Source: Prorocentrum cordatum (Eukaryota; Sar; Dinophyceae; Prorocentrales; Prorocentraceae). From it: a stretch of DNA of 64,000 bases. The stretch's first letter is position 1. The number at the start of each line of letters is the position of its first letter. The notes under the pieces are model-generated. The model did no database searches. It saw nothing but the letters and a program-made list of their open reading frames with translations, and had not been told where the DNA came from. Below, piece after piece: positions 1 to 64,000 of this stretch. Both the position numbers and the translations under genes were made by a program. The stretch covers positions 138,501 through 202,500 of the forward strand of contig CAUYUJ010018327.1 of NCBI GenBank assembly GCA_963575745.1, read 5' to 3'.

Positions 1-610
1 TCCTTCTGTACCTCCCCCTCGTCCTCCTGTTCCCGCTCTTCTTCCCAATCCTCCCTCCTCCCCCTTTCGCTTCCTAACTCCTCCCTACCCTCCTCTTTCC
101 CCTCCTTCCTCCCTGTCCCGCCCACACATGGAATTCCCAAGAAGCCCTGGGGGGATGCTCAAACATGCTGAAACCCTCCCCCTCATTTTCCTCCCCTTCA
201 TCACCCTCACTTCTACGAAGATCGTCCAAACATCCCATACAGACCCCCAGAAACTTCAGCATCCGTCACCCACTGATCGTCCTCTAACCGCTCCGTCTCC
301 CCAAATTCCCAGACGCTCCTCCGTTTCACGCTATACGGTTCCTCGATGGCCCCCAGGCGATCCTCCGTCTCACGCTGCGGCGCAGCATTGCAGTAGTGGC
401 ATGCAGTGCTCGCGGATGGGGTTGGCAATGTCGTTGTTGGTGTAAAAGCATCCTGCCGATCTCCCCATTATTTTCCCCGCATCCCCTCTTTCCTCCCTCT
501 CCTTCATCACCCTCCTCACACCTCACCACTATTCTTCTCCCTCCTGATCATCAACTCCCCTCCTGCCCTTCCCTTCCCTTCCTCCTCTTCCTCCTCCTCC
601 CCACTTCCGT
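1..610. repeat. Pyrimidine-rich low-complexity DNA
   Basis: The plus strand is strongly C/T-biased, most clearly at 1-120 and 455-610 where CCTCCT-like runs dominate. The middle (about 128-440) is less biased but shows no protein motif. Open frames here follow from composition. No gene is seen. Confidence 0.7.
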
Positions 611-632
611 TCCGTAGCCATGTTGGCTCACG
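611..632 (+). other. Relict dinoflagellate spliced leader (DinoSL)
   Basis: The sequence begins TCCGTAGCCATGTTGGCTCA and continues CG. Against the 22-nt DinoSL it differs at two positions (G for T in the ATTTTGG core, C for A near the 3' end). DinoSL is added to mRNA 5' ends by trans-splicing, so a genomic copy away from SL RNA genes normally marks a reverse-transcribed, reintegrated mRNA. There is no SL-RNA donor site or Sm-type site after it, so it is not an SL RNA gene. It lies 173 bp before the first methionine of the LINE ORF1-like region. Confidence 0.8.
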
Positions 633-804
633 GCTAAACGTTGTGAAGGGCTATAGACGCCCGAGAACCAGCGATTAGCTTTCGGCCCTTCCGTAGGCCT
701 CTTTCGAGCGATCTGAGGCCCTCAGGGGGCACACGTTTCGGCGTCCATCCAGAAGCACTTTCGTGTCCCACGCCACTCCGAGCCCGCCACAGGTTCCCTG
801 CGGC

Positions 805-1869
805 ATGGCCGACGACGAGGACGTCGACGCCGTCTCTGACATCAACGACGAGTTTGCCGATGCGAAGGAGGAAGTAGTGCCGACCATCAACTTTTCACCA
901 GCCTCGCCTGCCCCACCGACTCCTGCTCCATCGCAGCCTGGCAGCTCCTCGGGCGACATCATGGCAATACTTCAGGACATGCACGCCACGCTTGCGAACG
1001 TCGCCATTAAGCAGGACACCGACAACCTCAGAGACCAGGTCGCCGCCCACGACGCGAAGTTCAAGACCTTAGGTACCCAGGTCTTCAACAGCCAGAACGG
1101 CACGTGCGAGAATATCACCGCTGCTGTCGAAGCATCCATCCCCGCCAAGCTCGAGAGTAGGCTCGCGGCATGCGGGTCTGCTGCATCTACCATCTCACGC
1201 TCTTCTCGCAGCACGCTTTCAAGTTTAAGCAGCCCTGCCTCAGTTGGCACCGGTGGTCACAAGCGTCGCGCAGTTGGTGGAGTGCCCAGCCCTCTTCCCT
1301 CAAGTGATGATGCTAACACATGCAACATATAGGTCATTGGCTTTCCTCGCCGAGTTGTTGCTCGTGTGCTCCAGGTCCACGCTGATTCGGTTCTCTAGGC
1401 ACTCCCTGCACACCAGAGCCAAGGCGCTGAAGTGACGGCCAGAGACATGCAGATGAGCTACTCGATTCGCCTCACTTCCTCCGACATCGCCAGCGCTGTG
1501 CTCGACTCTCTGAAGAATGGTGGCATCTCGTGGCAAGACCCTCGCACTCAGCATCTCGTCCAGCTCCGCTGCAGGCTCGACACCAGCCAGGATATCAGGA
1601 GCCGCCGCAAGCTCCTCGGCCGTCTGTGGCAGTCCTTCCTCACGCACATGAAGGAGCAGGGGATCTGGAAGGCTGAGCTCCACCTCGGCTGCAACGGCCC
1701 GCGCGGCCTCTTGTTCCTGCTTTTCGGCGCTGATGATGTCGAAGTCTTGGCAACCCTCATCGAGCGCGGAGACGACTCCTACGCGTTCAAGATGAGGTGC
1801 GACGGCCTCGCCCAGTTCGGCATCGATCGCAGCGCGGCCGACATGGTCGCCGCGGCGTCTCTGCCATAG
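805..1869 (+). pseudogene. LINE ORF1-like protein, broken
   Basis: The first ATG (805) opens an acidic N-terminus starting MADDEDVDAVSDINDEFADA, then a Pro/Ser-rich linker and a helical stretch (MAILQDMHATLANVAIKQDT) that could be a coiled coil. The frame stops at 1332. A related segment resumes in another frame and is open from 1432 to 1869, with polar, charged sequence and a tryptophan-rich stretch (SRRKLLGRLWQSFLTHMKEQ). ORF1 products of LINEs bind element RNA as oligomers; here that role is inferred from position before the endonuclease. No zinc knuckle or RRM can be read with confidence. Confidence 0.5.
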
Positions 1870-2141
1870 GGGTCGAATCCACCCTCGCAGGCAAAAGCGA
1901 GGGATGCCTCCGAGAGGGGCCCTGAATGTCTCAACAAGTCTCCAGGGGTGTGCAGGCATAAGCGCGATGGGGCGCCCATCGTCGCCTGCTTCTTTTTACA
2001 GTTGCTGCTCCTCTTCTTCCTCTGCTTCTTCCTCCAGCGCTTCTCCCAGTTCGTAGTCGGACCCCGAGGGTTTCCCCGACGCCGGGGATTGCCCCGACCC
2101 CGCGGGTTTCGCCCATTCCGAGCTCTCGGGGAAGTGTTCTA

Positions 2142-3250
2142 TTGTGTCATGGAATATTCACCAGATGTTCAAATCTATGTTATGAAATCACGCCGTTTTG
2201 CAATAAGAAAATCGACTTCGTAAAACGGCTTACTTCCCGTCAGCATGCGGCTTGTCTCCAAGAAACCAATGGCCCCCGAAGGGAACTCGACCCCCTCCTC
2301 CACGAAATGCACGGCGTGCGCGGCGCTGACACATTTTCCACGAGCGCGATGCATGCGGCTGCATCGTTCTTATCGGCGAATATGTCCGCGCTGAGTCCTC
2401 GCATATTCGTCGCAGGGTGGCCCGACGAGGGCGCGCCCATCGCGTTGTTCTTTCAGGCGGCCCAGCAAGAGAGAGTAGACAGGACATCCCTCAGACGCAT
2501 CAGGTCATGAACATTCACAGCGCGCCCACCATCCCCGTCCCTGCTCAGAGAATATTCCTGGGCTCGGTCTCCCGGGCGATGTACATTGGTTCTCGCGTTG
2601 CCAGCTTCTCGGCCGGTGATTGGAACCGATGCTGCGATGGGGGAAGGGTCTCAACATGTTTCAGGTCGACTTGTTCCTGTTCGGCCAGATGTCGCAAGGC
2701 ATGCGGCGGTGCTATTTTCAACCTATGCCGAGATTATGATCGCATCGTCGCAGACGACGCGATGCCAACGCATCGCGTCGTCTGAGGCGATGAGATCATC
2801 TCTGTCTCGCGTTTCGGCCGTATCTTGTGCAGCATGTGCGCGGCCGAGCTGCTAGGCGCGCGGCCCGCCACCATGACGATCGGCAACATCATGGACCGTG
2901 CCAGGCTGTCTGATCATATTCCGATGCGCGTCTCTCTGGCTGCGAAGGCGATCTCCAATGATTATGCACGCCTGCCTCCGCGCTGGATTTCGAAGCACCC
3001 CGAGTTCCCCGCATATTGTGATAGTGCTTTCCTGGAGGCTGGCGTCCTGAGCGATGACCCCTGGGTCCGTCGCGTGGAAGCTAAAGACATTCTTCGGCAT
3101 GCATCCAAGTCCCTCCTGAACAGACTCGAAGCTAGAGGTCCCCATTCTGACCCCGAGAAGATCTCTCGGTGCTACGCTCTCACGCGCGCTGTCCGCGCGA
3201 GCAATGGTCATCTGGCTTCCAGGGCTATTCGGGCTTGCCCTTTTCTTTAG
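2142..3250 (+). pseudogene. LINE APE-type endonuclease domain, broken
   Basis: The segment is read through at least three frames. Near the start, KRLTSRQHAACLQETNG carries the LQE(T)xG motif whose Glu binds metal in the exonuclease-endonuclease-phosphatase fold. Near the end, RARLSDHIPMRVSL carries the SDH motif with the catalytic His. In LINEs this domain nicks the target DNA to prime reverse transcription. The interior is badly frameshifted (2417-2855 in other frames), so no active enzyme is possible. The sequence after SDH (to 3250) is the usual linker to the RT. Confidence 0.65.
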
Positions 3251-3649
3251 CAGTTCCTGGACCTCTCGAATCTGATCTGGAATGATCGCGAAGGGTTTTA
3301 TAGGCACGTCGGCCCCCTGCAGACCCCCCACCTACAGCGTGAACTTCGCGAGCTTGAACGTGACGAGGACACCCCTCCAGCCAAGCGCCTCGGCCGACAG
3401 CGCCAACTATATCAATATTGCTCTGCTTGGGCCCCTGGGCGCAGGCGCATCCGACTTGCCGGCGTCGCGGACCCCCGGGGTTCTGAGCATTCCGACCCCG
3501 AGGAGGTAGCTGGGTGATTAGTTGAGCCTTGTGGCCCTATTCATCACGGCCACAGGCGCTTGCCCGGGCAATTCGAAGGGCTTCGTCCGTTCGCGCAGCA
3601 AGCTCCGCCCGTCCCTGACAGGAAATTTTGTACTGATGAGTTTTTTGTT

Positions 3650-3652
3650 TAT

Positions 3653-3691
<39 letters not shown>

Positions 3692-3694
3692 CAT
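3650..3694. repeat. TA/TACATA microsatellite
   Basis: About 45 bp of alternating TA with TACATA interruptions lie inside the LINE, between the endonuclease linker and the first RT motif. It is most simply an expansion after the element decayed. Confidence 0.9.
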
Positions 3695-3699
3695 GTTCG

Positions 3700-5151
3700 C
3701 GAAATTCAGGGACTCTTCCCCAGGCCCAGACGGGCTCGTCTACTCTCAGTGGATAAGGTCAGGCGAAGCTGGACTCTTCTCGCCGTTCCCACGCGGCCCT
3801 GCTCGCCAGCCCCTGCGTCGGCGAAGGCTTCAACCATGCTTATGCAGTCTTTCTGGTCGAGGACTGGGTGCCGCCAGACGTCTTAGAGGCGCACCGCGGA
3901 GCTGACAAAACTAGACCAATCACACTATCTGATTCCTGCAGCAAGCTTTGCTGCATCGCTCTCGATCGTGTCCTGGGGCACGTTTGTCAAGTGGTTTTCT
4001 GTTCGAGCCAGACTGGTTTTGTCCGAGGGCGTTCTTTGTTTGGAAACATGATTGGTCTAGAAGCTAGCATGTGCCACTACCTCTGCCAGCAGTGCTTGCC
4101 CGACTCTGGATGCGTCTCGTGCGACGTGGGAGCTGCCTTTCCCCAGCCTAGTGCGTGAATTGATACATTGGATACTAGCGACTATTGGTATTCCCCAGGG
4201 GCTTCGGTCCGCCATCCAGCTCCTGTATTCGTCGGCATGGGTCAGTGTTTCCTACAATGGGGTCACGTCCTATGGCTTCTGGGTCACAAGGGGCATCAAA
4301 CAAGGTTGCCCTCTCTCTGGCTCCCTCTTCGCTCTCTGCCTCGACCCCGTCCTGCGCGTGATGCTGCGCCGTCTCCCTCCTGATCATTCCTATATTGGAG
4401 CGTTTGCAGATGATGTGGGCATTGCTGGCGGCTGTATCTACACTGCCCTAGCCGTCGCGTTCCCAATTTGGTGCGCTGCAGCTGGCGCAGCTGGCCTTGT
4501 TCTTAAGCTCGAAGGCATTCAGATCGCGATGCCCCAGCTGCCCGCCCGCTCTGTCGTCCTCGCCCGTCTGCGAACGCTGGGGATTCGAGGTTGACACTTT
4601 ATCCTCGCTTGTAAGTACCTAGGGCTCTGGATCGGCCTCAACGGTTGGCATGAATCGTGGCAAGCTCCCTGTCGCTACTATATCGACCGAGTCGCCCGCG
4701 CTAAAGTCCTTGCACCTTGGCCTCACAAAAAGTAGTGGTTGGTATAATGCGTTCGACGTCAGCGCCCTCTCGCGCATTGCCCAGTTCCACCTCCCCGACG
4801 CCGGGCCCCTGCACACTGAAGGTCGCGCTCTGCAAATGCTTTCTGAGGGCCCGCGGAATGCGCGTAGTAAGTCTCTCTTGTGCTGCCTCAAATCTGTCGA
4901 GTTTCCCGCCCGGGCTCGCAATCTGCACTCCGTGGCTCGGGCCCCCCATGTTTCGGCCCGCCTCCCACTCGAAAGTGTTTCACGGGATGAGTGAACTATT
5001 TGATCTGTTCAGTTTGTCGGACGAGTGCGTTGTTGCTTGGGGGAGTGGGCCTTTATATTTGAACTCTAGTTTCAAGACCCTCTGTGAGAAATATGTTGCT
5101 CTTAGCCGCACTCCCCGCATGCCTGAAATCGTTTTTTTACCAGAAAACTGA
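3700..5151 (+). pseudogene. LINE reverse transcriptase, broken
   Basis: RT motifs appear in order but in several frames. SSPGPDGLVYSQW (about 3714-3755) is the conserved N-terminal RT motif of LINEs. RPITLSDSCSKLCC and QTGFVRGRSLF (3910-4045) belong to the fingers. A DVGAAFPQ motif A with its catalytic Asp is near 4120. RGIKQGCPLSGSLFALCLDP (about 4288-4350) is motif B, and AFADDVGIAG (about 4400-4430) is motif C with the two Asp intact. YLGLWIGLNG near 4615 begins the thumb, which runs on with stops to about 5151. The core is well preserved but frameshifts near 3860, 4150 and 4600 disable it. Confidence 0.85.
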
Positions 5152-5570
5152 ACACGGGCTGCTCGAGCTCGCCGGAGACTCGCCCTGGCCCACGACCCAG
5201 GCGCGCGCTCGCCATTGGCGTCCGATCATTGCCCCAACGAGACCTCCTATGTAGAGCTTTCAACGCGATCGCGGATAAGGTTCCGCCGCGCATGTTGTCA
5301 CCCGTCCTCCGTGCCACATGCAACGCGTGGGCGACGTCCAAACGATTTCGGGGCCCTGCCAAAGCGCGTTGGTTTTGCCCCCATCCTCAGGCCCCCGATT
5401 CGCCCCCCCCCCCAGATGCTTGAATGTGAGGTTCTAACTGCCACTATTGCCCCCCTGCCCCCTCGTCTCCCTCCTGCCCTGTCCTCTCTCGGTGGCCCCT
5501 CTCGTGCTGCTGTCTTCCCACTGGTTCCTCTCCCATGTGAGCAGCTTCTGTCGCGCGCGCTATTTCTTGA
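5152..5570. other. LINE 3' remnant and C-rich junction
   Basis: Arg/Ala-rich, RT C-terminus-like sequence fades out by about 5400. A run of about 13 C follows (5404-5416), then C/T-rich DNA. No gene or poly-A tail is visible. Confidence 0.4.
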
Positions 5571-6130
5571 TGCTGCGCGCATCAGCAGACACATGGCCTT
5601 CCACGTGGCGCGTCCGACGCTGGCACGCTCCAGCTCGGGCTGCATCGGCGCAGCCCAGCCACCCCCCATCTTTCTATGTGTCTTCTGCGGCGGTTAGCTG
5701 CACCCCCCCACGCGTGTAGACGCTCTCGGCGTGCAGCTGCTTTCAAGTTAAATGTCTCTTGCGGCGGTTAGCTGCGCCCCCCTCTCCACGTCAAGGCGCA
5801 CTTTGTGGGCCGCAGGCCGGCCGGTGTGGGTCGGCGCCGCTTGCGCGGCCTGGTGGGCGCCCTCCACTGCGCCCCCGGGGCTCGCCCGCGGCGGCTGCAG
5901 CAGCCTGAGCGCGTGGCCAGGCGGGCTGGTGGCTTGGAGGATCCCCCATCCACGGTTCGCCCCATACATTCGCAGCTGGCATTGGTGGGCCTCTTCGCAG
6001 CAGGTCGACTCTGTGGTACTCGGAAGGTCGATGGTGCCCATCAAAGTGAGAGTTACTGAGACGGGTTGGCTTGCCTGAGTGTTACTGTGACGGGTTGCCT
6101 TGCCTGAGTGTTGCCTCGGCCCGCGTTTTC
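5571..6130 (+). repeat. Direct tandem duplication, copy 1
   Basis: This segment matches 6354-6886 over nearly its whole length, with about 780 bp from copy to copy. Shared landmarks are ATGGCCTTCCACGTGGCG (5593; 6372), GTGTAGACGCTCTCGGCG (about 5714; 6491) and CCTCCACTGCGCCCCCGGGG (5861; 6639). Inside it GCGGCGGTTAGCTGC occurs twice, about 74 bp apart. At its end a further 28-bp duplication around GACGGGTTGCCTTGCC (6060-6115) is unique to this copy. No coding function is recognised. Confidence 0.85.
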
Positions 6131-6353
6131 AGGCCTCGCCCGCCCAGGGTGCGCCTGCCTTGCTGCCCCGCAGCGACAGCCACTCTTTCCGCTGCCCAGG
6201 GGGCGGCCGTAGATGCACTCCCCCAGCGCACATTCCTTTGCTGTTTACTTGACAGCCGCCCGCTGCCGGCAGCAGGGGTCAGCCGCCTGAAATAGTGGCC
6301 CCCCTGCACGCCGCTCAGCCGGTATTTTGGCAGTTTGCAGCTCCAGCTTTGTT

Positions 6354-6886
6354 GCGCAAGGCTGCTGCGCATGGCCTTCCACGTGGCGCGTCCGACGCTG
6401 GCGCGCTCCAGCTCGGGCTGCATCGGCGCAGCTCTGCCACCCCCCTTCTTTCTACGTGGCTTCCGCGGTGGTTAGCTGCACCCCCCGCGCGTGTAGACGC
6501 TCTCGGCGTGCAGCTGCTTTCAAGTTACGCATCCTTGCGGCGGTTAGCTGCGCCCCCCATCTCCACGGCAAGGCTCGCTCGGAGGGCCGCAGGCCGGCCA
6601 CGGTGTAGGGCGGCGCAGCTTGCGTGGCCCGGTGGATGTCCTCCACTGCGCCCCCGGGGCTCGCCCGCGGCGGCTGCAGCAGCCTGAGCGGATGGCTTGG
6701 CGAGCTGGCGGCTTGGGGGATCTCCCATCCACAGATGGCCCCATACATGCGCGGCTGGCATCGGTGGGCCTCTTCGCAGCAGGCCGACACTGTGGCACTC
6801 AGAAGATTGATGGTGTCCACCGAAGTGAGGGTGCCTGTGACGGGTTGCCTTGCCAGAGTGTTGCCTCTGCCCGCGTTTCTTGGCGC
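6354..6886 (+). repeat. Direct tandem duplication, copy 2
   Basis: Second copy of the segment at 5571-6130, in the same orientation, with scattered substitutions and small indels. Similarity ends shortly after GCCCGCGTTT (about 6870), where both flanks differ. The 220 bp between the copies are not duplicated. Confidence 0.85.
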
Positions 6887-7363
6887 ACCTCCCGGGCCTT
6901 TTCCGCCGGTGCCGACTCGTCCGTCAGTCGCCGCTGGCCCCAACGACTACGCGGTGGTGTTCGTTGGCTGCGCGCTGAGTGGTTCAGCCTTCAGCGCCGA
7001 CGGCCCTTGTTTTCCACCGCCAGCAGCCCGTCCCCCGGGCTTGTGCCTCGTTGTTTGCTTGGAAAGCTGCTCGGAGCTTGGCGCCGCAAAGGCGACTCCC
7101 TTCGTGGCACTCGCACTCCCGGCCGCTGTTCACTCTGGATTGGGCGGCGCCGAGGTGCGACTGCTTGCGGATGTGGAGCATTTTGCTCAGTGCACGTGCA
7201 CCGCGCGCTTCGCGTGCAATTGGCTTTGCACCGCCGCCCCGGACATCGCACGTTACCGCCAGACCGTTGTCGCGCGGCCGCCGACCAAAAAAGTAGCAGC
7301 AACCATAATCAGAAAGGAACCTTTCGGCTCTCGGGCGAAGAAAGGCTTCGTCGAGCGCTGAAG
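6887..7363 (+). other. Unidentified GC-rich open stretch
   Basis: One frame stays open from about 6624 to the stop at 7359-7361, its first part lying in the duplicated repeat. The unique part translates to a moderately hydrophobic Ala/Val/Cys-rich sequence (around LLADVEHFAQCTCTARFACNW) and ends in a basic tail (PTKKVAATIIRKEPFGSRAK). No family is recognised and another frame is open over the same interval. It could be a decayed exon or chance. Confidence 0.2.
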
Positions 7364-7644
7364 GCCCGCCTCGGCCAGGTCTACAGGAAGGTGCCACTTT
7401 TCGCCGAGCTTGGACGTTGATCATCGTTTCTTCTCTTCTCGTCTCGTGCTCTGAACCGCCTGCCCTCTACTTCTCGGCCAGCGCGCCCCTCCCCATTTCC
7501 GTGGCAAATTTGGCCCAAGGCCAAAAATGCATCCACGTCATTGCCCCAGCGGGGTAGGCTACCAGACGATCCTCCGATCTTCCAGGATACGTGAATCTGA
7601 CAGCCACAGTGGCGAAATAAAGCTCACCCGGCGCGACAGACACC

Positions 7645-8240
7645 ATGGCCGACGAGACCGTGAGCGCGAGGAACGAGTGCACAGTTCAGAAAAACAAGAC
7701 ATATCACTATAGAAAAGGAGAGCGACGACCAGAACGAGAACATCAACGAGTTGGACCGTCGGCTAGTCGCCCAGACCCGCTACGTCAACGCGACCCTTGA
7801 CGAGCAGCGAGCGGGGGGGCGAATCGCCGGCTGGACGTGCCAGCGCTAGTGGTAGACCTGTGCGACCTCAATCCCCTGAGCGCTTTGACTTATCACCGAC
7901 GTCTCGGAACTTTTTGGCTGCGCAGTTGGATGCTTCGTTACATTTCCTACCTCGCATGGTTCCACGGAGGGGCAGAATGTCCCGAATGGTTCTCATGGAT
8001 TTGTGGAAATGCTGCAACACCCGCTGCTGGTGCTGGCTCTTTTCTTTCAGACCTTCCAAAGTTCGAGCGCCGCCTGGCGGCGTTTGCCAGGCACAGATCC
8101 AGGTGGCGACAGCTCAACTCAGTAGCACGGCCAACCCTCTTCATGCAGCAGCAGGCCTTCAATGCCCAGGTTCAGGGGCTCCTCGCGTATTGTCGACATC
8201 ATGCAGCTCGCTTCTAGCAGCACGACCGAAGTATTCATGA
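7645..8240 (+). pseudogene. Possible LINE ORF1 remnant
   Basis: An ATG at 7645 opens MADETVSARNE, and a neighbouring frame reads NENINELDRRLVAQTRYVNA, a charged heptad-like stretch reminiscent of a coiled coil. Downstream frames (to 8240) contain polar sequence with no motif I can place. The call rests on position upstream of the endonuclease. The stretch 8241-8897 is likewise LINE-like in composition but has no recognisable domain. Confidence 0.3.
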
Positions 8241-8897
8241 ATGGTAAGGCTTTCCGCAACGAGTGGAGGATGACCCAAAGACAATGCTGCAGCTGCCCAG
8301 GGCAATGGAGAACACACTCGCCATGCCAGACTGGGAGCGAGCACGAACCATGTTCAGTAGAATCGATCGTGGCATCAAGGGTGCTTCATGAGTATATTAT
8401 TTTTCATGGTGGTGTCCCTCAACGCAGGCTTCGCATGCAGGTACTTGGTGGGCAGCGGCAACTGGTCGGGCACTAGCTCTCACCACAGCCCTTCGAACAC
8501 CTGCTGGCTTCAGGACATTCCATGGGCTCGACCGGCTTTGATTCGGCCCAGGTGCTCGGACCCCACGCACGTCAATGCCGACAGGAGGTCCACGCAAGTG
8601 CACCTGGAGTTCCAACAAAAAACGGCTTCATATTATCACTCAAGAGAAGCATTATGCAGACCATGTTGGCGCGCAGCGATCAAAAGGCACAATGACCATC
8701 GATGCGGTGCCAGCGACTGCGGTCGAAGCGCAAGGAGCTGAAGAGCCGTCTTGTCTTCGCACGGGCGCCGAAGTGGACAAGACATTGTTAGTGGCCGCGT
8801 TGAATCAGACATTCGCGAGCGTGGATTCATCTGCGTGGACTATAGTAGCATGGAGTGGTCGCCCTGGGCGTCATCTGTGAAACCCACGAGTGCTACG

Positions 8898-9345
8898 ATG
8901 GTCAGTTGGAACGCAGGGTCGTTCATCCACAAACCTCGCAGGAGGAGGGCCACATGGAACAAGTTTGCGTCAGACATGCGTCGTGGCGCAGTCGTTTTAA
9001 TGCCAGGGTTCCGCGGCAATCCGGACACGCTCCAGATTGCAGTGGTGGCGCACCTTTACCCATACAAGGTCTTCTTCAATCCTTTCTGCCCCAGCACTAG
9101 TGGGCTTGTCTTTCTAGTTCCGCGAGAGCTAGCCGGTGGCGGCGGCGCTGGGACCGGAGTAGCTCCTCGGACCGTCGCCGCCGCCGCTGCCGGCGCCCCA
9201 GCAGGCGATGAAGCTGGCATTGCATTTCAGCATGACAGTATATGCCCTGGCAGAGTGTCCGCTATGGAAATTCACCCTACCAAGGGCGATTTTCTTTTGC
9301 CATCATGCACGCGCGTAACTGCGAGATCGACCGCGTCAGCCAGCT
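8898..9345 (+). pseudogene. LINE endonuclease domain, altered
   Basis: The frame begins MVSWNAGSFIHKPRRRRATW, where WN is the usual start of the endonuclease fold. MPGFRGNPDTL stands where the LQE-x-(R/H)G metal-binding motif is expected, so the Glu is lost. GRVSAMEIHPTKGDFLL near the end fits the strand that follows the active site. A 9141-9225 insert rich in Gly/Ala (GGAGTGVAPRTVAAAAAGAP) interrupts the domain; part of it recurs at 12075. The frame stops at about 9345. Confidence 0.55.
9141..9187 (+). repeat. 46-bp cassette, copy 1 (inside endonuclease)
   Basis: The stretch around GGAGTAGCTCCTCGGA, flanked by GGCGGCGCTGG before and (CGC)n after, recurs at 12075-12120 with about five substitutions. 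Both copies are in the same orientation and read as GGAGT(G/R)VAPR followed by an Ala run. Confidence 0.65.
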
Positions 9346-9360
9346 GAAGATTCAGGAGAC

Positions 9361-10079
9361 ATGAGAGGCGCTGGTGGACTGCTCTTGCCGCGCATGTCTA
9401 GCTTCTGGCATTTGCACCCATCGACCCGGGCTGCGCGGGCCCCGCCGCGGAGGCGAACCCTTTCCCAAATGCTCATGGCCAACCTTTGCAACGGTTCTGG
9501 GAGAAACTCTTCGCCACCACCTACTGGGATTGCAACCGATTTCCCCATTGGCTACAGCAGAGATGCATCCGCCGCAGCAATTTTGGACGCAGTTTTCGTT
9601 GAATTTCCCACGCGCGACTTTGTCGACGTTCAACATTGATTTCCGAGCGGAGGTTGACATTGACGCGGCTGCGATTCCAGGCGGGAGGCTCAGTGGCCGC
9701 GCGCCAATCACCATCGACCGCGCTCGCCCTGAACCGCAGGCTAAGATTCGAGCCGATTGCGCGCGATCGCCGGCACGCAGTGCTTATTTGTCACCTCCCA
9801 GGAGCTGCTGACCCCCAACGATCTCACATTGCCGATCTGTGGACATGCATGAAGATACTGCTGAAAGAGGCGGCTCGCCAGGTGCGCGACGAGATGCAAC
9901 CGCTACCCACCGCGGACAAGGGCCGCAGAGCGAAGGGCGGCCGGATCGTCACCATGAGAGCGGTATCCAGGCGTGTCTGGCGCGGCGACATCTCCGCGGC
10001 GGAGGACCTCGTCGCCGCCGCCGCCGACGACGACGGCGCGCGCTTCCTGCTCATCGAAAACGGCAGCACCCAGCTCTAG
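9361..10079 (+). pseudogene. LINE endonuclease-RT linker, frameshifted
   Basis: Overlapping open frames (9361-9639, 9374-9811, 9636-10079) each cover part of the interval, as expected for one reading frame broken by indels. The last gives the most protein-like sequence: Arg-rich, with MKILLKEAARQVRDEM and RRVWRGDISAAEDLVAAAAD, ending at 10079. The clear SDH motif of the endonuclease was not found. This is the usual linker position between endonuclease and RT. Confidence 0.4.
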
Positions 10080-10082
10080 GAA

Positions 10083-11380
10083 ATGGGGGCCTTCGCCAGC
10101 ACCATTCGCACCCTGAATTTTGAATTCCCGCAGCGCGGGGCCAGGGCCGCGGGAAGCAAGGCTTCCGAATGGGAATCGGTAGTAGCTGACAATGGAAGGC
10201 GTTCTGCTCGTACTCGCAAACGCCGCGCCTACTTCTGGCCCCCTAGATCTAGTTGGCTCGTTCTCGCTGGGGCTCGTCCTGAAGGCTCTCATGTGGACCC
10301 CGCCGCGGTCGAGGAGCCAAGGGCCTTCACCGCTGCCCTCAACGCCGACCTTCGGATAGCACTTAGACATGCTCGACATTCGGCCCTTGGTCCTGATCAA
10401 CTTAGCTACTCAGCCTGGAATGCCCTTCCTGAGCAAATCGCAGCACTTTATCGCCCCACGCGTCACTTATTTGTTGGGCGCGCGTCTCCGTCGGAGCTCC
10501 ATGACAGCCCGCTCGCGCTCCGCCCTGGGGGATCGGCGCCGGAGGGCGCCCGGGGCGGCGCCCGACTTTCTTCCGACGTCAGGGCCCTCTCGGCTAGAAG
10601 CGCGGACGCCAAACTATTGGCTAGCTTTGCGAACTCTTAGCTTCAGCCGATTTGCGTCGAATAGTTCATGCGAGAGAACATCCTGGTGTCGCCCCGGGCA
10701 GAATCCACTTGGCCAACGTCATCAACCTCGACGCAGCGGCCCGGCAGGCTAGCATCACCCCGGGCGCTGAGGGTGATCGCGCCGTGCTTGCCGCGCATGG
10801 CGTTGAGGCGGCCATTCCGAGCATGGGCCTTCAGTGGCTGTTCGAGGTTTCTAGCGGGTTTGGTTATCCGCCGGATTTTTTTGTTTCACGCGAGCGCATG
10901 AGTTTTTTTCCCGCGCGGTTTCACATAGATCCAAAGCCAAGTGGTCTTCCTATTCAATCTGGGCTCAGGCGTGCTACAGGGATGTCCACTCTCTGGTTTG
11001 CCTTGGGCTCTTGCAGTTGGCCCGTTTCTCGAGCGCGCGCGCGGGGTCGCTCAGCTCCCGCGGGCGAGGCGCCACAGAGGGAGGGGTCTTTGGGAGCGCG
11101 CAGAGGACGTGGCAACGGTGGCCCATTGCCTCAAGGACTGAGTATACGCCTCGCATGTGTTGCAGGACATTGAAAAGCGTGCTCTCAGGAAGCTCCAGGC
11201 GGTGAAATGTGTTCTGGTTCCTCTCTGGGCCGAACGCGCGGCCGAGGCCGCGCGGCTGTTCCGAGTGGATCTCTGTTTAAAAACGGATGCCCTAATGGGC
11301 CAAATTGAAGATCGTCGGGCGTGCCGCCCTTCGCAGGTTGCTGCGGCTGTCGCCCAACAGCCTTCGCCTCGCTGATCTGA
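10083..11380 (+). pseudogene. LINE reverse transcriptase, broken
   Basis: HSALGPDQLSYSAWNALPEQ (about 10375-10430) matches the SAPGPDGxxYSAW motif seen in copy 1. HLANVINLDAAARQA and EAAIPSMGLQWLF (about 10710-10850) correspond to the fingers and motif A, with the catalytic Asp replaced. SGVLQGCPLSGLPWALAVGP (about 10968-11030) is motif B. ERAEDVATVAHCLKD (about 11090-11140) sits where motif C belongs, but FADD has become AED. IEKRALRKLQAVKC starts the thumb. Indels between all these blocks and the lost Asp residues make it a pseudogene. Confidence 0.8.
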
Positions 11381-12210
11381 ATGCCACCCGTCTTCCGCGC
11401 TCATCGCTCCCATTCCTGCGCAGATGTTCGTGCGGGCCAGCAGCTTGCGCGCCCCGTGGAAAACGATAGTCCGATTCTGCAGCCCGCGCTGTACAGCTTC
11501 GAGAATGCGCGCAGAGCCATGCAACCCTTATTCGCTCTGGACAGGCGAAATGTGCTGCGCAGTGCTGGCGGCGTGATTTCGCCATTGCCCGATTTCTCGA
11601 CCGCGCTCGCCTCTGGCCCGCGCGCTTCAGGAATGTTCGGGAATTGCGAGGCGCGTTCTTTGCGGCGCGTGGCCATGCGGGGCTTGCGTTCTCAGAGCGC
11701 AAGAGGCCGCATCGACGGCGAATGTTTGCCAGAGCCTTGCGCCCGTCGGCCTTTCCTGACACGTTCGCCATCCCTCTGCGCAAGCGGCTCAGCGCATGGC
11801 GCATCATGATTCCTCGGGGACGGGCGGCGGCGGGAGACCGGCGGGGATAATCCAAGGAACGCGCGCAATCGCTCAAGCCCGCCTGGCAGTAGAGTATAAT
11901 GAAGACGCTAGCAGGAGCACGGGCGACCACAAATGGCACCAGGACGGCTGCCACTCTTGCCTTCGAGCGCTAACCATTTTTGGCCGCCCGCCGAGATCGC
12001 CCTCGTCTCGGGCTTCGCCCCCTGCCAGCCGGCGCAAGTGCTGATCTGGAGGGCGAGGCGAATTCAGGTGCTCCGGGCGGCGCTGGAACCAGAGTAGCTC
12101 CACGGATGAGCGCCGCCGCCGCGGCCAGCACAGACGCCCCCGCGAGCGTCTGAGCGTTTGCGCCCCTCTCCGCGTTTCCGCGCTCCCCATGGGAAAATGG
12201 CACCTTCATT
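11381..12210 (+). pseudogene. LINE C-terminal / 3' region
   Basis: Arg-, Ala- and Cys-rich open fragments continue from the RT, including RCMRGLRSQSARG-like basic stretches, but no motif can be placed. Near the end the cassette seen in the endonuclease (9141) recurs at 12075-12120 within a frame reading EANSGAPGGAGTRVAPR. The end of the element is not marked by a tail. Confidence 0.35.
12075..12120 (+). repeat. 46-bp cassette, copy 2
   Basis: Second copy of the 9141-9187 sequence, same orientation, again followed by a (CGC)n/Ala-coding run and a short Ser/Ala tail (STDAPASV) before a stop. Confidence 0.65.
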
Positions 12211-13680
12211 ATTTGGTGCGTTCCTCCTGCTTGGTCAGCCTTGCGGTGAGATTCCCCGCTTCTGACCGGGCGGCGCCATCCTTCGCTTTTTTTTTCAGCG
12301 CGCGGTAAGGTATCCCGAGCGCTGGGTACTCAGCCACTGTCGGGCCTACTCTGTTGCTGATGCGGGCTCCGCAGGTGGCACAAGTGGCACAGGGGGTCTC
12401 ATGTTGAAAAGGGCCTTAGCGCCACCCTGCGAGAGCCCAAGTTGCACAGACGAACCTTAAAGGTTACGTCGTCTCCTCCTCCCCCACATTTCGTCCTTTC
12501 CTCAATATTTTTCCTCCTCTCTCCCGCCTTCCGCCTCCGTGGCCACTTCGGCGCAACATGCTAGGTTCCTGGTGGAGTCCCACGGATACCGGTAGTCCGC
12601 GGCCGGTCTGCGATCGGGGCGGGCCGTTCGAGGATGTGCCCCGTGCGCCAACACGAATGTGCATCCCTTCGCTATGCCCGATGCCTGTGGCCATTTGGGT
12701 TGAGGCGTTCGGCCGTGGTTGAGCAGTCCACCCACCGCCTTGGGGCATCAAGTTCCTGGGCGTGGCTCGGGCCCCTGCGCTGCAATGCACCCGTCTCCGC
12801 CAGCAAAAAAAACAGGCATCAACGTCACCCCCCTCTTTTACCTCCGTCGCACCGCTTTGTACGGCCATTCGAGCAATCCATTGAAGACGGAGGACTGGCA
12901 GGGACCTGATGACATTCCATTCAACGCTTACGACACACTCGCGGCATCTGCTCAGATGAATTGTTGCGTTGGGTGTTGCAGAACAAGGTCCGGGAGTTTG
13001 TCCCCGAGCTGTGTAGCTCGAGGGAGTGTATTTACACACGTGGCCAATCACAAGAACAGCATGTATAGGTAAGTGGTAGGACGTGGTGTTGTATTGTTTG
13101 GTGCTATCGCAGGTAACGAGGTGTTCCAAAACGAAGTGGTTGTTATTGTCGGAGCGGGGGATTTCCGCGCACGCGAATCAATTTCATGTCGTACATGTGG
13201 TGGCTGTTCCGGGGCATGCAAGCGTCGCTGCGTTATTCTTATCATCATTCGTTTTTCTTCTGGCCGGGGGGGCGCGCGGCTTCGTTTGGGCCATGAGTGG
13301 TCCTTCCGGGATTCGGGCGGCGGAATACCGTTGCGTCGTAGGGGGCCCGGGGTCGGGGGCAGGGGGCGTGGTTCGCCGCCGCGGGGCTCCAAAAAAGATG
13401 GCGCTGGTGCGGGCTGCTCAGAAACGCGTGCCGAGAAGAAAATATGCCTGCGGCGGGCCCTCGCATGTCGTGGATCTTCGGTTCTAAAAATCAAAGCATG
13501 GCCTGTGGCGAGTTTCTGGTTTCCATGGACTGCCGCATTCGACATTACAGAGTCAGCACTTGCGGCGAGGCATGACATTGAAGCGTTGATTTGTTGAGAA
13601 GACAGTGGGGCCTGCGACAAGCTCTCGATTACATTAGAGGTTCAACCTCTGGGAGCAACGATCACACACAGTGCATACAT
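12211..13680. other. No gene recognised
   Basis: Moderately GC-rich DNA with many overlapping short open frames on both strands and no convincing motif. A minus-strand frame over 12464-13129 and a plus-strand one over 13073-13597 are both Arg/Gly/Pro-rich and look compositional. G-rich runs occur at 13260-13400. Confidence 0.5.
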
Positions 13681-13690
13681 TCGGCGGCGG

Positions 13691-13700
13691 TTGGCTCAAG
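13691..13700 (+). other. Truncated DinoSL relic
   Basis: TTGGCTCAAG is identical to the last 10 nt of the dinoflagellate spliced leader. It lies 33 nt upstream of the start codon of an intronless gene (13733). A 10-nt match alone could be chance; the position and the missing introns make a 5'-truncated relic of a reintegrated mRNA likely. Confidence 0.5.
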
Positions 13701-13732
13701 TCGTGCCTCCCCTCCCCCTCTCCTCCTCCCCA

Positions 13733-14506
13733 ATGCCGCGGGCCGGCGTTGCCCTTTCCCCCCTCGCGCCAGACGCGCTCAGGGCGCCTGCGGGCGGCGG
13801 TGCCGCCGCTGACGCTGGGCACGCCGCCGCGACTGGACCGCCCAGCCGTGAGGCGCCAGCTGCGCTTAGGGCGCCAGGAGTGCCCAGCGGTGGCGGTGGC
13901 AACGCGGGGCATGCCGCCGCGGATAGGCAGCCAAGCTCCGGGGCGCAAGTGGATCCCCAGGCAGCAGAGAGCCTTGCGCCGCGTCGGCGACGTGTGGCAA
14001 AAACTGCCGAGGCAGGCGGGGCCGCTGACGACCAGCGGCCTCCGGCTGCCCAGCCAGGGCTGGGCGGGGCCTCGGGCGGCGGCAGCCAGAAGGATCTGGA
14101 GGAGTCCAAGGACGCAAGGCGCCAAAGGCTGCTGAAGGCCCCAGCCGAGGAACTCAAGACCACGCTCAGGGAACTGGACCTGACAACGTGGGGCCGAAGG
14201 GACGAGCTGGTGGCGCGGCTGGAGCGGAGGCTCGACAACCTACCGCCCCTGCCGGGCGACGACCGGAAGCAGCCGTCCAAGCTGGCCAAGCAGGCCAAGA
14301 GGAAGGCTTTTGCGGAAGACCCCGCGGAGGCGAGCGCCGAGGCGGGGATCCTCGCGCAAGGTACGAGTGCGGACGCCGAGGGCGTCCCAGCGGCGGCGGC
14401 GAAGGCCCAGGCAGCGCCAGAGGCGCTCCCCGTGGGCGCCAGGGAAGAGGAGGTGCGCCCCCACAAGCAGGCGAAGAGGATGAAGAAGGAGAAGGACAAG
14501 GATTGA
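13733..14506 (+). CDS. SAP-domain nuclear protein, intronless
   Basis: Intact frame of 257 codons. ATG 13733 is preferred to the upstream in-frame TTG at 13691 because it is the first Met and follows a pyrimidine tract. The first 120 residues are Ala/Gly/Pro-rich and probably disordered. Residues about 133-168 (LLKAPAEELKTTLRELDLTT then GRRDELVARLERRL) form a SAP motif, a helix-turn-helix that binds DNA, often AT-rich scaffold or regulatory DNA. Basic patches KLAKQAKRK (about 183-193) and KQAKRMKKEKDKD at the C-terminus look like nuclear localisation signals. No catalytic domain is visible, so a chromatin- or RNA-processing role is only inferred. The adjacent SL relic suggests a retrogene. 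Confidence 0.75.
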   Translation: MPRAGVALSPLAPDALRAPAGGGAAADAGHAAATGPPSREAPAALRAPGVPSGGGGNAGHAAADRQPSSGAQVDPQAAESLAPRRRRVAKTAEAGGAADDQRPPAAQPGLGGASGGGSQKDLEESKDARRQRLLKAPAEELKTTLRELDLTTWGRRDELVARLERRLDNLPPLPGDDRKQPSKLAKQAKRKAFAEDPAEASAEAGILAQGTSADAEGVPAAAAKAQAAPEALPVGAREEEVRPHKQAKRMKKEKDKD

Positions 14507-14536
14507 ACATGACTGAAACCAACAAGGTCATTATGA

Positions 14537-14554
14537 CTTAACGCGCGAGTTAAG
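14537..14554. other. Palindrome CTTAACGCGCGAGTTAAG
   Basis: An 18-bp inverted repeat with one mismatch, 31 bp after the SAP gene stop. It belongs to the same motif family as the three palindromes upstream of the gene at 30299. A half-site GCAAGTTAAG follows at about 14602. Confidence 0.55.
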
Positions 14555-14989
14555 CCTTTGTAGTATTCTGTCATAAGACATGCCGTGGGATGATTTCGGT
14601 TGCAAGTTAAGCAGTTTTTCTTTCAGTTGAGCGACAGCAAATAATCAAACTGCCCTGGCAAAGCCGCGCAAGCCGCTCGCGTAAGGAATTCTCGAAGGCT
14701 TCCGCTTAAGTGGCACCACATCCGAAGTGGGATTCTTTTTTCCTGTGGACATCCCGCGCAGCCCTCACCTCACACACCCTCTCGTCCCCTTCTCCCCATC
14801 CTACTCATCCCTATCATCATCGCTAGTAGCATCGCCACATCGTTATCAATACGAAGGCCGTCTTGGAGCGTCGGAATCTCAAAAAGTCGAGGACCCGAGA
14901 AAGATTGAACAGCTTGATGAACATCAGTGATGTTGGCCTCCTCGGTGCCCCCTTGGGAAGGGTCTTGGGGCTGTCTGGAAGACGACGAC
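14555..14989. other. No gene recognised
   Basis: AT-richer DNA after the SAP gene, probably including its 3' untranslated region. No poly-A tract, terminator or further coding motif is seen. Confidence 0.45.
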
Positions 14990-15540
14990 GTCTTCCGCGA
15001 CGACTTCTTCCGCGACGGCTTCTTCTGGAATAATTGTCTTCAGGAAGAGGTCGTCCAGAAGAAGTGGTCCGGAAAGAAGTGGTCCGGAAGGAGTCGTCGC
15101 GGAAGAAGTCGTTATCGGAAGAAGTGGTCGGGAAGAGGCAATCCAGAAAAATTCGTCAGGAAGAAGTCGTCGAGACATAAGTTTTTCTCAAGAGATCGGT
15201 GCGGCGGAGACGGAGGAAAAGGTATGGGAAGACGATGACAAAGAAGGTGTTCGGAACGTTTGGAAGTAATGTTTCGGAAGAAGTGGTCCGAAAGAACTAG
15301 TCCTGAATAAGTCGCCTCGGAAGAAGTCGTCCGGAAAAAGTCGTCCGGAAAAAATTGTCTGGAAGAAGTCGTCCGGAAGAAGTCGTCCGGAAGAAGTCGT
15401 CCAGAAAAAGTCGTTTGGAAGAAGTCGTTTGGAAGAAGTCGTCCATAAGTCGTTTGGAAGAAGTCGTCCGGAAGAAGCCGTTCGGAAGAAGTCGTTTGGA
15501 AGGAGGTGACTGGAATAAATCGATTGGAACAAGTTTGCAT
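14990..15540. repeat. 14-bp minisatellite GGAAGAAGTCGTCC
   Basis: Tandem units of GGAAGAAGTCGTCC, cleanest at 15330-15500, with substitutions such as GGAAGAAGTCGTTT. Because 14 is not a multiple of 3, three units give a 14-residue peptide period (EEVVRKKSSGRSRP) in any frame, and the minus strand reads DDFFRTTSSGRLLP. Those peptides are repeat products. Confidence 0.9.
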
Positions 15541-15549
15541 GGCGCAATT

Positions 15550-16065
15550 GTGGTCATGTCGGCGCACCTCTCTCACATTTCGTGGCCCCAGTTGGAGCTT
15601 TACCGAAAGCCTTCATGGCAGGGTTCGCATGGAACTACCGCCGACCGCACTTCTTCCGGCACACCCCTCACATGTTCGTGCCTTCGTAGCTCCGCCGCAA
15701 TGGCAGGGTTCGCATGGCCCTACCTCGCTCGTTTAGGTACACCCCTCACAAGCTTCGAGGCTCCATAGGGAGCTCCACGGAAGGCCACAGTGGCAGGGTT
15801 CGCATGTGCCTGACCGCACCCATGTCAGCACACCTCTCACACGGTTCGTGGCCCCATGGTGGACTCCACGCAAGGCCCTGTTGGTGGGGTTCGCCTGGCG
15901 CCACCGCACCCATGTCTGCACACCCATCAAACGCTCCGTGGCCCCATTGGGAGTTTCACCGAAGGCCCCTGTGGCAGGGTTCGCATGGCGCCGCCGTACT
16001 CATGTCGGCACACCCCTCACACGTTTCGAGGCCCCGTACGGAGCTCCGCCGAAGGCTGCAGGGGA
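15550..16065. repeat. About 90-bp tandem repeat, five to six units
   Basis: GGCAGGGTTCGCATGG recurs at about 15617, 15702, 15792, 15883 (degenerate) and 15973, a spacing of 85-91 bp. Each unit also contains CACACCCCTCACAC-like and GAGCTCCACCGAAGGC-like blocks. Units are diverged. Confidence 0.85.
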
Positions 16066-16265
16066 GGAGGACGGGAGGCGCGGGGAGGAGCGGGACAATG
16101 GCGCGGAGACGGGCAGCACGTCCCTCGTGCGTTGGCGGGATTTGGTTCACGGAATGAGTGGTCCGGAAGAAGTCGTCGCGCAAGAAATCGCCTTCGGAAG
16201 AAGTGGTCCAGAATATGCCGTCTTGAAGAAGTCGCCTGGAAGAAGTCGGCGATGCAGATATTGTT

Positions 16266-16490
16266 CTCGGAGCACATCGGCGCGGAGGAGATGGAGGAGG
16301 AGGAGAAGGAGGACGAGGAGGAGGAGGAGGAGATGGAGGCGGGCGACGACATATGCGAGGAGGACGAGGAGGGGGAGGAGGAGAATGGAGAGGAGGCAGG
16401 TGAGATGATGGAGTAATAGGGGAGGAGGAGGACGACGAGGAGGAGGAGGAGGAGGACAAGGAAAAATAATAGGAGGAGGAATAAGTCCCA
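16266..16490. repeat. GGA/GAG-rich low complexity
   Basis: Purine-rich GAGGAGGAGG tracts; the plus strand encodes poly-Glu/Asp and the minus strand poly-Ser/Pro. Compositional only. A matching tract lies at 28301-28590. Confidence 0.9.
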
Positions 16491-16494
16491 AAGA

Positions 16495-16970
16495 AGTTGT
16501 CTAGAAGACATGGTTCGGGAGAACTCGTCCGGAAGAAGTCGCTCGGAAGAAGGCGCCCAGAAGAAGTGGCCTGGAAACAGCGTCCCAGAAGAATTCGCCC
16601 GGAAGAAGTCGCCTCGGAGGAAATCTCCCAGACAAAATCGCCTCGAAGGAATCGTCCGGAAGAACCCGTCCGGAAAAAATCGCCTGGAAGAAAACGCCTG
16701 GAAGAAGTCGTTCGGGAGAAGTCGCCCGGACGAAATCGCTCGGAAGACGTCGTCCGGAAGATTCGTTCGGAAGAAATCGCTCGGCAGAAATTGCTCCAGA
16801 AAATGCAGTTTCTGGAAGAACTCGGTCGGGAGGAGTCCGCCGGAAGGACTCGCCCAGAAGAAGCCCCGTCGGACGAATTAGGTCAAGGAAATTGCCCGGA
16901 TGGAATTGCCTTGAAGAAGTTGTTCCAGAAGAAGTCGCCTGGAAGAGGTGGCATCGGAAGACTGTTTTTC
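16495..16970. repeat. 14/15-bp minisatellite, degenerate
   Basis: Units related to GGAAGAAGTCGTCC but more diverged (CGGAAGAAATCGCC, TGGAAGAAGTCGCC), often 15 bp long so that a Lys/Arg/Ser/Glu-rich frame stays open. Similar units also occupy 16140-16265. Confidence 0.85.
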
Positions 16971-17437
16971 TGATGACGGCGTCTTCTCAGGTTCTCCGTC
17001 TCCGGGGCCGTTCACAAGCGGATCGGGATGAAGCAACTGCTTTCGGGAAGGGGTCCAGACATTTGGTGGTGTATTCAACGTGCGTTCTGGGGAGGCTTGG
17101 CTGGCGATTCTGGAGAAGGGGGAGGACGAAGATGAGAAGGATCTTCCTATGTCCAATCAAAGTTTTCCTTGTCGAGCGTTGCTTTGTTGCTGCTGACGGC
17201 GTGGAGTCGGAGGAGGAGGAGGAGGCCAAAGGAGGAACGGGCGCCGATGCCTCTGCCTGCTCCTCGCATCCACGGCTGGTGTTGTCCTGAGATTTCTAGT
17301 CAGGACGCGCCCTGTGAGATGTCCACCGTGTGTTTGGGGTTTCCGCACTCTGAAGAAAGCTGGGGCGAAGGCGAGAGATAGCGAGCGTTTGTCCGCGGCC
17401 GTTTGTGTTCAAGCGGGATTAGAAGGCCCAACCAGCA

Positions 17438-17456
17438 GCTTCGCCTAAGGCGAAGC
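17438..17456. other. Perfect hairpin, 8-bp stem
   Basis: GCTTCGCC TAA GGCGAAGC: an 8-bp perfect stem with a 3-nt loop. No U-run follows, so it does not look like a bacterial-type terminator. Confidence 0.75.
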
Positions 17457-17554
17457 CCAGCTCCAGCTCTGCCGTACCGTAGTAACGATAGTCCCAGACG
17501 TAGGAGGTCGTCGCGGGAGCGACGGGCCATGTCAAGCGAAAGTGTTTCGAGTAG

Positions 17555-17575
17555 TGTGCCTCGCGATGAGGCACA
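17555..17575. other. Perfect hairpin, 8-bp stem
   Basis: TGTGCCTC GCGAT GAGGCACA: an 8-bp perfect stem with a 5-nt loop, about 100 bp after the previous hairpin. Confidence 0.75.
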
Positions 17576-18044
17576 GTCATATCTCGGCGGCTGGCCTTTT
17601 TCAGACTTGGTAGCGGAGCTGGCCTATGGTGGTCAGCTCTTGCTCTACTCTTCACCATCCACGACACTATCTGGCGGACCAGTGACATGGTGGAACATCA
17701 GGGTGCAGTGGGTCTGCGCGGAGGAATGTACATAACTACGCACAACCGCAAGGACACTTGCAGTGTTACCTCCGCTCTCGCGAAGGCCTTTTACATGAGT
17801 CCCATTTCCCTGCGCGACTACACTCCTGAAGCCCACCCACCGGCTCCAAGTGGATTTTTTTTTTGAAAAAAAACATGCATGGCAACACGCGACATGACAT
17901 TGTGCCGCGTCCACCCCCGCGCGGGCTCACGACAAAACGCCACAAACCCAGCCACAAATATCCGACCACAACCTACGGGGCCACTGAATTGGCGTTGCTG
18001 TATTTGGCCTTCTGCGGGTCGCTATCGGGCGTGCTGCGGGGTAC

Positions 18045-19340
18045 ATGGGTGGTGGAGACGACACAGGAACAACCGGCTCCCACTGGGACCCGGCTGGTCA
18101 GGTACCTTTCCGCGAAATCGCTCGAGAGGTACATGCCTGGATCAATTTGACCACAGGCAATATGACCCCCTCCCAACAGGCTGCAGGACTATTGCGCGGT
18201 CTGGGGGGCCTCGCGCGGACCATGGCCATGAGAGTTCCCCCCGCAGTCGCAGTCATCAACTTTGGCGTCAACATTGGCGGCCGCCACACCGATGGCGCCA
18301 CCCACATTATGTTCCTCCTTAGTGCGAATTTTGAGAACTTAGAGGAGAAACGCCAATTTAACCCAGGAGCGGCTCCCATCGACTTTCGCGTCCAGGCGGG
18401 AGAACGGATCGACCAGACATTAGCCCCCTTCGAGATAGCCCGTTACGAGGCGGAGACTGTAACATCCCCAACTTCCAAATCCTAGCAGTCATTCTGTTCA
18501 GGGCCTTAGGAGTGGGGACGTCGCGTGCACAGCATATCCTACAGCCACTCAACCACCAAATGCCGAGGAATCAACAACAATCTGGTGCTTCACTGGAACG
18601 CATGAGGTCATATGCCGACATTGCTGAACGAACCCCTGGCAATATTGTTGGTATCTTTACCACGGGCACCGCGCCGAAACTTTTCATATTGATACTAATG
18701 CAGGGCAACCTGCTATAAATGTCTGGAACGATGATCCACAACCTCAAGAGACCACCACTTTATTAGCCCAAAACAGTGTTCCGGCTACGGGGTCGCAAGG
18801 CTCCTGGGCGAGATGCCAGGGACCGTCGGCAACGGCGGCCCCAGGGCAAGCCATTACCGTTGTAGGCTCAGCGGGGCAGCCCGCCGAGTCTGACATTGAC
18901 TCTGGAACCGACACCGACGCGTCATCGGGCGACGACACGACTGCCCCAGACCATTCCGACATGCCTACGTATCTTACAGAAGAGCAACAGACGCCATGGC
19001 GTTTTCTAGGATACCAGAAGCATAAACGCAGATGGAGCCGTTTTATGAAGAAGCCAATTCGTAAGGTACGACGTAGTACCCGACGGGCGCGTAGAGTGAA
19101 AGGTAGGGGTCGAGGCAAGCGTAAGGGCAAACGACGGCGATTGCATGGTAGAGGTATGATGGCATTCCTGGCATCCCTTACTGGACCACAATGCGAGAAA
19201 CCATTTCCGGGGGCAGGTAGAGGCCGTAGACATACCCCAGAAAGGTTAAGGGACGTCGGGGCAGCCCGAGAGATGTCAACGGTAAAACAATAGAATGCGA
19301 CATCTGCCATCGTACACAACACTTCCGCTGTGAATGCCCC
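18045..19340 (+). pseudogene. Gag-like protein with CCHC knuckle, broken
   Basis: Frame 18045-18485 reads INFGVNIGGRHTDGATHIMF and RIDQTLAPFEIARYEAE, a helical pattern like copia-type Gag (UBN2) capsid regions. A related part continues in another frame (LQPLNHQMPRNQQQSGASLE). Frame 18961-19293 is strongly basic (KHKRRWSRFMKKPIRKVRRS), fitting an RNA-binding region. The zinc knuckle CDICHRTQHFRCEC (CX2CX4HX4C, 19296-19337) follows one frame over, directly after a TAG stop, so a frameshift separates them. Nucleic-acid packaging by a Gag is the natural reading. Hairpins at 18700 and 18871 lie in its linker. Confidence 0.6.
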
Positions 19341-19343
19341 CGA

Positions 19344-20239
19344 GGCGATGGGAGGGGCAGGGGCCGTCAGTGCATTTGGCTTTCACCGGCTCGGACGTGC
19401 AATCTGTCGGCTGGGGGGCGCTATTGGCCGACCTTGCAGACACCCTTACTGCCGCTGCCCATTTCATGGATGCCAGGTATCTGAGTGCTAGCATGTTCCG
19501 CGGGAGATGCCGGCAAGCTCTTCGAGGAGATCTATGTTTATGTTGGCCGCAGTGAGATCAACTTGGCAGACTAGCTGGGCACGCCCAGCGCGGGGCAACC
19601 TGCGCACGTCGAGTTCGTTGAGGATTTCCGTATACCCGCCGATGTAGACCACGACATGGCGGGGGCGCCCGCGGATTCTGAAGCTGCAACTCCAGCAACA
19701 GAAGAGGAGATAAAACTGATACTCCGTCCGCAGTTCAGTGGTAATCCGATATACATATAACCGTATGATTATGATCCTTTGCGGGGGAAGCCCGCGCGAT
19801 GCCGGCGATCTTTCCGAACGCATCCAGCGCGAATTTGGACATGGCGAAGACCACAATTTCACGTTCGTGGCACATGAGCGGTCTCCGAGCCGCCATGAGC
19901 GGTCTACGGCCCGCCAAGTTTGGAGACGCGTTATTCGCGCAGATGACGGCGAGGACGAATGGGTAGCTCAGGACCGTCGCTTGCAGCGCCACGGTCGCAG
20001 TTGCTCACGCGGGCACTCGCGCGCGCGCTCCAGCGCCCCAAGGACTCCACCGAGAGGGGGGCGCTCGCGGGGGAACCCGCCTCAGATGGGGAACCAGCCG
20101 TCCAGCTGCGCCCGAAGCAAGAGGCGCGCAGCGTACACCCCCCAACGCGACGCAGCACTGGCTCGACCAAGGCTGGGCCGAGCATGACATCCGTCATCGG
20201 CATTCACTTCGCAACCTCACGCGGAATGACGCCGGCAAA
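19344..20239 (+). pseudogene. Unidentified coding-like segment, broken
   Basis: Starts HLAFTGSDVQSVGWGALLADLA, then shifts frame to an acidic stretch EFVEDFRIPADVDHD and further to basic, Arg-rich sequence (19738-20187). At least four frame changes. Four AGxPA-type hairpins (19590, 19659, 19781, 20067) punctuate it, and a second, different hairpin (19574-19589) touches the first. No domain is recognised; a spacer after Gag is the simplest view. Confidence 0.35.
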
Positions 20240-21106
20240 GTGTTCGCTCCAACAGGAACAAGGGCACCAAGACGCAAGCAAACCTTGAGAGAGGGGACCC
20301 CAAGAGGGCCGTCATTATTGACCGAGAGACCTACCAGTGCATTGTCTGCCCTTGCGAACATTTTGCCGACCGCAGACCTGCGCGTCCGATGGGGCGACTA
20401 TGAAGGGGCTCTGATTTCGAGAACTCCGTGGGCTTGGTCTCATGGAGATGGTCTGGGTCGCAGGGCGGGCCCGGCCAATCACCCCCCTGCAGAATTCTTG
20501 ACTGAAGATGACTACCGGCCGATTGCTGAGGGCGAGGTCGAGCGGATCGAGCGAGTTTGGCAGCGCCCCAGCAGTAACCACCGCCTCAAAATACACCATC
20601 GAGAATGCCATGAGGAGGCGGGTGATGCACCGCTCGCGGGGCAACCCGCTTCTTCTCATGAGGTTGCCGGCCATCCAGAAGGCGATGAAAAGGGGCTGGT
20701 CGTGCGGGTCTCGCCGGGGCGGTGGGCCCTACTGCTGCCGCCCCATCCAGCGGAATGCACCTACGAGACGGACGTGTCGGGCAGCTCCCACAAGACGATC
20801 ACGAAGATAGATGTCTCCAAACAGGTAACAGAAGACATGGGTCTTGCTCCAGGTACGACAGTCGCTTACACTTGCAGGGAAATAGATTGGATAACCACCC
20901 CTGTACTGCGAAGGGCTAGCGCTGGCAAGTGCGATGTGAGCTGCAAAACTGGGGCCAAGATCAAGAACATGGCACTCTTCAAGCCGGATGCGCCAGGGGC
21001 CCCAGGGGCGGGGGAACCTGCGGCACCATCTCCAGCGTGGGCACCCGCAGAGGAACCGCCACGGAATCGGAAGCCCCCCCAAGAAGAAATCAGGGACAGA
21101 TATTGA
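20240..21106 (+). pseudogene. Unidentified 288-codon open segment
   Basis: The longest early frame in the block. It contains RVRWGDYEGALISRTPWAWS, a tract with Glu/Arg helices (EGEVERIERVWQRPSSN), and near the end VAYTCREIDWITTPVLRRAS plus CDVSCKTGAKIKNMALFKPD, ending in a Pro/Ala-rich tail with the hairpin at 21008. Another hairpin is at 20636. The paired Cys residues are too few to call a zinc site. The 288 codons without a stop suggest either recent decay or retained coding, but the neighbours are frameshifted. Confidence 0.35.
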
Positions 21107-22118
21107 TCTATCCCCAACTCCGAGGACGCCAAGGTCACCTGCAGCTGATCAGCTACCGGCTCAACATAAGAACAGGACCCATTCGGCTGACGCCGATCCT
21201 GGCAGCAACGAATCCCAAAGATATGCGGGGAAACTCCCGCAAATGCATCGCTCCAGAGGACCAGCAGTGGCCGCAGCAGCAGCAGCGTTCCAAGGCGACA
21301 GCGCACCTGCGCCGAAAGATCCTGTATTCCTGCGCGGCCCGACGCCTGGCAATATCCATGGATCAGGCTGGGCGCCGTCACTGGATGGATCATCTAGGGG
21401 AGCTTCCTCATCAGAAGACGGCGTGGACGTTAAGCTGTTGGAAACAACCTCAAAGGCACCGGGAGCGGCTCCCACAACTACTGCATGCCATTATCGCGAT
21501 ATCCGTGAAAAGGTAAAGGCATCTCGGAGCGCCAGCTCATCAGCAGCGCCCGCAGCGCTTGAGCCAGTGAGGTCGCATGGGGAACCAGCCGCCGCTCCTG
21601 CGGGGCAACCCGCTGCTGCCCCTGAATTGCTTGAAGAAAGCAGGCGGTACTGGGGGACCTTGGGTATTGTTAACCAGATGAAGATCAACCCAGCGTACAG
21701 GCCCTCTGGCACTGACGGGTCTGAACACTACAGAGTGGTGCAATTTGACATCGGCTGTCCCGCCATGCGCGCTGATGGCGACGCTCTTGCAAGTCAGCGT
21801 GTCCGCGGCCTGCTGCGGAAGGAACCTGCTCTCATTTATAAATCCGAGAATGGATATCTGATGGAGGTTCTTCGGAATGAGCATCTCCGCGCGACGTTAG
21901 TAAACGATTCCGACAAGCGTGCATGCTCGGAATGGCTCACAACTGCCGCGCGGCACATGCCATTCCACAACGACGAGCCCTCCGATCGGTTCGTTATAAC
22001 TGTAATTTTTCCTATGACGAATGCGACGGCTGGGTGGGCCTCAAAAGACTTACTGAACAATTGGCCGCCCGCAGACTCACAGGGAGACCTGGCATCGCCG
22101 CCACCTGGGCGCCGTTAA
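21107..22118 (+). pseudogene. Unidentified open segment (helical, charged)
   Basis: A frame open from 20988 to 22118 gives, in its second half, a compact protein-like stretch: GSEHYRVVQFDIGCPAMRAD, LLRKEPALIYKSENGYLMEV and PSDRFVITVIFPMTNATAGW. The strand-helix pattern suggests a folded domain, but I cannot name it. Upstream is a Ser/Ala/Pro-rich linker with the hairpin at 21600-21613. The frame ends just before the KptA-like segment, in a different frame. Confidence 0.35.
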
Positions 22119-22640
22119 GAGGTGCCTTCGAGGCCGACATTAGGCCTACCAGGTACTTGGAGGTATTGGATTTCTGCGGAATGCTCGACTCCTCGGGTGC
22201 GCAGAAGACCAGGCCCCACGTAAAGAAGCTCAAGTTCACCGGGGGGGCCCGCCCGACGTACTTCTGGCGTCCTGGCAATGGGCATAGCAGTCCAGGCATC
22301 AAATGCCCAGAGCCTCAATACTCACGAGCAACAGACCTGACAGCGCCGGGAGAACCCTGCTATTTCATTCACGGCGCAAGATGGGTGAATATCCCGAACA
22401 TGCTCCACGTCGGTCTGTCAGGCCGCGGCGGGGACACCCCAAATGGAAGGGGCTGACAATTTCTTCGCGGTTGCCCATGCTTACCTCGAGATGGGCGGAT
22501 CCAATCTGGCCTGCGAATAGATTCCGAAGTGTTAATCCTTGTGGTCCTCAAGAATCTACTTCGCGACAACATCTCGATTTGGCGCTCTGTCGTATGACGC
22601 CAGGCCGCGATGGGGGGATCCTGCCAAGCCACATTGTTCC
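22119..22640 (+). pseudogene. KptA/Tpt1-like RNA 2'-phosphotransferase segment
   Basis: In one frame: CYFIHGARWVNIPNMLHVGL, then an internal TGA after PNGRG, then DGRIQSGLRIDSEVLILVVL; the neighbouring frame between them reads GRGDNFFAVAHAYLEM. KptA/Tpt1 enzymes (NAD-dependent removal of an RNA 2'-phosphate, ADP-ribosyltransferase fold) have an HGT-x(n)-I-x(2-4)-GL motif followed by an R-x(2-4)-E/V strand, and both are recognisable. The expected N-terminal winged-helix Arg is not identified, and two frame changes rule out a working enzyme here. The match is by eye; an unrelated fold cannot be excluded. Confidence 0.4.
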
Positions 22641-23163
22641 GCTCATTGGCATCAGGCCTAACGATGTTCAATGCAAGCACGATCGAGTTGGGCAGGTGTG
22701 GTTCAATCCTCTGTGCACCGAAGTCAGCCAGCAGGGCAGCCTGCGTGCAACTACCAATGTTCCAAGGAGTTGCTATGAGGTACCTTTCGATGCATCAACA
22801 TTGAGAGGATGGATGGTACCGCAGACTCCGTGCAACCGAAAGGTCCCTGCGCCGACACCTACGCAAGATGTCGAACATGCCTCCATGTTCACGATGCAGG
22901 AGGCATGCCAAGCAGGGGCACCTGCGCGAGGCTCGGATGGTTCATGGATTCAAGCCCAGAGTGCTGATTTGTTTGGTTTGACGCCCAACGGGATCACGCC
23001 CGCCGGCTGGCTGCATGCGCGCGACCCGCGGCGCGCCCAGGCGCAGCAGATGCCTGCGCCTGCAGGGCAACCTGCATCATTCGTACCTACGAGCAGGGCT
23101 ACGACTCCATTTGGAACTCCACAGAGCGCTGGGAGTGCCAATAGTCTACAAGCCAGGCTCTAA
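22641..23163 (+). pseudogene. Continuation of KptA-like protein and Pro/Ala linker
   Basis: The frame open from 22303 to 23163 reads, after the KptA-like core, SHIVPLIGIRPNDVQCKHDR and VGQVWFNPLCTEVSQQGSLR, plausibly the end of the same domain. A linker follows with three hairpins (22731, 22912, 23062) encoding QQGSL-, QAGAPA- and PAGQPA-type peptides. The first of the three is read out of the AGxPA frame here, which shows that a frame change lies near it. Confidence 0.35.
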
Positions 23164-24156
23164 AGTATCAGAATGGATCCTCAGCTCTATCAGGCCTTAA
23201 AAGCGACATCGCCATTTGCAGCGCCACGTGCTATTGCAGGACAACCTCCCACTAACGACCATGAAGCTGCCCAGCGGGCCGAGAGCCTGTTGTGACAGCA
23301 GCAGTGGATGCATAGGCAGATGCGCGAGGCCATGCAGAGCACGCGACTGGATGGCATCGACCTCCCAGACCTGGACGCCCCCATGGGAATATATCCCAGG
23401 TCCGAACCCATCACGGGATCATCCCAACCGATATGGGTACATTACAGCATTCTTTAGCCACCCGACGCACGACCCAACGGCTGCTGGAAGGTCAACTGCT
23501 CCACCTATGGATGCCCCATGTTCCCTGACTACTGCGCTGAGGAGACGGGCTTCCCACGCATTGGCGCTCAGCCCGAGAGCCCGTACGTTCGGGCAACAGC
23601 TGGTGACTTCTACCGGTCCAAGCTGACGCGCGGCGCTGGGCATGAACCTGGCGCGCCAGGCCAAGTACCTCCCTGCGGATACCTGGCGGCCCCCATGGAC
23701 CAGGAGGTTACACACCATGGCCCTGAGTTAGTGGCACCATCGTCCATGGGAGAGCTGCGTCCCGAGATCTTGGCCGCCCATGAGGCGAAGCTGGCCAATC
23801 CCCCCATGCAACTGGCTCGCCAGCGCCGCAATCAGAAGCGCGAGCAACGCCGCATGATGAATCGTGCGGGGACACCCGCTGCTCCTACGCCTGCGGGGCA
23901 ACCCGCTATAAATGTAGCAGCAGTGGCAGCCGTGGGGGCACTGCCCGCGGCGCAGCAGATGACACCTGCGGCCCCGCCGATCCAGAATGGGATTGGAGAG
24001 TCCACACTTGAGCGACAGACGCGCATCAGGCCATCGGCAACGCCACTAATCATCAGCGACGGTGGCTTTACCAAATGTGCCATACATCGCCGCGACGAAA
24101 GTTTCCTTCCATTTGCCTTTTGGAATGACGCGCTCGTGCGTAGTAGGTCGGGGTAG
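23164..24156 (+). pseudogene. Unidentified coding-like segment, broken
   Basis: In another frame a stretch IAGQPPTNDHEAAQRAESL follows a decayed hairpin (23236-23249, CCTCC for CCTGC). The frame 23518-24156 is basic and Met/Gln-rich (QLARQRRNQKREQRRMMNRA), then carries two hairpins (23866, 23893) encoding AGTPA and AGQPA. It ends with DGGFTKCAIHRRDESF, whose Cys may be the first ligand of the RING-like region that follows. A 14-bp perfect palindrome CCTGGCGCGCCAGG is at 23648-23661. Confidence 0.35.
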
Positions 24157-24287
24157 TTCTACTAAAACTACTCCGCGCTCAATCGCATCCCGCTGGGTAA
24201 CTTATATGGTCTGGCGCAGAGTAGTTTCCGATCCCGTTTTGGGGTAACAGAGTTATTAACGTCTCCGGGATCGGAAACTATTCCGCC
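24149..24287. repeat. Compound inverted repeats
   Basis: Two foldbacks. First: arms CGGGGTAGTT (24149-24158) and AACTACTCCG (24166-24175), one mismatch. Second: arms 24219-24236 (GAGTAGTTTCCGATCCCG) and 24266-24283 pair over 18 bp with one mismatch around a 29-nt loop, and extend outward through GGCG with a 2-nt bulge (24213-24287). The stretch AGTAGTTT is shared by both. It falls between two parts of a RING-like sequence, so it may be an inserted small foldback element. Confidence 0.75.
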
Positions 24288-24344
24288 GAATGATTCCCAG
24301 CATCATGTCATGTTAGGAATCGTGAGAGGGGTATGAGAAATCTT

Positions 24345-24669
24345 CATCATAGCAAATTGAAGAAACTTTTGTCACGGCTGCGTATGCTTGGAACATTTCG
24401 TCTACCACGACAAGGCGTGGAGGATTCATTGTGGCCACGTATTTCACGCGCAATGCTGGGATCGAGTTGCTCGCGCGCATGTGGGCCGGCAGCTGGCAGG
24501 CGCGCTGGGCGGTATCACAAGCGAGGCACCCTGTGCCATTTGCCGTGGTGTTGGCCTCGTCACAGCTGAGTTTCACTATATGCCCTTGCTGGAGATCATA
24601 ATGCAACGAATCGACATGAGGAAATACCCCGCGGGGAACATGAACTCAGAGACCTTCGTGAAGATCTGA
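24345..24669 (+). pseudogene. RING-H2-like zinc-binding segment
   Basis: One frame reads FCHGCVCLEHFVYHDKAWRI, then HCGHVFHAQCWDRVARAHVG, then EAPCAICRG. The spacing C-x2-C ... C-x-H-x2-H-x2-C ... C-x2-C matches a RING-H2 finger, with a longer than usual gap before the last Cys pair. RING fingers mostly serve as E3 ubiquitin ligases. The first methionine lies inside the domain, so the piece is the continuation of an upstream frame, interrupted by the inverted repeats at 24149-24287. Downstream it continues HYMPLLEIIMQRIDMRKYPA. Function in this context is unknown. Confidence 0.5.
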
Positions 24670-24677
24670 ACCGTATC

Positions 24678-24956
24678 ATGGCGATGATGACAGGCGCTAC
24701 AGTTGCCGCCGGGGCACCATCCGCATCTGCGGGGCAACCTGCGTTATCCTCCAATGTGGGGCAGGTTCCAACAGCCGCGGCGACTGCCACAGATGCGCCT
24801 ATGTCTCTGGTGGCCGAATCAGCAGATAATGCAGGGGCTCCTGCTGCAGCAGCATCAGCAGGGCTACCTGCCAATGGTCAGCGGTTGAGGCGCATGGCCC
24901 CGAGCACCATGCGGCAGCGTGCCCTATGGCCGCCCGCCGCGACGGCGCAGAACTGA
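24678..24956 (+). pseudogene. Ala/Gly/Pro-rich linker with three hairpins
   Basis: A 92-codon frame beginning MAMMTGATVAAGAPSASAGQ. Hairpins at 24729, 24831 and 24858 encode AGQPA, AGAPA and AGLPA. A fourth, GCCGGGGCACC at about 24707, looks like a decayed copy. The C-terminus turns basic (GQRLRRMAPSTMRQRALWPP). No domain. Confidence 0.35.
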
Positions 24957-25690
24957 AAGTTCAGTGAGCGTGCGCTGCGGCACCAGTGCCATATCTGAGC
25001 GCGCTATGCTGCATACGGTGCGAATGGTCAACGCAGCTGGGCAGATTGCTGCGCGCGCCGACGACGATGCCTTCGAGACCGCGCTGCTCTCTCCGCGGCA
25101 TCTTCATATGTACGACGAGTACCCATCGGCCTGGATCTCCCAGAAACAGCCCATCACAGAAGAGCAGGCCAGCGGGCACATGAACGTCTTCGCGTCCTTG
25201 GCAAGGGACCAATGGGTGCTGGAACAGAAACGCCGTAAGGGCATTCATGGCGCGACACTGTCTGACGTGCCACGGGTATTCGGAGAACGCCATGAGCTGG
25301 CCCTAGCAGCGAATAGTGGGACCATGGTAGATGGCATGCTGATTATCCCACTGGGCATGGCAGCAACATCGATATCATTGGTCCAAAGGCTGCACAGACG
25401 TTCGAGCGGGTGTCACGCTCCCACGGGCTCGACATCAATAAGCTTAGCCTGACGAAGAGGTTGTACGCGTCTTGCGCGGGGCATGGAGCCGCCATCTGTG
25501 ATAAGTCGTTGCGTTGCAAGGTTGCCTGCAAGGAGAGAGGCGATCCTGCGGGGGAACCCGCTCTGGCCAGGCTCGACACATCAACAGCCAACGTGGCTGA
25601 AGGCTCCGACGAGAACCTTCCTGCGATCCTGGGTCTGATGAGCATGTCCAACACGCGCGCGATCCTGATCCTGGAGCAGGGGCACGGGTA
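24957..25690 (+). pseudogene. Unidentified coding-like segment, broken
   Basis: The frame 24919-25452 gives MLHTVRMVNAAGQIAARADD, LSPRHLHMYDEYPSAWISQK and DGMLIIPLGMAATSIS, a folded-looking alpha/beta pattern. The next frame (25410-25691) reads DINKLSLTKRLYASCAGHGA and ILGLMSMSNTRAILILEQGH. A hairpin at 25548 encodes AGEPA. A frameshift near 25390 separates the two. No family recognised. Confidence 0.35.
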
Positions 25691-25691
25691 G

Positions 25692-26312
25692 ATGATCATC
25701 CCAGGTTCAGAGATGCATTGGCTCCTCTTTGGTAAAGGTGCCAGAGTACTCGACCTCATGAAGACGCCCCCGGGGCACCTGGCGATCAAGGTCGACGAGT
25801 GCGGGGTCGCAACAGAGGATAATGGCTCAACGGCATGTACTGCAACGGCCAATCCTCTCTGTGAAGATACGCCCCCGCTCGTCAAGGAGGTGGCCGACGC
25901 AGATCCAACCGCAGGGCAACCTGCTGCGAGCGGCGCGGGGGCACTGGCTATCAGCGACGCCCGCGCGTACATGATGCCCCAGAACACCAGGGGCATTCGC
26001 TTCTCCATCAACGAGGAGACGCTTCCCTACACGACCCAGTCTTCGGTAAACGACACCCTCAAGACCTGGCAGCGCAGGAACACGGCGCATGGGAATGTCC
26101 CTACACCTGCCGATCAGGACTTCGCCCCACGCAACTTGCAGGCGAAGCTCTATCAGGCCATCCACGAGGAGGGCAGCAAGTTGATGCCGCCCGACAGCGC
26201 TGCAGGGGCACCTGCTGGAGTGAATGCAGGGGCACCTGCTGGAGTCGGCGACGCTGCCGAGAAGATCTTCACTTCGAGCAGTGGCGCAGCGGTGCACGGC
26301 ACAGGCGTTTGA
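25692..26312 (+). pseudogene. Unidentified coding-like segment with AGAPA repeats
   Basis: MIIPGSEMHWLLFGKGARVL follows the previous segment after one TAG, so the two were probably continuous. The sequence continues acidic (VDECGVATEDNGS, EDTPPLVKEVADAD), then the hairpin at 25911 (AGQPA), a polar stretch, and two tandem hairpins at 26202 and 26226 encoding SAAGAPAGVNAGAPAGVG. A near-copy GCGGGGGCACTGGC is at 25936. The stop at 26310-26312 ends the frame. Confidence 0.35.
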
Positions 26313-26403
26313 ACGCCCCCATCGATAGAAAAAGGAGTGACGGGGGCAGGCGCGCGCCGCGGCCACTCGCGCTTGCCCAGACAGGCCGAACGCTCAGGTT
26401 CTG

Positions 26404-26895
26404 TTGTCAGGCGCGGGGGCGCCTGCGCACTTTTCCCAGGCGCAGGCTGCGCGCGCCCGGGACAGTGGCGGACCCGGCTGCGAGGCCGCCAGAGACAGCG
26501 GCGGACCCGGCTGCGTGGCCGCCGCAGTAAATGAACGCGCAACACATCATTATCATCCCCGTTCTCTTGTTATCGAAGACATACGAACAGCTTACGCTGA
26601 ATGCCGAGCTCGAGGATACATGTGCGATCGCATCACTCCCGCAGAGGTTATGACCTCTACAGGTGCACAGTATTTGGGTGGATTACTTTCAGGGGATTAC
26701 AATTTACTGCGGGTGGCAACGCCCGCTGACTGGCATGTTCGATTGCCTGGAAAGCGGGCGGGGCCGCACTACCCGCGCATTCAACATCTTACGATTACTG
26801 CTCGGGCTCTACGTGTGTCGATAGTACTTGTGGGATCTCCAGGTTACTTCTGGAAGCAAGGCCCCATACGAGATACTATTGAGGATTTAGGCTAG
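26404..26895 (+). pseudogene. Unidentified 163-codon open segment
   Basis: After a GC-rich start, the sequence from 26530 reads RSLVIEDIRTAYAECRARGY, VMTSTGAQYLGGLLSGDYNL and RIQHLTITARALRVSIVLVG, which looks like a folded domain. It is not identified. The GC-rich part holds a hairpin GCCTGCGC/GCGCAGGC (26421-26447) and a 33-bp tandem duplication around GGCGGACCCGGCTGCG (26467-26526). Confidence 0.35.
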
Positions 26896-27588
26896 CAGGT
26901 CATGCGTATGCGATGCTGCCAGTTCGGTCTCGAAATTGACCGCTCAAGTTGCTTGCCCAGCGGTTCTTGCCTGCACGCTGCGACCGCCTACGCGCGCATC
27001 CCGACCAACTTGTGGAGATGCACGTGCCATACTGTAGGGGGACCCGCACAGCATGCTGAGCATGAATGAGGCTGGCATGGCCAAGGCGCACAAAAGACGG
27101 AAGGGCGAAACAAAGCACTTGCCATCGTGGTTGCGAGGCTTATTGACCAGGTATTCTCGCCCAAAACAAAGAGAAATCATACAAGTGTTGCGAATTTCCG
27201 CGTCCACGCAAAGGGTGGGCAAAGGAGCTCGAACTCACGTTCAGTCTCTTAAGAATGGCCCTGAATGGGGCCATGTCGCGAGACGGGTGACAATGACACT
27301 TGACGACGATATTGTTATACAAGACAGTCAGATTCAAGATTAACCGGTCGGGTGCAAGTACAATGCGCCTTTACCGAACGGTGTGACGAATATGCGTGCT
27401 CGATTGCATTGGGAGCCTCTGGCGCCAGTCCTCATCGGACACGAGGGCCAGCGACCGCGCCCAAGGCGGGTTGCGATCGTCGATGACGATCGTCTTCCCC
27501 CCCCCCGATTGAGCGCGTCCGCGCGCCCCCCATATTCCCGAATTTCCGACTTCACCCGACACAGAACAAGAGACAGCATTACCAACGG
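26896..27588 (+). other. Weakly coding-like stretch
   Basis: A 96-codon frame (27053-27343) is basic, with MAKAHKRRKGETKHLPSWLR and KQREIIQVLRISAST, and ends in an acidic tail. Elsewhere the frames are short and contradictory. A degenerate hairpin (GTAGGGGGACCCGC) is at 27034-27047. A C9 run occurs near 27498. Confidence 0.3.
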
Positions 27589-27912
27589 ATGCCCGGATCC
27601 AGCAAACAGAAAAACAGAAATTTGACAATGAAGCCGGCACCGAGCCACGCAAGATACGAAGACGGCAACGACGCTTTCGGCAAAGACCTGAAGGGTCTCG
27701 GATGTGGCGCTTACTACACCGACGCCCCCCTTGACTCCGACACCGACAGCGATGACGAGGAGGAAACCTTCATCGCACTACCAGCGGGGTTACCTGCGGA
27801 TGCACATGCCGATGTGTTTTCCATAATCCCAACCTTGCTACGGACGACGCAACGAGGTAGATATGCTGGAACCGCGAAGAGGAAATGGGGGCACATCGCA
27901 GTTAGCTTTTAG
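27589..27912 (+). pseudogene. Short acidic coding-like segment
   Basis: A 107-codon frame with DAFGKDLKGLGCGAYYTDAP, an Asp/Ser-rich acidic run (DSDTDSDDEEE) and, at the hairpin 27784-27797, PAGLPAD. It ends at TAG 27910-27912. Not identified. Confidence 0.3.
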
Positions 27913-28300
27913 CCGGGGGTAATCCTCAGGAGGAAACCTCGACAGACGCTCAGATGTTGACCTTGGAAACAAGGATGTCCAGAACGCACTGATGCATTAC
28001 TTGGATGTGTGTTTCGCCAGCGCTGTTATATCACAGCCCAAGTGCAGAACGATTGGGCTACCATCTCACTTCAATTCTACAGTCAACTATGACACATGGC
28101 ATGAACACCATGCATCAGACCTTCCACACATCAAGTTTTGTGGAAGGGCTGCCGTACGCCAAAACGACATTCGACGGCGTTACTTACGAGAACAACTGGT
28201 GGGCACTTGGGTGGACGAAGTACTGCCTGGTACCCATATGTTCGCCCCTCCAGGCGTTTGCCACGTGGCGAGTACAGTGGAGTAGTTTCAGTATCTGGCC
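27913..28300 (+). pseudogene. Terminal coding-like segment of the block
   Basis: The more protein-like reading is the frame 28005-28358: SFVEGLPYAKTTFDGVTYEN and NWWALGWTKYCLVPICSPLQ, aromatic-rich, before it runs into GGA-rich repeat. A competing frame (27992-28285) is open over the same DNA. Not identified. Confidence 0.3.
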
Positions 28301-28590
28301 CGCAATCTTTGCCGCGCGCCGAGGAGAGGGGCGAGGGGGAAGGGAAGAGGAGAAATGAACGAAGAGGGAAGGGGGGAATTTGGGAGGAAGCAGGAGGGAG
28401 AAGGGCGGAGGGAATAGGAGGAGGAGGTGAGACGCAGGAGGGGGGAGGGAGGAGGCAGGAAGGAGGACGCAGGAGAAGGGAGAGGAGGCAAGAGGCAGGA
28501 GGAGGGGTGAGTAGTGAGGAGGGATGAGAGGATAATACGAGGCCTGGGAGGAAGAGCGGGGGGGTGGAGGATGAGGGGGAGCGAGGAGGG
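28301..28590. repeat. GGA/GAG-rich low complexity
   Basis: Purine-rich GGGAGGAGG tracts like those at 16266-16490, placed immediately before the second minisatellite, as in the first array. Long open frames on both strands are compositional. Confidence 0.9.
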
Positions 28591-28599
28591 GGCCAGCAG

Positions 28600-29365
28600 A
28601 AGTCGCATCGGCAGAATTCACCTTCGGAAAAAGTTGTCCAGAAGAAATCGCCTGGAATACGGGGCCCAGAAGAAGGCGCCCCAGAAAAATTCACCATCGG
28701 AAAAGGTCGGCCTGAAAAGCTCTTCCTGAAAAACTCGCCCAAAGGAAATCGCCCCAGAAGAAATCACCAGATCGGAAGAAATATTTTGGAAGAGCTCTTC
28801 CGGAAGAAATTGTTCGAAAGAAGACGCCTCGAACGAAGACACCTTCGGACAAATTCGCCTGGAAGAAGATCTCCTCGGAAGAAGTCGTCCAGAAGAAATC
28901 GTCTCGGAAGAAGACGTCCAGAAAAAGTTCGGAACAAGTTGTTCGGATGAGGCGGTCCGGAAGAAGCCGTCCGGAAGAAGTCGTTCGGAAGACGTCGTCC
29001 GGAAGAAGTCGTCCGGAAGAAGTCGTCGCGGAAGAAACCGTGCTATGAAGACACCGTTCTAGGAAGAGACCGTCGCGGAGCATATCGAGGGATATGGGGG
29101 GACAAACCAAGGAGTAGGAGGAGTAGGAGGTGGAGGATGCACGACGAGGCAGGGGAGAAATTTTCGGACGAAGTCGTCCAGAAGAAGTCGTCCAGAAGAA
29201 ATCGTCCGAAAGAAGACGTTCCGAAGAAGTCGTCCGGATGAAGTCGTCGCGGAAGAAGTCGTCGTCGGAATAAGTCGTCCGCAAAAATGATTCCGAAAGA
29301 AGTGGTCCGGAAAAAGTCGTTCGGAAGCACTCGTTCGGAAGAAGTCGGCGCGGAAGAAGCAGTAG
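28600..29365. repeat. 14-bp minisatellite, second array
   Basis: Units of GGAAGAAGTCGTCC and variants (GGAAGAAATCGCC, GGAAGAAGACGTCC), same orientation as at 14990-16970. They are cleanest at 28960-29030 and 29160-29260, with a short GGA-rich interruption at 29100-29150. Confidence 0.9.
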
Positions 29366-30162
29366 GCTTTCGTCTTTGTGCCTCGAAGGCTTCTTGGGCC
29401 GCCTTGGTGCCATCTTGGGCGTATTGGGCCGATCGTGCCGCGATTCGGGGCCCTCTTTGACCGTCTTGGGGCCCGCTGGGGCCCGAACAAGTCACGCGAC
29501 AGGACGCGACAAGCACCAGGAGGCACTCCCCAAGCCCCAGGAGATTTGTGAATTTAGGGCTCAGGCCCCCGAAATAACCTTCAGGATCGAGGACAGGCTT
29601 AAGGGGCTAGGCCAAGGACCCGAGGACACTCCAACTCGTGCCTCGGGACACGGCGGTGGATACTTGTGCATCCGACGGCACGTCGATAGTTTTGGCGACG
29701 GTTGCGCAGAGTTTATTGCACACCCAAATTGGTGCTCAGACGACTCTCCTGGCGATTCGAATTTCAAAGCGTCGGCGTCAAGTATTGTCCCTTCAGTTTG
29801 TTATTGATTCAAGGAAGCACCTGTGCAGAAATAGCTTGAATCATCGCCGTATCACTTGCAGGAAAGTATGCTCAATGTGCGAATATGATTATCCCATTTC
29901 GTTGTCTTTGTTGTTCTGTCTTTACAGGCCCCTTTACGTTGCTGTGCTCACGCGAATGTGTGTTCCTTCGCTAATTTGCATGTGTTGTCAAGGAAGTGTC
30001 TGCACGGAATTGTGTGCTTATGTTCTTTGTCCTATGTGTGTTCACGCGTACGTTTTGCATTGTCACGTAGTGTTCATTTCTGCTAATAGTTTCCCGCCGG
30101 CGCCCTGCCACCTGGGGAGTTACCCAGCTCCGCGGCTCTTTCATTCGCAGGCGCGGGTTTGA
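29366..30162. other. No gene recognised
   Basis: The first 150 bp carry a degenerate CTTGGGGCC-type repeat. From about 29640 the DNA is AT-richer and unremarkable. An open frame at 29638-30162 is Cys/Val-rich but shows no motif. Confidence 0.45.
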
Positions 30163-30292
30163 TTTAACTCCCGAGTTAAGCCGTCCCCAAGAAGGCCCGT
30201 CCACCAGCTTTGCCGCCATTTAACTCGCGAGTAAAGTCGTCCGCTGGCAGGCACTTGCGCCGGGGCCAGGGCGACTTCACTCGCAAGTTAAG
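30163..30292. promoter_or_regulatory. Three evenly spaced palindromes before a gene
   Basis: TTTAACTCCCGAGTTAAG (30163-30180), TTTAACTCGCGAGTAAAG (30219-30236) and CTTCACTCGCAAGTTAAG (30275-30292) are variants of one palindrome, TTAACTCGCGAGTTAA. Their starts are 56 bp apart, and the last ends 6 bp before the ATG at 30299. The third extends to about 26 bp as GCGACTT...AAGTCGC. A relative lies at 14537-14554. Repeated symmetric sites at a gene start suggest binding of a dimeric protein, or RNA hairpins in the 5' UTR; both are inference. Confidence 0.55.
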
Positions 30293-30298
30293 TCGCCA

Positions 30299-31519
30299 AT
30301 GAACTCGTGGTTCCAGTCTCTTCCAGACCAGGACCGCGACAAACACCGGGACAAGCTGCAGGAGGGAAAGCAGGGTGCCGTCGCCCAGGAGGGCGTCGCA
30401 GCCGACCCGCAGCAGCAGGCCGCCGCAGAAGCGGCCGCCTCGAGCAGGGCCCCGGAGCTCCTGCGCGAGGCGTTGGCTACGAGCCGCGAGCGCGAGGCCG
30501 CCGCGCTGCTCGTGAACGAGCCCATGCCAGGCGAGGGGGAGCCGGGCGCGCACGTGGCGGCGCTGCGCGCGGCCGAGGCCGAGCTTCTGACGGCCGACGG
30601 TGGAATTTGGTTGCGGCTGCTCAGCGAGGTGGGCGGCGCGCATGTCGAGGTCAGCGACGGCAGACCTGGACGGCGGGGGGCCGCCGCGCCTTGCGATGAC
30701 GGCGCCCTGCTGGAGGCCACTTCCACCGCCGTCGCGGTGGCCGCGGCAGGTGTCGCTGACGAGGTCGGCGGTGCCGAGGGGACCGCGTTGTGCCACACAG
30801 GTGGCGCCGCGGCCCGCGAAGCGCTGGCCTTGGAGGACACGGCGCCGACGGCGCCAGCGTCGCTGCTCGCTACCCCGCCCGCGGACCTCGGCTTCGGCTG
30901 CAGGACGGGCGTTCTGAGGTCGAGCGCCGCCCATGCCAGCGCCCCACCGCAGAAGGCCGAGAGCTGGCAGAGGCACGACGGGCAGGAGTGGCGCGACAAC
31001 CCGGACATCGCGGTCGCCGAGCTCGCCGCGGGCCTCCACGTGAAGGTCGGCGGCCTGCCGCAGCGGCCCCTGCGGCGGGCCAATGGGCGTTTCGGCCGCG
31101 TCCTGGCGCCGGCGGAGGGCGGCCTCTGGCAGGTGCGGCTCGCCGACGGCACCGAGGAGGCCTTGCCGGTCGAAGCCCTCACTCCGCGCGCCGTGGAGGC
31201 CGCGGAGGTCTGGATCCGGCCGGCGGAGCAAGGCGCCGGGGCAGACCTGGATCCCCTCTGGAGCCGTGCGTGGGTCGAGCGGCTGATGCGGGCGCTGTTG
31301 TCGGCTCTGGAAGGGAGGCCCCTCCCTTGGGAGAGCGCGCCCGAGCGCGGCCACGGCCTGGGCCCCAACCGCGTCGCCGTCCCCACCGCGGCGCTGCCGC
31401 TGTTCGGCCTCCAGCGGCTGAAGCAGCTGATGGAGGAGCACGGTGTCATCGTCGTGTTCGCGCTTGGAGGCCGCGTCGCCGCGGGCACGCCTCCAGGCGC
31501 GGCGTCAGTCAAGTTGGAG
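30299..31519 (+). CDS. Hypothetical protein, GC-rich exon (407 codons)
   Basis: The frame is open from ATG 30299 to 31870, but from 31571 it runs through a copia LTR. The likely exon end is 31519, before a donor-like AG|GTATCC. The sequence starts MNSWFQSLPDQDRDKHRDKL and continues with a long Ala/Glu helical stretch (residues about 20-90). Residues about 261-297 (ANGRFGRVLAPAEGGLWQVR then LADGTEEALPVEALTP) look like a small SH3/Tudor-type beta barrel. The C-terminal part (PLFGLQRLKQLMEEHGVIVV) is helical. A strong G/C bias at third positions and the absence of stops over 1.2 kb support coding. No function can be named. The minus strand is also open over 1.6 kb, which is typical of GC-rich shadow frames. 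Confidence 0.6.
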
Positions 31520-31570
31520 GTATCCGAAGTGATCTGGTGGTCTGGCGGTCTGGTGGTCCGGTGGTCCGTG

Positions 31571-31783
31571 TGGTATGGAATGGTGCGCAGCACCGATGGT
31601 TTTTTTTCGAAATCGGGCGCGGCTCGAGCAATCTGTGTCGCTCTTAGGCCAAGGGCCCTAAGATTGCTTGGGCCGAGACGGGCAGCGGGAGACAGGGTGA
31701 GAGCAGCCATAGAGAGAGCAGGGAACGAGGCGGACGCTCGGCGGAAGGGCGATCGACGTGCTATCGAATCGACCGAAACCACA
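31571..31783 (-). repeat. Copia A 3' LTR
   Basis: 213 bp matching 49458-49666 in the same orientation. The ends on the plus strand are TGGTATGGAATGG and CGACCGAAACCACA. Shared core blocks include GGGCCGAGACGGGCAGCGGG and GTGAGAGCAGC. It lies just inside or after the end of the GC-rich exon at 30299-31519. Confidence 0.85.
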
Positions 31784-32167
31784 CTCTTCCTGTTTGGCGC
31801 CTCGGGCAGCCGGGGCGACGAACACTTCAGTTCGGTCGCAACTTCCTTACCTCGGATCGAATTATCTTGATATTTCGGCATCGGCAAGAGTGTCGGACAC
31901 GGCATTTCTCACGCAAGAGGGGCAGGCAAAAGGCCTGACACGGCTTGCACGAGGGAGCCTCGGGCTATTATTCGGTGAGTTGCACAAGCCTGACTAACAT
32001 ATTCTCATCTCGGCGCGGTGAGCGCTTGGCAAGTTTTTATCACTATGTGATGAGAGAATCAATAAATGCATCGGTGTGGTCGCCACCACATAAAAGAAGC
32101 TGTGGCTGTGCACGCTACATACAAAGCTTCTGCCTGCTTGCAGATTGATGTGTAACTTTGGAAATCA

Positions 32168-32950
32168 AAACAAATATAATGCGGACTTACGTGGAAGAGG
32201 GGTCGCTCTGCGACCATCAAGAAACACTGCAAAACAGTGCAATGCGGACTTACGTAGTCTGGGTCGCTCTGCGACCTGCAAAAGGAACATGAGAGACGCG
32301 GCAGTGGGGGAAATCATCCACTCAGCCTTTGCGGCCTTGTTGCCCTTCGTAGTCTGATAGCTCCCTGTGAGCTGCCACCAGCGACGGTTCAATTCCCACC
32401 TCAGCGTGTAGTGCATCTGCGAGAAGTCAGGCTCATGCTCCCTATTGTTGCACAAGAACCAGGATGCGTGCTGCCTGCGGGTCCTGCAAGTGACGTAGAC
32501 GCTGTGGTGGTAGTGTCCGACTCGAAGATTGTGCGTTTCGACCGCGCAGGGGTTCATCTCCAGCGGTGCGACCGCAGGCGTAGGTCCGTTCAAGGGAACC
32601 ACGCTCGTACTCGATAAACTGGTCACTGAGACCACGATCGGTGATGCCGGTGCTGACGATCCGATCCCCGATGCCGGTGTCGGTGGTGAACTCGGAGGCG
32701 GCGGCTCCGCAGGCACAGGTGGCGGGAGCGGCGACTGCAGCGCGCTGGCGCTAGCTGCCGACGAGCTCGATGCCTGGCCACTGCCATGACCGTCCACGGG
32801 TGGCATGTAGATGTCACCATTTTGATTTTGCTCTTCTGGGATGGTCAGCTGTCCAGTTGGGTTGTTGCGCCTGCCCAGACGTCGAATGTACATTGTTGTT
32901 GCTGGGAACACTGACTTCGTCAATCGACACACACACACATTCTGTAGCAT
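32168..32950 (-). CDS. Extra ORF between RNase H and 3' LTR (261 codons)
   Basis: An intact 261-codon frame in the position where some LTR elements carry an envelope or accessory gene. Residues about 55-130 are Ser/Pro-rich (SPLPPPVPAEPPPPSSPPTP). The following part looks folded: VGHYHHSVYVTCRTRRQHAS, WFLCNNREHEPDFSQMHYTL and RWELNRRWWQLTGSYQTTKG, with several Cys, His and Trp. The last 35 residues are encoded by a duplicated hairpin-bearing segment (32178-32278), giving RPRLRKSAL and ATPLPRKSAL. No signal peptide or membrane helix is visible, so an envelope protein is unlikely. It could also be a captured host fragment. Confidence 0.45.
32178..32278. repeat. 63-bp direct duplication with perfect hairpins
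   Basis: AATGCGGACTTACGT ... GGTCGCTCTGCGACC occurs twice, from about 32178 and 32241. Each GGTCGC-TCT-GCGACC (32201-32215; 32262-32276) is a perfect 6-bp hairpin, and between them CACTG-CAAAA-CAGTG (32225-32239) is another. Confidence 0.85.
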
Positions 32951-32959
32951 ACGTTACAG

Positions 32960-33932
32960 GTCATGTAGCACGCGTAGCAGTAGAACATGAAATCGTTGGA
33001 CGGAGTAGGCGATGGAGTAGGCTACCCCTGGACCGTGCCGAGGCAGGTGAACAGGACCGAGGCAAACATGGCGGCACGCGGCTGTCGAGTGCCGTAGCTG
33101 TGCTTGCGGGCTCCGAAGAAGGAGAGCAACGCACCAGCCTCCATCGCCTTCGTCAAGGCATCTGCGACCGTGGCCCAGTCAGGAATTCAGTTGAGCCGTA
33201 GGGCGTTGTTCGAATGTACGGCCTCCTTGATCATGGAGGCGGTGATGCGGAGCCGCTTATCCGTAGACTGGCCCACATCAGACTGGATGTGCGTCACGAG
33301 GCCCTTGCTGTCGCTGAAAATCTCCCCAGGTCGCCTGACCGCGAGCTCGTCGATCATCTTGAGCGGTTTCTCAGGGTTGGAGGCCTCGGTGAGCAACTGG
33401 CGGAACCATGTGTTAGTCTCCTCTCCCTCGAGGGTCGCGAAGCCTTCGGCAGCCAGGGCCGATTTCACTTACCTCTTAACTGTGCCCGAATGCCAGGCCA
33501 CGGGTAACCACAGGTCAAAACGGCCTCCGATGACGTCCCGGGGACGATGCGTGAGCCCCATCACCATGCCCCACTGGCTCTTGACCCTGCCACGTTCGCG
33601 AACGCGGCGTCGCTGAAGCTCGCGGTGGTGCACGTCATCAGATCGAGGTCCCGCTTGAGCAGGATCGCGAAGTTCGCGGTGGAGTGCACGTATGCGACGG
33701 TATTGTTCAGCGTCTTGGCGTCGGCCACGGTGGTGGCATTCGTGCGGCGAACGGCGAAGCTCACCGGGCAGGCGATGCCGACCGGGGTTTGGATTGCTAG
33801 CCAAAACAGTTTCCCGAGCGTGTTTCGGTATCCTGTCACTTCTGAGGTAGTGAGTCGATCCTCTGCACCTCGGCCTTGTTCGGCCTTGAAGTCTATGAAG
33901 TCCACCTGCGCGGCGGCGGTGGCTTGGGTCAC
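32960..33932 (-). pseudogene. Copia A RNase H domain, broken
   Basis: Read on the minus strand: TTASFSDAAFANVAGSRASG has the first catalytic Asp region, a second frame gives SQWGMVMGLTHRP, then VKRVVRSTLAAEGFATLEG-like sequence ends in TLxAEG with its Glu, followed by LAVRRPGEIFSDSKGLVTHI with a catalytic Asp and SDVGQSTDKRLRITASMIKE. These are the D-E-D blocks of the copia-type RNase H that removes RNA from the hybrid. At least two frameshifts (near 33560 and 33470) and a stop separate the parts. Confidence 0.8.
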
Positions 33933-34640
33933 CCTGAACTCGTCGTCGAGCTTTGTGATGGCACGTTCGCAGTACCTTGATGGCCCCCTCGGTCTCCTTG
34001 AGGTGCGGCTTCTTCTCCAGCGAGGCGATCATGGATCTCCAACGGCTGGAATTGGTGCGCTGGGCGATCAGGAAGTCGTTCACGTGCGAGTGGATCATGG
34101 CGGAGAGCCCCTTTCTCGTCGCAGAAGTAGTAGAGGCCCTTCTCGAGCTTGATCTCGATGAGGCCGTGCTTGGCGAAGACCTTCTGCGCGTAGAGGTGCC
34201 GCTGCCGGCCCGCGTCGCGCATTCCGTACATCGCGCCGGTGGCCATCGCAATCTCGCCGGGTTGCGCCCCTGGCGGTGGGTTCTTGGCCGGCATGCGCAG
34301 ATGCAGCAGCCTCTCGATGTTCCATGACTGCAGGTATGCCGCCATCGCGTCGTAGGGCTCGAGGCCCCAACCGTTTTGAACCGCAGCGGCGAGGGTCAGG
34401 CACAAGGCGTCTGTCGGTGCGCCTGTCCTGATATGCAACTTATCCTCCTGGCAGCCCGGGCGACCAGCCGGGCCATCATGACGTTCTGGCCTTTCTTGGT
34501 CAACGCCCAGCGTGTCCCCGCATGGCGAATGCCAGGGCTGCGATGCAGGAGCTCCATCAGCTCCTTGACAGGGAGCTTCTTGTCGGCGCCGAACTCCGTC
34601 CATTCAGACCACTCGGTCTTCATGGCGGTGCCCATGTTGT
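33933..34640 (-). pseudogene. Copia A reverse transcriptase, broken
   Basis: Minus-strand sequence begins KLPVKELMELLHRSPGIRHA and TRWALTKKGQNVMMARLVAR, the region before motif A. Then GWGLEPYDAMAAYLQSWNIE is motif A (Asp in YDAxAAYLQ), GEIAMATGAMYGMRDAGRQR corresponds to the LYG-x-R-xA motif, and IHSHVNDFLIAQ is motif C. In motif C the usual YVDD/HVDD reads HVND, so the first catalytic Asp is lost. A frameshift lies near 34090, between ALR and MIH. The element cannot encode its own working RT. Confidence 0.85.
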
Positions 34641-35700
34641 TCTTCTCCTTGGCGCCGAGGTCGTCGTGCCTCAGCTCCTTCGCAGTCGCGATGCCATGGG
34701 CAAGACCTCGCGGAGTCGGATGGACGAGGAGTTCGTCCTGGTGAGTCTGAAGTGATTATCCAGGAAGAGGTCGACTTTGGAGGTGTCTTCCGGCTTTTTG
34801 AAACAATTGGGCAAGTCGTCCAAGAGTTCCATCGTTTGTTGGCTCGCTCGCGCGGGTCGAGGACTCCTGGCGATCTCGTTCGAGCGCGCGCGGTGCATTC
34901 TCCTGGCGCAGCTGGCGCTGGGTCTTGGCCCCGCGCTGGTTCTCGGTGTCCAGTGGTCGCCGAGCAAACGCTTCTTGACGAGCTCGCTCCTCCGCAATCT
35001 TGGTCCGCGCCTGGATCGTGGCCGATCCTGAGCTGTCGGGCATGTTGTCGTTCTGGTTGTCGTCGATGGGGCCCTGAGGTATTTGTTCTGGCACCGCGGG
35101 CTCCGCGGCGGCAGGATCGGCGGCTGCAGCAGCTGCGGGCGGCGGCTCCGCAGCCGCGTCTGCAGGTGGCGGCTCTGCAGCCGCGTCTCCCCCGAGGGCG
35201 CTGGTAGCGGTCCGCCACAGCCGCCGGTGCCTCCACTGGTAGTGAACTCAGCGTGCTTCGCGATTCGCGGCTGTGTCCTAGATGTTGCCAGAATGTTGCG
35301 TGGGCAGGGCTTGTTGTTGAGTCGGTCCTGACAGGGCTCGTTGTCGGCGTGGCGCTGGTCGCTGAAGCGGCTGGGGCACGCCGCCGGTACGTGGTCGCTT
35401 TTGCGGAGAGACACCCGCGGGGTCGAGGGCGGCACCTTCGCTCGTGTCAGGAGGCGCTGATCCACCTCCCCCGCCCCCCCCCCCCAGGACCCGGAGGTGG
35501 TGGTGGTTGCCTTCCTGGCGGCCCGCGAGGAGGCGGGCCCCGCGGCGGCCCTGGCGGCTGGTTGCCATTCGGGGCGTTCAGCACTTGTCCCCGCGGCGCG
35601 AACTCTGACGCCGCGGCGCGGCGTAGGTGTCCGCGGTTGACCTTCGCGGTCGCGGGGCGGCGGCTGACCCAGACACTGGCGTCGCGCTCGAAACCGATGA
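34641..35700 (-). pseudogene. Copia A integrase-RT linker, low complexity
   Basis: Gln/Arg/Pro-rich minus-strand sequence (DNQNDNMPDSSGSATIQART, AKTQRQLRQENAPRALERDR), with GGCGGCTCCGCAGCCGCGTC-type repeats at about 35140-35195. This is the variable region that follows integrase in copia polyproteins. No domain. Confidence 0.55.
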
Positions 35701-36236
35701 TGACGCCGGGCCCGTGCCACTGCGATGCCCGCTCGCGCTCGGGCTTGCCGTTGCCTCTCCAGCAGTGCGCCTGGTCGCCCGCCCGGTAGACGCCAGCGTC
35801 GCGCTGGGCCCCGTCCGCCGCGGGCCCGGGCCAGCAGCGCCCTCGAAAGGGACTGGTTGGAACGAAGCTACTGGATGGAGGTCTGGGCGGCCTTCGCGAT
35901 GGCAATTCCTTCGGATAGCGGCGCGTCGGACACAGCGCGCTCGCGCCTGGAAAGGCTGCCGGCATTGCCCAGCAATGCGCATGGCAGTTGAAGTCCTCGC
36001 CCGAGTACCAATCATGGTCCAGCGCACCGATGCGAGTAGCCGCTGAACACGATGAGCTGTTTCGTTCGGGCTGGTCGGACCTGGTGCTAAACTGGTAAAT
36101 CAGCTTCCCGCCGCGAGCCTTCCACGAGCATTCGCGTCGCTCCGCGGTGGCGCCCTGCTGCGGCGCGGCCGCGGCGGTCGCCATCAGGCGGCGGCCCATG
36201 TCTTCGAGCCCCTTGGAGAACTCTCGCTCGAACTCG

Positions 36237-36269
<33 letters not shown>

Positions 36270-36318
36270 GAAGATGGCGCGTTGGGGCGCGCCGAAGGGT
36301 GTAATCCAGATTTGCAGC
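35701..36318 (-). pseudogene. Copia A integrase, second half
   Basis: Minus-strand sequence begins QIWITPFGAPQRAIFEGG, passes through a 31-base G run, then gives EFEREFSKGLEDMGRRLMAT, GATAERRECSWKARGGKLIY and FSTRSDQPERN, the second half of the catalytic core with the AERR-type Glu. Later AHCWRGNGKPERERASQWHG and PGVIIGFERDASVWVS match the C-terminal domain. The Asp before GxEF has been replaced by the poly-Gly tract. The N-terminal half lies 9 kb away at 45443-45800, on the far side of copia B. Confidence 0.85.
36237..36267. repeat. Poly-C tract (31 C)
   Basis: An uninterrupted C run on the plus strand, poly-G on the sense strand of copia A. It sits exactly where the integrase D-G-x-E-F motif is expected and shifts the frame. 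Its length may be unreliable if the assembly used noisy reads. Confidence 0.9.
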
Positions 36319-36492
36319 TGTGGAAATCTGAACCGTTTGAGCTTATCGCATCCTTGTGGATGATCCATTTCACATGCGTTTGCGCGCGTGCCCGCGCGCC
36401 CGCTGCTTTTCTGCGTCGGGCACCTTCTGGTGCCATGTCTCGCGAAAAAAGATGTCTCCCTCTTAAGCCGCTGACCGTCTCTGACGCGCCAG
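36319..36492 (+). repeat. Copia B 5' LTR
   Basis: Starts TGTGGAAATCTGAACCG and ends near CTGACGCGCCA. It matches 45264-45442 through TCCTTGTGGATGA, TGCCATGTCTCGCGAAAAA and GATGTCTCCCT. The two LTRs differ at roughly a fifth of positions by eye. Confidence 0.85.
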
Positions 36493-36506
36493 TGGCGGCG
36501 GCGCGT
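36493..36506 (+). other. Possible primer-binding site
   Basis: TGGCGGCGGCGCGT directly follows the 5' LTR; a TGG start is what a tRNA 3' CCA end would pair with. The matching tRNA is not known. Confidence 0.35.
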
Positions 36507-36589
36507 CCGCTTGCTCCACCGGGCCCCCAGTTCCCGCCGCCATCCTGGTGGACAGGAGCGGCGAGAAAGCTAAGGGCGCTAGTTACACG

Positions 36590-38000
36590 ATGGCTATGGA
36601 GACGAAGGGCCGAGAGGCCCAAGATGCAGCAGCGCCCAGCGCAGCAGGAGGCCCCACAGCCCAGCAGATGCAGGAGTTGTCTCGGATGCTCCGAGAGCAG
36701 ATCAACGAGGCCGCGAAGCAGGCCGCGAGCGCGGGATCAGAAGGTGCGGCTCGACGCGCTCACGGCGCAGCGACAGATTGCGACGCCTCCGACCCGCGGG
36801 CGAAGGTGGGCCCGCGGCGGGGGGGCGGCGACGGTCGAGGCGGAGGCCGAGGAGATGGGGCGCAGGAGGCTGGCGGGCAGCTTCCGGCGACGCGCGGCGG
36901 GAATCCTCGACCCTTGCGGACCAGAGCCAGGCCGGCGGCAGGTGGGGCGCCAATGCCGACTGGGCGAAGAGCGCGAATGACAAAACACGGGGTGCCGGCT
37001 TTGCCTGGTCGGGCGCTTCGTGGAGCTAGGGATCTCGGAAGAGACCCGACATGTCAGACCCAGACTTTTGGCTCGTCTGGGGCGAGTACCGTCTCTGGCG
37101 CAGAGACGCCCAGCGATGGCTCGCCGGCGCAGGGGTCGCAGCGAGTCGCCGCTTGGACCGCGCACTCATGGTGCATAATGTAGACTCGAGGAAGAAGTTC
37201 GAGGACATCCCAGACGCAGTCCTAGTCTCAGCGGCCGGACCCGAGGCGATCCTGAAGCGGCTGGACATCCTCAGCGGTCAGCGCCATGAAGATGAGACTC
37301 GTGGGACAGGCCAGGAGTGCTTGTGCGGTTCCCAGCGGGGACAGGGCGAGTCCTTGAGCATACGCGCGGCGCGCATGGACCAGGTCTTCGACCGGCCGGC
37401 GACGCGCGGGCTCGACCTCAGCAGCAAGTGGCGCCACCTCTTCGTCGAGGAAGGAGTCGGTCACGACGACATCAGGGCGCCAGATGCTCAATATATTCAG
37501 CGGGAACAAAGGCGAGTGCACGGATCTCCTGCGGGCAGCGCGCGACATGGACATGAACCGGAACGAGATGCTAGCACGGGGGTCTGGCGCCAAGGAGACC
37601 TTCCTCGAGGGCGAGGGCATGTCTTCTCCCACTCTCGTGCAATTCGACGACAACGATGAAGATTGCCAGAGCACCTCGCCCCTGAACTCACAGCAGGAGA
37701 ACCATGTTCCCATGGCGATTGACCAGGCAGATCTCACGGAGCTGGAGGCACCGACGGCCCAAGCAGAGTTGCCAGCGGAGAAGAAGACTACTTGGAAGGA
37801 AAGCGAGGACTGCAATGTACTCTTGAAGGTGAACAGGCGCCGCTTCCCGACGGCTTCTCCGAGCGGCTCTCGAGATCGAGATCCGAGGTCATAGGGCGCA
37901 GGAGAGAACGGCTCTCTCCTCAGCATCTCATGGAGGTCCCGAGGTGCCGCAAGTGTAGACAGGAGGGCCACTGGGCCCGAGAGTGTCCTGATCCCCAGGT
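36590..38000 (+). pseudogene. Copia B Gag with CCHC knuckle, broken
   Basis: ATG 36590 opens MAMETKGREAQDAAAPSAAG and a helical stretch QMQELSRMLREQINEAAKQA. The frame shifts before 37051, where SDPDFWLVWGEYRLWRRDAQ and MVHNVDSRKKFEDIPDAVLV follow, and again towards 37484. The end carries the zinc knuckle CRKCRQEGHWAREC (CX2CX4HX4C, 37945-37986). Gag forms the particle and binds element RNA through this knuckle. Two or three indels break the frame. Confidence 0.75.
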
Positions 38001-38640
38001 GACGGACGTCCCCGAGCAGTTTAGCGGTTTTGTGCTGACCATCGGCGGCGCCTCGTCTGGCCTCGCGCCGATGGCCGCCTTCTCGCGCGACCCGATCGCC
38101 GACCTCATCGAGAGGCTCAAGACCGCGACCGGCTGGTCCGGCGAGCACCCCCTCTCCTTCCTAATCACCGACGGGGGCGAGATCATAGTGGACACCGCCG
38201 CTGGGCAGGGCTTGATAGGGCCAGCATCCTTACAGAAGCTCGATGATCGCCCTGCGGTTCTATGATATCGGATTCCCTGGGCCCCCAGTTTCAACCGTTC
38301 GGCCCTGTCAGACCATAGTCCTCACAGGACTTCTCGTGCCCGCGGGAATCGAAGGCCACAGATGCACCATGGAGCTCGACTCGATAAGTGGGGAGTGTCC
38401 GACTCTGATGCCATTGGGCATGCAGGACACCTTGGGAGCCATAGTGAATCTACCAGAAGAGCCGATTGAGTTCACACATTTGGGTGTGACGACTAAGCTC
38501 AGGAGGCTCCCTTCGGGTCACCGCACCGTGCGCGTCGATCAGATGCCCTCCCCGAGCGAGTTTCAGTTGCCGGCCTCAGTGGCCAGCAAGCACGGACTGT
38601 CTCGTTCAGATTTTCTGTTGCCCAGGCCACGGTGCAAGGG
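38001..38640 (+). pseudogene. Copia B aspartic protease, broken
   Basis: GGEIIVDTAAGQGLIGPASL (Asp codon at 38191) is the retropepsin active-site motif D-T-(G/A). It follows the zinc knuckle by 70 codons. After a frameshift near 38235, SGECPTLMPLGMQDTLGAIV and LRRLPSGHRTVRVDQM (38243-38560) correspond to the flap and C-terminal strand seen in these elements. The protease would cut the Gag-Pol polyprotein. Confidence 0.75.
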
Positions 38641-40480
38641 CCCCAGCGGCGACGGTGTCGGCAGCGACGGGGCAGCGTGCGAGGGAAGCGGCGCGGGTAG
38701 GTTGACGGCCCCGGGTTCGAGCGCGGGCCCGGGGGCTGCCAAATTCGAGACCGCGCTCGATCAGGATCGACCCAGAGCTCCAGGAAAACGCGCAGTCCGT
38801 TCAGCTCCCCCAGCTTATGCTGAAGTAGCAGAAGCGGGCCCTACGACCAGTCCAGATCATCAAGCTCCCGCAGGGCCTCCAGAAGCAGAACCGTTAGTAT
38901 ACTTTGTGTATCCGGTACATCGTTTGGGAAACATGGGGCCTCCAGACTCCAGAACCAGAACCTCCAGACCGTCCAGCTCATCCAGCATGCAGCATTGAAA
39001 GCGCAGGCTCAGGGATTCAAAGCGGGGACCGTGGCAAAACGGAAGAAGGGGTAACGGAGAACACGCCGCCGGGCGAGGCTTGAAAAACTACGCCAGAGCG
39101 TTCCAACGCGCCTCCCATTCGCTCGGAGACGTTCCGTTTCGCCCGGGCTTTTTTTCTAGTGATTGTGTGAACCTTATATTTCCACCCAGCCGACAGTTGA
39201 GCGCCGTCGGGCGGGCACCATGGGGGATTCGCGACAGCGCAGCGGTGCCGGTGGACATGTCCTGTCCACGAAGGAGCTGCGCTGGGCCCATGTGGTCTCC
39301 CTGATTCACAGAGCAGAAGAGAGTCTCGGGATGTCGCTCCTGGAGATGTTCCGGCACGGCGGGTTGCGGGACGACCCCGACAGGAGCTCGAGGGGCGGCC
39401 CCGACGGGTCAGATGGCACGGCAGTGCCGAACCTCTGCCAGTGCCGGAAGGGCCAGGACGACAAGAACCAGTTGATGCAGAAGCTCACCAAGGTCGACAC
39501 ATCGAGGGTCCCAGCGGCTCCGAAGATGGTTCACCCCGCGGCCAGGAAGCCGCGGTATGCACCGATGAAGGTGGACGAGCTGGCCCATGCGGAGAGGAGC
39601 ACGCCAACGTCAGACAGGCCGCCCAGCGAGGTCCTCCGAGGGGATCGAGGAGACGCTGGCCGAGCTGAAAGGGACCATCGAACAGCAGAACGTGGCCATT
39701 CAGCAGCACGGCCGCGCTCTGGAGATGCTCTTGACCAAGAACCAGTCGGGCTTCGGGAAGGGTCCCGAGTGGGAGCTGCTCGGACAGCAGTCTCCGCCGC
39801 CACCGGGGACCGCATCGCCCGCGAGGTGAGCCTCGCGGCGCGCTCGATGAGCCAGTCCGTAGAGAGCATCGGCTGTGAGCGTGTTTATCTTCAGCGAGCT
39901 GTCGTCTCGCTCTAGGCGCCAGCTTCCGATCTGTTATGCGTTCCAGGATGTGCGAGGGAGGATTGGAACAAGCATCAGCATAAAGGGGGCACAGGTGGGT
40001 CCTGCACGACTACTCGGACGGACGGATGCATGTTCTGGCCAGTTCGGCGAGTCCCTCCAGCAACCTCTCTTTCAATGAAAGGTGCCACCTGGCGGTGTGC
40101 CAGGGCGACTCGAGGTCGGCCGTGCATGACAGCGAGTTTAAACACGATTACGAAGCCGTGATCTCGAAGCGCCAGCGACGGAGGATGGAGAAAACAGTTC
40201 GATCGCTTCTAGCAGCCAAGCCAGGATCGAGCAGCGGAGAACGACAAGCGCCGCAGTTCGGAAATCGAGTTCAGGGAATCTCCGCCTGCAGTGCCAGCTT
40301 TGGGCCGTGTATCTCACCGGCTCCTTCTAGTGCCTCCCCCAGGACCTCGTCTCTTCAGGGACCCTCTCTTCTTTTTCCCACTTTGCTCTCCCGTCGAGAA
40401 TTTGAACGCAGAAGACAGAGAGCTCTTGCCCAGGGGGTTATGTAAGTGATTATTCCCCCCGGGTCTGTCCCGAGGCTGCC
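38641..40480 (+). pseudogene. Copia B spacer after protease
   Basis: Contains a Gly/Ala/Pro-rich stretch (38640-38998), then frames 39163-39915 and 40026-40445. ELRWAHVVSLIHRAEESLGM and NLCQCRKGQDDKNQLMQKLT are the most protein-like parts; one Cys pair is present. SKRQRRRMEKTVRSLLAAKP (about 40160) is basic. The copia A equivalent (46780-46900) has a Cys-rich motif. No family assigned. Confidence 0.4.
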
Positions 40481-40489
40481 GAGATCGGA

Positions 40490-40762
40490 GTGTCTGGCCA
40501 GGGCAGTTTGGACCTCGCGACAGGCTGGGATTTCATACTGTCCCGCGACAGACAACTTGTTCGGAATTTGATCGAGGTCAGGCGACCAGGCGTCCTTCTC
40601 CTTGGACCCCCTTGCACGATTCTCAGCGTGGCTTTTGAGATGTCGAAAGGCGTCATGGATCCCGTCGAGCGGGTTCGCCGGAAGGTGGAGGGCATGGCCC
40701 CTCTCCGTTGCGCTGTGGCGCTCGCCGAGCTTCAGATGTCCCTGGGGGGAGTCTTGATTTGA
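40490..40762 (+). pseudogene. Copia B cytosine-methyltransferase-like segment
   Basis: LDLATGWDFILSRDRQLVRN followed by GVLLLGPPCTILSVAFEMSK. A hydrophobic strand, LLGPPCT and a following Ser resemble motif IV (Pro-Cys) of C5-cytosine methyltransferases, and the preceding DLATGWDF could be the cofactor-binding strand. Retrotransposon-borne cytosine methyltransferases have been reported in dinoflagellate copia elements, which makes the reading plausible. Only a fragment is left; a later ENV-like motif is not seen. Confidence 0.4.
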
Positions 40763-41319
40763 GCGCCCCGAGTCCGCCTCCAGCTGGAGAGCGCCCGCCA
40801 CGCAACGGCATTTTTCAAGACAGGAGATAGTGTCTGTTGGCTTCGATGCGTGCCGCTTCTGTCTCTGCGCGTCCGGTTCCGGCGAGTCGTCCAAGAAGCC
40901 TGCGAGGGTGATCAACGACGACCCCTTGGTTTCCAAAGCGTTTAGTAATTAGAGGTGCGAGGGCGGGCATTCACACCGTGTCCTGCAGGGGGGGGGCCCA
41001 GACCTCCAACGCTCAAGTCTACCCCCCCCCCGCTCGCCAAGCGCCGGGTGAAGCTTGCGCGCGACGTGGCCGACCGCCGCTCCAGAGGGGTTACCGTCGA
41101 GGACGTGGTCGGACGGGTCCGCCAGGAGCTCCCGTGCCAGAAAGAACGCGCGCCGTTCGGTTACTCATCCGACATCTTCTGGTATTCTTCCCCCTCGGGG
41201 GTCGATCCCGACGGGGCCCTCAAGGGGGCCGCGGACGAAGTTGGCGAGGCTGGCCCCGGGGACCTCGAACACCCCCTGGACGAGTCGTCAGTTCTCGAGG
41301 GCGCTCCTCTCGAGATAGA

Positions 41320-42250
41320 CGCTGGTGTGCAGAGCATGATTCAAGAAGTGCACGTCAACCCTAGCCATCCAGCCAAGCCTCTTTTCTTGCAGATTCTCCG
41401 CGGCGCCCACGTCAAGCCAGAAGTGATGCAGCATGTTCGAAAAGAATTCTCGTGTCCTGACTGCGACTCGCAGACTCGCACACCCGCCCTGCTCACTGGA
41501 GGCATGCGGCGATTCCCCTCGCCTACCAGTTCAACAAAGTCGTAGCTGTTGGTTCGTTTCACTTGGGTTCCCATGACAACTCGATGAACTTCTTTTCTGA
41601 CCATGATCTGCCACGGCACTAACTATGAGGTCGTGGCTAGACCTTCGTCACTTCCTGGCCGCGTTTCTTCGGCCCGCCAGAGCTCCTCATTTCTGACGGG
41701 GGCGCCGAATTCCAGGGGGAGTTCGCTCGCGCAGCAGAATAGAGGGGGGCGCTTCAACATGTCACCAGTGGTGAGGCCCCCAGGGCAAACGGCCGCTGCG
41801 GAAGGCATGGGGGTTGGGTCAAGGATTTGGCTCTCGGAGGTCCCGAAGGCGCTCTGGTCCCCACCGACCCAGAGTTCGAGCTGCTGGCGCACGAAATCAC
41901 TGCTGCAAAGAACAACTACCTTCACAGAGGCGGATTCTTTCCAAACCAGCTGGCATTCGGAAGGAACCCTCGGGCCCCCGAGGGCCACTTGTCGGGCGAC
42001 CCCGTCAATCAGGTGGGCCTCGATGATATGGCCGAGGGAGCTTGGGGCCAGGACGCCGCTGCAACAGATTTCGCTTGGGCCATGGCCATCAGGAAACTGG
42101 CCCGCACGATGCACTTCGAGGGCACCTGCCGCGACGAGATGCAGGTTGCAGCTCGAGTTCCCCAGCGCCGGGATCAAAAGTTCGCCCCGGGAGACAGGGC
42201 ACACGCGCGGCGCCGAGCGCCGGCCCTACGGCAGATGAGGACCTTTGCGA
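41320..42250 (+). pseudogene. Copia B integrase, broken
   Basis: NPSHPAKPLFLQILRGAHVK and VRKEFSCPDCDSQT form the HHCC-like N-terminal zinc domain (41355-41475). After frameshifts, HLGSHDNSMNFF is the first catalytic block and FFGPPELLISDGGAEFQGEF (about 41670-41730) the second, with its Asp. Where the catalytic Glu belongs the sequence is altered (NGRCGRHGGWVKDLAL, with Gly at the Glu position). PEFELLAHEITAAKNNYLHR and GGFFPNQLAFGRNPRAPEG (41870-41990) continue the core. The protein would insert the cDNA; this copy cannot. Confidence 0.8.
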
Positions 42251-43338
42251 TGCAGAGGGGCCGCTGGTGCGGGCCTGGCCTGGTTGTGTTCCAGTATGGC
42301 AACTCAGCGTGGGTCTCCGCGAGATCCCGTCTATGGAAGTGCGCCACAGAGCAGCTCGGACACGCCTCGGGACCAAAAGCCACAGGGGCCGAGATGCTCC
42401 AAGACGCTGCCCTCCAGAATCTTGCTCGCCAGGTCCAATCGGGTTCTCAGACGACTGGAGTGGACGTGGCCCGAGAGGGCCCACCCCTGGGCGAAGCTAT
42501 CCTGGGACCAGTGTCTAGCGATCGAGCATCTATCCAGTCCCAGCTTCCTCCGGCCCCGGCGGCGCCTGACCCGACTCTTCCCCCCCCTCGCGCTCGGTCG
42601 GCGGGCGAGCCAGGTGCGCCGGGAGCGCCTCCGTTCCATCCGCTGCAGAGAGCCTTTCACAGTCGCGTCCGGCTTCGTCGAACACGGAGCTCCCTTCAGA
42701 TGAGACATCGGACCCCGATGGCTCTGCCAACAGTGGCACCTCCAGCAAGAGAAGGGAGGCCCAGATGGCCCAGTCCGGGACATCGGCTATGCCAGGAATC
42801 GAGGAGGAGAGTGGCAGCGCCAGGTCTTCCTCGAATCAGCCTCCCGCTCCAGGTCTCCAGGGGCCCGCCCTGATTCAGGCCAACCGCATCAGGGATATGG
42901 GGCCCCGAGCGCGGGGAAGTCCTGTTTTGTCCATGGGGCAGTTTGATCGAGCCAGGTCTATGACCAGTCGACTTGAGCAGCATGGAGACCGACTTGATCG
43001 GCCCCCACGGCGCATAGAAGACATTCAGGGGGTGCCCATCCGTGAGAGGCCGGGCCGCCGATAGGGAATCGATCGGCGAAAAGGAAAGGGATTATTCTCG
43101 AAGTCCTGTCAGAACCTCCCAGAGAAGTCCGATGGACACTGCCGCGGTCCTTCTCTCCATGCCTCCCGAAGACGCCGAAGTGTTTCTGGCTTCCGTGACG
43201 GAGGAGCTCAGACAGCAGGGATGGCCCAGTGACTGGTTTAGTTTCGCCAGTGGCAACGCCGACGTGGAGCTGACGCCTGGGGCCCCAGAATCCGACGGCG
43301 CGGGGGCGCTGGCCCTGGCCACTTCCTGGGGGGGGGGG
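42251..43338 (+). pseudogene. Copia B integrase C-terminus and linker
   Basis: The frame 41827-42873 carries QRGRWCGPGLVVFQYGNSAW, the small C-terminal integrase barrel, then a long Pro/Ser/Arg-rich linker. In other frames MGQFDRARSMTSRLEQHGDR and EDAEVFLASVTEELRQQGWP (about 42940-43240) precede the RT. The linker is the usual variable region. Confidence 0.55.
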
Positions 43339-43340
43339 GG

Positions 43341-43372
<32 letters not shown>

Positions 43373-43377
43373 TTTGC

Positions 43378-43440
<63 letters not shown>
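43339..43440. repeat. (CT)n microsatellite
   Basis: About 100 bp of CT repeats with CTTT interruptions, preceded by a G10 run, between the copia B linker and RT. It interrupts the polyprotein. Confidence 0.95.
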
Positions 43441-43442
<2 letters not shown>

Positions 43443-43449
43443 TGAATGA

Positions 43450-44130
43450 TCAGGGGGAGAGAGGCGCCCCGCGAGGCCGACGCGGGCGAGCGGGCCAATG
43501 TTTCAGGGGCTGGAGCTGTGCGCGCGCGCCCCCCTGTCGAGGGTAGGCGTCAGAGGGCCTTGTATCCTTCCCGCCTTGCGTCATCCAGGATGGTCCGTCG
43601 GTGGAAACCCCGGGGGGGAACCTTCGCGAGGCCGAAGGCCAAGAGTCGGTTGCGCGTGAGAGGGCGCGAAGACGAGGACACCCATGAGTTGAGAGTGCAT
43701 GCGCCAACCCCTCAGCTGGAAAGCTTCATGCTGTTTCTCACGGTGGCCCTGATCCTCGGCATGGCACTCACCAGAGGAGACTTGAAGAAGGCTTTCTGTC
43801 AGTCAGACCCTCTTCGGAGGGCGAGGGGGAGGGCGTTCGTGGAGCCGCGCAAGGGCCTGGGCCTCCAGCCCGGGTCTCTCATTGAGCTCGTGGCTCCTGT
43901 GCGCGGGATGGGCGATGCCCCCGTGGCTTTGCGTAGGACGACAGTTCGATTCTTCGGGTCTATAGGATACGCGCGTTCCAAGTTGGAACGCTGCTGGATG
44001 GTTCGTCGCGGCCCTAGTGGCCCAGATGACATGGTTCTGATCGAGGTTGACGATTGGGCTACCGGTCTGGCCGAGAGTGTTAAGGAGGATCACCGAAGGC
44101 TTTCACCCAGCGCTTCGTCTTCGGTAAGCT
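43450..44130 (+). pseudogene. Copia B reverse transcriptase
   Basis: The frame is open for most of the domain. MVRRWKPRGGTFARPKAKSR is the region before motif A (KAR-like). ESFMLFLTVALILGMALTRG then DLKKAFCQS is motif A, with Asp in DLKKAF. LIELVAPVRGMGDAPVALRR is the LYG-x-xxAP block. DDMVLIEVDDWATGLAES is motif C, with both Asp of VDD intact. After ESV the frame is lost at about 44130. The spacing matches the RT of Ty1/copia elements. Confidence 0.85.
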
Positions 44131-45232
44131 AAGGGCTGTGAACTCGGATGGGGGTGGAATACATCGGTCGTCGCATTCGCCGCCTTCGGGGCCGGATCAT
44201 GGAGGGCCAAGCATAGTAAATCTTCGAGAAGTGCATCGACTGTGTATCGCTCGAGACCGTCGAGGGCGGCGCGACCTTCCTCTGGTTTGCCGCGAGAAGT
44301 CTGAGTTCCGCTCATTATCTGAGTGGGACGAGAGACTAAAGTCGAAGAGAGCGGCGCAGCATCGATACTAGCCAGCCGCGTCGAGAACCCGGCCGTCGGA
44401 GATGCCTTTCAAGCCGACAAGATGGTAGACCACCTGCGCCAGACGTCAGCAGTCCCTATCATCGTCCGGAAGTTCCAGCCAGAGGACATGATTTTTGCGA
44501 CCGCGTCAGACGCGGGAAGAGTGGCTACCCGCGACGGTGATAAAGCGCAGTTAGCTTGGCAGGTCCATGCAGCGGACTCGTCTCTGTCCACTGGTGAGCG
44601 CTCTGGGGCGACCCCTCTGGCCTGGAGGTCCCATGGAGCCAATCGCCCTGTCCATGCTCGCCGGGGAAGTCCAATATTTGCCCGGGGCCCTCGCGGAGGC
44701 CGAATTGCTTCAGTTCGTGTTTCTGGACATCCTCCGGGGATCGGTGGTAGACGAGAACTGGCGCGAGAAGATCGGTCCGTTCGCCTCGGTCCTGCGTCCC
44801 GACTGCATTCTGAATTCCCGGCCGGGGGGCGACCTCAGCATCGTGGGCGCGAAAGAGATCTTCGATGCGCTCGACCAGCATTCGACCGGCTCGAAGAATG
44901 ACCGCCGCTCCGCGATTGTTTTGTCCATGTGTCGCGAGACCTTGGGACGTTTCGGAGGTGCGGCGAGGTGGGCCGCTCGCCCGTTCACGACAGTCGATGC
45001 TCTCACAAAGTCCGTCCGTGCCATTTGCAGAGCGGCCCAGATGCAGACGTTGAGGACCAGCATGATCAGACTCTTTCCCGAGCAGGACAGTCTCTCGGCT
45101 CGTCGCGAGGATCCGGCCACCCGAGATCGATCCCGAGCCTCCTTCCTTCGACAGCTGGCCCGAACCCGCGGCGACGACGTCAACTCTTTAGACTCCGCTT
45201 CTGCTGTGCAGCCCAGTGGGCCTTGAGTGAGA
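44131..45232 (+). pseudogene. Copia B RNase H domain
   Basis: MVDHLRQTSAVPIIVRKFQP leads to MIFATASDAGRVATRDGDKA, the first catalytic Asp. In the next frame MLAGEVQYLPGALAEAELLQ carries the Glu, and GDLSIVGAKEIFDALDQHST the next block, where the expected Asp is changed (VGAKE for V(D)AK). VDALTKSVRAICRAAQMQTL is the closing ADxLTK motif. The C-terminal 60 residues are basic. The final frame stops at 45226, 37 bp before the LTR. Confidence 0.8.
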
Positions 45233-45263
45233 TCGATTTAAGCTCACTTTAATTTGGGCCCGC

Positions 45264-45442
45264 TGTGGAAATCAGAACCGCTTGAGCTTAATATTATCCT
45301 TGTGGATGACAGATTACACATATGTGTTTGCACTCGTGCGTGTGCTCACCCGCTGCTGTTTTGTGTCAGGCGCATTATGATGCCATGTCTCGCGAAAAAG
45401 ATGTCTCCCTTTTTCGCCTTTGACCGTTTCTGACGCGTCACA
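45264..45442 (+). repeat. Copia B 3' LTR
   Basis: Partner of 36319-36492, beginning TGTGGAAATCAGAACCG and ending GACGCGTCACA. The 5-bp GCAGC follows at 45443-45447. Confidence 0.85.
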
Positions 45443-45800
45443 GCAGCCGAGCGAAGACAACCGAGGGGTACCTCGAGGGAGCCGTGCCGCACAGGGTAAA
45501 ACCTGAGGCCAGGTCGACCGCGTTGAGGAAGTTCAGCTGGTTGCCAGCGTTGCCGACGAGGGTGAAGAAGCCCACCCCGGTGGCATTGTTAAAATTGCGG
45601 TCCAGCTTGATCCCCCCAGGTCGGTGGGGTAGTGGTCGCTGATGTGCGGCGCAGACCTCGCACTAGAGGTCGAGGGCCATTTCGACCGCTCTCTGCGATC
45701 CGCCTGTGATTCGGATAGCCCGGGCCAACGATTCGTTAGTCGGGTGCCCCATGTTCACGTGTAGTTGCATCACTGCGGATCGGAGCGTTCGCTCCTCCGC
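45443..45800 (-). pseudogene. Copia A integrase, first half
   Basis: Minus-strand sequence: MQLHVNMGHPTNESLARAIR is the pre-integrase H-x(3)-H-like block. After one stop (45663) it continues CEVCAAHQRPLPHRPG with the Cys pair, then KLDRNFNNATGVGFFTLVGN and NFLNAVDLASGFTLCG, the first strands of the catalytic core, where the first Asp position reads Gly (VGFFTLV). It ends SVVFARL at the copia B insertion point. The second half lies at 35701-36318. Confidence 0.85.
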
Positions 45801-46780
45801 TGCTGTCAGCGCGGGCTCCTGAGGAGCTGCCTGCGCTGGGGCCGTCCTCCTCGCCCTCCGGGTTGGATGCGCCTCTCGCGGGGGTCGGTTTGGTCGTCGT
45901 AATTGGGCGACCAAGACCTTCGCGAACTTGTGCGTGTAATTCTTGCTGCTCTTAGCGTCCTGACCACGCGCTTCAGCGTGGTGGTGCGACTTGTCGCAGA
46001 ATCTCCTCAGCGTGTTGTCGAACCCGTAGTGGTCGGCAATGATGATCCATGGTTTCTTGATGTGGATCTCTTTCTTCGTCTTGAGGTCGAACGCGTATCC
46101 GTCGAAATCGAAGACTCGCGGCAGCTGCTCCTTCAGCTTCCTCGAGGTCGCGTTCTTGTTGGGGTCCCATCTATCGTAGTACTTCGGCAACTCGAATGAG
46201 ACGGCAAGTTGCGTGCCGAAGTCCTTGCGTAGCCGGGGCATGGACTGCAGGAGCAGGCCGATCATCTGCTCGGATTTGGCCCTGTCTTGTTGGAGCTTCG
46301 GGATCTCCCCAGGGTCGATCTTGATGGCAAGTCGTTGTAAGGAAGTCCACGGCTGGCACGGAAATGCGGAATGTATTCGAACGTTTTTGCCACGAGCGAG
46401 GGTTGTCCTGATCTTGCTCTCGAGTTTGTTGACCACGAGCCGTCGTGGCAGATCGTAGGCAGGTAGCCCACACCTGACGGCTGCTCCTCCCTTCATCTTC
46501 CAGATTGCGCTGGGCTTGCTGTTCGCGTTGCAGCACCACTCGTAGAGCACTGTGTCGCTCGTGGTGTTGATCGCGCTTGATCTCGTAGTAGGCCTGGCCA
46601 TGCGAGTGACCAGGGCCTTGTTGATCTGGCGCGGTTGGATGCCGCTCTTGTTGACAACGAAGGCCGTGCGTTTGCCTGCGATGAGCAGCGGCTTCGTCCC
46701 CCCTTCAGGTTCCTCACCTTGAGCTGCTCCTCCTCCGCGATGCTGACCTCCTTCAGATTGGGTTCCTTGGCGTAGTCTTC
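45801..46780 (-). CDS. Copia A methyltransferase-like segment
   Basis: Part of an intact minus-strand frame of 381 codons (45663-46808). MARPTTRSSAINTTSDTVLY leads to VRIHSAFPCQPWTSLQRLAI; FPCQPW is very close to motif IV of C5-cytosine methyltransferases, whose Cys attacks the base. GTQLAVSFELPKYYDRWDPN (FELP, about 85 residues on) could match the position of the ENV motif. The rest (PRVFDFDGYAFDLKTKKEIH) looks like a folded beta-rich end. The S-adenosylmethionine-binding motif is unclear, so activity is uncertain. It lies between protease and integrase, like the segment in copia B. Confidence 0.45.
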
Positions 46781-47460
46781 CAAGGTCATGGGGGTGCCGA
46801 ACACGCACTCCGGGCAGAAGCCCATGTGGCTGCAGGCCTCGTGGGGCTTCTCTCCGCAGGCAATGCAGTCCTGCAGCGGCTGGTAATATTCGTCGTGAGG
46901 TAGAGCGGCGGCGGCAATGTCGCCAGAGTGAGGCTTGGGGTAGGTGTTGCCGTAGAGTAGCACACGAATGCCGATGCAGCCGACATGCTTGGACCCCTTT
47001 GGTCGGCGAGGCCGTAGGTGTCTTGCCACGTTTAGCGTCTTCTTCTTGTTGATGAGCTTGCTGATGGACTCGGTCAACGACTCGGTCCTGATGGCGTGGT
47101 TGACGGTCGGGGCGCTATCCGTTTTGGTCCTTCCAGTCGGTCTAGTAGGGGCCTCGGTGCCAGCATCCTTGATCGCTTGCCAACCCTCAGGCTGCGGACA
47201 AATCGCGGGGTGACCCGCGCTGCTCGTGACGAGCTTCTAGGCGACATTCCGATGCGGATCTGCCCCTTCCAGAGCGAGGTGTCGATCTTGGAGGGGTGTA
47301 TGAAGTCTCGTCCGATGAGGAGGCCCAGCGAGGGGCTCTTCACGACGCTGAACACGATGCGGCCGGCCCGGCCGCAGAGCACTAGCGGCGCGGTCACGCG
47401 CATCTTGCTAGAGAGGGTGCCCCCGTTGCCGAAATTGTAGACCTCGTCCTCGGGCTTCAG
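46781..47460 (-). pseudogene. Copia A protease end and Cys-rich segment
   Basis: MRVTAPLVLCGRAGRIVFSV followed by PSLGLLIGRDFIHPSKID (47400-47290) matches the end of the protease fold, where GLLIGRDF is typical. The D-T-G core lies in a poorly preserved frame before it. After several frameshifts, YYQPLQDCIACGEKPHEACS then HMGFCPECVFGTPMTLEDYA (46800-46880) has two CX2C pairs and may bind zinc. Stops at about 47230 and 47074 break the frame. Confidence 0.6.
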
Positions 47461-47559
47461 GCTCCTCGAGGATCTGGTCGGCTAGGCCCATCTTGGTAGG
47501 CAGATCCTTGTAGTTTTTGCACGATCTGAGACCCGAAACGCAGAAAAGGCAGGCAGTTT

Positions 47560-48895
47560 CCACTACGCCGATCCCTTCGCCCACGGGCTTCTTACCGCTG
47601 GCCGATGCGTTGACGTTTTGGCAAGTGATGTATCAGCCGCTTGGAGACGCAGGCTCCGAAGGAGGCGCCGCCGGCCCCTGCGGGTGTAGAGGCGCCTCTT
47701 CGTCCATGAACTGGACCTGCTCGGCGATGTGCGCCTGTCGCTGTGGTCGGCCGCCTCGGCCTCCACCGCGACCGCCCCTTTGCTTGTCCTTGGGCGCAAA
47801 CTTGCGCGCGCTGGGCGCAGGGCACTTCTTGTCTCCAGTCCAGTGCCCCGTCTCGCCGCAGTCCCAGCACATGGATGTCTGATTGCGCTGGTCGACGCGG
47901 CTCTGGAGCTTGCAGGGGCGACGCGCCCCAGTCGGCTTGCCGTCCGACTTGCCGCGGCCCTCGAGGGCTTCCCGGGCCGATCTGACGGTGGCCATGGCCT
48001 CGGAAATCGCGGCGCGCTCCGCCACGGCGGCCTCGACCTTGGCGGAGTCGCCACCGTCGAACACCTCAGAGACGTCAACGTTGGAGGATTCGAGCTCGGC
48101 ACTCAACGCCTCGAGCTCCTGGCGAGACATGCCTTGCACTTCGGCCTCGGTCTCGCCGTCGCCCCCGTCATCCTGTTCTTCGTCGTCGTTTTCCGGCTCG
48201 TCGACGACGTTAGTCGAGCGCCCTCGTCGATGTGAGGAGGAGGAAGACTTCCAGCCGCCAGCAGGGCGCGACTGGTTGTTCCACGGCCGCGGTGGCTGCG
48301 GCGCGTGGCGCTCTGAGTTGTGGACGTCTGGAAACATCCTCACCAGCAGACCTCGGACGCGCTGGAATCCTTAATGTTCGTCCCGCAGAATGCCCGCGAC
48401 GCGCTCGAGTCGTTCTGTCGTGAGGCCAGCCTTGCGTAGTAGAAGCCACCCAGTTACGTCGTCCAGCGTGTCGAGGTCCACCTCATCCTCGCGTAGCTGC
48501 TGGAGACCGGTCTCGAATCGAATGAGCCAGTCCGTCATGCGTTCACCATGCCAGCGGTGGTGACGAGTCGGCTTGAAAAGCGTCTCGAGGGTCTCGCCCT
48601 TTGACCCGGCTTCTGCTGACCTAAATTCGCCTCCAGGTAATTGAGGACGTTCTCGATGCCAAATTGGTTCCGGTTGCGCTTCTGCTCGCCCGCGTCTTCG
48701 ATGTCGTCCGCAGCTGGCGGGTGCAGTTCCACCTCCGTCATGGTAAGTGCCGCTGCCCTCGCCGTCCCCGTCAGCTTGAGCACGAGCTTGGACGCGAGGT
48801 TTTGGGTGACCTCTAGATACTCGCAGAGAATCCACAGCTCCACTTCTCCACTTGGCAGGGTCGCCGTTCCACGTATGAATGGTCGACTGGCCTAG
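47560..48895 (-). pseudogene. Copia A Gag, core and zinc knuckle
   Basis: Minus strand. GERMTDWLIRFETGLQQLRE, VDLDTLDDVTGWLLLRKAGL and TTERLERVAGILRDEH (48540-48380) form the helical capsid-type region. A stop after DEH (48371) is followed by a second open frame (48343-47633) with MRMFPDVHNSERHAPQPPRP, a charged helical stretch MSRQELEALSAELESSNVDV, and the knuckle CWDCGETGHWTGDKKC, here CX2CX4HX6C rather than HX4C. A Gly/Arg-rich tail follows. The role is particle formation and RNA binding. Confidence 0.8.
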
Positions 48896-48959
48896 GTGTT
48901 GTGCTGATCCGTCATTGTGTCTATGTACTTGGCGTTCTGGTGGGTTGTGAAATGAAATT

Positions 48960-49275
48960 GAAGTTTTGAAAGAGCGTGAAGTTAAGCTCGTGGGCTTCGC
49001 TGAAGTCCTGGGAGAGCGGGAAATTGAACTTGTGGGCTCCGCTGAAGTCCTGAGAGAACGTGACATCGAACGAGAGGGCTTCGCTGAAGTCCTGGGAGTA
49101 CAGGAAGTTGAGCGAGAGGGCTTCGCTGAAGTCCTGAGGGTAGGCGTCGGGCTGGGCGTCGCTGACGTCCGGGAGGTAGTCAATGAGGGCGTTGGGATTG
49201 TGATGGGCGTCGCTAGCGTCCGGGAGGTAGTGAGTGAGGGCGTCGGGCTGGGCGTCGCAGACGTCTGGGACATAG
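48960..49275 (-). repeat. 48-bp and 33-bp tandem repeats in Gag N-terminus
   Basis: GCTTCGCTGAAGTCCTG-type units (about 48 bp, four copies, 48990-49140) are followed by GGCGTCGCTGACGTCCGGGA-type units (about 54 and 51 bp apart, 49150-49270). On the minus strand they encode SQDFSEA-containing 16-residue repeats and DVSDAQPDA-type repeats. They lie between the 5' LTR and the Gag core, in frame for part of their length. Confidence 0.8.
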
Positions 49276-49457
49276 GAGTAGGTGCTAGCGTTGCAGACGC
49301 TGGCGGAGTAGGGCAAGGTTAAGACTAAGATCAGGGCGAGGATCGCCCGCAGGACGCCGCTGGGCGTCGATTCCGTGGCTCGCGACGGCGTCGTCGTGGC
49401 TGGTACTGATATGGCGCGCGGCGCCAGGCAGCTGAGACCCGCTCCAAGCTACCACTT

Positions 49458-49666
49458 TGATATGGAATGGTGCGCAGCACCAATGACTTTTGCTGAAAGC
49501 GAGCGCGGCTCGAGCGATCTGCGTAGCTCTTAGGCCAAAGGCCCTAAAAATGTTTGGGCCGAGACGGGCAGCGGGAGACAGGGTGAGAGCAGCAATGGAG
49601 AGAGCAGGGAACGAGGCGGAAGGTCGGAAGGGCGATCGACATGCTATCGAATCGACCGAAATTACA
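49458..49666 (-). repeat. Copia A 5' LTR
   Basis: 209 bp, partner of 31571-31783. Immediately inside it, the minus strand reads AAG then TGGTAGCTTGGAGC, which starts with TGG like a tRNA primer-binding site and resembles the copia TGGTATCAGAGC type. Confidence 0.85.
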
Positions 49667-50209
49667 ATCCGGCGGTCTGGTGGTCTGGTGGTTTGGTGAG
49701 TTGGCGGCAGACGAGCCCCTCTGCTAGACAAGCCCCTCTGCTGAACGACCCCCCCAAAAAAGCCTTTGAGACAGGTTCTGTCATGCTAAACCTGCCCCTG
49801 CTCCTACAGCAGCAGCCATGTGTTGTGCAGCACCCTCTGCTGAACGAGGCCCATCCCCAAGCTGATCTGAACCAGCTCTTTGGTGCTAGAACTTTCCCTG
49901 CTCGTGCACTGGCCTCCTCTTCTGTGCAGTGGCCGCTGTTTGACGAGGACCCTCCCCAAGCTGATTCTCACTAGCTTCTTGGTGCTAGACTCTAGACGCT
50001 AGACATGCCTGGGTAACCTCATGCCCGTGAGAATAAACACTAGGGGATAATAAAGTTCGGGGTTCAGGGAGAGGTAATAAAAGTAGCCCAGCAGACCTCA
50101 GCATAATCTCGAAGTAAGAGATGATCAAGAGGAGACCAAGCCGAGCACGTTTTGAGACATCCTTGGCGTTTAGTTTTCATAGAAATATCCTCAACAACGG
50201 CTTATCTCT
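49667..50209. repeat. About 130-bp satellite units, first group
   Basis: After a GGTCTGGTGG repeat, 49720-49985 has two to three diverged units sharing CCCTCTGCTGAACGAGGCCC, CCCCAAGCTGAT, CTTTGGTGCTAGAA and CCTGCTCGTGCAC with the group at 50860-51330. The stretch 49990-50209 is AT-richer with no feature. Confidence 0.7.
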
Positions 50210-50602
50210 CATGAAAATTGTTTTTTTGTAAGTGCTCGTGTAGGGTAGCTCATGTGCCTCAATTTCCATGGATAGTCAACCCCAGAGATAAAAAAGTTCA
50301 GGCGAGCGTGGGGACAGAGAGAAATATAAAAGAAGAAGAATACAGTAGAAGAATAATAAGAAAGAAGAAGAAGAGGATAATACGAAGAGGACGAAGAAAG
50401 GAAACATCCAAAGTTCCAAATCTATCAATTTTAATTTACAAACGCTTTATGAAAATTGATTTTTTTAAGTGCTCGTGTAGGGTAGCTCATGTGCTTCATT
50501 TTCCATGGATAATCAACCCCAGGGATAAAAAAAGTTCAGGCGAGCGTGAGGACAGATAGAAATATAAAAGAAGAAGAGGAAAGTAGAATAATAATAAGAA
50601 CA
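50210..50602 (+). repeat. 155-bp direct repeat, two copies
   Basis: 50210-50365 and 50449-50602 match closely from ATGAAAATTG through GTGTAGGGTAGCTCATGTG, CCATGGATA and AAAGTTCAGGCGAGCGTG to a GAAGAA-rich end. An 80-bp unrelated purine-rich spacer separates them. Confidence 0.85.
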
Positions 50603-50677
50603 TTGCTCGTTTCGTTTGAGTCTGCCTCCCAAAATTATTGGTTTCGCTTGACACATCCTGAAAAAGTGTGATCGCTT

Positions 50678-50724
50678 CGCTTGATGTTGCTATATCAACA
50701 TCGCTTGATGTTGCTATCTCAACA
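50678..50724. repeat. 24-bp hairpin repeat, two units
   Basis: CGCTTGATGTTGCTATATCAACAT and a near-identical unit in tandem. Each can fold GATGTTG / CAACATC (7-bp stem). Confidence 0.7.
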
Positions 50725-50859
50725 TAGCGTTTCGAGGTGATAATGAAGTTCGGCCTCAGCGCTCGCCGCCCAATTTGAATTTTGTATAGGGCGACGATAA
50801 TCAACTCTAAACACTGAAGGGGGGGTCCCTTTATTATCATCGGCATGCGGTTATCTGCT

Positions 50860-51330
50860 CGTACACAAGCCCCAATCAGTAGTGCTGTGTGGTGCCATCT
50901 GCTGGACCCTTCCCCAATTTGGTTGGCTGAATAAAACATGAGAAGTAGCAGAACCTTGACTTTCATAATGGCTAGACGTGCCTCCTTCGGTGTGCAAGGC
51001 AATCCGCTGGACGAGACCCCTTTCCCAAGCTGATGCAACATGCTCTTCGGTGCTAGAAATACCCCTGCTCGTACACAGGCCCCTATCTGCTGTGCAGCAC
51101 CCTCTGCTGGACGATGCCCCTCCCAAAGCTGCCTATGCTCATACACGCCTATGTTCATACAGAGGCCCTCATCTGGTGTGCAGCGCCCTCTGCTGGGCGA
51201 GGCCCCTCCCCGAGTTGATACAACATGCTCCTTGGTGCCAGAATTGCCCCGCCGCATACACGCGTGTCCTCTGCTGTGCAGCGCCCCCTTTCTACCACAG
51301 AGGTGCTCCTCTTCGTCAAATTCCTCCTCG
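50860..51330 (+). repeat. About 130-bp satellite units, second group
   Basis: Three to four units with CTGCTGGACGAGGCCCC, CAAGCTGATGCAACATGCTC, TTGGTGCTAGAA and CCCCTGCTCGTACACAGGCC; the best copies start at about 51005 and 51186. Truncated units lie at each end. Confidence 0.8.
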
Positions 51331-51359
51331 TCCTCATCCATCCTCCTCCCACTCTTGTC

Positions 51360-51417
51360 CTGCTCCTCATCCCACCCCCTTTCGTGCTCCTCCTCCTCCT
51401 TCTCCTCCTCCTCCTCC

Positions 51418-51454
<37 letters not shown>

Positions 51455-51462
51455 GATCCCCC
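51360..51462. repeat. (CTC)n and (ATC)n microsatellites
   Basis: TCCTCC repeats to 51417, then about 12 TCA units to 51456. Confidence 0.95.
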
Positions 51463-51719
51463 CCTCTCGGGTAGGCAGACTTCCCTGACTTTTCAAGCCG
51501 CTTTTAGAAAGTCAGCGAGGTCTCTGCCGCTGCGGGAAGACATGGCCTCGGCCTCAGGCGGTCGTCCTCCGCTCCCTTTGCTCCTCCCTCTTCCCCGAAA
51601 TCATCCCTGATGCTCTGGAGCGTCGATTTCGCAAGTGGTTTCCCGATCGGCGACGTGCACTCCTCTCCCCCTCTCCCGCCGAGACCGCTTCGGAACATCC
51701 CACTTTATTGACTGCCCAG

Positions 51720-52553
51720 GCGCGGCCCCCGGGACACCCGACGAGCCCCCGCCCTGCATGGGCACGGCCACGCCAGCTGGTCCGGTCGAGGCGGCCGGGA
51801 CGCCGCCGCTGCCCGCGGCCGCGGGCACTCCTCCGGGTGCGCCTGCCAGCCCCCCGATGGGCAGAGGGGCCGCGGCCCTGAAGGCGCTGCTCCCCAGCGC
51901 TGCGCCCAGGCACGCGCCGGCCACCCCAGAGGCGATCAGGCGCGTTGGCGCAGCAGACGGCGCAGGATCACCCACGCCGCGAAGTCAGCGCACACACCTG
52001 CTGGTGTATGGCACGGCCACCCGCAGGCGCGCTTGCCACGTGAAGGTGGCCGCGCTCATAGAGGAGCAGGCCATGAGCACCCGCGGCACTGCCTTCAGCG
52101 CAACGGCGTCCCGCGACGCCGAGGAAGAGGAGGAAGACGAGGAAGAGAGCCAGGGCGATCCGTGGGGTGTCACCAGGTTCCCAGAGAGCGCCGTGGAGAG
52201 CCTGGCCGCGGAGATGGCCCGGCGGCGGCGGCAGCTCTGCTGTGACGCCACCGGGGCGGTGGCGGGGAACGCTCCGCACTGTTCGCTGATCACCGGCAGC
52301 CGCTCGCAGCGGCGGGCCGCTGTGGCGTTGCTGAGCCTGCTCCGCACTGCTGCGCACATAGGCATCGGCGCTATGGCCATCGATTCGGTGCCGCAGGAGC
52401 TGGGACCGCTGTGCCTCCGCGTCCGGCAGCCCGAGGCGGCCATAGAGGCCGCGGTGAGGATGTTCGCGCGGCAGGAGTGGCCCGTTTTCTCCTTCTGGAC
52501 TCCGCCCCCGGAGCATCCACCGCTGGAGCGGCAGCTGCACCAGCCGGCAATCG
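51720..52553 (+). CDS. Hypothetical protein, internal exon
   Basis: One frame is open from before 51635 to 52639 with strong G/C third positions. A likely 3' splice site (pyrimidine/AT-rich TTTATTGACTGCCCAG) ends at 51719 and a likely donor G|GTGAGG begins at 52554; beyond it the codon bias is lost. The exon encodes an Ala/Pro/Gly-rich start (first Met codon 51758), RTHLLVYGTATRRRACHVKV, an acidic run EEEEEDEEE (about 52121), WGVTRFPESAVESLAAEMAR, and a folded-looking end with RSQRRAAVALLSLLRTAAHI and EAAIEAAVRMFARQEWPVFS. No family is recognised. Its neighbouring exons are not visible. Confidence 0.5.
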
Positions 52554-53280
52554 GTGAGGCATGGGCTTGTCATTTTTTTGTCTCTCTTCGTGTTGTCTGC
52601 AAACGTATCATGGGCATAGCCAAAGCAAGCATGATATAAGATACCATACTTTTAACCAGACCCCCCGGATGTTAAAGGAGACCCACCCTTAACACGAGAG
52701 AGTTTACTATCCTCGACCAATACAGATTCGGTCGGGGGAGAGGGGCGGCAAGGTCGAATTTTCTCATCGCGGGGAAAGTTTCGAATCGAAGCTGTTTTCT
52801 TTTAATGATGACTAGCAACATCATCAAAAGCGTGTGGCATGGCAATGGGGGTCTCACCATCTCGGATCTGGCCAGATTTTGGATCTGAAGAATGCGGGCA
52901 AGGATCTGCAAGAGCACGGGCCAAGGATCTCGAACTCATTATCATCATCACCTTCATCTTCATCCTCCTCCCCAACGTCCTTTATGCTGCGTTCTGCCAG
53001 GAAAGCTTTCATTATCCCCCTTGGACCCCGAACTTTATTGCCACCCAGGGTTTATTATCAGGGGTAGTTGGTTAGACAATAGTACAGATGATGGTAGACC
53101 GTGCAACAACAGTTTAGAACATGATTTAATAAAGCATGCTGCAACGAAACATAGGGAGACCATACCAGAACATAGCGGCCACTATTCTGGTATAGTTGAA
53201 ACGACAAGTCCTCAACCTAACAGAGCATAGCGGAACAGAAGCTACCATATCATCCTGGACTATCGGCACCTACCCTGTTC
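52554..53280. other. No gene recognised
   Basis: AT-richer DNA, consistent with an intron or spacer. Contains GATCTG-type short repeats (52860-52920) and an (ATC/TCTTC)-rich stretch at 52938-52975. Confidence 0.45.
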
Positions 53281-56200
53281 GTTTTAGATCGCACCCCCCT
53301 TGGGGCATATCTTCTTTACTTGCCACGTGTAGTTGGCGCAGCTCGTAAAACAGGAGAAGGGAGGAAAGAAGGAAGAGACGAGGGGGAGGGAGAAGGATGG
53401 AAGACGAGAGGGATTAGCAGGAGAGGGGGCTGAGAGCAGGGAAGCAAGTCGCAGAATCGCACAGGCGGGCCGGGCGGGCGGACCCTGACGAGCGGGTCGT
53501 GCGGACGGGCCCAGACGGTCGGGTCGAGCGTGCGCGTCGCTGAAGCGTTGGTATTTCATGCATCGTGGGGAATTATCAAGCGACAGCGCGATTCCCAAGC
53601 CAATCGTGATGAAGTCCCAAGCGAGAGCGTGATTCGTGAGTGTCGAGGCGAGGACGCGGCGTGTCAATAGATTGGGAGGAAGTTCTACGCGAGAGCGCGA
53701 ACCCTGAACAACATGTCAAGGGTTCTTGCGCGAGAGCGCGATTTCGAATCAATTGTGAAGAAGAATCAGGCGGGAGCAATTGTTGTCGTGAAAAGGGGGC
53801 AAGGGCACAATCTGAGGCGCAAGACTTTCCCTTGTAAAAAAAAACGGTGTGCGAGGACTGGAAGGGGCATGCCAATAGAAAAGCACTGGGTGCACCGGTT
53901 GGGGGGATCAACAAGAATTATGTTTTAGAAGCGAGAGAGACTTCGCTCTTATCTGCTCGCGTGTCACTCAACATGTACATCCCGAACCCTCGCAACCCAC
54001 CCTCGTCGTCTTCGACCGTGCCACGTGTAGCTGGGGAAGCCTCTAAACAGACGAAGGGAGGGAGGAGGGAAGGGACAAGAGGGAGAGAGAAGGATGGAGC
54101 ACGAGAGAAACTTTCAGGCGGGGGAGTAAGAGCAGGAAACACAGCGGCAGAGCTACACGGGCAGGTCGGGTGGGCGGACTCTACTTGTCGGGTCGTGCAG
54201 GCGGGTCCAGACGGCTGGGTCGAGTGGGTGGGCCGCTGACACAGCAGCCCTGCATGGGTCGCAAGGACGATTCGAGCAACAGCGCGATTCCCAAGTAGAT
54301 CGTGAGGGGGTCCAGAGCGAGACATGATTCCTGAGTGTCGATGGCGCGGCGTCTGAATTAATTGGATGGCCCGTGCGAGAGCACTATTCCTTCATAATTT
54401 GTAGGGAATCCTACGCGAGAGCGCGATTTTGAATTAACTGTGAGGAAGTAGTAGACGGGAGCCGTTGCTGTTGCTGTTGTTGTTGGACAGTCAGTTCTCC
54501 ATAATGGTTATTGTGGATCATCCCATTATTGTGCGCCCGATGTTTTTTCAATTAAAATACTCCTACTGGGGCTCGGACCCTTTTTTTACAAGGGATCGCG
54601 AGGGATCAACAGATTGGCCCCCCTGGCCGCCGAATTACAACAACAACGTCGCCCGCCCGTCGGGACTTCGTCACAAGTCATGCAGGGGCCGCGCTCTCGC
54701 GTGTGACTTCCTCAAAATGTGTTCAGACGCCGCGCCTTCGACACTCAGGAATCGCGCTCTCGCATTGGTTTTTGTTCAAGAGTTATTTCGGAATCGCAAT
54801 ATCGCTCGAGCACTCCTCGCGATCGATGTGGTTTTCACGCTTCAGCAACCCGCCTGCTCGACCTGGCCGCTCCGCCTTCCCGACCCGCGCGTTAGGCCCT
54901 GCCCACCCGATGGGCCTGTGTGGTTCTGCCAGGTGTTTTCTGCTCCTAGCCCCCCTCCTGCCAGTCCCGTGATCAATCCGTCTCCCTTCCCCTTCTATCC
55001 TTCCTCCCTTCTCCTGTTTCAGGGTCTGCGCCTATTGCACGCGGCAGGTTAAGAAGATACGCCCCCAGGCTGATACCATCGAATAATAAGAGGGCGGGTA
55101 CCAAGGGCTTGGGATAGAAGTGTTGAATGGCACGCTGGCAGGTAAGAGCAAACAGTCTTTATGTACTTGATTGCTGTAGTTGGTGAGTTCTCATCTCCGA
55201 AAAATAATTATTGTTGACACCCCCTGCCTGGTAACCGTTACATTTTTCAATCGAAGGGTTCCTCCTAGGGCTCGCACCTTGTCTTTCTACAAGGGAAAAG
55301 GACATATCACCAAATTGCGCCCCTGGCCCCGGGTCTACATCAACAGCGGCTCTCGCTTCACATTTCGTCACAATTGATTCCCAAGGCGCGCCCTCACGCT
55401 TTATGTAGGAATCGCATTCTCGCGTGGGACTGCCTTACAGTTTATTCAGACGCCGCGCCCTTGACACTCAGGAGCCACGCTCTCCCGATGGATTTCCTCA
55501 CGATGTATCCCGGAATCGCGCGATCGCTCGAGACTTCCTCGCGATTCTTGCATGACGCACGCTTCAGCAACCCGCCTGCTCGACCTGGTCGTCTGGGCCC
55601 GCCTTTCCGACCCGCCCGTTGGGGTCTACCAGATCGATTTGCCCGTCTGATTCTGCCAGGTGTTTTCTGTTCTTAGCCCTCCTCCTGCTATTTTCTCTCG
55701 TGTTCCATCCTCCTCCCTTCCCCTTTGCCCCTTCCTTCCATGCGTCCTCTCTTCCCTTGCCTTAGGGGCTGCACGAAGTGCACGTTGCAGGTAAGACAGA
55801 TCACCCCTAAGGGGGTACGATCGAAGACGAAGAGGGCGCGTGTCAATGGTTTAGGATATACGTGATGAATGGCACGCGAGCAGATAACAGTGGTCACTCT
55901 TAACGTGATGGTCGTTGTTGTTGTTGCTGTTGCTGTTGGTGATGTTGGTATGGTTGTTGGTGTTATTGGTGTTGTTGGTGTTGTAGCTGAATTCTCACGA
56001 CGGAAGAGTAATTATGGTTGACCCCCCCCTGGTGACCACTGTGTTTTTTCAGTTGACGTGCTTCCCCCAGGACTCGCACCATGGTTTTGATCAGGGAAAT
56101 GCACGAGGCTCAAACTGGGTAGTTGGCCCCCGGAGTACAGCAATAACAACGGCTCCCGCCTGAGACCGCCTCACAATTTAGCCAGGACCCCCGCTCCCGC

Positions 56201-56459
56201 CTGAGACGTTCTCGCATTTGATTCAGGGATCGCGATCTCGCGTGGGACTTCTTTCCAACTTGTTCAATAATCGCTCTCGCGGCGCTCTGGAGTCGCGCTC
56301 TCGCTGGGGATTTATGTGCAATGTACTAAAGAATCGCGCTCTTGCGTTGGAATTCGCTGCAATTTACTCAAGCGCCGCGGTCCCGACACTCAGGCACCCA
56401 GGAGTCGTCGCGCTCACGTTTAGGATTCACCCACAGCTTGTTCAGGAATATGGATATCG

Positions 56460-57270
56460 CTGCCCTTCGTGGCCCCGTTGCAGCCCTTCGTGGCCCCCTC
56501 GCTGCCCTTCGTGGCCCCGTTGCAACCCTTCGTGGCCCCCTCGCTGCTCTTGGTGGCCCCGTTGCAGCCCTTCGTGGCCCCCTCGCTGCCATTAGTGGAC
56601 CCGTTGCAGCCCTTGCGTGCCCCCCTCGCTGCCCTTCGTGGCCTCGTTGCAGCCATTCGTGTTCCCCTCGCTGCCCTTCGTGGCCCCGTTGCAACCCTTC
56701 GTGCCTCCCTCGCCGCCCTTCGTGGCCCCGTTGCACCCCTTCGTGCCCCCCTCGCTGCCCTTCGTGGCTCCGTTGCAGCCCTTCGTGGCCCCCTCGCTGC
56801 CCTTCGTGGCCCCGTTGCAGCCCTTCGTGGCCCCCTCGCTGCCCTTCGTGGCCCCATATCTGTATGCCCTTTGGGGCCCCCGCTCGTTCGCGCCCTTCGT
56901 GGCCCCATATGCATGCGTTTCGTGGCCCCGCTGTCGCCTTCCGTGGCCCCGTCGCTGCCCTTCGTTGCCCCGTTGCTGCCCTCGATGGCCCCGTCCTTGC
57001 CGTCTGCAGCCCAATATTCGTATGCCTTTCATGGCCCCCGCTCGTTCGCGCCCGTCGTGGTCCCATATGCATGCCCTTTGTGGCCCCGCTGTCGCCCTTT
57101 GTAGCCCCCTCGCTGTCCTACGTTGCCCCGTTGCTACGCTCAGTGGCCCTGTCGTTGCCTTCTGTGGCCCAGCATTATCTGCCCTTCGTGGCCCCCGCTC
57201 GTTCGCGCTCTTCGCGGCCCCATACGCATACCCTTCTTGGCCCCGCTGTCGCCCCTCGTGGCCCCCCTTT
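56460..57270. repeat. 21/42-bp minisatellite GCCCTTCGTGGCCCC, array 1
   Basis: GCCCTTCGTGGCCCC is followed alternately by CTCGCT and GTTGCA, giving a 42-bp higher-order unit. Since 42 is a multiple of 3, the plus strand reads FVAPSLPFVAPLQP, AALRGPL or PSWPPRC repeats and the minus strand EGATKGCNGATKGS or RAARGPRRAATGP; five or more frames are open for 0.5-1.2 kb. All are repeat products. Confidence 0.95.
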
Positions 57271-57560
57271 TTTCCCTCCGTGGCCCCGATGTCGCTCTCG
57301 CTCGCGTATTCGCTCGTCGTCGTCGTCGTCGTGGTCGGTCCCCTGTCCGTCCCTCTTGGGGTCGGGTTGCCGCCGATCAGCGCTGCCGCTGGCCAGGCCG
57401 ACGGTCCGCGGCCGCCCCGCCGCATGCCGGGGCCCGGCCTGCAGGGAAGAAAAATATACCTTTGACAAGGGACAGGATCGAAGACGAAGAGGGCGGCTAC
57501 CGAGGGTTCGGGAAATACACGTTGAATGACACTCGAGCAGATAAGAGCGATCAGTCTTAA

Positions 57561-58158
57561 GCTGGTTGTTGCTGGTGGTGTTGGTACTGCTGCTGCTGTT
57601 GTTGTTGCCGCTGCTGAACCCTAGGTACTAAACAATCATTTTGCTGGAAGACCCCAGGGCGCTGTCGCCCAAACGCCAGCTGCATTTTCTTTGAAAATTT
57701 GGCTCGCGCTCAGGCGTTTCGGGAGTGCGCCAAAAACCGGCTCCCCAACAATAGTAAGAACAACGACAACAACAGCAACGCTCCGGCTTGATATTTCCTC
57801 CTTTTTCACTCGGGGTCATGCTCTTCTGTTCGCCCCCCAAAGCAGCTTTTCCAATCACATCGGCGCTCCCGTTCGATATTTCCTTGCCTTGTATCTTAGG
57901 ACTGGCGCTCCCGCCTCAGGACCCCCTACAATCAACGACGCTCCCGCTCATGTTTATTCCGCTTTTGTAAGAATCTCATGAGGCCCTGAGACTTCCCTAA
58001 ACCTTGTTGGATGTTGTAGGTCAACACGTATCATTGTTGAACACCCTGAATGCGCTCTCGCGCCTGCTCCGCACGACCTCGCTCTCGCTCGTGTCCTAGA
58101 ACGTGGCGTCGTCGCCGTCGTCGCCGCCGCCACAGCCTCCGCCGCCGCCGCCGCCACA

Positions 58159-58206
<48 letters not shown>

Positions 58207-58520
58207 TTGTTCTGGAGCCCGTCGGGGGCCTCGTGGAACTCCTGGAGACACCTAGGGCCAGGGACATGTTTTGGAGGAGGAGGAGCACAGGGAACAGGAG
58301 GAGGAGGAGGACGACCACGACGGAGAGCCACGGCGCCATCAGAAAATTGCCGACGCAAAGGCGGCCCCCAAGAAGGGGTCGAAGGCCTGGGGGCCTAAGC
58401 TCTGAAACTTCTCTCAGAAATTCCGGGAGCTCGCCACGGGGTTCTCCCAAAGGCTGTGAGGCCTCTCCTAGAGGTCTCCGATTTGTTGTGATGGATGCAT
58501 GCTGCTTGCAGAACATAGAG
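57561..58520. other. Spacer between duplicated units
   Basis: Starts with GTTGTTGCTG-type microsatellite (57560-57615). A GGCGCTCCCG-containing stretch follows, then the trinucleotide array at 58090-58206. The interval 58210-58510 is open on both strands but Arg/Gly-rich without a motif. No gene. Confidence 0.5.
58090..58206. repeat. (GTC/GCC)n trinucleotide array
   Basis: CGTCGTCGCC and CCGCCGCC runs, ending in about 17 uninterrupted GTC units (58157-58206). Confidence 0.95.
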
Positions 58521-58994
58521 CACTCGGGTACAATGCTTGTTGTTGAACTCACAACGGAAGAATTCGTATTTTTGATCCCCCCTTTGGTGACCATTGCATT
58601 TTTAACCGAAGTGCTTCCTCCAGGGCTCGCACCCTGTTTTTATCACGGGAAGTCTGGCGGCTCGCATTGAGTTGCTGGCCCCCAGATTGCAACAACAACG
58701 GTTCCCGCTTGAGACGCCCTCGCAGTTTAGCCAGGATTCCCGCTCTCTTCCTCGCATGTTAATCAGGAGTCGCGCTCTCGCTTGGTACTCCCTTGCGCTT
58801 TATTAAGGGATCGTTCTCTCGGCGGTCTGGAGTCGCTCTCTCGCTGGAGATTTGCTTGCAATTTACTATAGAATCGCGTTCTTGCGTGGGAATTTCCGCA
58901 ACTTACTCAGGCGCCGCGCTCCCGACCTTCAGGCACCCAGGGGTCGTCGCGCTCACGCTTAAGATTCCTTCACAACTTATTTAGGACTCGGGAT

Positions 58995-59615
58995 CTCGCT
59001 GCCCTACGTGGCCCCCATCGCAGCCCTTCGTGGCCCCCTCGCTGACCTTCGTGGACCCGTTGCACCCCTTCGTGCCCCCCTCGCTGCCCTTCGTGGCCCC
59101 GTTGCACCCCTTCGTGGCCCCCTCGCTGCCCTTCGTGGTCCCGTTGCACCCCTTCGTGGCCCCTCGCTGCCCTTCGTAACCCGTATACGTATGCCGTTCG
59201 TGGCCCTCGCTCGTTCGCGCCCTTCGTGGCCCCATATGCATGCGTTTCGTGGCCCCGCTGTCGCCTTCCGTGGCCCCGTTGCAGCCCTTCGTGGCCTCGT
59301 TAGTGCCCTCAATGGCCCCGTCCTTGCCGTCTGCGGCCCAATATACGTATGCCCTACGCGGCCCCCGTTCGTTCACGCCCGTCGTGGCCCCATATGCATG
59401 CCCTTCGTGGCCCCGCTGTCGCCCTTTGTACGTGGTCCCCTCGCTGCCCTACGTGGCCCCGTTGCTACGCTCAGTTGCCTCGTCGTTGCCTTCTGTGGCC
59501 CCGCATTATCTGCCCTTCGTGGCCCCCGCTCGTTCGCGCCCTTCGTGGCCCCATACGCATGCCCTTCGTTGCCCGGTGTCGCCCTTCGTGGCCCCTTTCC
59601 TGCTGTTTTTGGCCC
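58995..59615. repeat. 21/42-bp minisatellite, array 2
   Basis: Same units as at 56460-57270, in the same orientation and with the same flanking landmarks (CCATATGCATGC, GCCCCCGCTCGTTCGCGCCC), but shorter. It belongs to the duplicated unit 58520-59960. Confidence 0.95.
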
Positions 59616-59639
59616 CGCTGTCGCTCTCGCTTTCGCTCT

Positions 59640-59716
59640 CGCTCTCGTTTTCGCTCGTCGTCGTCGCCGTTGTCGTCGTCGTCGTCATCGTCGTCGTCGT
59701 CGTCGTCGACGTTGTG
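59640..59716. repeat. (GTC)n trinucleotide array
   Basis: CGTCGTCG units with a few interruptions; the equivalent place in array 1 (57305-57335) has a shorter run. Confidence 0.9.
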
Positions 59717-62129
59717 GTCGGTCCCCTGTCCGTCCATCTTGGGGTCGGGCTTCCGCCGATCAGCGCTGCCGCTGGCCAGGCCGATGGTCCGCGGCCGCCC
59801 CGCCGCTTGCCGGGGCCCGGCCTGCAGGGAAGAAAGAACTACCCCCAAAAAGGGGCACGATCGAAGACGAAGAGGGCGGGTATCGAGGGTTTGGGAAATA
59901 CACGTTGACGGACACTCGGGCAGATAAGAGCGAACAGTCTGAAGTTGATGACTGTTGTTGGTGGTGTTGTTGTTGTTGGTGTTGTTGCTGCTGGTGTTGA
60001 CATTTTTTTGTGTGTTTGGGGTTTGTGTTTGCGTTTCTTGTTGGTTTAGTCGGTGTTGTCGTTGTAGATAGGGGGTCACTTGCACGATGTGATGGGCAAG
60101 ACTTCCCCTTATAAGCAACAGTGTGCGAGCCGTGTGTCAGGCATGCCACTTGAAAAACACAATGGGCACTTGATGGGGAGGCGATCAACAGCACTTATTT
60201 TCAGAAATGATAATGTCGCAACCATAGCAATCATGTTAATACGGTTCGCTTTCATCTGCTCGCGTGCCACTCAACATGTATACCCCGAGCCCTCGATACC
60301 CACCCCCTTCGTCTTCGAACGTGCATCATTTGGGAGTAGATCTTCGTTGCCTGCCGTGTGTAGAAGTGGCAGCCCCTAGATCGGGAAACAGGGAGGAGGG
60401 ACGGGACAAGGGGAAAAAACATGGAACACGAGAGAGATTGTCAGGAGGCGGGTGCGAAGCAGGAGAACGAATCGCATAACCAGACTGGCGGGTCGGGCGA
60501 GCGGACCCTAACGGGCGGTTGGGCGGGGGGGCCCAGACGGTCGGGTCGACGGGCGCGTCGATGAAGCATCAGCCCTGCGCGAATCACGAGGAAGCCTCGA
60601 ACGACAGCCCAATTCCCAAGTACATTGAGAGGAAGTCCAGAGCGAGAGCATGATTCCTGAGTGTCGGGGGTGCGGCGTTTCAACTGATTTTCGGGAGGTC
60701 CCGCGCGAGATGTGGATTGTTGATAAAGTGTCAGGATGTTTTGCGCGAGAGCGCGAATTTTGAATTCATTGTGAAGGAGCATCAGGCGGGAACCGCTGCT
60801 GTTGTAAACCAAGGGCCAGCAGTAGTTTTGTCTGAAGCGCAAGGTTTTCCCTTTCACAAAACGGGGTGCGAACCCCAGGATAGGCAGTTCAACTCAACAA
60901 CACAATGAGCACCTCGAAGGTGGGGGGCGCTCAGATTTGCCAGAAGTGAGAATCCAACAGCAAACACAATGTTGAGACTGTTCGTTCTCATCTGCTCGCG
61001 TCTCTAACAACATGTAAACTCCAAGCCCCCGATACAAGCCGCTTTCGTTTCTGATCGTGCCCCTTTTTGGGATGGGATTTATTTTCTTTCCCGGTCACGT
61101 GTAATTGGCGCAGGCCCTGAGTATATTAGGAGGAAGTCCCGAGCGAAAACGCAATTCCAGAATGCCGAAAGCGATTTGTGAGACCGCGATGTTATGAGAA
61201 ATTACAGCGGCGTTTTTGGGAGAGTATCAGGCTAGACCCGTGATTGGAGTGTCAATTTAAGAGAATGCGTATGTTTGATCCCCCCGATGCCCGTTTTGTT
61301 GTTTAATTAAAGTGCTCGCCGGGCTCGCATTCTGTTTTTGTGCAAGGACGCGCTTGCGCCTCAGATTGGCTTGCTGGACCCTGAACTACCATCACAGCGG
61401 CTGAAGCCTGATACTACCTCACAACTTATTGCACGGCCGCGCTCTCGCGCGGGACTTCGTCAGAATGAATGCAGGAATTGCGTTATCGCGTGGTGTTTTC
61501 CTTTGAATGTATTGAGACGCCGCGCCCTCGACACTAGGAATCACTCTCTCGTTTTGGTGTTCCTCACGATTTATTGGGGAGTCGCGCTGTCGCTTGAGGC
61601 TTCCTCGCGATCCATGCAGGACTCACGCTTCAGCCACCCGCCTGCTCGACCCGGCCGCCTGGGCCCGCCTCCCCGTGCCGCCCGTCAGGGTCTACCCGCT
61701 CGATTTGCCCGTCCTGGTTTTGCCACGTGCTTTCTGCTCCTAGCCCTCCCTTCTGCGAAGCTCTCTCGTAGTTCATCCTTCCCCTTCCCTCTTTATCCCT
61801 TCCTTCCATCCGTCCGCTCGTCCGCTGTTTCCGGGGGTGCGCCAAATACACGCAGTAGGTGAGGAAGATATCTTCCCAAGGGGGTACAATCGAAAACGAA
61901 GAGGGCGGGCACCGAGGGTTTGTGATACACGTGTTGAAAGGCACGCGAGCAGATGAGAGCGAACAGTCTTAGCATAAGTGGTGTTAATGTTAGCCAGCGG
62001 CCCGGGACACAGTCCGATGCGCAATATATCCCGTTGTAAATTTATTGGGACGTACCCAACCTTTCTTAAGCATGGGGCGATTATATCAAAGGCCGCTCAA
62101 TACAACATAACATGATGATCCCGTCCTGC

Positions 62130-62780
62130 ACTTCGCAGCCCTTGAGGGAGACGCAAGTGGCAACAGTTGCGCAGTGCGCAGTCCAACCGGGGAACCGCGA
62201 GGTCTCGACGGGATCCGCGTGACACTCCACTCCGCTGCACCTGCCAGGAGCCTACGAAAGTGGCGACACGTGCGCAGCTCGCAGCCCCCCAGGGAGCCGC
62301 GAGGTCTAGACCCGATGCGAGTGCCACCCCATTCCGCTGGACCTCCCAGGAGCCCAAGACGTGGCGACAGCTGCGCAGTTCGCAGTCCCCCCCCTCCACA
62401 GCAGCGATGGCTCGACCGGATCCGCGCGACACCTCATTCCGCTGGACCTTGGAGCCCACGAGCGTGACGACAGTTGCGCAGTTCGCAGCCCCCGAGGGGG
62501 CCACGAGGTCTCGACGGGATCTGCGTGACACCCCAGTCCGCTTGACCTCCCAGGAGCCCCCGGATGTGGAGACGGTTGCGCAGTTCGCAGCCGCCCCCCC
62601 CTGGGAAGCAGCGAGGTCTCGATGTGATGCGCGTGACCTCCAACTGCACTGGACCTCCACCAAGGGTTGCGACAGTTGCGCACCTCACAACCTTCAAGGA
62701 GCCGCGAGGTCTCGACGGGATCCGCGTGACACCCCACTCTGCTGGACCTCCCATGAGCCCACGACGTCTTAAGTCGGTAG
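62130..62780 (+). repeat. About 100-bp satellite, six to seven units
   Basis: CGCGAGGTCTCGACGGGATC-type blocks start at about 62198, 62298, 62404, 62502, 62604 and 62704. Each is followed by CACTCCGCTGGACCTCCCAG and GTTGCGCAGTTCGCAGCCCC. Unit length is 97-107 bp. The interval 61981-62129 has no feature. Confidence 0.9.
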
Positions 62781-63189
62781 CTGGTAACCTGGCTCAAACC
62801 GGTAGCTAGGAGCCCGTTTCTTTATTGCTTGGGGCATGACGGGCGTCATGGCCCCCGCTCCCCCCCCCTATGACGTAACGCTCCCCCCCCAGTGCGCTCC
62901 GGGCACTGCCGCCGTGCGCATTGGGATCCGCGTAGGTGTCCGCGCAGGAATCCGCATTGGTGTCTGGTCCGCATGCGTCGTCGTCGTCGTCGTCGTCCGT
63001 CGTCGTCGCTCGTGGTTCGTCGCTCGTCGCTCATCGTCGTCGTGTGCGCGGACGCGGCTGGAGCCTGTTTTTAAGTCCGGGCCGATGACCGCAATCATCT
63101 GGGGGGGGAGGGGGTCGATGACGTCACGTTTCGCGCCGGCGGCGTCTGGGAATGCTTAGGAATGACGGAGGACGGGTAGCACGAACATG
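62781..63189. other. No gene; (GTC)n run
   Basis: C-rich runs near 62860-62892, a GCATTGG-GTCCGCG-type near-repeat (62918-62965), and a CGTCGTCGTC run at 62976-63050. No coding motif. Confidence 0.5.
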
Positions 63190-63485
63190 TAGGTGGCGAT
63201 ATGCACGACAACGCCTATGTACATCACAGTGCCCGCATGCACCACAGCGCCTGTGTACACCACACCGCCGATGTACACCACAGCAGCCGCGTGCAACACA
63301 GCGTCAATTTGTGCCACCGTGCCTGCGGGCACAACAGCTCCTGTGTACACCACAGCGCCTCCGTACACCACATCAGCCGTGCGCAACACAGCACCAGTGT
63401 ACACCACAATGCCTGCGTGCATTGCAGTGCCTGTGTGCGCCACGGCGCCTGTGTGCATCACATCAGCCGTGTCCAACACAGCACC
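63190..63485. repeat. 18-bp minisatellite TACACCACAGCGCCTGTG
   Basis: About 16 diverged 18-bp units. A multiple of three, so all plus-strand frames stay open as hexapeptide repeats (APVYTT, SACVHH, CTPQRL) and the minus strand reads VVYTGA. Repeat products, not a gene. Confidence 0.9.
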
Positions 63486-63626
63486 ATTGTTGTTGATAGA
63501 ATTTCAAAGGAATCCTTGTGACAAAATGGAGCGCGTGTGGATTCCAGAGAAAACACGGGAAAATTATCCTGCGACGTACCCAACCCTTTCTACACTCGGG
63601 AAGCACAGATCAATGGCTTGCACGTC

Positions 63627-64000
63627 ATGGGGTCTGACGCTGGAGAGGCGCGCGCCGATTCTGAGCACATCGCCGAATTACTCTGCGGACATTGGCCCAG
63701 CGCCTACCAAAATAAGGACGTTGATGCTGGGAAATTTCGGGCGTGGCTACGATATGCCAAGATGGCGGGAACGGGCCGTGTCGGCGTTGACTTTGTGGCG
63801 TGGAAGTTGCGGGCCCGTGGTGTCGTTCGTGCGCTTTGCACTGCTGGTCATACCCGGCCAGAGCCTGACGGCGCCCCGATTGCGGCGCGAGGACGCCTGG
63901 GTCTTTTGGGCGCCCAACTGCGCCGGGAGGCCGGGCGATTCGTAGGAGGCGGCCCCGCCGCGGGAGCCCCCGAGCACGACGTTTTCAACGAGTCCTTGCT
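63627..64000 (+). pseudogene. Possible start of a non-LTR pol segment, cut by window end
   Basis: From ATG 63627 a frame stays open to the end of the window: MGSDAGEARADSEHIAELLC, then HWPSAYQNKDVDAGKFRAWL, then GTGRVGVDFVAWKLRARGVV and a Gly/Ala/Arg-rich tail. The HWxxxY ... DxxxFxxWL pattern is like the region before the RT in LINEs of the type seen at 0.6-12 kb, but the SAPGPDG motif is not reached. A competing frame (63193-63945) is an extension of the 18-bp repeat. It could instead be a host exon. Confidence 0.3.

Follow-up and report, generated by a model that had tools for sequence, protein, structure and literature searches.

The 22 short inverted repeats at 18700-27797 of the 64-kb window (the whole stretch of DNA analysed here) belong to a retroelement and not to host genes. 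At the level of sequence, comparison across copies of this element established orthology of the sites, a constraint beyond the peptide, a fixed G and a preferred A in the loop, and a rarity of A-C pairs. The pattern is hairpin-like and supports selection on the nucleotides exceeding what the peptide would need. Our explanation, to which we assign about an even chance, is that a large and abundant Ty1/copia-like retroelement carries these units as cis-acting RNA hairpins, in frame on its sense strand. Each unit would comprise a 5-bp GC-rich stem (GCRGG/CCYGC) and a GNNA tetraloop, in which A is preferred and G tolerated at the last position. The units lie in linkers of low conservation, and the frame is always the one giving Ala-Gly-x-Pro-Ala (AGxPA).

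The pattern GCNGGN4CCNGC has 24 matches on the forward strand of the window, 22 of them at 18700-27797 and two outside the retroelement. Markov models of the region (300 runs per order) yielded means of 0.54 (order 2) and 0.79 (order 3) matches and four at most, which rules out a chance origin and confirms the 22 copies in 9.1 kb of the original prediction. Since the pattern equals its own reverse complement, orientation was judged by the first loop base. This base is G in 22/22 units, in agreement with the single orientation claimed. AGxPA, stated for nearly all copies, is in fact read by 22/22, in phase with the local open frames. The Gly codon is always GGG (22/22) and eleven of the 22 loops are GNRA tetraloops (GCAA 8, GGAA 3), both as predicted; loop position 4 is A in 17/22 units of the window copy itself. 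The third-base pairs had been given as A-T 9, G-C 9, and G-T 4 and were recounted as A-T 9, G-C 8, and G-T 5, while the reported lack of A-C held (0; Fisher two-sided p = 0.0055).

All units are on the forward strand. The peptide AGQPA is encoded by GCAGGGCAACCTGC (18700-18713, 23062-23075, and 25911-25924), GCGGGGCAGCCCGC (18871-18884), GCGGGGCAACCTGC (19590-19603 and 24729-24742), GCGGGGCAACCCGC (20636-20649, 21600-21613, and 23893-23906), and GCAGGGCAGCCTGC (22731-22744). AGAPA is read from GCGGGGGCGCCCGC (19659-19672), GCAGGGGCACCTGC (22912-22925, and 26202-26215 and 26226-26239 as units 1 and 2 of a 24-nt tandem), GCAGGGGCTCCTGC (24831-24844), and GCGGGGGCGCCTGC (26413-26426), and AGEPA from GCGGGGGAACCCGC (20067-20080 and 25548-25561) and GCGGGGGAACCTGC (21008-21021). 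AGTPA corresponds to GCGGGGACACCCGC (23866-23879), and AGLPA to GCAGGGCTACCTGC (24858-24871) and GCGGGGTTACCTGC (27784-27797).

BLASTN of three copies (L031-L036) against the window placed all 22 hairpins within a truncated, disrupted retroelement copy at 17360-28234 on the forward strand, interrupted by many stops. Its 5' limit at approximately 17.36-17.60 kb is set by one copy (L033), and its 3' truncation at 28234 by L034 and L036, which are mutually alignable past the matching point. The element is abundant in copies in the host genome of 4.13 Gb. It looks Ty1/copia-like on the basis of weak domain matches, namely RVT_2 downstream in copy L036 (E 0.0029) and rve in the integrase-like relative P0026 (E 0.066), both under the cut-off. 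A protease-like region with a GSN motif, identified by eye, and a linker occupy 25317-26309 (+); the frame is broken by a TAG at 25689-25691, and the stretch 25692-26309 was the query used to find relatives. In relatives P0020 and P0021 the motif reads LLDIGSN, which we take to be that of retropepsins; this region gave no Pfam match. The open frame at 24361-24666 (+) contains a RING-type zinc finger (zf-RING_5, E 2.6e-4, under the cut-off), and in copy L031 zf-RING_11 scored 30 bits, over the cut-off of 27. Furthermore, the open frame at 21881-22453 (+) corresponds, as read by eye, to a Tpt1/KptA-like stretch of copy L068. The L068 frame matched PF01885 with E 5.6e-4, under the Pfam cut-off, and PDB chain 7yw3_A (tRNA 2'-phosphotransferase 1) with E 8.9e-5; the window frame had no Pfam match at E 1. 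Pfam found little besides RING in the window's own frames, and a PDB search of the frame 20940-22115 gave no match. No LTR pair was found between the 5' and 3' parts of four copies, which are truncated or partly covered; the only matches were the 91-bp stretches by which the pieces compared overlap. A curated Rfam family as identity of the hairpins was rejected with 0 matches at E 1 in 17300-28400, a search for which a 14-nt hairpin is perhaps too short.

The copies compared were not sampled at random: for each of two queries, the 30 with the highest scores were taken, the window counted among them. Two copies that duplicate others (L019 of L018, L047 of L046) and one with matches on both strands (L049) were left out, which gave 28 + 27 = 55 copies, some of which are two parts of one element. 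Removal of gapped cells left 392 cells, and related copies contribute cells that are not independent. Each of six sites (18700-20636) is covered by 3-5 sequences, and site 27784 by 12 gap-free aligned sequences. Within the family, which has diverged to ~67-81% identity, the hairpins are present at orthologous sites in other copies and decay mostly through substitution. The small element inserted between unrelated host protein segments that had been proposed is not supported. As to the suggested comparison of genes with and without a 15-bp insert, the aligned copies showed no clean empty site of 14 or 15 bp; the sole gain or loss of a whole unit seen at a hairpin site is that of a 24-nt tandem unit (26202), which is absent in 9/29 copies. 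The majority 14-mer over the aligned copies is GCRGGGNNACCYGC at 22/22 sites, some majorities being narrow (loop A at 25548, A 14 vs G 13, and at 23866, A 14 vs G 11) and position 12 of site 19659 being a tie (2 T / 2 C). The 15th base, with site majorities of T 8, G 7, A 4, and C 3, is free just outside the hairpin. Homogenisation between sites was excluded because each site keeps its characteristic middle residue across copies.

The strongest signal is the fixed loop G together with the preferred loop A, whereas the A-T/G-C covariation is modest. Loop position 4 has A as the majority base at 22/22 sites, compared to 5.5 expected from codon usage, and the middle residue at these sites varies (Gln, Ala, Glu, Leu, Thr, or Lys). 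In the intact cells (272, less 9 whose middle codon is a stop), A was found in 218/263, where same-residue codon usage predicts 62.7 ± 6.8, or 66.6 ± 7.0 if the following base is matched too. Per residue, the counts were 89/96 for Gln, 44/58 for Ala, 27/32 for Thr, and 21/23 for Leu. Compared to flanking codons matched for start codon and next base, the T of CCT was retained in 226/241 vs 125/193 and GGG in 208/215 vs 235/294. The change from CCT to CCC was reduced (9/241 vs 22/193) and that from CCC to CCT occurred at the background rate (16/82 vs 32/157). In the first Ala codon, GCA to GCG, which turns A-T into G-T, was elevated (53/184 vs 14/177), and GCG to GCA was not clearly reduced (20/173 vs 25/136, p 0.11). 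The third base of this codon is A or G in 348/362, a restriction modestly stronger than for matched start codons (96% vs 93% for GCA and 89% for GCG), and its retention equals that of flanking Ala codons (0.762 vs 0.760). The last Ala codon ends in A 89, C 61, G 71, and T 125 times. By parsimony, positions 3, 9, and 15 change no slower than other fourfold third positions, and positions 6 and 12 change slower. Conservation is 0.87-0.92 for the AG and PA residues vs 0.63 in flanking codons, and for codons right beside the units it is 0.55 vs 0.62-0.65 further away. Between an element and a peptide motif, the alternative drawn in the original prediction, the outcome is divided: the same sites keep AGxPA, which favours the peptide, but the third bases depart from the codon usage of the retroelement. 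Because the peptide is conserved and codon usage leaves the third bases unexplained, both a peptide and a nucleotide layer are present.

Within the stem, only pair 3-12 is variable enough for testing. The 255 purine/pyrimidine cells contain AT 107, GT 84, GC 58, and AC 6, the last compared to a mean of 9.5 in within-site shuffles (p 0.005); taken site by site, the lack of A-C is by itself a weak signal (~0.07, worked out by hand from the marginal counts). Of the stem covariation claimed earlier, the common G-T and rare A-C pairs remain, and the switching between A-T and G-C turned out modest. Pairing alone fails to explain position 3, as T-A and C-G are almost unused at this pair. The four pair types of the 14-mer correspond to the patterns GCAGGGNNACCTGC, GCGGGGNNACCCGC, GCGGGGNNACCTGC, and GCAGGGNNACCCGC. 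The isolated 14-mers of the window fold at -6.8 to -9.3 kcal/mol. In a 104-nt context, the stem probability exceeded 0.5 in only 8/22 hairpins of the window copy, with a mean of 0.36 vs 0.19 for the synonymous control.

Selection might instead act on the AGxPA peptide as a linker, contact motif, or cleavage site of the element's own protease, with like codons arising through duplication from one ancestral unit. This would fit the conservation of the AG and PA residues, the reading of AGxPA by every unit in the local open frames, the tandem duplication of the 24-nt unit at 26202/26226, and the occurrence of AGxPA in 22/27 homologous proteins, of which P0025 has it in another context. However, the two Ala codons are unlike in their third bases, the middle residue varies by site and yet has A as its third-base majority throughout, and GGG and CCT are retained far above matched nearby codons. 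A pure peptide motif was rejected on this codon retention and the loop-A excess; peptide selection combined with duplication is already strained by the loop-A result and seems unlikely to us. We judge similarly improbable that the 14-mer is a near-palindromic DNA site for a host chromatin factor, a methyltransferase, or the element's integrase. The consensus GCRGG-N4-CCYGC is indeed palindromic in duplex DNA, and position 3 is held to a purine more strictly than pairing requires, but such symmetry predicts equal tolerance of A-C and G-T, in contrast to the 6 and 84 cells observed, and the loop G and A are asymmetric, with all window units following the coding strand.

RNA hairpins may also perform a job other than packaging: units might pair with each other in dimerisation, act in nuclear export, regulate translation or splicing, or be a substrate of the element's own Tpt1/KptA-like enzyme. 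The units are mutually complementary by sequence, many lose in local folding, and the element has a Tpt1-like stretch; nevertheless, the evidence favours no single job, the Tpt1-like match is under the Pfam cut-off, and we give these roles together only a small share of the probability. By far the least credible is a mini mobile element that inserts in frame into genes as in Rickettsia, even though the units are short in-frame palindromes in many copies. Orthologous sites, mostly substitutional decay, and the lack of a clean empty site in the aligned copies oppose it, and only the two of 24 window matches noted above lie outside the element. As the 15th base is free, the unit has 14 nt and its insertion would disrupt the frame. 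Within the copies compared, the orthologous sites refute an insertion element in host genes.

For the cis-acting RNA hairpins preferred here, our best guess from these patterns is a role as dispersed RNA-protein contact sites, e.g., packaging signals. The RNA form would be the selected one, and a protein encoded by the element, most likely of Gag type or another RNA-binding protein, would contact the array at many points. Binding would serve packaging, protection, or assembly of the element's own RNA, and the AGxPA peptide would be the cheapest by-product of coding the hairpin. With somewhat less than even confidence, we suggest a dual-coded array, in which more than 20 near-identical in-frame GNNA hairpins double as AGxPA linkers, are kept through the divergence of the family, and form a code that an element protein reads for assembly or recognition. 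To our knowledge, no such array is known from an LTR-type retroelement, and no description of such hairpins was seen among the titles listed in a literature search.

Palindromic elements within coding genes, in frame as here, occur in Rickettsia; these have a greater length and insert into unrelated genes, whereas the present hairpins are a fixed component of a single element family. In ssRNA viruses, dispersed RNA packaging signals are described in outline as many short sequence-structure motifs sharing a recognition motif, similar to the one majority motif at 22 sites over one replicating element (PMC6281560). The units studied here differ as near-identical 14-mers with fixed peptide and frame in a retroelement. 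Viral packaging signals are more degenerate. The RNA of the LTR retrotransposon Ty1 has cis-acting packaging and dimerisation hairpins at its 5' end, where the first 326 nt form a pseudoknot with kissing hairpins (PMC5454406); the putative cis-acting hairpins here amount to 22 copies over ~9 kb of coding-like sequence. Mitochondrial genes of Nematomorpha contain perfect coding inverted repeats of up to 284 bp, with both layers retained as here, but these are long, and the abstract mentions no shared motif (PMC6649704) comparable to the common 14-nt motif. Dinoflagellate introners, as summarised in PMC10666404 and PMC11453091, also involve inverted repeats in dinoflagellate genomes; each introner is an intron that carries such repeats at its two termini. 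The hairpins differ in that they lie inside open frames and read AGxPA.

If the proposed explanation is true, a 14-nt motif repeated more than 20 times would be a clean, countable example of the same letters being under selection for both RNA structure and protein sequence. The free 15th base beside 14 constrained ones provides a built-in control that is rare among overlapping codes. The idea of dispersed packaging signals, so far one of RNA viruses, would come to include LTR-type retrotransposons, and the array would offer a handle on how retroelements filled the giant genomes of dinoflagellates.

The motif GCNGGN4CCNGC was found 24 times on the + strand of the whole window, and 22 of these matches lie within 18700-27797; Markov simulations of this region gave a mean of less than one match and a maximum of four. 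All 22 units read Ala-Gly-x-Pro-Ala (AGxPA), with GGG as the glycine codon and G as the first loop base throughout. The hairpin observation of the original prediction was confirmed and is stronger than stated. Its counts for the third bases of the first Ala and the Pro codon (9/9/4) were slightly off, the recount giving A-T 9, G-C 8, G-T 5, and A-C 0 (Fisher p 0.0055). Apart from a few local duplications, comparison of the units revealed no common sequence beyond 14-15 nt. A single exact match outside the retroelement (47205-47218, GCGGGGTGACCCGC) is interrupted by a stop when read in the frame of AGxPA, and its surroundings gave no match to any part of the element copies L031-L036; it is probably due to chance.

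The 22 hairpins are carried by one truncated retroelement copy. The genome searched comprised 4,128,499,153 bases in 21,875 contigs; with the 59.8% GC content of the window, this would fit Prorocentrum cordatum CCMP1329, for which 4.15 Gb and 59.7% GC are given (PMC10666404). A 206-aa frame of the region gave 150 matches from 150 scored of 4,407 first-look candidates, a second frame gave 139 matches from 134 scored of 4,526 candidates, and a third 121 matches from 108 scored of 11,644. Because the matches are many and the candidate lists large, the genome likely holds thousands of element copies. Three copies showed about 67-81% identity to the window, in pieces spanning about 17.4-28.23 kb. 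The window copy stops at 28234, and two other copies stay alignable to each other past that point. Integrase-like and RT-like pieces were detected in the downstream part of copy L036 (RVT_2, E 0.0029) and an rve match in a relative (E 0.066); the element therefore looks like Ty1/copia in its order, with these domain matches below the Pfam cut-offs and no LTR pair found between the 5' and 3' parts of four copies.

The same retroelement encodes a Tpt1/KptA-like RNA 2'-phosphotransferase stretch (L068:3319-5112, - strand of that copy; 21881-22453 in the window, by eye), as suggested by matches to PF01885 (E 5.6e-4, below the cut-off) and PDB 7yw3_A (E 8.9e-5). To our knowledge, such a passenger is unusual for a retroelement. 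A RING-type zinc finger is located at 24361-24666 and, above the Pfam cut-off, at L031:1116-1862 (- strand of copy L031). Among the homologous proteins P0001-P0027, 26 of 27 bear the EukProt label Pyramimonas sp., a green alga, and one is from NCBI; transfer, contamination, or mislabelling may lie behind these labels.

Some further sequences were noted. At 24084-24383 the window copy carries a 300-bp insert that three other copies lack there; its terminal inverted repeats, imperfect and about 25 nt long, were read by eye, and it resembles a small DNA transposon or introner. Arrays of tandemly repeated 14-bp units such as CGGAAGAAGTCGTC flank the element copy (15043-16789 and 28876-29359), as if it were seated within such an array. 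Long nested tandem repeats of 21/42/158 bp, TCGCTGCCCTTCGTGGCCCCG-like, occupy 56457-57295 and 58995-59595.

In the 3' part, most of the nine hairpin sites correspond one to one in 29 other aligned copies, except that L003 and L016 are unaligned at the first three sites and 27784 is covered only in part. Most sites likewise correspond in four longer copies spanning the 5' part, L033 being without several owing to larger deletions. At up to seven places with a decayed or absent match in the window copy, a matching hairpin is present in L068, L031, L033, or L035, and L036 has two further hairpins past the portion matching the window. Hairpins differ between copies mainly by substitutions and small indels; the only whole unit seen to be gained or lost is the 24-nt tandem unit at 26202/26226, which 9 of 29 copies lack. 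Dispersed insertion into host genes, as originally predicted, is replaced by orthologous sites within one retroelement family, and the alignments indicate that the hairpins have long belonged to the element.

Conservation was counted at 16 sites in 55 copies, over 392 cells free of gaps, each cell being one site in one copy. The AG and PA residues were conserved at 0.87-0.92 compared to 0.63 for flanking codons, and the middle residue at 0.56. Third bases were A/G in 348/362 first Ala codons, G in 328/350 Gly codons, and C/T in 329/341 Pro codons; the last Ala codon was mixed (A 89, C 61, G 71, T 125). The first-Ala figure is largely due to descent, since flanking Ala codons with the same start codon keep A/G in 93% (GCA) and 89% (GCG), versus 96% in hairpins. 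With start codon and next base matched, hairpins retained T in CCT (226/241 vs. 125/193 in flanks) and GGG (208/215 vs. 235/294) more often, and GCA changed to GCG more frequently (53/184 vs. 14/177); CCC to CCT (16/82 vs. 32/157) and GCG to GCA (20/173 vs. 25/136) showed no clear difference. At loop position 4, where the middle codon ends, A occupied 218 of the 263 intact cells; 62.7 were expected, and 66.6 when the following base was matched too. A was the majority at 22/22 sites (5.5 expected) across six different residues, three of these majorities being narrow and the window copy itself having A in 17/22. Neither the peptide nor shared descent readily yields this result, as codon positions one and two vary between sites and the third stays the same.

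Whether the units act as stems or as a linear motif is addressed by the third-base pairs. In 255 intact purine/pyrimidine cells these were AT 107, GT 84, GC 58, and AC 6, with half of the A-C cells at the single site 25548; within-site shuffling gave 9.5 A-C on average (p 0.005). Common G-T with rare A-C would be the pattern expected of a sense-strand RNA stem, and G and A closing a four-base loop form the GNNA/GNRA arrangement. Site majorities (GT 9, GC 7, AT 6, AC 0) are marginal on their own as evidence for a stem. Against it count the purine at position 3, fixed more than pairing requires, and the parsimony counts, in which change was slowed at positions 6 and 12 alone and not at 3 and 9. 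Folded in a 104-nt context, 8 of 22 hairpins exceeded a stem probability of 0.5, with a mean of 0.36 compared to 0.19 for synonymous versions.

Taken from sequence comparison, the units appear to form a conserved, dual-coded hairpin array within one retroelement family, and there is a real chance that nothing of the kind has been described before, the literature search having covered open-licence PMC papers. The three codons on each side of a unit were conserved at 0.55 and those further away at 0.62-0.65, which suggests that the units are located in linkers. We infer that the frame used, out of the three of the 14-mer, is the one giving small residues and one free residue. From this placement and cheap frame, the array may be read as RNA-level signals positioned where the coding cost is lowest. 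They would most likely serve as many-point contacts for a putative protein packaging or protecting the element RNA, in the manner of dispersed packaging signals (PMC6281560). A double role of the array, in peptide and RNA, is possible.
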